From assembly GCA_036785705.1 (NCBI GenBank), contig JAWUZG010000001.1, forward strand, positions 6,324,001 through 6,388,000: a stretch of DNA of 64,000 nucleotides. Reading direction: 5' to 3'. Both the position numbers and the translations under genes were made by a program. The notes under the pieces were generated by a model. The model was given only the letters and a program-made list of their open reading frames with translations. It ran no database searches and had not been told where the DNA came from. The DNA comes from Acanthornis magna (lineage: Eukaryota > Chordata > Aves > Passeriformes > Acanthizidae). Below are positions 1-64,000 of the stretch, piece by piece (within the stretch, counting starts at the first letter, position 1; each line of letters opens with the position of its first letter).

Positions 1-284
1 GTGAACACCAGGAATGGCAAAGGTCTGCCAAACCTGGGGAGGCACTGCTTTGCAAGAAGCATTCTTGATATCAGCTGGGGCTGGGAGTGACAACTTTCTC
101 ACTTCAGCAGGGAATAAGTTTTAAGGAGACCAACTACGATAAGAAAATATTTAAATATAACTCAAAGTGAACCCCAAGAGAAAAGAGAAAAAAACTCTTA
201 GCCACTGTGGACATCACACTGACAAAGGGAGGTTAGTTTCAGACTTAAAATAAGGAAGCGTTGAGGCGGTTTAAGAAAAAGTTC
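1..284. other. Intergenic, no gene recognised
   Basis: This stretch has no credible reading frame, splice-bounded exon or repeat that I can name. It leads into the 15-bp minisatellite that starts near 285 and may belong to the same degraded retroelement, but nothing in the bases proves it. Confidence 0.5.
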
Positions 285-379
285 CTATTTAAGGTATCCC
301 ATTTAAGGTTATCCCATTTAAGGTAATCCCATTTAAGGCTGGACCAGCACCATTTAAGGTTATCCCATTTAAGGTTCTG
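285..379. repeat. 15-bp minisatellite, core CCCATTTAAGG
   Basis: Six imperfect copies of a unit of about 15 bp are visible, each containing ATTTAAGG, mostly written as CCCATTTAAGGTTAT. The fourth copy is lengthened by a GGACCAGCA insert. On the minus strand the array translates into repeated LKWDN, because the period is a multiple of three; this is a by-product, not evidence of a protein. The array ends just before a segment with LTR-like features (from about 389), so it may be an internal repeat of an old retroelement. Confidence 0.8.
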
Positions 380-388
380 CACCGCAAT

Positions 389-720
389 TGACAAGGAGAA
401 TAAGCAATACAAGATCAATGTGATCAATATAAGCTTTATTCTAACTATTTCTCTAGGTTCTCAGACTTAAGTACATTTTCTAGAAGCTTGCAGGTTTTAC
501 ATGTCATTATGTCATTGGTTAGTAAGACTACTTGCCACACTACTATTGGTTAGTTGCATACAGCTACATCACTTGTCTCCTCCTAGCTCGTGGTCCCTTA
601 ATCTGATGTTCTGTATTCTTTTGACCACAATTTCTCTTTCATAAAATTCGGTACTTCTCAAACGACCAAGGACACTGTCCTTGCAGCTTACCCTCAAGGT
701 TTGGCTAGCACAATGCCTAG
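389..720 (-). mobile_element. Possible LTR-like segment, old and degraded
   Basis: Read on the minus strand, this segment has an AATAAAG polyadenylation-like motif (reverse complement of CTTTATT near 432-440). About 40 bases later it reaches a CA (complement of TG at 389-390), followed by GCGGTGCAGAACC, which loosely resembles a retroviral primer-binding site. That order (polyA signal, CA terminus, primer-site-like sequence) is what an LTR end would show. The opposite boundary is not defined and no viral protein is recognisable, so it could be unrelated DNA. Confidence 0.3.
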
Positions 721-799
721 CCTGTATTCTGTGGCAGATGCGGCACAAGCAGAGCATCTAGCATCTCACAGTCTTGCTCTTCAAGCCATTTTTCAACAA

Positions 800-985
800 A
801 GCATTTCTCATAGAGGGGTAGTCAAACGCTGGGACAAGGTTCCTGGAGAGGTGTTCAATGCCCCAAGCCTGTCTGTGTTCAAGAGGCAATGCCCTCAGTA
901 ATACGCTTAAGCTTTTGGTCAAACCTGAAATAGTCAGGCAGCTGGACTGGATGATCACTAAACATCCCTTCCAATGCAAATATTC
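800..985 (+). mobile_element. CR1 LINE 3' end fragment
   Basis: The segment follows the 3' end of an avian CR1 non-LTR retrotransposon. It has a GTTCCTGGAGAGGTGTTCAATGC-like stretch, then CAAGCCTGTCTGTGTTCAAGAGGC, then CAGCTGGACTGGATGATCACT and CCCTTCCAATGCAAATATTCTGG. This order matches CR1 subfamilies whose tail is built on ATTCT. It is 5'-truncated and has no coding capacity left. The match is from memory of the family consensus, so the subfamily is not assigned. Confidence 0.75.
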
Positions 986-3073
986 TGGTTTATTCAATTG
1001 GATTTGATTCCTACTTTAATTCATTATAATTGACAAACAAAAGCTGGCCACTCAGCACAGCTATCATCCCAACTCCTGCTTGAAGAAAACTATAACTGTT
1101 AACTTTAAGACAGGAGGGACATTGGATCATAACATGAGAGAAAAGGGAGGACTACAGGATATAGGAAGAGGTGTTCTCTGCAATGATTTTAACTGTATTG
1201 TTAATATGAATTGCAGTTTCATTTAGATAACTTGGATAATTAGACTGCTAAAAAATTAATTTAAATTATATCAATTATTAGTTAAGTTAGTCTTCTTAGA
1301 ACATTATTATTCTTATTATATTCTTGTAATTCTTATTTGTTTTTACTCTTCATGTTTTAGTTCTATGCATGCAGTGTATCTCTCTTGCCAGTAACATTTT
1401 ATATAACACAAACCACACCTCGAAATCCAGCCTCAGAACCAAGCTGAGATATGGCTGTAGAACATAGCTGTATTTGTTTACAGGATGTTGAATTTCAGCT
1501 CCCATAAATATATTTTGAAATGGCAGTGCTTGTAACCAGCATATTGCTGCTAGCTTGGGCTATTACTCAGTCCGTTTTCTTGTCCCTAACATATGTAGAG
1601 AACACCCACAGCTACATGTGAAGTACACTTGTTAAATACAATATCATGAGGAATGAGGAAGTGATATGGCAGCACTTGTCCTTTTACTCATTCTCAGGAT
1701 GGCAAATAGGGTGGGATGACTGAGTGGGTTAGGCCATTTACCCATCTGTCTTTATTTTGCGATCTTATGTTGTAACACAGCAATTCTATTTCTCTGCCAT
1801 ATTTACTTTAGCTAGATGTTCTCTTGTCCTTTTGTAAGTCCATCTCTTTGGAGCCCAAGGCACTCATTTTATTCCTCAAGAGAAAGGTCTTTTTTTAGAA
1901 TTGATTACTGTTCACCACCACAAAGGGACTGTCTTTGCTCCACCCTTCCCAGATTTCCCTATTTTAGGCTTCATATTACCTACTAAGGTAATAATAGTGA
2001 ATTTTGTGGTACTTAATTCCCTCCAGGCACTGATTAAAGAACATTAGGTATTTAACTCAGAGATATAAATCAAAGTTAACTTCAAAGTTTAGTTTTAGAT
2101 TTGTTCAATGCCACTAGAAAGTGCCTTTCTTGTTGGCAAGATTCATGAAGGTGACAGATTCTCAGCAGCTCTATTCTTGTGAAGGAACACTGGAAGCTGT
2201 AAAAATTAAGCATACTTATAGAAATTTAAGATGCAGTATTTTTTTCAAATTCCTTTGTCTCTGGAAGGGGAAAAACTGGTCCTTTTGAATTGAAACTATA
2301 CTTAAAAGAAAGCAAACAAAAAAACCCAACCCTCCAGCATGTGGAAATTCTGCTTGTCATCTAATTCTACAGATTTTACTCAAGGCTTGTTGAGTAAATT
2401 CTGGTGTTTAGTACCTGTTTATTAAACCTGCAAATGATTTAACCTTGTTTAATGTGTGGTCTACTATTCCAGTCAAAAAAACCCAAAACCCTGAAGCGTC
2501 TATAAGCAGAAGAAAATAGAAAAGCACTGGTAAAAACTGTAAGTTACAATTCAGCACCAAAATCTATTAAAATTCCAGGTGTCCTCAAGGGTTTTAGCAG
2601 GTAATTGGTTCTTAACTGGAAGAAACATTCCTCTTAACATCTTAATACCCAATTTACTCCTTTCTTTTCTTCTTTTGTTTTTTTTTTTTTTTTTGGTGGA
2701 GAAAACTACATAAGGGACAAGCCTGGTGGAAGGCATTAATGTCTTCCTTCAGGGGAAACACGGGCATTCACAAGGGAAAAATGGAAGAATGGTGCCTGCA
2801 TGAAGAGAAAGTTAAAACTGTGTATATAATCTTGGATAAAACTATGTCTGCTAGCTTTAAATTAGACCCTGGCTTCCCTCAAGTACATTGCGTACTTAAT
2901 TTGATTTCCTTGGGGACAAGATTTCTGTTTAAATTTTTTTCACCTAAATTTATGTAATCAGGCTATGCTAAGCAACTAATGAGTAGGATATTCAAGGAGT
3001 GACTGAAGAATTTTTTGAAAGAGAGATATCTCTCAAAATTAGCCTTATTTTCTCTTAACAGACAGTAAACTCT

Positions 3074-3127
3074 TCATTACCATACCATACCATTTCATAC
3101 CATATCATATTCATACCATATCATTTA
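3074..3127. repeat. (ATACC)n-like pentamer repeat
   Basis: ATACC and ATATC pentamers recur with interruptions (CATACCATACCATTTCATAC and onwards). It is a degenerate microsatellite with no gene context. Confidence 0.85.
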
Positions 3128-6100
3128 TACTTATCATTTATAGTCATGCATTCAAAAATCATTAAATTTTATTTCTAGATCATTACTGATCTCTTAGTAT
3201 TGAACACTACTTTAAACGTTTGTAAACCTGAATTTGTTCCTTGACTTTTTTTTCTTTTATAATTTTTATTGCACCACTGCTTCCCTGAATGAAAGCACTA
3301 AAGACAGATTGGTATTGTGAGCATAGCACATAAGCCCAGCTAGAAGGAAAACTAATTGATTCAACCTGAAATTAATGCCAACACAAAATGAGTTTATTTT
3401 TCTAAATAAATGAATCACTGCTACCTTCTGAAAATATCTGTTCAATAACCCTTCTTATGAATCAATATTGCTTATAAGACTGAATATGAAAAGAGAGTGA
3501 AATCAGTTTCAAATGCACCAAAATATAGATGCAGACGAAATGGGAGGGTGCAGGAGTTTTCCTACAGGCACTGACAGGGACTGGAAAAGGAAACTCACTG
3601 GGGAAAATTATTAGGATCCATATTCTGTGGCTTTGAGAGCACCACCTCTCCTGCTTTCATAAGCATCAAATTCACTATGCTCAAATATCTACAAAACGCC
3701 TCATAAGGATACACCCAGCCACCTTATTTCTTGAAAACACAGCTGTCAAATCTGACATGAGTCTTTGAAATACTGTTTTATTGAGCCATTTCTAGCTTGT
3801 TACTGTACTATGTACCTTTTCAAACTGCTTTTTAAAATACACACAGTGGTACAAAGTTAGGAGTTGAGATTAAATGCAGCCTCTCCAGTGCTTTTCTAAA
3901 ACAGTTCCTTAATCAAGAAAGTATCAATTATTATGAAACACAACTGTGTGAACAATATGAAGAATGCTAGTTCCTACTTACTTTAAAAGTACAACATAAA
4001 TCCAGGCTTTCTTTTTTTTTTTCCTTTTTTTTTTTTTTTAAAGCTGAAAATATGTAGAAATTCTGCCCTAATACCTGAGATGGCCTAACATAAAGATAAA
4101 TCGGTAAGAATTCTTGTGGCAAGTTCTCCAGAGATTCTGTTCTAAGATGCATTGTAAAGAATTTGTACACAGGATTTATTGTATCAGTGTGAATACGTGC
4201 ACATATTGGATATTGTGTTGTTTTACCTATTTTTTCATTTTTTTACTTAATTTTCAAAGACAATACAAAACTCGAGGTCTCCACACTTTTTACTGAATGG
4301 GTAATATGTTAAACAGGACAGGAGGGAATGGAAGAAAGAAAGAGATGCAAATTTATCAATAATTTTATTATCAGAAAGCAGCATAGAAAAGTAGAGCCTC
4401 AATAGCACCAATAATCTTCCTCAGACTGTCCTTCAGTTAATGGATCTCATGAAACAAGTACTGCATTGTGTCTGCATGTGCCTGCTGACCTTTACATTTC
4501 CTCTTCTTGACTCTAACTTTTATTATTCAAAGAATATTGGACATCCAGAGCAAATAGTTGAAAGACCTGAATGTTGTTTTCCGATTTGTAGTTGACAACG
4601 AAGTTTTCTCTAAGTTCAGTTTGTATCCAAGTGAAATGTGGCCCACATGCACCTAATTTCATAAAGTGCTGAAGACTGAAATGCATGGTAAATGTATTAA
4701 TAATTATTAGTAGTACTATAATGATACAGTATTTTCTGATTCTGCTCTTTGCAACAACTGTTTAAGGGGCAAAGTAATTCATGTTGCCCAGGGAAATGCT
4801 GCTTACTGTAAGTACTTTATAAATTAGCCCTCATCTTATTTGGAAAGAAGAATATAGCTTGATCTCTAAGGAGTAAAAAAAATATTTTAGTATTAGAAGA
4901 CTAAATAGTGTTTAATCACCAATCCAATTAACCAATAATATTAATAACAGGAGAGGCACTCAAGCTAACTTATTAGAGTTAAGCCAGAATTTTTAACAGC
5001 ATCTCAGGAACATCTTGATAACCATCTTGCTGTTATCACACACACACCTGCTCTGCTCCTTATCCCAGACAAGGTTGTTTTGAAACAAAGCATGCTTGAA
5101 AGAAGTGAAGATCTACATCCTCACAAGTCACCTGGCATAGGTCTTCCTCCTGCCTCTAAATTCAAGTTTCAGAGGAATCTGCACATATTTCTGCGGGCCG
5201 AAAGGTAGGGGATATAATTTTTGGTGGTCTCCTTGGTGTGGGAGGAGGAGCGGCCAGCCGAGGCTCACTAGATGGTGCTAGGCACAGGCGGTACAGCACT
5301 CTCTCCTGGCTGGGGCCTCTGTCCTAAGGGATGCATAGGAGAGAGCATCCCTGCACTGCAACCCCTGGAACTGGAATGCTGAAGAAAACAGCACTGGGAA
5401 AGTGACTCCTACATATGTGAAAAAGAACTGGTGGTGCGCATTTGTCAGATCATCCCAGCATTTAAAAACAGTTTTTGTGTCTCATAATAAATAGCTTGTT
5501 GCAGTTGCATCAGTTCCCCTTTCTGTCTTACTCTAACACTGTCTTTTGCTGTTCCATTTTTCTTCACTTCCATATTAATTACTTCATCATTGCTTATTCT
5601 CAGTTCCTCTTTGAGTGACAAACCTATTACCTTGTCAACAGATTGTCTTCCTCAGTTTTTGCTCCTGTGTGTAGTTTTCCCCCTGCCAACTTTCCTCTTC
5701 ACCCTGCCAGCTTTCCTCGGGGCCATGTCTCCTGTTTCTCACTTCCAGCCCACCAAAACCTTCAGCTGAGCCACTCCCAAGTGTGATTTATGCTGAGCTG
5801 CATCCTGTCCCAGACCAGGGATGGTATAGTGTTTTACACCTTTCTTGCCATGGCCCATCAGAGGGCCTCTGCCCTGTCTGGGCCATCCATGGTATGTCTG
5901 TGCCCCTGCAGCTGCCACTTTTGTGACTGCCCCGAGCCTGTTTCAGTGGTTTTGGAGCCACCTGGAGCCACCGTGCAGCCCCACCAGCCCTGTCTTGTGG
6001 CTATCTTGGTTGTACCCTATCTGGTGCAACCAGCGGCACCACTGCCATCCACCCCCAGCCTCCCCCAGCAACTCAACCCCACCCCAACAAAGCTCTTCTG

Positions 6101-6621
6101 ACTGAACTTTTGGACACAGACAGCATATGTTTGAACAGCATGTATTCAAGTAAATGAAAGAAATGCTGTGGTGTCAGTCAGCCCCAGCAGCTCACACTAA
6201 ATTGGATGAGCCTGTGTAAATCATAGTGCAAATGCTGGGTTTTGCTTTACAAAGCACACAAAGCCGTGTGTGTTTTTAAAGGGATGCGTATTTCTGCCTC
6301 TCAACTGATGAGAACAGTAATACAGGTAATTGCTGCTGGATAACAGGTAAATATTGTAATGTTAGTAGTTATTATTCTGTAATTCACCATGTTCTTGTGG
6401 GACAAGGCAGCAGTGTCATGTGAAAGGTCAGCTGGTGGGGACAGGCCAGCAAGCACAGGCATTAGTACAGGGAATCAGACTTGTAATTTTTAACTTCATG
6501 GTTGTTTCCAAGTGAGACTGATGTGATGACTTTTTCCTAAGTTTGAATAAATAAAAATAGAATGGAAAGCCTGATTTAAAACCAGGGCTTTGATCTGCAT
6601 AGAGCTTTCCCTTAGTGGCAG

Positions 6622-6650
6622 AAGGCCTTACAAGGCCTTACAAGGCCTCA
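6622..6650. repeat. 10-bp tandem repeat, AAGGCCTTAC
   Basis: Three head-to-tail copies of AAGGCCTTAC, the last one diverging at its end. Each unit contains the palindrome AAGGCCTT. Confidence 0.85.
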
Positions 6651-7473
6651 GGAGATATTATCCAGATGCCTGACTTCCTCTGATGACAAAACCTTTGATT
6701 CCCTTGTAACTTGGAACTAATTGTGAGATTGCAAGTATGTGTTCAAGTATGCGAGGTGCATCCTACCCCACACAGCTAAAAAAAAATTAAAAATGCCCCC
6801 ATACTTCTAGGTTTTTTTTAGATCTTGTATCCAAGTCGTCCTTCTAATTTGCACATTTATTCCTTTAGTAGTTGCACTGGTATAATGCATCAGTCTCTCA
6901 ACAGGGTGTGAGGGTTAATTTCTATTAGAGTGACTCTAAATTTCCAAAGTACCCGTTCCTGTAATCTCATTGTCTGAATTTTCTCCTATTTTATAAAACA
7001 TACCACAGGGGTAAAAATAAAACTTTTTTAAAAAAAAAGACATGGAAAATACAGTTCATTCTTTATTCATTTGAAACAGAAGGTAGATTTAGTCTGGTAA
7101 AATATGTGCAATACGTAAGAAAGTCTCACCATTTTCAGCTCTTTAGTTTTAACTTCTTAAGGATTTCAAGTTAAAAATGAAACTAGCAAAAAATAAAAGT
7201 AAATATAAAAAATCTTGGCACACACAAAAAAAAGAAAAAGAAAGAACACCTACTTTTTTGAAATGTGTTTACTCAGCTAAGTGAACTTGACTTTCATGGA
7301 AAATGCCCCATTTTTTAGGGCTGGTAGACTGTCTGTGCCTTTCAGCATTAAACAAATTGGTTTTGAGTAAAATTACTTTGATAAAGTATGGGTATATGAA
7401 ATTGTTCTGAGTTTGTGCTCAGAAATTTACAGTAGACCTCCCATGGCCAGACTGAGGTCTGGTTAGTCATATG

Positions 7474-7498
7474 GTTTCTCTAATGGTGTTAGAGAAAC
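7474..7498. repeat. 10-bp inverted repeat (hairpin)
   Basis: GTTTCTCTAA is followed after five bases by its exact reverse complement TTAGAGAAAC. ATATG just outside the left arm and CATAT just outside the right could extend the stem past a small bulge. No further evidence of a functional RNA. Confidence 0.6.
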
Positions 7499-8739
7499 AA
7501 ATCATATCAGAAATTCTGTTATAAAGGGTTTGTAAAATCCGAGATGCTGATTGGAATGAAAGGCTGCTAATGCTGTAGGGCACAGCTATCCCTGGATGTA
7601 ATTACTGTCATTTCTTACTAAATTATCATTAACCAACCTGAGGTAACATTGGATTACAGTTGATTCTGGTAAAATGTGAAGTTACTGTACAAGGTCTGCT
7701 TGCCAGAAATATTCAGAAATAGACTTTTATTAGATATTTCCAATTATTCAATATGAGTTTAAGTTAAAAAATATGTCAATTGGGACTTAACATATAAATA
7801 AATCTCTAAGCTGATTAAAATCCTTGAATCAGAGAAAGGACACTTTTGTTATGTGACACTGTTGCTGTTACTAGCTAATAGAATTAAATGCTCAGCAGTA
7901 CAGATTGGGATACTGGTTTAGATAAATTTTTAGTTTTTCCAAATAATGATTAGTTAAAAGAACTGGATAATATGAGCATAGCATTATTGATTATCATGAT
8001 AGTTGGTATTTCGTATTTGACTTGTGTATCAATGAAGCCACTTTGGATTTCTAGCTGCTGCATGGCCATGTCACATGGGTATTTTGGGCTACTGATATAC
8101 CAGAGCAACGTAATTTCTTGTGTTGCATGAATAAAAATGCAACAATCTGATATCTAAATGAGTTTTTAGACTTTACCTTGTGGCAGAAGAATGTGGATTA
8201 TTGTTAACACAACCTAGAAGGGGAGACCTTTACATTCTACAGTATAAAAAAGTATAAATCCTGAGGATGTATGTGTTTTTTTAATGAAAAAAAAAAAAAC
8301 AACTTAGGAGTTGTAGGTTTCAGTTTGGAGAAGGCTTTGAAATTAAATCAAAGCAGCTACCTCTACATTAAGTTTTTATTTTAAATAAAAGAGGAGAAAA
8401 AATTGACTCCCAAATGAGTAGGGTAAATAGTTTCATCCAAGGAAATATTCAGAAATAATAAAGATTATCTGTAAAATGTAGGAACGCTCAGCAACAAAGT
8501 TCTGTCAACATTGTACCAATAAAGTAAATTTGTCAAAAATGCATTAATTTTGAATTTTCAATGGAAAATGGAAAAAATAAAATACTTAGGTGCATAAATA
8601 GAAATATAATAAGGGAACTGCAACTTTTATACAGGAATAAATTAAAGAGAAAAAAAAAATCTTGGGTCAGTTGTTCCCAGAATAAATTAAGTCAGTGTTC
8701 AGAGATGTATATGATAGGATAACAAGAACAACAAAAAAG

Positions 8740-9035
8740 TAGCGGTTCTTCTTTGAGGCACATGTGAACAGGGCAAGAGGCAAAACACAAGCTACAGCAG
8801 GCATGTGTACCAGAAAAACATGAGGATGAGTTCTTTGTGGTGAGTGGTGAGAAATTGGAACAGTTTCTCTAAAAAGATTTCATAATTTTCATCTATGAAG
8901 GTACTCTAAACTCAACTGGACCAAACCCTCAACAATTCCTGATTTTGAACTTAGCTTGCTTTGACTTGGAACTGGTACAGATGACCTCCAAAGGTTTACT
9001 CCACCTTAAATTATTCTGTAATTCTCTGATCTTTC
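8740..9035 (+). mobile_element. CR1 LINE 3' end fragment
   Basis: The order of motifs follows the CR1 3' region: GAGAAATTGGAACAGTTTCTC (where CR1 has 'tggaacaggttgccc'), a CTCAACTGGACCAAACCCT stretch, ACAGATGACCTCCAAAGG, and the tail ATTATTCTGTAATTCTCTGATC. It is degraded and 5'-truncated and no reading frame survives. Confidence 0.75.
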
Positions 9036-12000
9036 TTAAATGAGGTAATTGGTTTTCTGTACTTATTAAGTGTGATTGACTTAATTTCCCTGGACATATC
9101 AGAGTTAATGGGAGTAACATCAGAAGTTTTTTTAAATGTGGTATTTGAAGTATGATTTGGTTTATACATGTGAAATTCCAAGGCAAAGTAGAAAAGAAGT
9201 GTCTGCACAGATTTCCTAGGCTAGTAGTAATGAGTGGCCTCATTCAAATATGTGGAAGGTTTAGGAAGTGTTATTTTGAGTTAGAGAGAATCATCTTTGC
9301 ATTCTCAGCACTTTTCCCCTCTCTAGTAAAGCTATAACACATATCAAGATCTCCTGCAGTTTCTGGCTTGATCTTTATTTTGAAGATCTTAGAGGCATCC
9401 CCATGCATTTTAGTATTTTTCTTGAATGGTTTTCCTGCTGTGCTGTCAGATTTATTGGCTCCTTCACAACATGTATTATTTTAGGTTTTAATGATGCAGA
9501 TTCCAGCTTTTGTTGTTTGTTTATTTGTTTGCTTCTTCACTTGTTTGTTTATAAAGCTGGAACCTCCTTATGTTTCATCTGTATGACTGTCTCAATTTAA
9601 TATCATCTCCACAGCATCAGGAATAAATTTAAAAGTGCAGTCTTTTTTGCCACTGTTATCTTGTGTTCGATCACTGCAAACAGTTTAGCTCTGATGAATC
9701 CTTGCCATAGTACACTTAACTAGATGTTTTTATGTTTTTCTAATATGGTTTTACAACAAGCCACTTTTACCATTTACTTCTACATAATCAGGCAGTTTGC
9801 TTCTAAGTTTTTAATGAAGCAATATTTCAGCAATTTCTATGCCAGTTTTCAGAGTGCTGATCCGTTATGTAGTAGTAGCAAGTAGAGATCTGACTTTTCA
9901 GGTTTTTTGAATTGTCCTTTCAATGCTTTTAATGACATTTCGCACAAAACCGTAGGGAGTGAATGCCAGAAACCAAAAGCAACATGGTTACAATCATTGT
10001 CTTTTGAAAAGGATTTAAACCCATAATAGTCAACATGTAAGTCACATCACTGCTGCAGTGGGTGCACAACATCTCAGAACTGTAGGTGCATATCAGGGTT
10101 ATACATTGAGCAATTAAATTATTTAATGATGTTGTTTATAGAGAGCATTATGACAGGGTTGAAAAAATAGATACATATTATGCCATTATTTCCGGTGTTA
10201 TTACCAGTGTTATTTTCAAACCTATGTCAACAGCAAAGTGGTGAGGTATTTTTTTTAACCTCTTCAACGACTTTATGAGTAGTGTCTCTCTTTTTAACAA
10301 TGTCATATGCTGATGTTTTGCTTTAACATTTGTGGACCAGAAAGATTATTCCTTTTTACAGGGCACACTTGCTGAAAGAGGTACAGCCCACAGTTTGATG
10401 TCACTTGGCTATCTTTGAGCTAGTAACCCAGAGCCCTTTAGAACTGGCTAAGAAAAATAAACATCTAGGGCATGATTCAGCTAACCTATTTTAGATGGCG
10501 ATTTCAGGAGATGAGATGAATCATGTTTCTGAGAACATTTGTGCTCTCCACTGAGTATAGAGAGGGCTTAAACAGATAACCCATAGGAAAACTGTTAGGT
10601 TACTGAGTTTTGTGTAAATAATCCTGATCTTAACCCTCTTATTTTAGACACAAAATATCAGTTTTCTTATAGTTGTTGCTATTGATACTGTTGGTATTAC
10701 TATTGTCCTCCTCCTCATCAATATTATTATAATTTTTAGTGAATTTATATTTAGGAAAAGGCATTACCTAAAAATACAGATGCTGAGAATTGTCATATCA
10801 ATGATATATTCATGGATTTGCCTGACGAGAAAAACTAAAATGAGGTATAATTCTCAAACTCTTTTATTGTTTAGCAAAATCAAATACCTTATTGTATGCT
10901 GAAGGCACAATATTCTGGCACCCATCCTAGCTGCACATTTTTATATGTTGGGTTCTGGGTTTTTGACGAGACTTGGAAAAAGAATTTTGAGTTAACTCAG
11001 CTTTCATGAATTTTCAGTATAATTTCTATGCCGACTGTGTAAATTTCACTAACTTTCTTTTTGCTCTAGTGTATGCTTGAAGTACTATCTAGGTAAAATC
11101 AACAGCAGTGGAGTTCTGAAGACAATCTGTAAAACCGTGACTTTCCTATTAAATATACTCTAATAAATGCTAATTTTATCTTTATATTTTAAAATATTTT
11201 ATTAGTGAGCCCTCTTTGAGTGAATGATTTACAAATAATGCTATTCTATAATTTTAAATTGTATTGAAATTGAATTTTTTTTGTTCATTTTCTTTATTCA
11301 ACATAACCTTGAGTATCGTCTTTCCTCTCAGAAACTATTCTTTTCAGGGAACAAAGACATTCTCATAAGAACATTTTTATTCGTGATTATTACCTCAAGA
11401 CATATTTACATGGATGTAAAGTCTTGTACAAACAGTACAGTACTCAAGATCTATGAAAGATAATGTTTATAGTTAACAGTTAATATAGCTAATAAATATA
11501 TAATATAGTTCATAAATCTTTGGAATCCTCTTTCAGGTCATATGAAAATTGTTTTCTAGTTCAAATAAAGCACTGAAAGAGTATGGAAGTATATTTTATT
11601 CATTTCAGAATGAAGCTATGTGGAGAGAATCAGTCTTACCTGGGAATGATACTGCACCTCTACGTAGCTAAGCATTACTTAAAGTTGTGAGAAGCAGTGT
11701 GGAATAGGACCTTATTCTATGAGTCTCTCTGACTTAAATCTTCTTTTTCTTCTGTTTGTTTCAGGAAAAGGATACTAAACACAGTAGCAAAAAAATAAAA
11801 CAAAGCAAAATTAAGACCCCTTTCTGTGAAGAAATAGGTAAAAACATTTATCAATTTTATAGAAGTCTTTGTTTAGCCACCAGAGTAGGAGGCATTTCAC
11901 ATTCAGCTCAGGTTGATAGTGACTTAAGTGGCAGCTTAACAAAAAGGTCAAAGCTAATTAATAAGGCATTTGAGAATTTCTGTCTTTCATTTAAATATAA

Positions 12001-15000
12001 TTTAAACGTTTATCTTTTAAATATCAGAACAATTAAACAATTTGAGATGACTATCACAGGTTATCATTATCATTAGGTAAAAATGTTTGTCCTCTAACAC
12101 ATTTGTTACACATTAAGCAGATGCTTCTGAGTTCAATTTAGAAATTGAAAACTTTCATTGGTTTGGGAGGCACAAAAAGCCAAATTAGATGACCATAATG
12201 ATCCTTCAATTTCATAAATGTATTTGTCTGCTGCTACTGAATAGAATAATATGAGAATAGCTTAACAAAAATAGTTGGAGTCACAAAAATGTTGACAGGT
12301 GCTTCCTGTAAGGGAAAAATCACACTTGGTGTTGTGTGTAGTTAGGCAGTGCTGTAAATTCCCTCTGTCGTCAAACTGTCTTTAGGTAATTTATGTTTTG
12401 ACAATAAAAATATTAAATAAAACAGTAAAAGACCACCTACATTTCCTCCTGCCTGTAAGGTGATATATATATTTTAAATTTTATTTTTTTTTTTTTTTAC
12501 ACTTCTTATATTTTTAATGGATTTAGGTGCTGACATTGTAGGTGCCTCAAACCTACTTGGAAGCATGTTTCAGATCTAACAGACTGCAATTCTTTTATTT
12601 ATTAGGCTGAATATTTTTTTCAATATGAGAAAAAACTCTTTGACAAACATTTGAACACAAATTGGGCTGTACGTAATCTTCAGTGAAATATACAGATAGC
12701 CTGGGCCCATGTACATTTCTGTATTTCCTAGATTTAGCTGTTTGGAAGAAATCTGAGCTTTCTCACACAGTACTCCTATAAACTACATGGCTTCACTCTT
12801 AAAGGAACGGAAAATAAAACCTAAAATTCTGCAGGAGCCAGAGCTACAGAAACTGTGGTGCTGCTGTATGAAAATGTTATATAATGGCTTCTGCTTCTCT
12901 GGGTAGGGGTGAAGGTAATCATGTCGTTAAGTTTGGTGTTAGACCTTTCACTTAGTACTGTCTTGTAGTATTCAAGAAAAACGACAGTGGAGAAAAGGAT
13001 GTGCTGCATAAAAGACAGGTGTCGAGAGAACAATCATATTCTCATCTAGTGTTTTGATTCTGTGAACACAGAATGTGTTCTGAACTGTGGTTCAGTTTTT
13101 CTTTGGAGGGAATGTCACGGTTTTCGTGTATAGGGGCATGTTTTCTAGGGTAATAAAACCAGCATAAGCATTTGGGCTGCGTGTTAATGTTTGTCACAAA
13201 CCTTCAGCATTATGAGAGAATCTGACAGCAAATGAGAGCAGTGTAAATTAATCTGAGGTGTATTCCCTACTTTTTTTCAGCCATCACTCTGAACCTAAGG
13301 CAAACAGATGGCTGAGGATTTCTCTGAAACATTAAGTGCTTTGATAGGAACATTCTCAGGATGTAATTTACATGCTACTTGAAGCATGACTTTTTTCTAT
13401 TGATTGGTTTCTTTTCTTCCCAAAAATATTAAAACATAAAGGAACAAAAGCCATAAGATATAGCAATAACATTTAGATCACAAGCTACTTGTTCTTACAG
13501 TGACATTGTTTTTTTACTTATAGTGCAAGCAGTCATTATAGTTCCTCTTAGTATACTTTTTCCCATCAAATCAAAGAAATAATATAATATTATGATTCCT
13601 TACTTTTTAATGCACCCAAATATATTTACATGGGCTATAAAACCCTCAGGGAGAGCAGTAGGCTTTTGAGAGGTTATATTCTTCATGGCTACTTGCCAGC
13701 TGATCAAAGTTGCTGATTCCAGCAATAATGTAAGTTCTTGACTAGCATGATCCTGCATTTTTCTCAGTATAGCCATAGATACAGGGGGTGATAGAAATTG
13801 CATAATCTCTCCTGCAATGTTACCAGAGAGCAGTCTTCCCTCCTAAAACGCAAAAGGAAGAGGGAGAGACTAGAGGCTATTTTTTTTCTGGGAAGAAGGA
13901 ATGCACAGAGTTGCATATTCCCATTCCTTTTCTAGAGAGTAGATTTGATTAATAAGAACCTATTTTTCTTTGTTACTGTAAAACTCTTTCCTAAGATTGA
14001 TTTACTCATCCTGATTTAATTCTTTGAATCTGCTTAATGTAAAAATTGGCTTGTTATTTTGATTTTGTTAGCATAAATCAGTATTTAAATTACTAAAATA
14101 TGTATGATTTAACATCTTAGCAGTTGTTCCTGATGTGGGATATCCACTAAGAACTCAGAATCACAGAACTGGTCTGTACTTTATTCAATAATGCTGTTCA
14201 CTTAGTAATGCTTGTGACAAGTTTACCTACCATGCTGTATTGTCTTTTGTCTTTCTGTCACTAAAACATTTATTCTCCCCTGGAAAAATTACTGCTAACC
14301 ACAGATATTTACTTAGGATCATCCTGGGTAGCTGGACTTAGTGTAGAAAAACCCTCATGAGCTAATACTTCACAGAGTATTCAACAAAATTCCAGTAATA
14401 TTTTTTTTCTTTTATTTTTAAACAATCCATGTTTCTTCCACATTGGAATACAAAAACTGCAGAGAAAATACTTCTGCATTGAAAAGTGAAAAATCCTCTA
14501 CAGATAGTTCTGATTTATGTGGTAGTATAATGTTTGACTTATCAAGATTGTGCTGTTGACGTGTGCAACCTGGGATCCACTTTGACCTCAAATCTTGGTC
14601 TGCTTCCTGCATGGTCATTCTTCACCCTGTGTTTCACTAACTGGATGTGCTTGCTCAAACTGCATTATTTATGCACAGAATTCCATAGCTATCAAGACAT
14701 TTTTTCACATTTCAATGTAATAAATTTAGACTTCAATATTTTCCTCCAGTATATTCATAGTCTCCCCCAGACCAAAATAATTTAAATTGTAATAAGAAAA
14801 CAATAAAAGCTAACAATTTTTTTCCATACTCTCAAGACAGGTTCCCATGCAGTATAGCTTGATATGTTTTTCATTATTTGCCCATGAATTAGATATGACT
14901 CTTCGGCAGCCATGTCTATTTATCTAGCTTTACATCCAACCTGTAGCACTTTTATTTGTGTTGTATTCCTTCCCACTCTATGAGCTTAAATGGACTCAAA

Positions 15001-18000
15001 ATAAAATACCTACTCCTTCCTACCAACTGCAAGGCCTGCTACTGTCATAGAAGACAATTACATGGGTCTGACGTGTGCCAGATTCTACCTTCTCTTATTT
15101 CATTATTTCCCAGGTCATTAAAATACTTAGATTATCACTCCAGTGATTTTCTGATTAGCAAAAAAAAAGATTCAAGAACTAGAATCATAGGAAAGCAGCT
15201 AATAACTGGTGCAATTTGCAGAAGACTTACTGGATAAACTACTTGGCTAGAGAAATTCAGAGGTGCTCAGGAACTCTGATGGTGCAGCCATCTAAATTTT
15301 CTAAGTAGACAGGTTGAAGCTGAGGCATTTGTGTGTGAAAAAGATTTTCCTCAGAGAGCTGTTAGTGCCAAAAGGAAAGATTTGATTCTGTTTTCATTTA
15401 CATCAGTACTTCAGTGAAGTAAACGGAGAGAAACATAAAAAAATGGGGTTTGTGCGCTCACTATCAAGCATCACCAAATTCCTTTCTGTCTTGTACATCT
15501 ACAAGAATGCTCTTATTGAAAATAACTGTGAAATAACATAAGGAACGTTTTCTAAAAATTATTTATTGGTGATCTTCTTTTACATTTTGAATGGATTTTT
15601 CTTGCTCATAAATAATTCACATTTTTAATAAGTATATATTTTTGTCCATACGTACAGATGGCGGTAGTTAGATTGTTTTGGAGAAGAGGTAAGAGATCTT
15701 GTGGGGGTGGGGGAACTCTAGACAAAATGTTGCTTTGTCATTAATTGTGATAATCATCTCTTCCCAAATGCTCATGTTGCTTTTAGCTCATGAAAATTCA
15801 GCTGAGAATTTAACTTCCCTCTTGAATCAGGGTAGCATTTAGTAATGAGATTATTCTCTCTGTGCTTTGGCTATGCTGAGCCCAAACAATGCATTCAACT
15901 TTGAATCTAAGCCATTATTGTCAAAACAGTGTCGTTTGAAAATTAACAATTAGGTGAAAATGTCTTGCTACAGTAATTCCTTCAGGCTTCTCTTGGCTAC
16001 CTCAACTTCATCTTTTCTGAAAAATGATGTATCATCACCTTGGCAAAGCTTTCAGATGCTGTGTTCCCAAAAATGAATGTAGCATTTGCATTCATTTTGC
16101 CTGTTGCTCTTGGGTTGCTTTTTTTAATTTGAAGTCTTTTTATTTACTTCTGATAGCTCCATTCTTTCTTCTCCATCATAAGCAGTAATGAATGTATTCA
16201 TGTCTTCTTTTCCATAAACAAAGAAATGTGTATCAACATTATCAGTGCATAAACAGTTCAAAGGTGCTGAAATTCATGCCAGATGCTTCAGTGACTCAGT
16301 ACCAAATGGTGAAATGTCTGAAAGCTTAACAAGATATTCATTTTTCCTCCTGGAAATGTATTTTTACAAAGGCCTTTTTCTGTTAAGTGCCATCACTGAT
16401 CACAGTTCCTCAATATGCAGAATCAACAAGAGCTGAGCAGTCAGCTTACAAAACAGAGCAATTTGCTTCTGCTGCTTGTATTACACCATGATTTTATAAT
16501 AGTCAATTACTGAGAGAAATTTGTATAAAATGTTTTAAAGGAAAAATTTCTTAAGAAATTGTTGTTAATATGTTGTTTGTTGGGGGTTTTTTCAGTTTTA
16601 AAAGCAAGCATTAGTTTGGACTCTGTGAATTTTTTATTCCATACGGACTGATTAAAAACAAAATTACTTGTCATTAGGATGTGAAAGTTGTTAAATAACT
16701 AATAAGCCAAAAGACATTTAGGCATCATTCAGACTGATCAGAGGTTTGGTCAGTGCCTCAGCCTCATACCTGTGCCTCTTCTGACTAATTTTTATTCCAC
16801 TTCCTACAAGGCAGTGACTTATTCCAACCAAATTAATTCAGTAAATAAAGAATTATGTATTTTAAAATTAATAACCATTCTTTTCCCTGTCTCATCTGCT
16901 TTACCCTCTGATATATGAAACACAGTAATATTTAGAAAGGAGTCATGTCCTGAGACGCAACGCTGGATACCACATGGAAAATTATTTTCATTGTCCAATA
17001 TACTGATTGGTTAAACTGTTTTAGTGTCCCTTGGGACACTTGGATAGTTGAGGCTGACTTCTACTTGATCCCTGGTGGTGAGCTGCATCCTGTTTTGATT
17101 TAAATGCATTTTCATTTTTAGTATTTATCTTCATGTGAAACTGATCACTAAAGCAAAAAATGTAATGAGTTGAGAACTCAGAGATTTTCTTTTTAATAAG
17201 TGATGAAATTAAATGCCATAAGGACACTGGCATTTTCTCTTAACTTGTAGCTACCCACAGAAGTAACTATACATTCTACATTACAAAAGAACACTCAGAA
17301 TTTCTAATTATTTCTCCATTTATTCTGTAGATAATATTTTCAGTTCCCATGCTAAAAGAAGGAAACAAAGTGGATAGAGTCCCATTTCTAAGCAGTATTA
17401 CTTAGCTGTCAGGCATTATCACAATGACACATTGTTTAGAGTATAAATGTCATGAGGAACTCTGGATCAAACAAAAGTTTTCCACGTATTGACTTTTTCC
17501 TTGTAAAATTTAATGAAAATGTAATCGTCTTAATTAACAGTTGGATATAAAAGTCATTAAAATAGATGGAAGCATATCCATTCATTTAACAAGTCTTTAG
17601 ACTAAGCATTTAAGTAGCTTTTAATGCTTTTGGCTCCAGCCTGATGAGTATTATCTTCATTATATAGATGATTCTGTGAAGTTATGGAAAGGTTAAATGT
17701 TGATTCCAAGGCCACAAAATGTGACAGTTGGAAACCCAAAACTTAAATATTAATAGTTCTCTGTCTGTACTTAATATTTAAGTTAGTTTTTATCTAAATA
17801 AATGAATTGTTAAGGGTAATTTAAAAAACATATAAAATATTTTATAATAAAATATTTCTTGATCTTTATGTCACAAAAACTAACATCTGAATACTTTTTA
17901 TTTAAACAAAGAACCTATACGGTTCTGGAGAGACTGTAGTCAAAACTTGTTAGATAAGATTACGCGTCAAAGTGAATAAGAAGCCTGTGTAGGAAATATT

Positions 18001-18410
18001 CATACATTGATAAAAAAGAATATGGTCACAGTGATCCTTGTTAAAAACTGAAATAATATATTCTTAGTTTTACTACTAAGTTCTCTCTGAGATACCGGTG
18101 GAAGTAATAGGAACATTTTCAGGGGTATTTTTACTGGATTGCTTGGGCTAATTGTTAAACCAGAGAGGCATGCAAATAACAGTACATGTACAGAAAAATA
18201 AGCATCCAAAATTAACCTTATAAATTGCTGTGAGAGGACAAAGGCAATATAGAAGCCAAGCACCAAAATGAAGTTATAAAAAAAGAATTGTTCAAAACTG
18301 ATGAAAAACAACACAGGAAGATTAGAAATCATGAACCAGTGACTTTATTTACCCAAGCATCACCTTGGCAACCAGTTGTAATGGACTTAGGGGGCCAGAA
18401 GAATAATCCT
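9036..18410. other. Intergenic AT-rich DNA, no confirmed gene
   Basis: About 9.4 kb of AT-rich sequence with no recognised coding exon. Notable content is the possible isolated exon at 11,765-11,837, a T run near 12,481-12,500, and a short perfect inverted repeat AGTGTCCC-TT-GGGACACT at 17,023-17,040. The remaining open frames are short and carry no family signature. Confidence 0.6.
11765..11837 (+). other. Possible isolated exon (splice-signal pair only)
   Basis: A strong polypyrimidine tract (about 11,739-11,762) runs into CAG at 11,762-11,764. Seventy-three bases later comes ATAG followed by GTAAAA, a fair donor. The enclosed bases are open in one frame and lysine-rich. I recognise no protein, 73 bases is a common size for chance AG/GT pairs, and there is no partner exon in view. 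It could be an exon of a long non-coding RNA or nothing at all. Confidence 0.15.
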
Positions 18411-18645
18411 GGCAATCACAGAATCATAAAATCACTGAATGATTTGGGTTGGGAGTGACTTTAACATCATCTGGTTCCAACCCTCCTGCCATGGGCAGGG
18501 ACATTTTCCCCTAAACCAGATTGTTCCAAGCCCCATCCAACCTGACTTTGAACACTTCCAGGGATGGGGCATGCATAACTTTGGAAAGAAAAGTTGTCCT
18601 CTTCTCCAGAAAGTCATCATGCATTTTATACCAACTGCTAAATGC
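18411..18645 (-). mobile_element. CR1 LINE 3' end fragment, antisense
   Basis: On the + strand this reads as the reverse complement of a CR1 3' end: CACAGAATCATAAAATCAC, GATTTGGGTTGGGAGTGAC, CATCTGGTTCCAACCCTCC, GCCATGGGCAGGGACATTTT, CCCCATCCAACCTGACTTTG and AACACTTCCAGGGATGGGGC occur in the order expected. It is one of the better-preserved CR1 pieces here. The 102-codon + strand and 71-codon minus-strand open frames over it are not genes. Confidence 0.9.
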
Positions 18646-19979
18646 ACTTATAGCCTTAATCTAACAAACATTTGGAAAGACATGTTCACTCCCAAGGCTG
18701 AAGAAATGTCCCATGTGAACATGGATTTTGGAAGGGTTGAAATATGATCTTGAGAAAAGTCACAGAAGATGAACCAAAGACCAAAATACGAATGCTTTAA
18801 GAGAAACAGTAGAAGTATTGGAAAGGAAAAAGTTTAAAAAAAAAGGCAGAAATTAATTACTCTCAAGAAAATTGGAAGTAGTTTGAGACATATTCTTGGT
18901 TTGATTTTGGACCAATGTAATGTCAGCCTAACCATGGAACCAATGTCAAGGTCCATCTCCACAACTAGAATCAAGGTAATATATGTGAAATTTAGAATTC
19001 AGTTTATAAACGTATTCATAACCCAAGAGAAATTGATTTTAAAGTGACTCGTACTCACACTCCATATCTATGTAGCTATACATTAGGTAATTTCTCACAT
19101 TGCCTTCCTGACTTCTGCCACCTGTAGGGAAAATCCAGCTCCTCTGTAAATTGTATTGGTTTTAAAAGCCCAAAATATAATCTATTTAATTTTGCACTCC
19201 ATCTAGGTGCCCAAGCAAGCATATTTGACTTTCCTTTTCCAGCAAACACACACTGTACAGCTGAGCTTTCAAAAGGAGATTCAGAAAGCTCCAAGAATCT
19301 CAGATAAAAGCATAAATCAATATATTTAGTATAATTTAACTAAACTACTGCCACCAATTTATGTTCAGAATCCCTTTGTCAGTTCCTTGACAAGAAACAG
19401 CAAAAAACTCATTGCCAAAGAGCTGTCTGAAGAGGAATGAGATGGCAAAAAATTCTCCATTCAGTTTCTTCATGTCCTTCACAACCTCCATATAGTACAA
19501 TGCATTTACAATAAAATAACATAAAAGAAGTGATATTCTTGGATTAAATTATACAGAAGCAAACATTGTCACAACTGTTTTATGCTGAACTTTAAATGTA
19601 AATATCAGGTTAGATTTTGAAGTCTTTCTATCTCAAGTAAAAACTTCTTCAAAGTCCAAAGGATTTTGTAGAGCAGCAAAATAGAGTTTGAAATCTGAGG
19701 TCTGGTCCAAAAGCTGAAGAGAAGTTCTTAAAGGTACCTAACATTAAATCCTGGCTTATTTTTGCTGCTAGTAAGTGTTCACCTTTTCAATTTCTGTGAC
19801 AGAAAGAAGGGATCCTGGGTCCAGAGAGTAGAAGAGGACTTGGGTTTTAAATAGTGTTATTTAGAAAGGAGACAAAGGAATTGGGGCTGTTGTAGATTTT
19901 TAATAGTCATCCAAGTCAGTATTTTCAAGAAAGCTTAATGTGTATTATCATATTGTTATGCATTTGTGCTGTGATTAGT

Positions 19980-20196
19980 GGAGGGTTTTTTTGTGGGGAG
20001 GGGAGGGTATCTCTGTGGGTTTTTTGTGTTTTGGGGTTTTTTGGTTGGGTTTTTAGTTGTTTGGTTGGGGCTTTTTTTGTTGTTTTTTGTTTGTTTTGGT
20101 TTTGGTTGTTTTTTTTTGATTGGTTGGGTTTTTTCTGTTTAGTTTTGTTTTAGTGGTTGTTGTTGTTGCTGCTGCTGTTGCTGTTTGTTTGTTTGG
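19980..20196. repeat. G/T-rich low-complexity tract with (GTT)n and (GCT)n
   Basis: The + strand is almost wholly T and G, built from GTTTT, GGTTTT and GGGG runs, and ends in TTGTTGTTGTTGCTGCTGCTGTTGCTG. It opens long artificial frames on both strands (Phe/Trp/Val-rich one way, Lys/Asn/Thr-rich the other). These are composition artefacts. Confidence 0.9.
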
Positions 20197-20689
20197 CCAG
20201 GGGTTGTGGTTTTCTTTTAATTTTTTTCTCCTCAGGATCTTTTCTAATTCTAACCTTTCGTATCTACCCATCTCTGTATTTTTTAACCTGATTTCCATTC
20301 TCTGTCATCACTTATATTTATTGCTAAAGTCAGCCCCAAGGTAGTTTACATTTCTGCACTAAGAATTATTAGCAGAAAATTAACAGCTAATAGTCCTTGA
20401 AAATGGATCGGATATGTCCCTGAAGGCTGAGACATCTTTTGATTTGTTCACCTGTATCTAAACTCTAGAAGAAGGAGTTTTGTTTAATACTGCTCGATAG
20501 AATCCTGTACAAATGCACACTCACCATGAACGGAGCTTAGACTGTGGCCTCAGCGCTTTCTTTGCTGTAGTCCCTTACTATAGCAGCTCACAAGCCATGT
20601 TTTGCAGAAATAGCTTGCTGGATGGCTGGGAGAAGGACTGACCCATGGCATTGTTTCCCCAGCAAATGGTAAAAAAAGGAGAGCGTTAT

Positions 20690-21140
20690 TAAAATGATTG
20701 ACTACTTTTTCTTATTTTCTATTTAGGCTGCGATCCCAAAAGACTGGCTGGCCGTCTTTTAAAGCTGACATTTGATTTTCCGTTGAAGTGAATGCAAGTC
20801 GCTCTCTGATAAATGCTCAGATAATGAATATAATACAAATTTTTCATATCAGTTTTGCAGAGACATTTCTGGGCTACAAAAGGTCCTGATCATTTTTGGC
20901 ATGCTGCATATTAAGCTCAGTTCTTCTTTCTCATGCCCTGAATGCATAGCTTTTCACTATATCTAGTGACTCACCCATTATATTTTTTAGAGTCACAGGA
21001 ATTCTGCTACTAGGAGTGTCATATTAATCTTGGACCCGTATTGAAAATGTTCTCCATTACCATCGTTATAAGGCTCGTGCACAGAGATTTTTTGCGGTGG
21101 ATATAATCAGCAAATCACGGCATTCACACGGAAGAAGGCA
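20690..21140. promoter_or_regulatory. Candidate conserved non-coding element
   Basis: Within AT-rich, CpG-poor flanks this stretch keeps about ten CpGs (for example in GGCTGCGATCCC, GGCCGTC, CCGTTG, GTCGCTC, ATCGTT, CTCGTGC, TGCGGTGG and CACGGC). It has complex, non-repetitive sequence and no open frame. Retention of CpG in such a context often marks constrained DNA such as a distal enhancer. This is inference from composition only; an unmethylated or recently inserted stretch would look similar. Confidence 0.3.
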
Positions 21141-24016
21141 ATTTTCCTTGCCTCACTATTGTATCTGTTGTTCTCTTTAGCAATTAAATTCTGCATATCA
21201 TGAGTGAGAAGCTTCCTGTGCAGTGACAATATTACATCATGTTAGCCAGGTTATCTCTGAATCAAAAAAATGGGCTTCAGTTAATATTTTCCCAAGAACC
21301 AAGAGAAGTAAAGCACTATGGTTTGACTTGATCAAAGCTATACAAAAGAGCAACAAAAATCATTTCATATAACAAGCCAGACAGTGCCAACAAACAAGTA
21401 CAGATGTGAAGAGAAGAATTTTCCCCTTCAAAAATCCCCACCAAAAAGCACACACGAAAGACCCTAACTGATAATCTATATGATGTAAATATGTAGATAT
21501 TCTTTGATTATAATTCATTGGCAGGATTGAATATGAGAGTCTTCCTACCTGAAACTTGAAATTCCAAAGATGTGAAAAAGCATGGTGAATTTTTTTGAAC
21601 TTCAGTGCCTCTAAGGCCTGAGGTATATTTTTTTTTTCTGATTTTGTGTAAGAAAACTCACTGAAGTTGAGAATAGAGATCAAAAGATATGTTCCTTTCC
21701 TTTTAAGTCTGGCCAGGATGTCTCTCTGAGTTCATGAATAAAATAAAAAAGCTAAACTCTTTTTCAATTTGTTTTCCTATTTATATTTCTGATGCCTTAT
21801 GGTAAAAATTCCCTACAGGTGTAGTGTGATGGCCAGTGCATTCTGCCCTGAAACCAGTCTAAATAGCCTGGAAAGAGTGAGGGAGCCCAGGGGGTGGAAT
21901 ACCATGCATGACAGGTCCAGCTGGGCAGAAGCAAGGCTGCTCAGAGAGATCTGTCTCATGGCATCCATTTTAACATAGAAAATTATGTGTTCTGGGTATC
22001 AAAAAGATTGGGAAACATTGTCTATACTATTTGGATTAATTAATAAGTTCTACTAACATGGATCAAAACATATAGCCATGATTGAATTTTTTTTTGTGCA
22101 GTCAAGGATCTCTTCTCCTTTAAAAGAAAGTTCACTGAGTTATTTTTGTGTTACTTTTGTGTGAGCATGCAAATCGTTCAGATTCCACATAGAAAACTTG
22201 ACATGTTTTCAGAAAGTCTTCCTGACCTCTTTTTATCCAGAATTGGAAAATTTGGGTCAGCAAATCTTGACATCTGCATTCAGGTTCTAGTCCTTAGGGA
22301 TGTGAAGACTTTTGAATAATTGAGTTCCCACTCTTTGTCTTCTCCAGTGGGAAGCTATCAGGAAAAAAAACATTTCTGATTAAATATGAATTAGAAAAAA
22401 AAGACAAAAATTGTACCATAGATATGGTACTGTCAGTAAAAAAAAACCCTAGTCAGACCTTTGTAATCCCACAATAATTCTGAGATTTTGTAATTCCAAA
22501 TTATCTTGGTTTATTTACAAAAGTGAACTAAGGATTCGCTGGTATGAATTCATATATCTTCCTGTGAATACTTACACCATTGCAGAAAAGCAAGAGTATC
22601 TGGTACAAGTAAAGGGCTATTTCTACCAATAATATAATTTAAAATATTTTAAACAAAATTTCAAAGCACATCATTCTCAAAAAGTGCTGTGTAAAAGGTT
22701 GATTATGTATGAATGTATGAATAAAGCCAAGTAAGAATTTAAAAACTGCTACTAAAATACATTAGCATGCCCAAAAGCTGTAATATCTCAATCTAAACCA
22801 CAGTGAGTTTGCAAAAGAGATCTTAATCTTAACTAAAACTGGTCATAATTTATATAAAATAATATTTGGTTTGCATCTGGCTTTTTATTAATTTATTATT
22901 TTTCCTGATTCCTGAATCAGTTGTCAAACAATTCTTAATTGTCCATGCAACTGCTCTCGTTCCAATAGTTCCAAAGTTCAGTAAATTTTTAAGAACATAC
23001 GTTTGCACATTAAACCATCAGCTAAGGCATTAAATATATGGTAAATAATCATTCACCATCTTTAAGAGTATTTTTAATGGAAATAGCTTTGACAAGTGTC
23101 CATAGTTGGGAAGACAAATCAGATGAAAATTGGTAACAATACCAGCATTTTTTCTTTGTGCTTTTATGTTCTGATCTATGTTTTATCATGTGGATTAAAA
23201 TTAACAAAATCTGAAATCAAGACACTTATAAGCATAGTAGGAAGAAGAGATGAAAATGGCAAAGCTCATTTATTTTCTAAGTTATGCAAGTCTCATTTTC
23301 TGTGAAGCTCTTATATTCTACTGATGGGCAATTTACAAAATTCTTAGATCATTTTTTGTCACTAATTGAGAACCTTTAATTTATTTGGGCAGATAAGAAA
23401 TATGAATATGGGAAATGCATACTTTTAAGACAGTCAAGAGCCAAGACAAAGAAGAGGGAGAAAAAAGAGACCTAAATATCCCCATGCCAGCCTGAGACTT
23501 TGGTAAGTCAATTAATCTCTTTGTTTTAATTTGTTTTAAATCAGGAATAATTATATATCTGCAATCTGGAAGGCTTCTGAGATTCTAAATTTAGTGGTGC
23601 TCATAAAGCCTTTGAGAGGTTTCACTGGTCGATGTTCTAAATTAGCACTGTGTACTTACAAATATCTTCTAATTTTCTTAAAGGTTGATAATTCCTGGCA
23701 GTATTAACTCAATATTTCCAAGGGAGAAATGACTAATTAATTTTCTAATATTGTAGAAGCACACTAAAATTAATAAGTACAGAGTCCTACTTAGCACAAG
23801 TTATTTAATGCTTAAGTGTTGCAATGCTGTGTATTGATACATTTGTCATACTATGAATGTTCAATTTAAATTTAAAAAGAATTATGTATGAAGTCACATA
23901 AGGCATAATATGGAAAATAGATAGGAAAAGCTGACTCTACCGTGGAATTATAGGAACCAGGTGACAGATGGTACTTCCTCCTTTCCTTCATTGTTACTCC
24001 CAGATGTTGTTTCTAG

Positions 24017-24235
24017 GGAAAAAACAAAAAAACACCAGCCTCACTGCCAACAAAACCAAACCAAAACAAAGACAAAAACAAAAACAAAAACAAAAGCAAA
24101 AAACCCCCCAAAACCCCCCAATAAAACCCCAAAAACCAAAATCAAACATATAAAACCGCAAACAGACAAAAGACCAACCACGCCAAACCAAAGTTAAAAA
24201 AAAAATCCAACAAAAACCAACCAACAAAAGAAAAA
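24017..24235. repeat. A/C-rich low-complexity tract
   Basis: Runs of CAAAA, CCAAA and CCCC (AAAACAAAAACAAAAACAAA, AACCCCCCAAAACCCCCC) make up nearly the whole segment. It is compositionally the complement of the G/T-rich block 4 kb upstream. Open frames on both strands are artefacts of the tract. Confidence 0.9.
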
Positions 24236-27200
24236 TCACTATAGTTAGAGCCCAAACCTGAACAGTAAAACAACTTCACTGTTCTGAAAACTTCCTGCAG
24301 CAATGATTGAAAAGTTCCTGCCATATGTGGTTTACTGCAAACTCACTTTTCCTCCTTATTTAAACTCTACAATTCAGCTTTGTTTTGTAGCCTTTTCATC
24401 TTCTCACCGTGTCTCATTTCTTCTGCATTTTTTCAGCTGACTGGTAGCCTCTCCTAAATAAAATCCCTCACAGCTATCCAGTAATGGATAATTGGTAGTT
24501 AAAGGGACTACAGAAGAGTTTTTTAATGCCATTCTTAGCTTTCCATTTCTTCTGACTTTTCCCTTCCTTTGTACCTTGAAAATTAATGTAATTAGGTGTG
24601 GTTTCTACAGTGAGCTCACCAGAGATTGTAAATTTGATAAAATGGAAGGTGCAGTGACTGTTTTTTTAGTATTACATATATAAAATGTAGCAACTGCTCC
24701 TGAATAGCTGGAAAACCATTTAATCTAGAAAGATCTCCTGAGTAAGAGCAAATTAGACTTGTAAATGGAGAGCTCTAGGAAAGGGGAATAGAAGTGTCTA
24801 CATTTGTGTGGTATGGCAACACCTCCTCAGATGACGTGTAAAAACATGGGAGAGAAAGGAAAAACACAGATTTGGAAGAAAGAAAGGCGGCACAGACTTC
24901 TCATAGGCAGTCTCATCAAAGGAGGTGGGGAGGTCTTGTAACCTTGAAATCTGAAGTTTTTTTCTGAAAGGCATTGCCCGGGGTAGGGTGAACCTAAATA
25001 ATTATCTTGGCTTCTACAGCTGATAGTAAACTTCAAGAAATCACAAATATCATCTAAACCAAGATGTGAAAATAAGGATTAAATGGCAGGGCATATTTTC
25101 TTCTATTATACTTTCCTTCTGTAACACCCTGCCCAGCTGGGCAAGACTAATAAAGAAGTTGACATAACTTTGCTAAAATAAAAGATTTTCATTTTAAGCT
25201 TGATGAGTATTTAAAGCTGATTTAAGTAATAACACACTTTTATAGTGATCTTATTTCTCCTAAAGAAAAAAAAAAAATCAAAACAATTGGATGTTAGCAA
25301 ATAAGTCATCGCAATATCTAAACTCAAGCAGTCTTAAAATCTCAGGTCTTGTGTATTTCTAATTCATCTGTAGAAGTCAGACTTGTGCCTGACCCACACA
25401 GTGTGGGAAGCCACCACATATGAGTGGTTCTGCCAAGCAACAGAAAGTGAAAGGACAACCTATGACTTGAGGAAAACACATTTACTGGTGACAATTTCAG
25501 AAGAGACCAGCAGTGCCCACAGAGTCCTCTCCAGGATAGTTGAAAAATATCTCCTGAATTTATAGCAATTTGCTTGGCAATGATCTGAATGTAAAACAGT
25601 TTCTTTGGCACTTGTGTACATAGAGGTTATTCTGAATAATCATGTAGCAAAAAGAATGCAATTACCATCACAATATGCAAGAAAAGGACATTTGACTTTC
25701 ACATAGTAGAATTTTGCTTATTTATCTTTTAAGCTTCAGCTGTATCTTGTTTCCAAAGACTTATGCTATTCAATAAATAAATTATCTTCATTGCAGTCTT
25801 ATCTACTTAATAAATTGAAATCCTCACAGATAAGGAACAGAAATATGCTCATCTGACAACTGGGCTTTCCTCTTCCTCGAGAAGACAAAAAAAGTAGTAT
25901 TTGACTCCAGGATTGTTGCACACTGAGTTCTATTTCCAGAAACAAGTTCGGAACTTTTAATGACCTAGCTTATGCAGAAAAAAAAATAGAATATAGGATG
26001 TTAAGACCATAATAAAAGAGTCTGCTGCTTTTTTATTTTTTTTTTTTATTGAGCAGCACAGGTTTTGCAGACCCTTTTTGAATGTTGCAGTTTTCCAAGA
26101 ACAAGACTTGCACCTTTTGTCCAAAGTCCACTAAAAGGTGAGAAAAACTACCTATAAGCTATCTATCAGATTGCCCTTGTAACATCTGTTTTTCTTAAAT
26201 ACAATTTCATTTTTCTCAAAAATAACCCCTTGTTTTCATGTGATATTAATAGCAAAAAAAATTCCCTGCAAATTTTTTATGGTATTTCAATAGAACATTT
26301 AAATACTCCAATACTGGTGTGGTGGAATAAAAAAAATTCAATTTTTTTTAAAATTAGTGTTGTCTGTTAGTATTTGATCTTGATTTTCATGCTTTTCAAT
26401 GTTTCATCTGAAGTTCCATACCTTGGAAAAAAATTGTTGGACCAAATTCTTAGCTTGTTCACAGGAATTAAGGTTTTAAATAAAACATCGCATGAAAAAA
26501 GATTCATAATGCTATCAATTCTCAATATTTTATCTAGTCCTTTGCCCTTCAGGTTGTGGAGAAAACCCAAGGCCATCATTCTTACACATTCATATCAGAT
26601 GGGAAATAAAAACAATTCAATCTGTAAGACGTCCTAAAATTCATGAGTTCATGAGTTCTCATCTCTTTTTAAAAAAAAATCTCATGACGTATTGTGCCTG
26701 GCTTGTGATTTTTTGAATGTCTGGCTTTGAGAGTACAGTTAAATATAGAATGTTCATTAATTTTCTTCAATTTGCTGTTCAAGCTTAGCTGTTCAAATCT
26801 TTCTACCTCTACATTCAGGTTTCCATTTAACTATCTGACCCCTTTTCAGAAAAACAGTCAACTGTTTACTTAGTACAATGCTATAACTTCAATGTTCTAA
26901 ATGTTGTGTTTTGTTATAATAATGTAATCGTGTTCAACACTCTTTGTAAAAATGTTTTTTTTTCCTGTGTTGTTTTCATGAAGCTTTATGCTCTTCTTAA
27001 AATCTTCATTAAACATCTGCTAAAGAATTTGATACTTCAATATCCCCTTATTGCTGAAACTATCTAGTGAAGAAGATGGGAACATCTAGGAAGTGTTTAA
27101 AAGTGAAAATATCTAGACCTGCTAGGCTGGTAAGCAACAGGAGAGCACTGATAAATCTTTGTAGAAAAAAAATGTGTAGTATTAATATCATTTAGAGGGT

Positions 27201-27594
27201 AGCACAGTTAAGACAGAATTTTTTTTTTTAATTCGCATTTTATTATCTGATCTAGTAAGTATTCGTCTTAATTGCAAAGTGTTAATAATGCCCAAGGGGA
27301 AACAAACAATCTTACGGCTGAAGTTTCAACTTCAGCCAAGCATAGTGGGGAGAGAGATTCATCTACTTCTTCCTCTGCATTTGAAAGGGCTTTCTAATCT
27401 CTACAATCTTTCTCTGTTTATTAATATAATATTTGATTTTGGAGCTCTTCAATGCTGGCAATAGAAGTATCCTATTCTTTATTATAGCACAGAAAATGGA
27501 GTTTGTCCCTTACTCTGATCAGACAGACATAGTCATACCATTACCCTTAATTGACCTCATATATTATCTACCCAACACACAATTTTTTTTACTG

Positions 27595-27778
27595 TAAGGG
27601 TGACCAAAGGCTGGAACAAGTTGTCTTGAGGAGTTGAGAAGTTTCTTACCTTGAAGATATTAACAAACAGACATGGTCCTGGTCTGCCAGCTCTAGCTGA
27701 CCTTGTGACAGCAGAGATTGGACTAAATGATGGCAGAGGTCACTTCCAACCTTATCAGAGTGAGCTTCTGTGAATTAC
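27595..27778 (+). mobile_element. CR1 LINE 3' end fragment
   Basis: Motifs in CR1 order: GGCTGGAACAAGTTGTCTTG, GCCAGCTCTAGCTGACCTTG, AGATTGGACTAAATGATGGC, AGAGGTCACTTCCAACCTTA and a TTCTGTGAATTACTG tail. It is 5'-truncated, with no coding capacity. Confidence 0.85.
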
Positions 27779-28779
27779 TGTTTATTGTTACAATATTTCC
27801 AAAATTTCTGTTTTAACTGGGTCTTGGTTTGGGAATTATATCCCACTGAATTTGAACAGAACTTATAAAAAGTATGATGAGAATCAGCCTTCTATGTCTC
27901 AGTATCTAAACTAAGTAAGATTGAAGTAACAGTGAAAAGTTTTTACAGTTGGCTTTGATTACAGTTAGGTCCAATTCTATTTCAGTAAAGTAAATATCTG
28001 GCAAATTAATAACCTTTTTCTTCAAAATGACGGTTTTCCTTTGTTGTTGTCTGCAGTCCCTCCATGCATAAACCTTTTGAAAACAGATCACTTATTGGAA
28101 TGCTTAGACACATGATCAGAGGTAACTTTTTTGTTGCTTTGTCATAAATATCAGTTCCCAGTATCTCTAATGTTCTGTTGATTTATGGTCCTCTGAACAA
28201 TTTTGCTGCCTTGCCAATAATTCATTCCTAGTATGTGTTTTAGGGGAAAGTGTTTTAAAACATAACCTTTTAGATTAAAAGCATCAATTAAATGAAGTAA
28301 ATGTGCTATAATTACAACAGAGATACATGGATAGGTCTCAGAGAAGACTGACTAAAAAGCTAACTGTGAACACTTAAATGTCAGCTTAATTATTAATGCA
28401 AAATTTACTGTTTGTCACAGATGATTAAATATACCTCCTAGATTGTAGTTATTCCTGTACAAATTGGAAGGTGCTGCATATCTTGCTGTTTGATATCCTC
28501 CTGATTATGTATGTAGTCTACTCCAGTGAAAGCTTTCTCTGAAGCTGGCTGGTCAGTCTTTATGCAATTTAATGTGTGGCATACCTACTTTGAGCGCCAT
28601 GACATAAACAGCTCTTTCTTTTCAAGCAGAAATTCATGCTATGATTAATTCCATGGAATTGTATCAATCTTTAATTGTTGTGTATTTGGGTCAAAAAAAT
28701 GTTCATATTTATATTTCATAAGAATTAGATCTCAGCATCTGAACATGAAGATGCTAATATTAGATCTGTATTTTTGAGG
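27779..28779. other. Intergenic, nothing recognised
   Basis: AT-rich sequence of about 1 kb with no gene, repeat family or structured element that I can support. Confidence 0.5.
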
Positions 28780-29300
28780 ATGGCAAGGTTTTGGTAGACA
28801 GGAGTTACAGGGGTGACTTTTGTGAGAAGATGCCAGAAGCAAGTCTGACAGAACCAGAACAACCCAGATCCAAGACGGAGCCACTGCTGGCCAAGGCTGA
28901 GCCCACCAGCGATGGTGATAGTGGTGCAAAGTTACAGTGCAGGAGGAATTGCAGCTGGAGAGAAAAGTGAGAATACATGAGAGGAACAGCCCTGCAGAAA
29001 CAAAAGTCAGCAGAAGGAAGGGCAGGAGGTGCTCCAGGCACCAGAGAGATTCCCTGCAGCCCATGGGGAAGACCACGGTGGAATAGATGTTCCCCTGCAG
29101 CCCATGGAGGACCCCATGCCAGAGCAGGTGGACAGCCCAAGGAGATTGTGACCTTGTGGGAAGCCCACACTGGAGCAGTCTCCTGGCAGGACCTGTGGAC
29201 CCGTGGAGAAAAGTGGTCACGCTGGAGCAGTTTTCCTGGCAAGGTTTGTGACCTGAAGGACTGCATTTGTTCCTGCGTCAACACTGTCTGATATGTTCTT
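28780..29300 (+). mobile_element. Avian LTR-like dispersed repeat, copy A
   Basis: This GC-rich island contains AGCCACTGCTGGCCAAGGCT and GAGCCCACCAGCGATGGTGA, followed by irregular internal repeats built on 'CTGCAGCCCATGG', 'CCCACACTGGAGCAG' and 'CTCCTGGCAGGACCTGTGG'. The pattern matches a family of avian endogenous-retroviral LTRs as I remember it, and a second copy lies in the window at about 35,080-35,375 in the opposite orientation. No gag, pol or env remnant is visible next to it, so a solo LTR is likely. The overlapping long frames (up to 167 codons, both strands) are products of the GC-rich repeat. Confidence 0.65.
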
Positions 29301-32300
29301 GCCTTCAATGTGCTTGTTTGTCTCCTGCGAGGTCATACAATCAAATCCCTTTTTCAGCCTCCATTTTACCAGGGTTTAAAAAACTGTGTATTTGATACTA
29401 ACTCCTAAAACGGGCTTTGTAGTACTCTTGGTTGAATTTTTTTATCTGCTTTACTTCAAGTTATTTTCTCTTGAACCTGAATGACCGTAGTTGATATAAA
29501 CAGCATTGCAGATGAGAGGAAGACCTTAAGGTCTTTCATAGTGACATTACAAATTTTCTTTCTTTACAGAAAATATAAAGCCTGAAACAGTTTTAGATTG
29601 TCTTTGCTGTTTTTCAGAACTTTCTCACATCAATACTTTCTAGTCATCCTGTAACAGATATATTTACCCATGTTCTTTTCCTCTGTTATTTCAGACTCAC
29701 CCTCTGCATTGTGGCATCAATTCCTGTTGTTTAGCCTTAAGTTCACAAGCTATAGAATTTCACTTCATTTCTATTATTACCGTCCTCAAGGTCATCCAAT
29801 TTTTCCTCTATGGAAGAGATTTTTCAATTCTTTTCTGTACAGATGATGACTCCAATTCTTTTTAATCAGAGAATCTCATTAACCCACTCTTCCACTTTGT
29901 GCCAAGGACATCAGATAGCATATTAAAAAGATTAACCTCATGACCAGTTCTCAAAAAGTTCTACTTGCAAGCCTTCCCCAGCTTGTTCTGCTCTTCTTTT
30001 TGTTTTTCCATATTTCTTGCTTTCCTTTTTTCCGCAACCTAAATATCTTGATCTTCTCCAGTTTTCAGCAGTGAGGCAGTATCTCAGGTATTTCACTGAT
30101 ACCCTGAGAGGTAAGATGCAGCCAGCTTCTGAGAAAAATGAAAATTCAGTCTCATATCAGTAAAAATTTTGGTTAATCTAGACTGGTAAACTCATTCTTC
30201 CTCATATACTTTTACATCAATATATCAAGACAAACACCTCCTTTTTTTCAGTATGAACATTCATAGGAGCAAGAAGGTTCAGGAACAGTAAAGTAATTTG
30301 ATAGATGAAAGGCAGACCTAGAGTGTTACCTTGCTTTCTCTCCTGACAGTGAAATGGGTGAGAGAAATGTAAAAGGAAATGCATGTAGGGTTTTATTTGT
30401 GCACAGAGAGGTAAAAAGTAATGACCTGCAGGAAAGGTCCCCGGTTAGGAACATAAAATATGACAACCACAATATATTTCAGTGTCCTTTACTCTGGTGG
30501 TCATCTTCTCTTTTTAATCCCAGGTTTAAAGAAAAATCTTTTATATATTCCCAACTTTCCCCTTTCCACACCCCCTTTTCCACCCTCAACTCTCTGGGGC
30601 CTACCCTGAGAAGCAAACTGAAATCATTAGTAGTCAGGCATCTAACTCGCTGCATCTTAGAAAATGCAATTCTTGCCTACTGACATATACAAGTGCTCAT
30701 ATAGTGTAGAAGACGTGGCCCCTGGTAACTTATAGATAAAAGAAATATGGATAAAGAAAAAGAAATGGATAAAGTCAAAGCCAGCTGAACACATGCAAAG
30801 GGTCATTCCTTTGATTCTCCTGCTCAATACACTTTATCCATTCTCTCCTATATGCTTAACTGGAAAAGGAAAAGGAAAGGAAAAAGCAAAGGAGACAAAA
30901 CCTAAAACCTTTTTCAAAAATTATGTCTTGTGCTGCCTAGGGGTTAGCATTAAGTTTAGCTTAGCTCTGGCTTTTTATGAACCTTTGACTGCTTCTTCTA
31001 AGAAACAATAAATCATTACCATTGCCAACTTTTGTTCTGCAATATTACATATATGGAAACTAGATTTGAAAGGCACATTGCAGACCAAAAAGCAAAGGCA
31101 ATGCTTTCAACACAAAAGCAAGTTATTTCAACCAGAATCAGCTAATTTGCTGAGTTTGGGTTCTCCTCTTTGCATACCACATCATTTTCTCTGTGCAAAT
31201 TCTCAAAATAAACTTTACATCTCTTTCTGAAGACCTGGCCTTTTTCTTCCTCCCTCCCCACCTTGTATTATCAAAAGTATTAAAAATCCTTTTTAAATTT
31301 CTCGTTAACCTTTCAACAATAAGAAAAATGTTGAATGTAATTCTTGTTTTGTGAATTACCATAAAGAATAGGAACACAGGTAGGAAGAAGTCAACTCCTA
31401 TGTCAGATTTTTTGAAGATGGTATTAATTGTTGTTTGGGCTGTTTGGGTGGTGTAAAATTTACTTTATCTGCAGCATTAATTTTTTTTTCATTGATATTG
31501 ACATCTTTGTGCTTATGGACTTTTCTCTAAACACATAGGACATTTGTCTGCCTGTGCATAAGGAACAGTAGCATTTTGAAAATTTTCTCCAGAAATTTTG
31601 CAAAACTGTCCATTTACTGCATGCAATGTCTTAATTCTGTAAAACCAAATAAAGAAATACTTGCAAATAGTTATGATGCAGTGAAAACTTCTAGATGAAC
31701 TTTCTGTCTAATGCAGCCGTCATGACCTCTGTCAGCAGTTAGCACTTCTGTGCCCTGCAATGGAACGCAGCTCAAGGGAAATATATGACAATATCAGAGA
31801 ATGAGAAGCCCTGGCACAAGGTGACTGTAGTCTCAGTAATTTCTTTAGATAATGAAAATTGCAAGGGGTTGTTTGTCCTGAGCTGTAGAGGACAAGGTAA
31901 ATAATTAATTACAGCTTTAAAGTAGCTATAAGAAAAACTGTTTATTAAGGTTAAAAAGAAAAAAAAAAGAGGTCCTGTTCTTTAGGAAATTTTCCTTCTG
32001 TCTGTATTTTATACTGATATCATTAGATTATTGATGTTAAGTACTTGTGACCTTTGAGTGGAGTTTGGAACAGGCAACTTAAATCTACTTTTAAAATACT
32101 TTTTTCTCCTCCTAATGCTCCCTGAAGACTTAATTTTCCCTCTTCCACACTAACAGTGTTCATTTTATAGCAGATTGATGTTCTTATAAAAACAATAGTA
32201 CATTTGGTGTCCTTTTTAGAAAGTTGTCTAGCTATAAGCAATATTTCCAGTAATTACAGTTCAGTTGGAGGAAAGGCTGAAAAACATGGCAAAGTATGTA

Positions 32301-35079
32301 CAAAAAGGGACATAAAAACAATCAAGTAGACAAAAATACCTTCTGAATACGGTGAACTTTTGAGACCCAATCAAATCTACGCTCTTTTCTAAAGGGAGGG
32401 GCTCTAAGGGACTCTATTTTATAATGTTTGTCATGATTTCTCTGATCAGTATTAAGGAACTGAGCCTACTGTTCCACAGATGACCACACAGTCCTAGAAA
32501 TAGCATTACTTTTCTTGTCACTTTTAACTACAAGACAATTAACAGTAATGAGTTTGAGAACATTCTATCTCCACAGCTGAAGAAAGTAATATATTTTCTC
32601 CAGAACTTGCCAGACAAATCCCTGAATCATGTCTAGGAATATTCAGCATATTTTACCATGTTTTAGGGCAAGAAAAACCTTTAATTTCTTGCTTCTAATA
32701 GTACAGTGAAAGTAGGAGAGCTGTGCAAGAAATAGAGCCAATCCTGACTGAGATTAACTCACTGTATTGTTTTACAGAAAACATATTGAATTTGACAGTC
32801 AGAGGTAAAAGAGCTCGCCTAAAGTATTAGGAACAAGATAATAAACTACATTTACAGAAATTTTTTCCACTATTGGAAAACTTCAATCAAAGCTGTATTA
32901 CATTAAGTCATAAATACGCTCTTCCTTCGGGAAGACAGAATGGGATCTTTTAAAAAAGTTTGTTAATGAGGAGATAAAATGTTTCGAGAAATGAAAAGCA
33001 TTTGTACTAACAGCATAAGCAGTTGTTTTGGCTTGATTTTGTTCATGCCTCTGGAAATGTATAGCAAGCTTGCAGGCAATGGAAGGAAACATGATTTATA
33101 ATAGATATAAAAGGCAAAGTTCCACCTTCAAGCGTGAGGGCAGGAAATAGGATTGTGGCTGAGCATAAATGTGCTTCACAATTCAAGCTTCATTTTCTTC
33201 TGGTGCAGTCCCATGGTATCAATGTGTTGTTGCCTATGGTGGAAGTTACTTCATAACTAATTCCTGAAAATTGTGTGATTTCATTTAAAGCTGAGGTTAT
33301 AAGGCTGCTGAACAGATCCATGTGTGTTTCAGAGGAAAAAATAATCTGTGCCAGAGTTATCTGATGTTTTATCACTCTGTAAATTATGTCTCCTTCCATG
33401 GACTGAGAGCATGGGGATAGTCCATGGCTTCTGGGCTCTCTACCAGGGCTCACAAATCATGATCGTGTTCAGACAGTGTAAGTCTTGATGCAGGACTAAA
33501 GGGAGTCAGTGGGATTTTTCACTGATCAATGACTTGCAGTTGTAGACTTCTATCGAATTCAAAAGCCACCTGCTGGTGTGTCTCTTTGGGGAAGATGTCA
33601 ATCCAATTAACTGTTAAGAGGTTCAGCACTTGAGAAATGAATGTGTTTGATCAGCCTTATTTTGCTAGTACATACAGCGTCTGTGTTGTCTATTTTTGCC
33701 ATTAATTAGGAAGCATTTGGTGATACAGGGCATGAAAGTAAGTGCACCATTCAAATTTGCAGCAATGTCCGCTGGCATTTTTCTGATTTTTAAGTTCAAG
33801 TATGGAGACAGAAGAATAAAACTACAGATGGATGTTTAAAAATAAATACTAATGTCTTTATAATTCTGAATAATTTCCAAAAGTAATATCTATAGGCGAA
33901 TGAATGCTTGAAGTATAGAAAGAATCAATTAGAAAGGTATGAGCTACAATTTTTTTTTCCAAAAGTTCATCAAAATTTAGATTAATCACATGTATATTAT
34001 GCTTATATAATTACATACCTCCTGCCCTAAATAAGCAGAAGGAAGATAAAAATGAGGAGGCAATAGAAAAAATACTGAATGCAGACAAGTTAATGATAAA
34101 AAAAGACTAATTGCAACAGGATAATGATTTCATTCTCTATGTTTTATAGCTTCAATGGATGTATGTTAGTAAGCCTTGCTGAACTAAGAATAAAAATGGA
34201 AATCTGGTATTTAGATTTAAAGTATATAACACTTAAAGACATTAAGGTGGTTGAAGTGTGAAATTTTATTTCACGTGTTCTGATTATCAAAATTCTGAAC
34301 TGTTTCAACCAGCTTTATTGCTTCATATGTTTGCAAGGAGATACCACACTTTAAATGTTAGGCTATATTCTTAACTGAGATATCTTTGGAATAAATTATC
34401 TATGAATATTATTTTTTTAATAAGGTATCTGGAACATCACAAAGAAGATACATTGTTTAGGAGAGGTAATCATTAGCGGAAAGAGGCATTTGGTTTGTTT
34501 TTATGCATCTAACCGAGAGAAACGAACTTCTGTTCCTCAGAGGTCTTCAAAACAGACCTTATATCTATTTTCTGCAGTTTTCTGCAGAAGTAATAGAACA
34601 ATTTTATCACAATTAACCTTAAAACACTAAAGGTTATTCTAGAAGACTGTTTTTGCCAAATGAGCCCTTACTTGAAAAAAAACACCTCCTTGCAAGATCA
34701 CTCTAGTACAGAAGAATAGGAAAATGTCATATGAGGGAACGTACAGGAGATGGAAATGAAGTTGGTTACCGATATTTTCTTTAGTTCAAGTGCAAGGGGA
34801 GAATAACCACTGTTTCTTGCCAAGGTAAAGCAGTAGTCATCTTGGATTGGAAAGGATTTTTTAAAACTTTGAGGCAGAAAACTAGCAGTTGCCTCTAACC
34901 TTGTATTCTCTCCGTCTGTATCCAGACATATGAATTTGCAGAAAGGTTGGGACAAACACTGAGATAATGAGGAACAACATTTGCATACACAGAATTTCTG
35001 GTCGTATTTCTACCAGTAACAGAAACCTTGCATTCAGACATATAAAAAATTTATCATTAATATAATTATAAAATGAACA
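29301..35079. other. Intergenic AT-rich DNA, no gene found
   Basis: About 5.8 kb without a recognisable gene. There is an A/G-rich stretch near 30,863-30,899 (GGAAAAGGAAAAGGAAAGGA). A moderately complex segment at about 33,380-33,800 contains a TTAATTAG homeodomain-type core and a short inverted repeat around CCATGGAC/GTCCATGG near 33,397-33,426. None of this is enough to call an element. Confidence 0.55.
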
Positions 35080-35375
35080 TCTTGGTAACCCCATGGGTCC
35101 TTCAGGAAAAACTTGCCCCACTATGGGACCAGTAATGACAGCACCAGCCACATTCTTGCCAGGAGCCTGCTTCACTGTACGTCCTTCCTTCAGGGAGTAT
35201 TCACTGGCTCCAGTGTTGGGTCCTCCATGGGCTGCAGTGTGGATATCTACTCTGGCATTTTCCCCTTCCTGGGCTGCCAGGAACACCTGCTCTGGTGGCT
35301 GGAGTGCCCCTTCCCTGGCCCCTGATCTGTTTGTACTTCTGCTATTCATCCCACACAGGTGTGTATTGCATTGAA
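35080..35375 (-). mobile_element. Avian LTR-like dispersed repeat, copy B
   Basis: The reverse complement carries the same motif order as copy A at 28,780-29,300: GGCACTCCAGCCACCAGAGC, ACTGCAGCCCATGGAGGACC, CAACACTGGAGCCAGTGAAT and AGGCTCCTGGCAAGAATGTG. The two copies are clearly diverged, so both insertions are old. Overlapping frames of 93 and 155 codons are not genes. Confidence 0.65.
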
Positions 35376-38300
35376 AATAAATTAAACAATTCCTTTTAAA
35401 ATAGTATTTATATTTATATTATATTATTTAAGGGAAATAAGGGTCAATAATGTGTGGGGAATGAAGTTGGCGTTTTAGAGGTGATGGAAATACTCTAAAA
35501 AGTGAGGATACAGCTCTGAATATGATTTACGCTATGTCACAATAAGCTTCATAGTAACATAATTCAGCATTTTCTGTTTAGATCTGCTTTCTTCTATATT
35601 TTAATGAGCAAATATGTCAATTTTTAAGTTACATTTCTTGGACAAATTTACATATTATATGGCAATTGTGAACTACTTTTGCTAACACAAAGTCTTCAGA
35701 AGCTTGAAGATACTGGATATTTTGTGTTTGCATATTTAACATTTCTGAATGGCACCTTTCTACTCTTCATGTACAATAGAAGCACATGGGAAGTGAAATT
35801 TTTTAACAAAAGTTGTGAACTGAAGACAGAAATGCAATTTTTCAGTTCTTGATTTAGTAATTTGGGAGTTTCTTTTCCTACTTATCTTAGTGGTCTCTTA
35901 CAGCCATTGCAATGAAGAGAGAGACTTGAAGAAAATTGCTTTGACTCTGCAAAGTGTGACAGACTTGATAGCTACCACAATGAATCAGAATGTGCCAAGG
36001 TGGCAGTTCCCTCACGGTGAACTCTGTTATTGATCCAGACCTGAGTCAAGGAAAATGCATAAACCCCCTTATACAAACTCCAGAGACAGGCAATCAGCAG
36101 ATCCTGAAAACCAATTCAAAGTTACTAGTTTCTACATAAACCTCAGAAAGCGGCCAGCAAACTGTTGAGGTGAAAACATGTCACCTAAAGTTTCAGCTTT
36201 CCAATCCAAAGTTGATAGCTTCAGTCAGTGGAGACAACTAATCAATTACCTGGCGTGAATAATGATGGACTTTCAGAAACTTCTTCAAACTATTACTCAG
36301 CTGCTGAAATGTGTTAAAACATGACATTGATAACGAATACAGAGTGAATGATTTGGAAGACCTATTGCTTGCAGAGAGCAAGGACATTTCCCTTGCCCAG
36401 TATACATAAATTTTACCATAATTCATTTTGCATGTGGCTGTGGAATACACAGGAGTTAAAGCAAACCAAAACTAGCAGTCTAACATTGTAATACGTAGTC
36501 CAATATTGTAGTGGTCTAAAATAAGCTTCAACCATGTGATTATGAGATCATGGAAAGTACTACAAATTTTAATAGGAATTTTCACAATATTTAAATGGGG
36601 TTTTTATATATATTAATGGATAATTTACTTGCACAAGTTTTTATTTTCTACAGGTATACATATATATGGGTATATTAAAGCATAGTATAAAGCAGGGTGA
36701 GACTTTAAAGGTATTTCAGCAATAGGATAGCTGTCTCTAAAGGATTAAGGATTGGTCATGTGGACAGTTTTGTGTCACACTGGAAACAGAAGGTACCTCA
36801 TTTGAATCTTGTCTTGGGGACTTTCATTCCAGCACTGTCTGGTTTTCTGCCTATAGTAGCTTCTTAAAACCCATCTAGAAGAGGTCATGCCTGTTATGGG
36901 TGAGCTCGAGGGCAGCTGGTAGGAGTAAACAAACAGCTGTCACACTAATTTTTATTCCACTTAAAACATGACATAGCAAATGCACAGACGAAGCTTACAT
37001 GCGAAGAAACACTGAATGAGCCCACCCAAATGTTCAAGTTACAGTAAAGAAAAAAAATCTGAGCTCCTCATAGACATTCACAGAATCAGCAAAGTAATCT
37101 TAATCTATAATCCTTGTGTGATGTAATCTGCTTTGGTCTATGGGCAGAAATCATGCTAGGTCAGCTCATTCCAGTTATTCTTTGGGTTTGTCCTTTTCCA
37201 TTCTACTAACTGAGAACTAAGGGGAAAAAATGAAATGGGTAAAAAATATTAGACTGTGAATATTAAAAATCTTTACCACTTTGATACCTTTAAGAATTTG
37301 CAGAAATGAGCAAGTAATTTGTGGAAACTTTTGTGAAGAAAACAGATTTTACTAGTTGTATAGCCAATAAAACATTTCTTTTTAAAAAATACAACACTGA
37401 TAAAAAACAGTCTACATAAATATGCTGTTAGCTAAATGAGAATTCCACCTTGCCCGTTAGTTTTCTTGAGGAATGGTGGTTATCAGTTACAAGGCAGCGT
37501 TAGACACCAGCTCAGACAGGGAAAGAAAGTGTGAACTGGCAGCTGTCCAGAGTTGGGTTTGTGTGTGTGAGAGTAGGGCACGTGGCAAATGTGTTTTGGA
37601 AGAGGACTGGCTATGCTGTGCATCTTTTTTGTTCACTACTGCCTATATCTTCATTAATTATCTTACTGACGGTTTTCTAAATTAAAAAGGACTGTTTGTA
37701 AAAATACATAATAAGTAACATACAACACTGATGTATTCCTGCCCTAAAAGTAATGGGGTTTCAAGTAAAAATATCTTGGATAAGCTAAACCTTATATAAG
37801 ATGGTTATGTTATAAAACAGTGCGTGGAATTGAATCACTCTCCTGCTATGTTGAGTTGGAATCACTGATTTTGCAGTCTGTGTTCAGTATTAAGGGCTAC
37901 ACAAAATACTCTGTTGCGCCAGGGAGGATATGAAGAGATTAGAGAGACTAATATATCACAGACTAACCTCTTTGCTCTGGACATTCGCAGGGACACAGGC
38001 AATTCTCATTCTGCTGCTTTCTGGAGCCACTAGATATCAAAACAAACAAAAAGAAATCAAGATTATAAGGAAAGCTGAAGTTCAAGGTAAGCAATTCTTT
38101 TATTAGTTATAATTTTCCATGTTGAGCAGATTTTCCACACCAGATTGTGAGTGTGTGTACCAGCTATAATTTTTAGGGGAAAAAAAAAAGAACATTAGAG
38201 GCCGAACAGTTACTATCAGCAACCAATTCACCTTTTGGTTTATATTTCCTTATTAGAATTCCTGAATAATAGTATTGCTGATCCCAACTTTTTTTGAATT

Positions 38301-41239
38301 ATGATAAGAAAGATACTTCTAGAAAACTTGTTAGTTTGCTAGAAGTATCTTTATTTAGATACTAAATTAGAGTATTGTTAGGAGTTGCTTATTCATTGAA
38401 AAATATCAAAAGCCTGTATGGACACATAAAAATCGCAGGCTAGAAAACAGATAAGCACCACAAATAATTTTTATCTTCATAGAATTATACAATATGTTAA
38501 AGGACAATGTAGTATTATATAACATAATCTTTCATCATAATTAATTGTTTTATAAAATAGGTTAATAGTAGATAAGAAGTTCTAATTAAACACCACTTGT
38601 ATGGCTTTCTTGCTTGTCCCAACAGGAGAGATAATCTAGTTTGTTTTCTTAGTATTTTCAAAACATATATTAAACTGTTAGGGTTATGCTAAAATTTCTG
38701 ATTCTTGTGTAGATTATCCTTTTCTGTCTGTGCTCTCGACCAGTGGAATCAGGAGTTCTGTGAGGATCTTTAGAACGTCATGAATACAACCTATAAACAA
38801 AAGAGCTAAACAGCAACTTCATGCTATGGAGAGAGTGGTGTTTCCTAGAGGAGTTCAGGAACAGTGAAATAATTCTATTTCAAATGTTTACTTGAGGAAG
38901 GGAAAAGAGAAAGAACAAACAATTATCAAAGATGGGAGTAAAAACTGAAGAAAAACAACAATTTCAATCCAATTATTGCAGTCTTAACTGTTATGTAATA
39001 CTCTATATAAGGGGATGTAGAAGGGAACAATCAAATTAGTCATATTGCTAAATGATACTGTTTTACATTGCTAAACTTTCATGTACACAGGAAAAATGGT
39101 CATAAAAATAGTTTCAAGTCAGTTCTTTTAATCTTTTTGGAAAGTACGGTAAGCCTCATTGTTGAAAATATTTACTAATTCTAGAAATTTCTAGGTTCTT
39201 AAAAATATCTGGTGAAAAGCTACTTCACTTGCCATTTATTAATTTTTAAGTAGTAAATGTGAATCAAAAATACAGTTTGGATAAAAATTTATTAAAGGCA
39301 TGAAGCGTTAGGCTATTTACAATTAATTTACAGAAAATTTTCTAAAATGTAGATATAAAACAACAATTCTCAAATAGAGATCAATAGAAGACAAGTGACA
39401 ACACTGGGAGTTTAAAATTGAGCTAGCCTTTGAAACTCTTATTTAATGTTGTATATACGTGTGTTGACACTGTAAGGGAAATTTTATACTTATGCTTGTA
39501 GGGTTTTGTACAAAAATACTGATTATTAGCAACTGGGATTTTGTGTTTAATTTTTTTTTAATGAGAATGACTTCTCAGTTGATGTTCTAGGAAGTTTAGG
39601 GCAAAAATGCAACACATAAGGCAAGGTAGTAGTCCTCTTATATTGTGATCCCCATGATAGCAGAAAAAAAACATTTTTACCAGCTGAATAATTCAGCACT
39701 TCATAGACTTACCAAAGGCAAGTAAGTGAGTCAGGAACTTCTGGTGAGGAGATAGGAAGGGACTTAACTGGGAAGGGATTTGGAAAAATAAAATAAAATT
39801 TTAAAATAGAGCTAGTCCTTAGGGAGGAGCTGAGTCAAGATTATGGAAAGATAAGAATATACAGAAATAGCTGTAAGTTCAAACCTGGGACTATTGGCAG
39901 TTGTTAAAACTTGGTCTTTTAAGAGTTTTGATTTGTTTCTCTGGAGTTGTTTCTGGAAGGAGATATCTTCAATGGGTGGAAGATCTTGGCTGTGTAGTAG
40001 ATTTCCTTAATTTAATTTTATTTTGTGGATTTTTAGGTCCAAGAAGCATAGTCAATAGCAAATATTGCTGTACTAGAATTTGTCTATGAAATTTTGGTAT
40101 GTAAATGCTATTTGGAGATAGTTACCTCTTTAACAAAGAGAAAAACATCTGAATTTATGGAGCTCTCCTTCCAATTTTTGCTGAAGGCAAACTCAGAAAT
40201 TATCCCAGTGAAAGGCCTAAAAAGCATCTAGATCATACTTTACAAAGATGAATCTAAGATTTAAAAGTCACTTTTCTAGGTCAACAGAGAGAATATAAAG
40301 GAGAAGAGAGAGCACCCATTTATTTAGCATAGATGTGTAGGTGCATATTTCCTCTTAATCTTCGCATAAATTCATTATTTTAATCATAAAATGTTTTTGC
40401 CTTCTCTACAGTCATAAGGCTATCAAAGACACTGTGGTAATGGGCAAAGTTGAGAATTCAGTTAGGTCATACCCCACCTTTCCCATCAGAACCCATGGGG
40501 ACTGCTCAGCTGCTCTTTGATTCTCTTTGTGTGCCTTCTGAGTTAGAGCTGATTATTTTTACTTTTATTTTTGTAAATGTAGTACGGGTGTTAAGGGAAT
40601 TATAGATAGAAAAAAGTGATGATTTGAAGATACTTCAGGGCAGGGGAAGACGAAAGATTAAATGAAAGAAGGGAGAGGATCCATGTGGGAGGGAATATTT
40701 GCTTGTTTTAGCTGAAATTATAGATTCATCTGTCTTCATATCCTCAGAACTTCTTTGTGTGAATTAGTCAAAAGGACTTCAGGAACTGTTAAGAAACTTC
40801 ACGAAATTTGCTACAACTCCAAGTACCTTTGTGCTATAGAAATGAGCTCTGTGAAAGTGGAAATTCTCTTTCAGCTGGTGAGAGGTAATCTGAGATGCTA
40901 AAATCAATGGATGCAATAGAAAAAAAAATAGCCAAGCCCAAATGGGTGAGGTTTATTTTAAGTTGAATTAGTTTATAGTAGTAATTTAAAACACTTTATG
41001 AGGGTTTTTTCCAGCTGGTTGCTACACTTGATTTAACAGTAAAGCTGGTAAGAGAAATGGCTTGGATATTTGTACACATATTGCACTTGCTGCTGTTCTA
41101 TAATCTCTGATGTGACTGTGTTTTGTTGGTTTTTCTGCTTTGGGAAACCCTGTAGCTGAATTAGATCACAGGCATATTTGTAATTTTGATGCTATATTAT
41201 TGCAAAACAACAAGATTTTAACAATATTCCATTGAATTG
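35376..41239. other. Intergenic AT-rich DNA, no gene found
   Basis: About 5.9 kb with only short chance frames. The notable item is the 14-bp perfect hairpin at 38,309-38,352. A slightly GC-richer patch at 37,470-37,640 contains GTTTGTGTGTGTGAGAG but no recognisable gene. Confidence 0.55.
38309..38352. repeat. 14-bp perfect inverted repeat with 16-base loop
   Basis: AAAGATACTTCTAG (38,309-38,322) and its exact reverse complement CTAGAAGTATCTTT (38,339-38,352) flank a 16-base loop. Past one mismatch, two more base pairs extend the outer end. It could be the centre of a small palindromic transposon, a hairpin RNA precursor, or chance in AT-rich DNA. No flanking target-site duplication is evident. 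Confidence 0.75.
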
Positions 41240-41402
41240 GAGAAAGGCAATGGAACCTCCATGCATAGATGCATTCAAAAGCTGTCTGTACATGTTCCTG
41301 GGAAATCAGCTGTAGATGGCTCTGCATGAGTAGAGGACTTGAATGGGATGGTCCAGAAGTTCCTTCCAACCTCAGCCAATCTCTCATTCTGTGATTCTGC
41401 AA
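41240..41402 (+). mobile_element. CR1 LINE 3' end fragment
   Basis: Contains CATTCAAAAGCTGTCTGTAC, GTTCCTGGGAAATCAGCTGT, GAATGGGATGGTCCAGAAGT, TCCTTCCAACCTCAGCCAAT and the tail CTCTCATTCTGTGATTCTGC, in CR1 order. The CTGTGATTCTG tail is the diagnostic CR1 3' terminus. 5'-truncated. Confidence 0.88.
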
Positions 41403-43049
41403 ACATTCCCAGAAATCTGTAAAAATATACTTCTTCAGGCCTATGAATGGCTCGATCATTTTTCAGAAATAGCATTTGAAACATTCGCATATTCCTCCTC
41501 CTCCATGCCTCAAGTGGTTACAAAGACTTTCCTGGGAGGCTCAGAAACTGATCTTGATCTTAACTGCAGGTGTTATTTGCACTGGATTTGTCAGCCAGGG
41601 TCTTGTACTGTAAAGCACGAGAGAACTTAGGAAAGGCTTATAAACTTTATCTTTCAAGTATACACTAAAACTGAGATTTAGCTGAAGACATGGGGACATC
41701 TAAATTTCAGGAAAGCTGGCTCTGTAGCTTCCCACAAAGCTGTCTAACTTTATGAGGTATGCACTGCTCCCTGAAGTTATGTGCCCACAGGTAGGTATGT
41801 AATGCCATTTAATGTGCCTTATGGTAAAGCTGGCAGATATGACTGAGAATTTATAAAATAAATTATAGATCTTATAAAAGATCTCTGTCTCTCTGCACTG
41901 GCAGCTGAAGTCTTAAGTAGCATATAACATGTTTATGTAACTGCATCCCATCTGTTGTTCACTTGACTCCCCCTTAATGGTTTAAGGACTGTCTCTCCTC
42001 CAGCTGCAATGGGAGTCTGAATACTCAGCTCACATGTAGAGTTTGTTTGGGGGTACTTAAATGTTGGCATCCTAACTTAGTTAAATCCTACTCTAGAATC
42101 CAATTGCTTAGTGTGAAAATGATGATAAGGCCTCTGAAAATCTGAACGCTTATTTGCAGAGTGCAAAAGTTGTTAAAAGAAGTGGACCTTGGGACTCAAG
42201 GGAGATTTCCTCCCACTCTACTAGAGTTAAAACTGCTGTGGTTCCCTGTTTGAATTCCACCCAGTAGCAAGGCCAAGCATGCATCATCAGTACACACAAT
42301 TATGCACATCAATTTCTCCCTAAGCAAAGACACAGCAAGCAGATGAATTTGTGAATTGCAAATCATAGGAAATCGTGAGATACTTTTATGGACCTCGTGA
42401 CTAGAGTATGCGAGTTTTAAATTCTTAAAACCATTAATTCCCACTGTTGTTAGAGTAAGATGTGTCACTGTTCCCATATAATAGATAAGAAAGCCTCCTA
42501 CACAGTGGTATACAGTTAATCACTAGAAGTGATTAACTTCTAGTGGCTACCTACAGGTACAAAAAAATCTCTTTAACAACAGGAAGTCTTGGTTTCTTAA
42601 GCTGTGGATCATCTTTTAGGTTTAGCAACTTGTTGAGGAAAAAAGTGACTGCTACATTGTGTGATGATACAAGCCATTGCAACATGCTTAATTATCTAAA
42701 GAAAGTAGTATTGTAAGAATTAGAAAAATGTACTGAGTATTATAAACTTAGGGGTTTCAGACTATACTGAGTTTCATTGTTGTTTATTTTGTTATATAAA
42801 AACCCTCGACATACAGGCAGCAAATTATAAAAATATTTTTTATCTTTGTGAAGGCACTAGATGTTTAATAAGAGAAGCTCTCTTTCTGAAATGTAGATTA
42901 TGCCATGTGGAAATGTATTGCTGCAGAAGTTGTAAGAGTCTAATGAACGTTGTACATGGCAGTGATAAGAATGGCATAATCAACAGTACTTTTTATTTTC
43001 AAGTACTGGATACTATGAAGGGTGTCCTGTGTGATATTAGAACTACGAT
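41403..43049. other. Intergenic, no gene found
   Basis: About 1.6 kb of unremarkable sequence with a perfect 9-bp hairpin (CACTAGAAG, 7-base loop, CTTCTAGTG) at 42,521-42,545. The part nearest the long CR1 (about 42,900-43,050) could be its 5' extension, but I cannot see a match. Confidence 0.5.
42521..42545. repeat. 9-bp inverted repeat (hairpin)
   Basis: CACTAGAAG and its exact reverse complement CTTCTAGTG are separated by seven bases. Part of the loop can pair alternatively with TTAATC on the left, giving an overlapping TTAATCACT/AGTGATTAA pairing. Confidence 0.7.
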
Positions 43050-45295
43050 AAATGAGAGAAAGATATTAGGTATTCCTGGGTGCTCATCCACATGGGCAAC
43101 AATGACACTGCCAAGGAAGATCCTGAGGCTAGCAAGAGTGACTAGAGTGCTCTGGGGGCAATGGTGAACAGCATGGGGGTCCAGGTTTTATTCTCAATCC
43201 TTCAGGCGAAGAGGAAAGTCTTGGGCAGGAATTGATGTGTCTTCCATGGGATCCCATGAATGTCTGAGACTTAGTTGGGTCCCTCATCTGCTTAATGTGC
43301 TGAGATGGATGGAGAGAAAATCTTTAAGAAATACAAAGGTAAAGAGAAAGGAATTTGCTGCTGATGTAAAGGAGCAGCTTGAATGTGGGAAGCTCTTCTG
43401 TGGTATGGGCAACAGTGTAGTTGAGAGCTTGCAGATCAGGGTCAGAGGAGAGGCCAGTAAACATGACATTGTGGCAGGAGTGTGTTACAGACATCCCGAA
43501 TGTGAGTGAAGATGTGGACAGTTGACTAAAATCTGTGTATTACAGACTCTGCTTCTCATAGAGTACTAAAACCTCCCTGACACCTGACAACAGGGCAGTA
43601 CAGCAGGACACAAGCCCAGAAAATTCTGGAGGTTGTCATGTACAGCTTCATAATAAAAACATTGCATGTGACAGGCAGAGGTGATATTTTCCTGGACATT
43701 CATGGCCTCTGAAGAACTTGTTGGGGATGTGACAGTCAATGACAGGCAGGCTTGGTCAGTGACCATGAAATTGCAGAGCTCAAGATCCTGAGGGGATTCC
43801 TGAGGAAGGCAAGCAACAGAACACAGGTCTTGAATTTCAAGAATGTAGGCTTCAGCTTAGTCAAACAACTGGGAAGTATAATCTGGTGGGAAGCAGTATT
43901 GAAGGGCAAAGGAGCTCATGAATGTTAGCAGATCTTTAAGGACAGTCTCCTTGAAACAAAACAATGATCCATCCTAGTACTCACAAAAATTAATATATAT
44001 ATATAAGGAGTCTGTCTTGGTTTAACAAGGACCTGGCTAGGGTCCAGTGCAAAACCAACATTTAGAGAAGTAGAAGTGAGAGCATGCTAAGGAGGAATTT
44101 AGAAACATTGCTTGGCTAGGTACAGATGGTGCTAGGTAGGTCAAACAGTGGAAGAGGATAAAGTCAGTGATCTGAGTAATCTCAATATATACAGATCCAC
44201 AGGACTATAAGGGATGCAGCTGTGAGTACTCAGAGATTTGGCCAATGTCATATGAGGTAAGTCTTAGGTGTCCTTGAAATGTTGTGGAGATTGGGGGAGT
44301 TGCCTGATGACTGGGGAAAGGAAAATGCTGCAGTCATCTTCAGAAAGAGCCAAAAATGATACCAGTAAACAAAGGGCAGGTCCACCTCACTTTTGTTCCT
44401 GGAAAAATCATGGAGTGAGTCCTCTTGTAAACCACTTCTAGACAAAGGAAGGAGAAGGTGGTTAATGCAAATATCCAGTATAGATGTGCAATATGTACGT
44501 CATGCTTTGGCCCATTGGATTGCCCTTATCCTGAGTAATAGGTTTATCAATGATCTGGAGGAGGAGAAGGAATGGACCCTCAAGTTTGTGCATGATTCCA
44601 AACTGGCAGATGAGGTCAATGTGCTCTGTGGTAGGGCTGGGACTCAAGGAGATATAGACAGGCTGGGGGAATGGGCAGACATGAGCCTATTGAAATTCAG
44701 GAGGGATTTGTGCAAAGACACATTCATTTCAGATGATCAACAGTATATTAGGCTGTATTGTAGCCAAGAAATGGAGGGAACTGATAATTCCTTTCTACTC
44801 AGCATTTGGATTATTGCATCTGGAGTGCTGTGGCCAGGTTTGGGTTCCTCTGCATAAGAAAGAGATTGACAAACTGGAATAAGTCCAGTGAAGTGTTGCC
44901 CAGACCGTTAGGAAGTTGCAGTAAATGTCCTCTGAGGCGAAGCTGAGAGAAAGGTTTGTTCAGCTTTATGTAGAGAAGGTTTATGATGAATCCTACCACC
45001 ATCTTCAAGTTCCTAGTGGGAGGAAACAGAGAAAATAGAGCCTTACTCCTCCCCAAGGTGCACAGTGAAAGGATGAGAGGTAATTGAGGCAAGTTGCAAC
45101 AAACGAAATTCTGATTAGACACAAAACCTTGTGCCCAGAGAGACTGAAATCTCTGTCCTTGGAAATACTAAATGTGACTGAAAGGTGGTCTGAGCAACCT
45201 AATGTACATTGGCCTTGTTTTGAGAAACTGGTTGGTCCAGGTGACATCCAAAGGTTACTTCTTACCCATTTTGAAATGGTTTTTTGACTAAAATG
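43050..45295 (+). mobile_element. CR1 LINE, long degraded copy with ORF1 and ORF2 remnants
   Basis: This is the longest retroelement here. At about 43,080 one frame reads VLIHMGNNDTAKEDPE, resembling the GxND block of the SGNH-type esterase domain in CR1 ORF1. Near 43,435-43,509 another frame reads IRVRGEASKHDIVAGVCYRHPE, matching the endonuclease part of ORF2, and LVGDVTVNDRQ-like residues follow near 43,720. Reverse-transcriptase-side remnants are the frame at 44,300-44,420 (LPDDWGK, FLEKSWSE) and the 154-codon frame at 44,393-44,857 (FINDLEEE, GTQGDIDRLGEWADMSLLKF). The 3' end (TGGTTGGTCCAGGTGACATC, AAAGGTTACTTCTTACCCAT) closes at about 45,295. Frames are broken many times, so it is dead. 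Full CR1 is about 4.5 kb, so this copy is truncated at the 5' end and internally shortened. Confidence 0.88.
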
Positions 45296-48200
45296 AAAAT
45301 CAAGGCTTTTGGGATATTATCACTGGTTTTGTGCCATTATGAGCTAGGAGCTATTTCTAGAGTCAAGAGTCTAAAGCCTCTAAGTACATATCTGAAGAGA
45401 AGGGTAAACTTTCTTAGTCCTGAATAGATATACTTTCTGGGATAAAGACTGTTGTTTACTTTACCTGATATGAGCAATATTCAGAGCCCATTCTAAGGAC
45501 TATAGATCAATTTTTTCTCTTTTCTTCCACCATGGAGACAGTTGGTAGCTCATGCCAGAAAACCTAGTTAATGTGCATTTAACACAGCCTACAAAGCATC
45601 ACTCAGTCCACGGTAAGCAATGGGCAGTACCCACCATAACTGTGTGCTCTGCATTCTTGTTATCATTTCTATTGAGAGCTCCTACAGAAGGATACAGGTG
45701 TTTAAATTTAATCTCTTGTCCTTGGAAATGGTAGCCTTGGCCAATATTTAAGGGGGTTAGTTTAAATCCATGTAATTTAAAAGAGTATTTTTAATATCCT
45801 TAATGAATCTTAATATCCACTCCCCTCTACTCCCTCCCCCCCCCCCCGATTAATTTAAAAGGAAAAATTATATAACATTATGTTTAAAGTGAAACTGTCC
45901 TCTGTGGCATAGGCAGGACCTGAACACGTAATCTAAATATGTACTTCACTAGCGATACTTTCCTCTGTTTAGGATATGAAGTTTTTCCTACTGTGTTCTT
46001 GGCATGAAAGAGATAACTGCTAGGGGAATTAGAGCTTTCAACACTCTTATCTTACCAATTACAATCCTAAGAGAAAGATCCTGAGGGTCTCACTGTTATG
46101 CTCACTGGTGCAAACCCAATTCTTTATTTTAATGTGATTTATCAGAATTTGCTGCTAATGATAGCTCAAATCTTTCCCTAGGTTTTTCATTGGATTTGCT
46201 CTTGAATTGTAATAATTCCACATATGACTGTTTCACCATATCAGCAAATAAAAATTGAACTCTTTGTGATGATATCTCTACCACTATTAGCTGGACTCAA
46301 CTGCTGCAGGTGAATAAACCCATATTAAAGAAAGCAACTGGAGGACAACAGGACAGAACTATAATATTGCTGCTGCATGTTGTTTAGGCTGTCTCACAGC
46401 CTTTGAGATTAGTAGCTATTTTGTCCCATTCTTCAGTTTACGATGCAAATCACTATTTGTGTAGTAGAAACACTGATTGCAAATAAATGTTAGATGTTTA
46501 ACACTGTGACTAATCTATATGGTGGTAATAGTCCATATTGTTAGCATATCAGAATTGCTGTGCTGCAGTCCTGTAAAAAAAACAAGCCAGACCTTGTTTT
46601 TTTAAAGTAAATAAATGTGGTTGTTGCTGGGAGAACTTAGCCAGGTGTCCATGCACTGGCTATTCAGTAGGGTAAAGTGCATGTGCTAATCCTGTTTCAC
46701 CTAGACTGATGATAATGAGGCTAAATATCTGCAGAGCCTTTTCAAAAGTGATTTGTTTAAAGGATGGTAACATTTATGCTATTATATCAGAGTGCTAAAA
46801 CCCCAGACATTCAGGTACTCTGGAATACTGTGAATAATTCTGCCCAGGGTGTTTTATCTTACCTGGGAGTTTTTATGCTATATTCAGTCTTGGGTTAGTT
46901 GTTTGGTTGGTTGTTTTTTTCCCTTAAAGTAGGAGGATTTTGAAGGATTTTTGAAACAGGATGGCTCACTATTCCACCAGTTTCTCAGTCAGCGTTTACA
47001 AAGTAATGGAATAGAGAATTCTCTGCAGAGAGAAAAGAGTTATATGTATTTAAATAGAAGAGCAGTATACAATGCTTTGCAAGATACCTTGTTATCATCA
47101 CGTAGTGGTTGTTTTGGTGACTAGTAATTCAGGTGACACTGGAGCATAGTCATGATCTTGAAGAACATTTGCTGTGTAGTAATTAGCCAAACTTTGGTTG
47201 GTATGTAGCTAAGCACAGTTCTGACACAGAATGAGAACTTGTGAGATAAGAAGCCTTGCTGGTGAGAGCTATCATTATGAGGCATTGCTCATTCTGCATA
47301 GCAGATGGACTGAGCTGTTGGATGCATCTCAGCCATGCATGTCTTTTGAACTCCACAGTCCCTGTATCTCTGAAATGGGATAGATAAATGTGATAGTGGC
47401 ACTGTAACACTTAGCTAAGCATTTCTACAAGTTATAATAGAAAATTATTAATGTCTAGAGTTTTATAAATATGTTTATGCGAATTCTAGCTTCTCTTCTA
47501 GCTTCCTCTGTCTTCTTTAGTGGTACTGATCAGGGCAGTCTATGGTAATCACTAACAATTAACACAACTTCTACCTCCTTCACTTTTGTCTGGGCACAGT
47601 GCCAGGCATATTATTAATATATAAAAGTTTCTCCCATTTTGCTAGTTCATGCCAAGGTGTTACTGACCTCTTCCTTTCTTCTGATAATCTTAGCATTACT
47701 TCAACTTCTATGCACTAAATGGCTTTTCCTCAACTAAAATATAAAGAGCACATCTATACTAAGTAGCCTGCTGATGAGAAAATTGGATGTCTTCAATGTT
47801 GTTAATCAGTAAATTAACTTCAAGCACTCATTTTAGTGCTGCAGATACAGACTTAACTGACATTCCCTTGCCCCAGATCAGAGTCAGCACTGGCAAAAGA
47901 TGAACTAGTCTCCTTGTGCTGCTTCTGTATACTCAGCTCTAACTTGGACTGGCTCCTTTGGAGATCTGATGCATCTAGTTTGCATACCAAACTGGTCCTG
48001 ATGAAAGTACTGCATTACTCATATAGCACATTGTTTAGTCTGAATGAAGTTACATCACTTCAAATATACTGTGCCTTTGTTTTGCTGGGATAAAGAAGCC
48101 ATGTATAGCCTCAATGTAAAATATAAAAATGTTTGAGGATTGTGCTGATTTATTTTGGATTCAAGCAGATACAAAGAAGACTCTATAAAAACTGTGAACA

Positions 48201-50139
48201 GGTCCTCAAAGGGTAGTTTGATTTGCTGCTGTTTACAATTATACTTTTTATATTACCTAGTATCAAAGAAAAGACAACTAGCTTCTGTGTCTCTGCCTCT
48301 AAATTTGCAGAAAGAACTCTAATTTGCATGCACTTTATAAAAGACTGTTTTATCTTTGAAAGGGTTTTAATCATATTTTTCTGTGCTAGAGATTAAACAA
48401 TCTTTTTCATGAGGGTTTTTGTCCTGGCACCAATGAACTGTTTCTTGCAAGTTAGATATTACAATTTTTGAGAAATAGGCTGATTCATTTGATAACTCTT
48501 CTTTTCTACAACAGAATCTTATGCCTCATTAGTTTGTGATTTTCATTGGTTTGTGAGCTTCATCAGTAACACCAAAATGAGAGCTCTTGTCACTTTTGGA
48601 CTGACCATAAAGCATATAGAGAGAAAGATGTGGAAATGATAGGATGTAGGGAAAGGAGGCCTGCAGTGGGTCTTCTGGAACAGATAACTATTGGTTTCAT
48701 GCTGTTTCATAAGAAAAGGTAAATGTCACAGAACTGTGAAAAGAGACAGTTTCCACAAAAATCCCTAAGATATTTGAAATCATAATCATTTTAAAGGTGA
48801 AATCTTTGGCTCCAGTGAAGCCAATAATGAACTTCCCATTGAAGGTCATTTCTCATCCTTTGCCTCCTTTTGAGCTCAGCTTACTTCCTTAGGCATTATA
48901 TGTCTCTTCCTCCTATCCTCTATCCCAGGATATAATAACAATGAAGCAGAAACAATGTATATAGTTTTAAACAGTAAGCATCAGCAGAACTCCTACTTCC
49001 CCAGTTTTAATTGTTTTATTGAGTGAATTTATTGTGTTTTCATCTTGCTTGTTTTGTCTGCATCTATACTCAACATATGCGATCTGATTTTAAACATAAG
49101 ATAACTTCGCTGTCTGAGTCAGAAGTGCTAGTTACTTATTTGGCTTTCAATAAAGAAATATAGAGAGGTTGCTTGTTTAGAAACTTTCATTTGGGAACGT
49201 TATAAAATTTTAGACTACCCAACTAAAGGACAGAAATACCACCCTCCAAAAATATTCAATATTTAAGAGTATTATTAATGCTCACATTAGTATGTATGAG
49301 AAGATGTTTTCACCAGTTAGTCTTTCCCTATCTTTGTTTTGCACTTGCCTTCTTCCATGCATCAGCATTTTGCACACCTATTCATAATTAAGTACATGAT
49401 GTCCATTCGTGCAAAATTATGTGGGAATGTGTATTTGCTTCCCTCTGACCCCCTTGACTGAACTTTGTGTCTTTCCTTCACAAGCCAAGCAAACCCACCT
49501 TCCTTCAGGTGCGACTGCATTGTGTGTTGTTTCTTCCACAGGCTTGTCTGATGTCTTTATCTAGAACACCATGTGAAGAGGCAGCCACTTACACTCATGT
49601 CATGCTACTCCACTTAGAGAGTTTTCCTTCTGTGCTTTATCATATTCTCTGCCAAGCTGTTCCTTTGATGTGTGACTTGCAGTCACTCGAGAGAAAAGCA
49701 GGAAGCCCCCAAATGCTACTAGTTTCATCATTTACTGTGAACCAGTACTGGGAAAATGATCACTGATTGCTACAATACAAGAGCACTATAAATATTTGTA
49801 CAGCATCCTTATGTAGGTCATTTTGGGAGCTCATCTGCATACAGCTGTATCTGAAGCAAAGTAGTAATGGAGCTAAAGAAGGAGACAAGCAAGGGTACCA
49901 AATGCTGTACCAAATCCTTGTTGCTAAAACAAATTATATTTGTGAAGGTCTGGTTGCTTAACAAACACATTGGAATATGCAAAATGCAGCCACAATTTAA
50001 TAAGATCTCAGGCAAGGATTTGGTAAAACTTGTGTCTGATCAATGAGGAAGGAAAACTGGTGGCAAAGACATAGAAAGGCCAAGGCACTTAATAGACCTT
50101 TGATGTAGCTTTTATGGATTGGGTTTCTCCTCTAGTCTC
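45296..50139. other. Intergenic AT-rich DNA, no gene found
   Basis: About 4.8 kb upstream of the promoter-proximal CR1. It contains a run of ten C at 45,838-45,847 and otherwise only short chance frames. The 99-codon frame at 49,467-49,766 shows no family signature, and I see no splice-bounded exon. Confidence 0.55.
45838..45847. repeat. C10 homopolymer
   Basis: A run of ten C preceded by CT-rich sequence (CTCCCCTCTACTCCCT), a short polypyrimidine stretch in otherwise AT-rich DNA. Confidence 0.9.
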
Positions 50140-51290
50140 CCAGGTCTGAGTGAACGCATGAGCCGTAGTAGAGTAAGACAGACTTAGAGAACACTTAAAC
50201 CAGTTGGATGTGCAGAAGCTTATGGCACTAGATGGGAGGGATCAAAGGGTGATGAGGGACCTGATGCTACTGCAAAGTCAGTTATCTTCAGAAAGCCACT
50301 GGGAAAGATCCCTAATGACCAGGAAAAAAGCAAGCACTGTACCCATCTTCGAAAAGGAGATCCTCAAGAGAATTACCAGGCAGTTCAACTAATCTTGCCA
50401 GTAGCCTTCCTGGGAAAGTTACAGAGCAAGCCCTCCTATCAGCCGTGTCCAAGCAGACAAAGGACAGAAAAGTTATTAAAAACAGACAGCATGTGTTTAA
50501 CCCCAGGCAAATCACTCCATCAGGCTTTCAGCATGATCAGCTATAACATCCTTATAGCCAAATTAGGGAGACCTGTACAGTGGATGAAAAATAGACCGAA
50601 ATATCAGGCTCAAACCGGTTGTGGTTATTTGTATCACATCCAACTGCTGGCATGTTACTATTTGTATCCTTCTGACTAACAATATGCAACGTCTCTGCTA
50701 GTGATGTGAGCAAAGGCATGGAATACACCCTCAGCAAATCCCAGGGAGAACAGTAGATACACTGAAAGGCAGGGCCACTGACCGGTGGGAAGATGGGCTG
50801 GCAGGAACCACTTGAAGTTGAATAATGGCAAGTGCAGAGTCCTTTATCTAGGAAGGAGTAACATAGTTTGTCCCAAAAACAGCTTTGCAGCAAACATCCA
50901 AGTGAAACACATTTCAGCAGTATGCTGCTGTGATGAAGAATGCCAGAGGCAGACTGATTTCTGCTAGCTTAAGTGTGACCAGAAGTTTGGAGAAGGTGAT
51001 TCTTCTCAATATATTCAGCAATTGTGAATCTGCATGAGGAGTCCAGTGTCAAGTCTGGGGCTCACGGGCCCTGGAATGACACTGACATGGTGGAGTCAGC
51101 CATCACGATGGTGGTCCAGCACTGAAAGAGAGACCCAAAGAAGCTGTATAATCTCCATCCGCAAAGACATTCAAAACTATGCTGGTCGGGGCACGGATCA
51201 ACCTGACCTCATTGACTCTACTCTGAAGGGGCTGCTTGTGGGGGCTGTCGTCCAGGCGCGTCTTCTAGCCCCTCTTCTTGCCTTGGGCGA
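50140..51290 (+). mobile_element. CR1 LINE fragment abutting the PCLO promoter
   Basis: ORF2 remnants are readable: the frame at 50,204-50,392 (QLDVQKLMALDGRDQRVMRDL, then TVPIFEKEILKRITRQFN) corresponds to the start of the CR1 reverse transcriptase. The frame from 50,785 (WAGRNHLKLNNGKCRVLYLGRS) corresponds to its later part. Downstream, at about 51,165-51,285, CATTCAAAACTATGCTGG, CAACCTGACCTCATTGACTC and TCTAGCCCC follow the CR1 3' end. It is in sense orientation with PCLO and stops about 430 bases before the PCLO start codon. The last 50 bases are unusually CpG-rich for CR1. Not functional. Confidence 0.82.
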
Positions 51291-51417
51291 GTGAAGCTCC
51301 TTCAGGCTCTGACTGCTCGCGAGCTCGTCCTTGCATACAGAGAGGATGAGAACGAGAGGCAGCACCCGCGGGGGTGGCAGCAGGTCCCCGCTCGGTCCCT
51401 TAGCTGCGGCGGGTGCG

Positions 51418-51480
51418 CGGGGCGGGGGCGGCGGTGCCTTTAAAGGCCGGGGCGCGGGGCGGGCCCGGAGCGCGGGGGGA
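51418..51480 (+). promoter_or_regulatory. GC-box cluster with G-quadruplex potential
   Basis: Several GGGCGGG-type Sp1/KLF sites and four or more runs of three or more G lie within about 60 bases on the + strand, split by the single TTTAAA. Four-run combinations (GGGG, GGGG, GGG, GGGGGG) are compatible with a G-quadruplex with one longer loop. Binding and folding are inference. Confidence 0.5.
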
Positions 51481-51494
51481 GCCGCCCGCCCGGA

Positions 51495-51502
51495 GCATGC
51501 GC
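51495..51502. promoter_or_regulatory. NRF-1-like core GCATGCGC
   Basis: GCATGCGC fits the core of the NRF-1 palindrome (full form close to TGCGCATGCGCA), with a further TGCGC repeat just downstream. It also contains the upstream ATG at 51,497. NRF-1 sites are common in CpG-island promoters near the transcription start; occupancy here is unproven. Confidence 0.4.
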
Positions 51503-51856
51503 TGCGCTGCGCCGGGCGGCGGAGCGCGGCGGGCGGCACCGCCGCACTCCCCCGGCAGCCGCGGCGGCAGCCAGCGAGCCCCAGCCCGGCCCGGGCGCTG
51601 CCGCCGCGCGGGGCCGTGGTGGCGGCCGCGGAGCCCTGAGCGCCCGCGGGGGAGCGGCGCTGCGAGCCGCCCCCCAGCCCGGTCTGTGCCCGGCGGGAGA
51701 GGCGGCGAGCCGCGGCGGCCATGGGCAACGAGGCGAGCCTGGAAGGAGGCGAAGGGATGGGCACTTTCCCCGAAGGGGCGGCTGCAGCCGGGGATGGCGG
51801 CGGCTCCGCGGCCCCCTTGCAGAGCCTGGTCCCGGCCGGGGTGGAGGCGGACCTGA
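51497..51856 (+). other. Upstream ORF overlapping the PCLO start codon
   Basis: An ATG at 51,497 (A at -3, C at +4, an adequate context) opens a 119-codon frame that is out of frame with PCLO, passes over the PCLO ATG at 51,721 and stops at a TGA at 51,854-51,856. If transcription starts upstream of 51,497, ribosomes translating it could not reinitiate at the PCLO ATG, so it would lower PCLO translation. The peptide is Arg/Ala/Pro-rich, as GC-rich sequence dictates, and I do not propose a function for it. Confidence 0.35.
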
Positions 51857-51962
51857 GCCAGCTGAGCGAGGAGGAGAGGAGGCAGATCGCCGCTGTCATG
51901 TCAAGGGCGCAGGGGCTGCCCAGAGGGAACCTCGCCGGCGCGGAGCCGCCTCCCATGCAAAG
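51721..51962 (+). CDS. PCLO: Piccolo, coding exon 1 (residues 1-80 and part of 81)
   Basis: Piccolo is the giant (about 5,000-residue in mammals) scaffold of the cytomatrix at the presynaptic active zone; it organises synaptic-vesicle clusters, actin and release-site proteins together with Bassoon. This exon encodes the conserved N-terminus: MGNEASLEGGEG, then a variable Ala/Gly stretch, then GVEADLSQLSEEERRQIAAVM and SRAQGLPRG, which closely match vertebrate Piccolo. The first ATG with a strong Kozak context starts exactly at that N-terminus. Gly2 followed by Ser6 fits an N-myristoylation signal, a modification known for Bassoon. Homology with mammalian Piccolo (…MHRKQELD) places the exon end after AG of the Arg81 codon, giving MQR-HPEPD across the junction. 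The following bases are GC rather than GT (see intron 1). A GTCAAG at 51,900 is an in-frame alternative donor but would delete conserved residues. Confidence 0.95.
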
Positions 51963-52775
51963 GCATGCACGGAAAATCTCCCTTCTCCCGCTCCTCCCTT
52001 CCCCCTTCTCCGTCTCCTCGCGGTGGGGCGGGGGGCGAGTCGCAATACGATCCGGGCCCGCTGCACCCGGAGCCGGCTTTCTATTTTGCTGGCAGAGGGA
52101 GGGAAGGGGTGGCTGCACGGGCGCGGGCACCAGGACGGAGCCTGCACCCTCTGGCTTTTCCCACTACAGTGGTCTCTGCTAATAACGGCGGTCCCCGGTT
52201 CCGTGGGCTGCGCCCTCCTTTCCTCCCTTGCTCTGATCTGGAGCACGGGCAGTTTCTGTATCTGGGGCGGGGAGAGATGTGCAGACACCGTTCTGGTTTT
52301 TTGTGTGCGGGTGTGTGCTTTACGGGGCTGGATGCCCCACAGATCCGGTAGTAGCGAGGGAAGCTCTCCCCCGGGGCGGATGGGTTCTGCAAGCATCTGG
52401 AGACAGAATCTTGTTGAATCTTCCAAAGCTGTTGGGCATAATGCATTTGCTGGCTGTTACTCTGCCAGTTCTGAACCTCTACAACTATCATTTGGCTTCA
52501 TTAAATAGTCATGGATTGAGGAGGTCTGTTTCAGTCTATTTTTTCTCCCTTATTTTCCTTCTCGATTTTTTTGTCCTTTTTTGTTGGAAGGAGAGAGGTC
52601 AAATAATAGATTCAATTGATTGCCACGGCATTCAGTGCTCTGGACAGTCATGGCTTTGCCTCACTGTGCCTCTGCGAAGGCTGGGGGAATTTCCTTCCCC
52701 CTTCTTTCCCTGCCCCTCGGCGAATTCACAGCCCGACGTGCAACAAGCCTGCCCTCCGCCCGGCTTCTCGGGGCT

Positions 52776-52924
52776 GTCGCTGTCCGCGGTCCAGAGCCAC
52801 CAGCCCTGCCCGGCCCCGTGTCTCTGTCCGTGGTCCCGAGCCACCAGCCCTGCCCGGCCCCGTGTCTCTGTCCGTGGTCCCGAGCCACCAGCCCTGCCCG
52901 GCCCCGTGTCGCTGTCCGCGGTGC
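52776..52924 (+). repeat. 44-bp GC-rich minisatellite in PCLO intron 1
   Basis: About 3.3 copies of a 44-bp unit containing AGCCACCAGCCCTGCCCGGC and CCCGTGTCTCTGTCCGTGGT. Copies begin at 52,795, 52,839 and 52,883 (AGCCACCAG), and the CTGTCCGYGGT core recurs at 52,779, 52,823, 52,867 and 52,911. Because 44 is not a multiple of three, the same peptides appear in successive frames, and long frames cross it on both strands. The two middle copies are identical over most of their length, which suggests recent duplication. Confidence 0.93.
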
Positions 52925-52928
52925 TGGA
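52908..52928 (-). promoter_or_regulatory. RE1/NRSE-like site (REST silencer motif)
   Basis: Read on the minus strand, CCAGCACC, two spacer bases, then GGACAGCG match the canonical 21-bp RE1 (TTCAGCACC-NN-GGACAGCGCC) at about 18 of 21 positions, with both half-sites in the normal spacing. REST represses neuronal genes in non-neuronal cells through such sites, and PCLO is a neuronal gene, so position (about 950 bases into intron 1) and gene identity fit. The three earlier minisatellite copies keep the GGACAG half but have lost the CAGCACC half. Binding is inferred, not shown. Confidence 0.65.
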
Positions 52929-53919
52929 CCTCCTCCCGGCCCGGCCCGTCATCCAAGGCCGGCGCCGCTGTTGCTCTCCGACTCCGGGGCTGGGTGTGTT
53001 GTTTGTCTTGAAGGAGGAAGCTGAAAGGAGCCTCCTCGATTAACTGTTTCACGGTGCATTGACCTCACCCCACATAAATGCATAGTCAGTTTATATAATA
53101 TCAGGTTTATATAAGTGAATTCTAGAAGAGAGGCAGGGAGGGTGGGACTAAATTAATTCTTGGGCAAATTACTGGAGTCACTGAGATTATATCTGAGATG
53201 ATGGTCACCATTTTTTAAAACTGGAAGTCAAATCTTCCTATTTCATGTCTTGCTAAATTATTGATCAGGCATTACCGCTGTGTGTAAAATAAAATTTTCC
53301 ATTCAATTTAGGTTTCTGCCCATCTTCTATAGATGTTAATGAGGAAAAGAAATATTCTTTAGTTCTGTGAAACTAAGGTCAAAATTCCCTTTTGTATAAC
53401 CATCTATGAACAAAGACACAAGTACTTTGAAACTTTTGTTTCCTTGCTAATATTCTAATAAAAAGTAAGATAAATGCTCTTGGAAGACTTTAGAATAGGC
53501 TGAACTCTTTGCAATGTGAATATCTCTGCATTTATAAATGGCTGCTTTCCTACAAACATATTTATATCAGAAGCTACTTTGATCTTGTTACCATGCCACA
53601 CTTCCACCCTCTATTTAAAGTAAAGACACTCTAAATTTGTGAATTACAGCCTTTACCTTATGTCAGAATTTCAGCTTTGACTATTATAGCAGTTCTCATC
53701 ATAGTATCTTCATGCCTGTCCCACTGTAATGAAGTTACTACTTGTCTTGTCTCTTGGTTTGTGGCTTTGTTTGCTCCTCTTGCCCACCTCTATTTGCTAT
53801 TGAGATCTACCAAGAATGGTAGGGGTAATTATCAAGAACCTGATACAAACAAAACCCTTGGAGTAAGACTCTTCTAAGGATTAAAGATCACCGTCTTCCA
53901 GATTAAAACTGGAACTAGA

Positions 53920-53963
53920 TTTTTTTTGTTTGTTTTTTTGTTTGTTTTTTTGTTTGTTTTTTT
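53920..53963. repeat. (GTTTGTTTTTTT)n, 12-bp simple repeat
   Basis: Three tandem copies of GTTTGTTTTTTT following a T run, inside PCLO intron 1. Confidence 0.9.
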
Positions 53964-55805
53964 ACAGCTCAAATGTTAAGTGTGATCAAAAGAGGAATTC
54001 TGGCTTCTGTTCATATAGCTTTGCATTATAGCAGTGTCCTTATTGTAGCATCTGTTAATTTTTAACATGTTGACTGGATTTTGCCTTCGTGATTTCCATT
54101 ACAACACTAGAGATTAATAATTATTTCCTACTCTAAATGCTTTCATTCCTGCTCCCAAAGTAACCCTAGTCTTAAAGTGTATAAATTCCTCATGACTGAT
54201 GGTATCCTGGAGTAACAATTTTTGCAAATACAGACTTTTTAATAGTAAGTAATGTATATGCCAGATAACATAGCTGCACCTTTACCACCTCTAAATGAAT
54301 GTTGTACCTTCTAGAATTTCTGTAGACTTTAGCTTTTAAGTCTTGTGAATTTTAATATAAGCATTTAGACCTAGAGCACCTAAAGTTAACTGCCTATTCA
54401 GATGTACCTTCTATTTTTTTTTTAATGTTTTTTTCTTGAGGTTCCAGTCAGATGTTTAGGATCTGTGGAAATCTTTCTATCCTATTTCAATTACCAGTCT
54501 TCAGAAAATTCATGGTTGGGAAATTTATCTGAAACAAACACAGTCAATTTGTAAGGAAGTTCCATTTGTTCTAGCTTCATCAAATGACTCTGTAACTGTG
54601 CCAGTGTCCACTTGCTGAGGAATTGTTCTATATCTGAAAGGATTAGATGCTCAACTGAATATTTGATCATGTAATACAGCTGCTTGGTTTTTTTTGGTTT
54701 TTTTTGTTGTTTTTTTTTCCTCCCAGTTGATTAAGTTGGTCACCATAGATATCAATTAAAAAAATAAAGAAGCTTCATTTTGATAGGAAATGCCAAGAAA
54801 TCTTGCTGAGTATCACACTTCTGAAGTATATTTATGGTGTATTTTCCAGAAAAAAATATATTTTTTTTAGTGTCTTTGTTCTATTGACCAAAAAAAAGAG
54901 TCAGCCACTAGGGTATGTGTAAGCTCATACATATCTTGCCTGTAAATAAGAAAAGATCTAACTGTTGTTGAGTTACATTGTTATAGCATTTGTCTTTGAA
55001 ACTATTTATACTTATGAATGGGGAAAAGGCATGCCTTCTTAGTAGGTGTTTATGGTTATGGAACTCAAGAACTAGACCAATAGCCTTTTTGTTAAGTCTC
55101 TGCTTACTCCAAAGTAAGCTTTGATTTGGCTGTAATATGTAAATGAATAGAGATGAGTTCCATGAATCAAGACCAAAATGAGGGGAAACACAGCAGCACA
55201 AAGAAAAGCATTATGTGAGGGAGAATGGAATTATTTTGTTTGTTGGCCCTGCTTTGAAGGCTTTAAAACAATTGTGGGTTTTTCATGATTCAAATGGTTC
55301 AAAAGTTAGAAAATTCTTGTCAAATAAAGACAAGATTTAGTTTGAGGGTTCTGATTCTTCAGTTCAATTAAAATTTTCAATGTCAGTCTGTAGCTGGCTG
55401 TAAAATGGTTGTAGAAAAGAAGGCTTCAACTCTCAGGTAGCTCCAACTAAATGGAGCAAGTCCTGGCTTTTGACAGAAGTAACGTTTCTCAAGAAGCTTG
55501 TCTTTTCAAGGCTTTTTCTTCCACTAGTTAACCACGCTCTGTCTCCATTGCTTAGAAACATTGTTATGTACAAAGGCAAGACAACTCAGGTCTTCAGAAT
55601 ACACCAGGAGCCTTGAAGAGAATCACCTGAATTTATTTCCTAGATTCATGGGTTTTAATCTCATTTCAGGTCCAGATATATGATCAGGTGGAAATTTATG
55701 GAAAACATTATTTGAGAAAAATGCAAGCTGGAGCAAAATTCTGTTCCAGTACGGATTCACAGTTACTTTTTCTTGCTAATGGCCAAGTTAAATTTCTAAA
55801 AATAT

Positions 55806-55848
55806 TGGGGGTTTTTTTGCTTGTTTTTTTGTTTTGTTTTGGTTTTTT
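55806..55848. repeat. T/G-rich simple tract
   Basis: GGGGGTTTTTTTGCTTGTTT and following T/G-rich sequence within intron 1; low complexity, no other signal. Confidence 0.75.
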
Positions 55849-56700
55849 CTATCCCCTCTCTCTTTACGCTGTAGAGTTTGGGCATGGTGCTCTATTTCCA
55901 GACCAGAATTTCAGAATTTCCAGAATTTCAATGGTACTGTGGATTTATTTTTTCCCCCTCTCCCTTTTCACTCTTTATCATTGTTGAATGAACCCTTCCA
56001 AGAATTTGAGCATTTGCAAACACGAATGCTGGAAGTGTACCAGACTGCTGCTAATAGACTAGTTGAAATGTGTTCATACGGTAAGCAGTGCCTCTTCAGA
56101 TAAACCTAGGGTGCTTATCTAAATAACAAGAAACAGAACTGCAGGTAGACCTACCTAGTTGCTAATGAGAGTATAAAATTGCTCTTTTAACAAGCAAAAA
56201 TGCCAAATATTTGGAAGAATTAGTTATCATTGGGCTTTTCTGAACTGTCTTCTTTATGAGTTAATCAATGTTCAGTGACGCCAATGGAAAAACACCTACT
56301 CACTTCAGTGGGTTGCACATTAAGGTCATAAACTTCCAAGTATTGCGGTCAATATGTACACAGGAATGGGAAAGGATACATGGAATTGTGGAAGGCTGGA
56401 AAGAGTTTGTCATTAATTGTTAATACTTTAACAAGTATTACTTGTGGAAATTTTTAATTAACAGAAAAAGTCAGATACAAGATTACAAGAATCCCATGAT
56501 GTGAGAATTAAACACTCAGAAATGTCTACCACTTAGCTTTGTCCTTTTGTATTGCCATTGGTAGCCATGTAATAGAAACTAAATATTAAGCAGAAATACT
56601 GGTAAACGCATGGTGACATTAACAATGTAAAATATATTTTTAATGTGGTTACTGTAGATGGTTCTGCAGACTTCTGAAAAAACTCTTTTTAAAATTGTGC

Positions 56701-56724
56701 ATTTATTTATTTATTTATTTATTA
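56701..56724. repeat. (ATTT)n microsatellite
   Basis: About six ATTT units in PCLO intron 1. Confidence 0.95.
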
Positions 56725-57895
56725 GTCAAGGAAGGCAATTAAATATAATAAGTGATTGTTTATTTTGCTCATGAATACCCAAGAAGAAATGTCATGTCTG
56801 GAAAACTAAGATCACAGTTGACTGGTTCTCTCAAAGTGAAAAGTGAGAGTTTTATATTTGCAACATTTCTGTGACACTGAAGAGAACACTGTATCTTCCA
56901 GCAGAAGCTCAGTGATAGCACTGAATAGAATATTTTATTACATCCCTGAGCATTAGCAGCAAAACCAATATTATTTCCCCCAGCTACAGCCAAGAATAGC
57001 AACAAGTAGAATACTGTGCCACATATGAAGCCATGGTCTTGGTTTTGGTTCCTACATTCTTAGTTTCATTTTCTCCTGTATGAACATACAGCAAAATATT
57101 GTTGCAAGGATTTTTCTCGATTCTCTAATTTTTTTTGGGATTTATTTTTTTTGTAATACTGGGCAGTGTTGGGATGGAATTTTTGGGATGACTCTGAGAA
57201 GGAGTATGGTAGCTACTTGCAAAGAAGGAAAAAAGGGTTCAGGGCTAGCTGTGAACTGACATCTGTTTTATCTGAGGGAGAACTCTTCTGATTTGTAAGT
57301 GGATGGGTGCCAAAATAAATACTTGACAAAGAAGCATGTACTCCTTAACATACATGAATTTTAGGAGTTTAAGTCCCTGCTGCTTATTAAATTGTAAATA
57401 TATCCAAATTTTGTACAAGTAACCAGAACACAAGTACATAAGCATTTTGCATTGTGCATTGTTTTCTTGTATGGCTGTTCTTTCATCTAATTTTGACACT
57501 TCTGTTTCTTTTAGTCTTCTGTATGCCTGTTTTTGTATCCCAAGGGGCAGGGTGGAGAGTTAATCATTTGGATATAGATATAATAGGAAGTTTTAGCTTT
57601 GAATTCTTCAGAATTCTGAAAAAAGGGGTACTTGGGAAAATGTTACTGTATTACATTATTTTCTAAAGAATTAAATAATGTATGACTGAATACTTGTATA
57701 AGCCTTTAAAGAACAGTGATTATTTAACTAATATGTACACTCACCTTGTTATAAGCCTTGGTCTTGAAAACACTTAAGCACTGAGAAACTTCCCAGCACT
57801 ACCAATGCACTTCTAGGGTTACTGATAAATCTTGTTTTATCTAATTTTTCTAGTATTATGCATTATTTTAATTTTATTGCATTTTCTCTCTGCAG

Positions 57896-59132
57896 ACATC
57901 CTGAACCTGATACAAGCCACCATCCCAGACAACCAGGTAAGCCTCCAGATCCAGGACCACCAGGTTTAAGTAAAAGCAGAACAGTAGATGTGCTGAAGAC
58001 AGAACAACGGGCACCTGGACGGAGCCCTTCTACTCTTAGCCTCCGGGAATCAAAGTCCAGGACTGATTTTAAAGAAGATCAGAAGCCAAGTATGATGCCC
58101 AGTTTTCTCTCAGAAGCCAGTCCATTCAGTGCAGTCACTTCAGTTGTGAACAAATTCAATCCCTTTGATTTGATATCGGATTCAGATACAACCCATGAAG
58201 AAGCCAGTAAGAAACAAAAAGTTCCCCCAAAAGAGCAAGGGAAACCTGAGGAGCAGAGGAGCCCTGCGAAACATCCAACTCAGCCACAGCCTCCGAAGCC
58301 AGCTGGTCAACAACAAGGACCTGTCAGACAAACTGAGTCTTCCAAGCCAGTGCCTCAGCAGCAGCCTGGGGAACCAAAGCAAGTTCAGAAACCAGGCCAT
58401 GGCCAACCAGCAGATGCTAAGCAAGAGCAAGCAAAACAACCGCCCCAGCCACGGGGACCACAAAAATCTCAGCCACAACCATCAGAACCAATGAAACCAG
58501 TTCAACAAACTTCTGCAAAACCTTCATCAGGCCCAACAAAACCATCCCCACAGCAACCAGACAGTGCTAAAACGACGTCCCAAGCACCACCTCCCACAAA
58601 ACCACCATCACAGCAGCCAGGACCTGCGAAACAACCATCGCAACAGCCTGCACGGCAAGGAGGTCCTGTAAAGCCATCTTCCCAGCAGGCAGGGCCTCCA
58701 AAACAGCCTCCTCAGCAACCTGGACCTGAAAAGCCATCTGCTCAGCAAACAGGACCTGCAAAACAGCCACCACAGCCTGGATCTGGGAAGCCACCTCCGC
58801 AGCAAACAGGGCTTGTAAAACAAGTGCCACCACAGGCAGGGCCTATGAAACCACCATCTCAGACTGCAGGGCCCGCAAAGCCCCCGGCACAACAACCAGG
58901 ACCTACAAAACCACCCGGCCAGCAACCAGGGCCTGAGAAACCCCCGCAGCAAAAGCAAGCTGGTGCAAGCCAACCCCCCGAGTCCGCCCCAAAGAAAACC
59001 TTCTGTCCTCTTTGTACGACCACCGAGCTGCTGCTGCACACTCCTGAAAAGGCCAACTACAACACGTGCACCCAGTGTCACACTGTAGTCTGCAGCCTGT
59101 GTGGATTCAATCCTAATCCTCATATCACAGAG
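57896..59132 (+). CDS. PCLO: Piccolo, coding exon 2 (residues 81-493)
   Basis: The exon is bounded by CTCTCTGCAG and a strong donor GAG-GTGAGT (phase 0). It continues Piccolo with [20 protein letters not shown], then the conserved [16 protein letters not shown] and [16 protein letters not shown] (about residues 164-178). Residues 294-436 hold about 14 degenerate ten-residue repeats of the type P-x-K-P-P-x-Q-Q-P-G, the Pro/Gln-rich region known from mammalian Piccolo. The exon ends inside the first Piccolo/Bassoon zinc finger: Cys451, 454, 472, 475, 480 and 483 are present (CPLC, CTQC, CSLC), followed by [10 protein letters not shown]. The last cysteine pair of the family (CLNC type) must lie in exon 3, beyond the window. 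In mammals this zinc finger binds the Rab-associated protein PRA1. The open frame starts before the splice site and continues 14 codons past the donor; neither extension is part of the protein. Long minus-strand frames over it (183, 98 and 88 codons) are shadows. Confidence 0.96.
58524..58962 (+). repeat. PCLO: Coding 30-bp degenerate repeat, PxKPPxQQPG
   Basis: Within exon 2 about 14 units of roughly 30 bases, with small insertions and one short unit, encode the Pro/Lys/Gln decapeptide repeat. Codon-level divergence between units (CCA/CCT/CCG/CCC for Pro, CAG/CAA for Gln) shows an old array with selection on the protein rather than a recent DNA expansion. Unit number varies between vertebrate Piccolo proteins, so copy number here is likely to be lineage-specific. 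Confidence 0.88.
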
Positions 59133-62100
59133 GTGAGTAATTTTCAAATTGGTGTTCACTACCAGAGCAAAGAATGAAGCTTGTATTTGTTATATTGAAA
59201 CTTCAGATGTGCTACAGTATATCATCATGGTAACTTAACATGTTCAGAGAAAACATTAATGATGTTTATTAATGATATTTCAGAAAACTGCTTATGGGTA
59301 AAGCAGGGTAAAACTGGAGTAAAGAAAAGAAGGCAATGGTTCTCTGCTCGCATAGATTTAGAACTGTTTTCTCATCTTTTCATATAAAAAGAGGAGAAAC
59401 CCCAATGTGACTTTTGTCTCATTTTGATTGATTTTAAGCACCTGCTCTCTGTTTATAATCTGACCACAATACTCATGCACAACTATATTTATAAATAATT
59501 TTTTCTGCTATAAAAACTAAGAAAAAAAAATCAGTCTTCATAGCTCCAGTGTGTGGCTTAGAAAAGGATGTGGAGTGGATTTGCTTTACAACGGTTGTCA
59601 GTGTTCATTTGTTGAAAGCTGAGTCATGAGTATGACTTGGTGGTATGGGGGTTATTTCATTCTTGCGGGATGTTAAGAAAAATCTCTGTGGACTCTTTCT
59701 AACCTTGATCACCATTCTTACTGTAATTCTATAACCTAAAAATGGAATAGAAAGCAATATTAGGACTTCAAATGAATTTATTTTAACCTGAAATTTTTGG
59801 TACCTTGATTTATTCCTTAATACATATTCTTTATTGCTCTGCACGGGAGTTAGGCTTCGTGTGACTGTTTGATCTCTTCTTACTTCTTGAAAAGCTTCTT
59901 GAACATCCGGATATGCTAATTTTAAATTTGCAATGTAGTTTGGGTTTGTTTACAGTACCAACCCTTTTATCAATTTATTGAAGTTCAAGCATTGTAGACC
60001 TGGTACCAAAGGCTAACTAATGATAAATAGTCAGAAGGGATATTTGGAAAACTTTTTTTTCTCATGCTTTGGTATTAGTTTAGCTGATCAGACATGCACA
60101 CAGGAAGAAGTACAGACTGCTATGGTATTCTGAGACTGAAAAATAGTACCTATATATTTAAAATTGAATCAAATAATTTCTGAAGCTGGAAAGGTCCTCT
60201 GGATATGGTGTAGCCTAAGCTTCTACCCAAAATAGTGTCTCCTAAAGCAGGTTTAGTCAGTTTTGAATATCTTTAAGGATGGAGGCTTGACAGTCTTTCT
60301 GGGCAATCTGCGTTCTCAGTACCACAGTGATTTGAGGACATTGCTAGCTGTTGGTTTACTTTCCAGTACATATGTTTATTTGTGGGTACCTGGTAACAAA
60401 CAGCAGACTTTTTGCATCCAGAAATATGATCTATTGGTTTCTTGTTAAAATTGCAAATTTAAGCCTGAAAAGCTAATTGCAATAGCACATTGCTTGGTTT
60501 AGGAGTGTAACATCATCTTTGAGTTTAGGGAAATTGAGGATTGAGATAACTGGAACTAAATCCTGGACTGGACAAGGAAGGACCTGAACAGCTGTGCGCA
60601 GAAACCTCAGAGCACCTGCAACTAACCAGGTGTCTGTATTTCAGGGTCTGCATGAGGAAAGATCATTCTGGCCTGTTGGTGTAAAAAAAGATATATTTAT
60701 ATATAACAGGCAAGAAATGTGATGTGCTGATATTAAAGTCAAAGAGGAAGTTTCATTGCAAAGCTTTTCCTTCAAGTTCTGATGGCATTCTTAGGCCACA
60801 ATTTCTTACATTTTTTTGTGAGTGCTGAGTTAATTTCCATAGTGTGCTCCTGGAGTCTCTTGGAGCCCCAAGTTTGCCTTCCTTTAAAAGCTTCAGATTT
60901 CCCATGGAAATGGTCAACAACTTTGGTGTGTTCAAATGAAACAGGTTTTGAGAGAGAATTTATGTAAGAAGATTTCCAAGTATTTGGAAATTCTGTGAAT
61001 AACTACTAGTTTTTGAAGTGGGTACTCTGTAAGTGTGAAATTCAGGACTTTTAGACAATAAATACAGCTGCATTTAAGACAAACTGATTGCATACATATG
61101 TAAAAGCAGATTTGAATTTCATATTACATATTGAAATAAACACAGGATATGCATTTATTTTATGATGAAATCTTTTCAGCAAATGAAGGTATTGGACATC
61201 TAATTTATTCAGCTATTAGTTCCAATCTCCTGACTCCCACTCAGGCTTTTCTCATTTGCTCAGCTTTGCACCACCAGCTGTCTTGCTGAAACTTCATTGT
61301 GGGTGTCCTGCTCCAGTCTGCCATTGAAGTGTGACAAAAATCACATCTGACTTTATTACTGAGCATTGGGATCAAAGTAATAGAACCCGCTCTGGCACAT
61401 ACAAAAAAAATCACTTATTTCAGCTGCCAAGGGTCCCACTTGAGTTATTTTCACACTTTTCTTCTAGTTGCTGTTTCCTTTCAGTATTTAGATTATTAAG
61501 AAAATTTTCTGATTCCTTTTTTACAATACTTTACCCATTTCTTCTCCTCTATACAGAAAATAATGGTTTGTGACTTGGCTGTCAATTTTCTTGTTTATGG
61601 TACAAGTTTTTTCCTTTGGCTTCTTGTCTTTTCAGTTCTCCTGAAGTATTGTTGACCAAAAATCTGTGTCTTATCCATGCATTTACTGACTCTATTGTTA
61701 TACTTTGGCTTTCCCCGCTGTTATTTTTGCCATGTTTCATGATTCTGGAATCCTACATTGTGCTTTTCCCATGTCCTTTATAATTGCTGATTTTATTGCT
61801 TTTTTTAAATGCATTACTGTTTGGGATACAATAATTTCAAATTGGATGTGGGGAGTGGAAGGCATTTATTTAGAAAAAAAATTGACTTCTGTTCTCTGAA
61901 GTTTTCTCTTGTGCAGCTGCTTGAATTGTTTTCCTGAGATACTCTTACAAGTTTCTTACAAAGTAGCGCAGTCTCCAAAACTAATTGAGTGAATAATTTT
62001 TCCAATGTAGATCTTTCTAAATTTCTATGTACTATATTTCTAGCAGATTCTGAAAAGAATTTAACAAGCTTTACAAACTGGCTTAGGAAGAAGATTGCAT

Positions 62101-64000
62101 ACGTTGTAAAGCCAATTTAAAAAGTGCAGATAAAAAAATTTAATTCATTTTATTCATTTAAACCTCTATTTAAAATACAGCAGTACATGCACTCTGTCTG
62201 TTTTAACTCACTAGAGAGAACCCCGTAGCTAAGAGCAGAAAGTGATACCTGTATTGCCACAAGGTCAGACCCCTTGAACTGTTTCTCTGAACCATCTGAC
62301 ACTGTGATCCTCTTGGGGAAGAAGGAGAGTCGGTATCTTGCTTTTGTACAGCAGTTTAGAGAGAAAACACACCATATATAAGTGTTCAGTAACATATGTC
62401 TCTCTAATCTGTCTAGGTATTCATACTCCACTCATCACCATGGCACATGACTGCCTAGCAACAGTTGCATAAAGTGATGGAAAAAATTATATAAGCAGGT
62501 TTGAGGACTGGTACTCTATTCCATTTTCCTTTCATTTATATTAGAACCTTGTAGGAAGTGTATATTTTATAATGTGGTAACTTATTTTTCTAATTTTTTA
62601 CCATTTTATTTTCCCAAACCCATTCCCATGAGCCATTAGCAACAGAAAGCAGCACTTCCCAAAAAAAGATTCAGCCCTTTAGAACATTCAGATAGGAGTA
62701 GGCTTTCTGAAAATGAGCAAAAACATCTTGAGGAATCCATTTTGTTAAATGTTTATCTATAATTTTTTATAAAACTAAGCAAAAAGCATGAACTGCTATA
62801 GTTAAAGCTAAATGACCAATGCATGTACTCAATAGCTGGAGTAAATTTTCATTCCCTGTGAGGTTGGAAAATACATGCAACACAGACTGAGCAAGGGTTT
62901 AAAGAGTAATAACAATGTCATTACATTCTTTATGATGGTCATCTGTAAAGCTGATGATCAAGTAGAGTGTTAAAGCTGTTAATGTTGGACACTTGGCTCT
63001 GTGTGGGCTCTGCTCCTTGAGCCCACCTGCAATGTGTATCTGTGCATGTGTGGATGCCTGTCTTCTAGGTGGTTTTTGAGGAGGGATTATTCTACATTAA
63101 TTTTATCTACCTTTGTCCATATTTCATCCATTGTTTTGGTGTTCTTTTAAGAGACCATTTAAAATTCATTTTGGAGCCAGGTATAATTTTATACATAGAT
63201 ATTTAATGAAAATTGTGCATTCAGATAATATGAAGCTGTGTATTGATGTGGGATTTGTTTACTTGCCCAAAGCTCTCTGGATGGAGGTAAAGTGAATTCT
63301 AAAAAATATTTTATTGTTTCTGACTATTTTTTTTTCAAACAATATGTCTGTATCAAAGCTGATTTAATCCTAATGGAAAAAAGAGGAGGGATAAAAAATT
63401 CCAAGAGGAAGGATAAGAAACCCTAAACAGTCGACTGTCTCTAAGTGGAATGTATGGTTTCTGATCACGTAGAACTTTTTACTGGATTGCACATTTATTT
63501 TTCAATTCAATGTGAAAAATGTGGTTTAACCCTATCTGAAATATTTCCTTTTTTTGTTGTTATTGTAGATTTTTGTGGGGGAGGGGATGTCAATTTTTTT
63601 GACATTTTTTGGTAGGGTTAGAAATTTTCCATATCAATTGTACTACATACTATTGCCTTGATTTTTTTCTTTTTTTTTTTTTTGGCTTTCTTTCTACCTC
63701 TGCTTTTACTTACAATCATATCACAACATTTAGTTTAAAAATATAATATTTTAGTTCAAATCTTTGCAATGATTTTGGTATTAGTTTTTGTTTTTATTTA
63801 AGTCCTGCAGTTTTAAGTATCCTAAACATACTTGGGCATGAAGTAGGATCAGTAACTAAACAGAATTTAAACAGTCACAAAGACATTAATTTTCTTCAGT
63901 TGTTTTCATTGTTACCAGGTTGTATAAGGAGAACAATATATAATAATTTAAAATAAGGAAGATGACTATAATTCTTGTGGTGAATCTGGATAAGTTTTAC
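59133..64000 (+). other. PCLO: PCLO intron 2, 5' part (runs off the window)
   Basis: Begins GTGAGT and continues to the end of the window. No sequence encoding the expected next residues (VKEWLCLNC-like) is visible, so exon 3 lies beyond 64,000 and the intron is at least 4,868 bp. It is AT-rich, with a CR1 fragment (about 60,160-60,345), a T run near 63,661-63,682 and no other recognised element. Confidence 0.85.
60160..60345 (-). mobile_element. CR1 LINE 3' end fragment, antisense, in PCLO intron 2
   Basis: On the + strand it reads as a reverse-complemented CR1 end: GCTGGAAAGGTCCTCTGGAT, AAGCAGGTTTAGTCAGTTTT, GAATATCTTTAAGGATGGAG, GCTTGACAGTCTTTCTGGGC and AATCTGCGTTCTCAGTACCA, in the expected order. 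It is more diverged than the copy at 18.4 kb and its outer ends are soft. Confidence 0.75.

Follow-up and report, generated by a model that had tools for sequence, protein, structure and literature searches.

What does a short tandem repeat carrying REST-like motifs do in the first intron of a neuronal gene? REST silences neuronal genes outside neurons, and PCLO is the gene of a large active-zone scaffold. A sequence-only reading of a 64,000-nucleotide stretch from the bird Acanthornis magna (hereafter the window, in whose coordinates all positions are given) had placed a minisatellite in PCLO intron 1, and had proposed that its units form a row of one full RE1 and three half-sites that may tune repression by copy number. 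Here we ask which parts of this row look like REST sites, how the arrangement may have arisen, and whether the number of units is likely to matter.

Results and Discussion

The ATG at 51,721 on the plus strand starts an open frame that reads MGNEASLEGGEGMGTFPEG...AEPPPMQR and constitutes the coding part of exon 1 (51,721-51,962, MGNEASLEGG...PPPMQR), as delimited by the open frame and the exon joint. This peptide, which we take to be the N-terminus of PCLO, contains no Pfam family. The phase is kept across the joint 51,962/57,896 into exon 2, the start of which lies in a plus-strand open frame at 57,896-59,177 (the latter coordinate being the end of the frame). In frame with exon 1, this second frame encodes a Piccolo zinc finger (PF05715, zf-piccolo; 72.6 bits, E 3.4e-20), and a search for PDB relatives of the same frame at E 0.001 returned none. 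Since the array lies between exon 1 and the zinc-finger frame, the earlier placement in PCLO intron 1 is confirmed.

Intron 1 itself (51,963-57,895, plus strand) was defined by a frame-consistent joint, the only one tried. The joint pairs a GC donor of poor consensus (CAAAG/GCATGC, 51,955-51,972) with a normal acceptor (CTCTCTGCAG/A, 57,886-57,896). The intron therefore looks like a GC-AG intron, and a sequence variant at the donor is possible. Tandem repeats of 57 bp and 30 bp also occur in the exon 2 frame (58,665-58,946), where they fall in a proline/glutamine-rich stretch before the zinc finger.

The repeat in the intron is genuine. Tandem Repeats Finder describes an array with a 44-bp unit and 3.4 copies at 52,775-52,922 (no strand assigned) with 95% matches, 0% indels and a score of 261. 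Minisatellites consist of head-to-tail units of about 10-60 bp, and the array is of this kind. The motif CTGTCCGYGGT occurs at 52,780, 52,824, 52,868 and 52,912, in steps of exactly 44 bp, and nowhere else in the window; none of 100 dinucleotide shuffles contained four matches. The four copies and their exact spacing thus agree with the sequence-only reading, although each of the positions given there was one base too low. A protein-coding role for the array was ruled out, because the unit length of 44 is not divisible by 3 and the array sits between the two PCLO exons. No known RNA family was matched at gathering score in the 64-kb window.

We also compared the flanks with a doubled unit in search of diverged extra copies. 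The 60 bases to the left scored 27, a value reached by 87 of 2000 shuffles, and the 60 bases to the right scored 28, reached by 479 of 2000. Neither flank is convincing as an extra diverged unit: the similarity that could reveal the source unit of the array is slight to the left, and to the right it is not detectable.

We defined an RE1 of canonical spacing as a left and a right half, each with at most one mismatch, in correct orientation and separated by 2 bp. The last copy in the array (copy 4) reads TCCAGCACCGCGGACAGCGAC on the minus strand at 52,908-52,928, with the left half at 52,920-52,928, the spacer at 52,918-52,919 and the right half at 52,908-52,917. It agrees with the 21-mer consensus TTCAGCACCACGGACAGCGCC at 18 of 21 positions, the mismatches being positions 2, 10 (in the spacer) and 20. 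The left half TCCAGCACC differs from TTCAGCACC at one position, the right half GGACAGCGAC matches GGACAGCGCC at 9 of 10, and the spacer is 2 bp in the correct orientation. The earlier description of a near-complete minus-strand REST site with about 18 of 21 matches was accurate.

Against the 14 fixed core positions TCAGCACCnnGGACAG, copy 4 has a single mismatch, which is the tolerance of a published zebrafish scan (PMC3531662). A strict degenerate 17-mer, NTYAGMRCCNNRGMSAG, has been employed in Xenopus (PMC4430910); with no mismatch allowed, copy 4 fails this pattern at position 2 only (T to C). A C at position 2 is also present in the site given for mir-9-1 (PMC1794552). Copy 4 consists of 15 array bases (52,908-52,922) and 6 unique bases to their right; exon 1 of PCLO ends 946 bp upstream of it.

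To score these sites, we built a REST model from 15 sequences, namely the consensus and 14 distinct miRNA-locus sites (Table 1 of PMC1794552), the latter taken to be mostly predictions. With this model applied to all positions on both strands, copy 4 obtained 25.7 bits. This is the top score in the window, and 11 of the 15 model sites have lower leave-one-out scores. Taken together, these matches make it well supported, at the level of sequence, that copy 4 is a strong RE1.

Could such a match be a coincidence in GC-rich repeat DNA, neither bound nor functional? Chance rates were derived from simulation and from exact calculation. No score of 25.7 bits or more occurred in two simulations of 6 Mb each, one based on the composition of the window and the other on local composition. 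The exact model-score rate is 6.8e-10 per base at GC 0.37 and rises to at most 9.8e-9 (GC 0.65) over the range GC 0.37-0.75, so that a score of this grade is expected about 0.7-10 times per billion bases and less than 1e-8 times per base at each GC content tried. The array does lie in DNA of GC 0.72-0.76, and a core match with at most one mismatch did arise by chance, once in 6 Mb of the local-composition simulation (1.67e-7 per base). REST sites also turn over: only 8% of NRSE target genes in the frog are reported as common to human and mouse (PMC4430910). However, at GC 0.37-0.75 a stretch of 64 kb is expected to contain 0.005-0.037 core matches of this kind, and the distance from this one to exon 1 of PCLO, a presynaptic gene, is 946 bp. 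We consider a chance match unlikely.

The other three copies had been described as keeping only the GGACAG half, and this is not what we found. Copy 1 (CTCTGGACCGCGGACAGCGAC, 52,776-52,796), copy 2 (CTCGGGACCACGGACAGAGAC, 52,820-52,840) and copy 3 (52,864-52,884, identical in sequence to copy 2), all on the minus strand, each match 16 of 21 consensus positions with the canonical 2-bp spacer. Their left halves match at 6 of 9 positions; their right halves match at 9 of 10 in copy 1 (one mismatch) and at 8 of 10 in copies 2 and 3 (two mismatches). The three left-half mismatches in each copy (positions 1, 4 and 6, of which 4 and 6 belong to the core) exceed the single mismatch allowed for a half. 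On these matches, copies 1-3 are damaged full-length RE1s, not pure half-sites. A reading of all four copies as functional RE1s was rejected, because the left halves of copies 1-3 fail.

Despite this damage, copies 1-3 hold the second to fourth highest REST-model scores in the window (19.1 bits for copy 1, 18.6 bits each for copies 2 and 3). Four of the 15 model sites have lower leave-one-out scores than these copies, and the same model also gives a lower value, 12.8 bits, to a decoy described as a REST non-binder (PMC8639147). The fifth best score in the window (16.1 bits) belongs to TTCAGAAACCAGGCCATGGCC at 58,384-58,404 on the plus strand, inside the PCLO exon 2 frame, and is probably due to chance.

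Each of copies 1-3 obtains its right half from the repeated segment, which also covers the "ACC" at the end of the left half; their 16 matches in 21 are partly a consequence of this inclusion of "ACC". Among the left-half positions that lie beyond the repeated segment, agreement is limited to 3 of 6. We also searched 52,600-53,100 for other arrangements of half-sites, pairing exact GGACAG with left halves of at most two mismatches, a tolerance that leaves out the three-mismatch left halves of copies 1-3. Among the spacers of 0-60 bp tried in this search, only 2 and 46 were found, and within these limits the region contains no atypical RE1 with 8-9 bp spacing.

These scores bear on the idea that REST also binds the three degenerate copies, though weakly, so that more of it gathers next to the full site and PCLO is repressed more strongly in alleles with more units. 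The ranks of copies 1-3 in the window and their distance from the decoy speak for this possibility, as do several published observations. Half-site binding modes are called prevalent across cell types in REST ChIP data (PMC5933800), and ChIP regions that contain only a half-site are reported in PMC3320604, where the cause is left open. In zebrafish, an element with four REST cores is described as suppressing expression in skin and notochord more strongly than elements with fewer cores (PMC3531662). Furthermore, a REST-bound VNTR near MIR137 is reported to give reporter activity that varies by allele (PMC4393679).

Other observations speak against it. In a reporter screen, 509 elements that each have a single half-site are reported to give no significant repression, and the same holds for rearranged half-site pairs with spacers other than 8-9 bp and for weak canonical motifs (PMC9903721). 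The copies in the zebrafish elements are full cores; moreover, four of them suppressed expression in the brain too, and neuron-only embryos were most frequent with the two-core element, not with the four-core one (PMC3531662). Copies 1-3 lack the consensus base at positions 4 and 6 of the left half, and their scores appear to be largely inherited through duplication, given how few left-half positions agree outside the shared segment. A dose effect of this kind strikes us as quite unlikely. Tuning by half-sites, as suggested in the sequence-only reading, is unsupported in view of the lost core positions and of the single half-sites that gave no significant repression (PMC9903721). The half-sites seen in ChIP data (PMC3320604, PMC5933800) do count against an array that is fully passive.

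The sequences at the array ends suggest how this arrangement may have formed. At its two ends the array carries the same 16-base segment, from which copies 2 and 3 differ by two changes that they have in common. Where copy 4 runs into unique flank, copies 1-3 run into the start of the next unit. We propose that the array was born by tandem duplication of DNA to the left of the RE1, with the right edge of the unit falling within the RE1. A duplicate made in this way would contain the right half but only "ACC" from the left half, and hence a crippled RE1; copies 2 and 3 could stem from a further duplication, at a later time, of a unit that had already changed. Because the intact site draws 6 bases from unique flank, and because the end copies are alike and copies 2 and 3 carry the changes, it is plausible that the RE1 predates the repeat. 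A more far-reaching version holds that this breakpoint created a natural dose series, with a single strong REST site and several weak ones, in which the number of units sets the silencing of PCLO and differs between individuals or species. We regard this version as very unlikely; copy-number tuning of PCLO as such is possible but unsupported.

The array coincides with a CpG-rich islet (52,600-52,999, no strand assigned) delimited by sliding composition. In 200-base windows starting at 52,600, 52,700 and 52,800, GC is 0.59-0.76 and CpG o/e is 0.71-0.77; the GC of 0.72-0.76 cited above refers to the last two of these windows. An AT-richer dip divides this islet from the CpG island of exon 1, which fades between the windows starting at 52,200 and 52,400. 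Scanning 52,701-53,000, we found four-run G motifs on the minus strand in two units (starts 52,905 and 52,861; 52,835-52,905), which are possible G-quadruplexes. About 130 bases left of the array, TCAGTGCTCTGGACAG (52,632-52,647, plus strand) is a weak RE1-like match in the opposite orientation with three core mismatches.

It is conceivable that the structure of the repeat, and not REST, is what matters here, with the G-tract motifs and the CpG islet affecting transcription or chromatin of the intron. The two G motifs and the separation of the islet from the exon-1 island are in line with such an effect. However, one loop in the G motif is 10 bases long, a link to regulation is absent here, and four-run G motifs are common in GC-rich minisatellites. 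This makes a structural role of the repeat a distant prospect. Both the islet and the G motifs could be by-products of the expansion of a GC-rich repeat.

The reading that we favor, with a probability of roughly 0.7, is that one genuine RE1 binds REST and silences PCLO outside neurons, and that the 44-bp array is largely passive. REST is predicted to bind 52,908-52,928 in non-neuronal cells and in neural progenitors, where it would recruit its usual corepressors and so keep PCLO off; the array would add little or nothing to REST binding. The single full site is most likely the working part because single half-sites and weak canonical motifs are reported to give no significant repression in the reporter screen (PMC9903721). 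A literature search found no paper pairing PCLO with RE1, NRSF or REST terms, supplementary gene lists not being searchable, and "Pclo" was absent among the matches listed in a broader PCLO/REST search.

Several known systems resemble this locus in part. The canonical RE1 of SYN1 (PMC3821028) has the 17-base core CAGCACCGCGGACAGCG, GC spacer included, in common with copy 4, and both genes are presynaptic; the pig SYN1 core used in this comparison was inferred from a mutagenesis primer by undoing the stated A-to-C change. The pig promoter carrying this A-to-C mutation is reported to give broad expression in zebrafish, based on a single founder (PMC3821028). The SYN1 site lies in a promoter and was tested in transgenic fish, whereas the PCLO site lies in intron 1, has a C at position 2 and is known from its sequence.

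Repeats associated with REST elements provide a second comparison. The 15-bp VNTR at the internal promoter of MIR137 (PMC4393679) likewise belongs to a neuronal gene and is a tandem repeat located at an element linked to REST; it differs from the PCLO array in gene, unit and length, and REST ChIP and polymorphism are both shown for MIR137. The 68-bp VNTR in the PDYN promoter (PMC8201134) is also a minisatellite, again close to the start of a neuronal gene under REST regulation, but it is described with an AP-1-like site, and the REST peaks of PDYN are described separately. The NRSE cassettes designed for use in zebrafish, REx1, REx2 and REx4 (PMC3531662) and 2xNRSE (PMC3529185) also place several REST cores in a row near a promoter. 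In these cassettes all copies are full cores, whereas the PCLO array has one full and three degenerate copies.

Conclusions

That a presynaptic gene has a good RE1 nearby is what one would expect, and MIR137 already provides a published REST-associated VNTR (PMC4393679). If the repeat in PCLO intron 1 varies, that natural variation would serve to test whether it matters to have degenerate REST sites beside a full one; the reporter data on single half-sites suggest that it does not. If the RE1 at the right end of the array is bound, PCLO would be a direct REST target in this lineage by way of an exactly located 21-mer.
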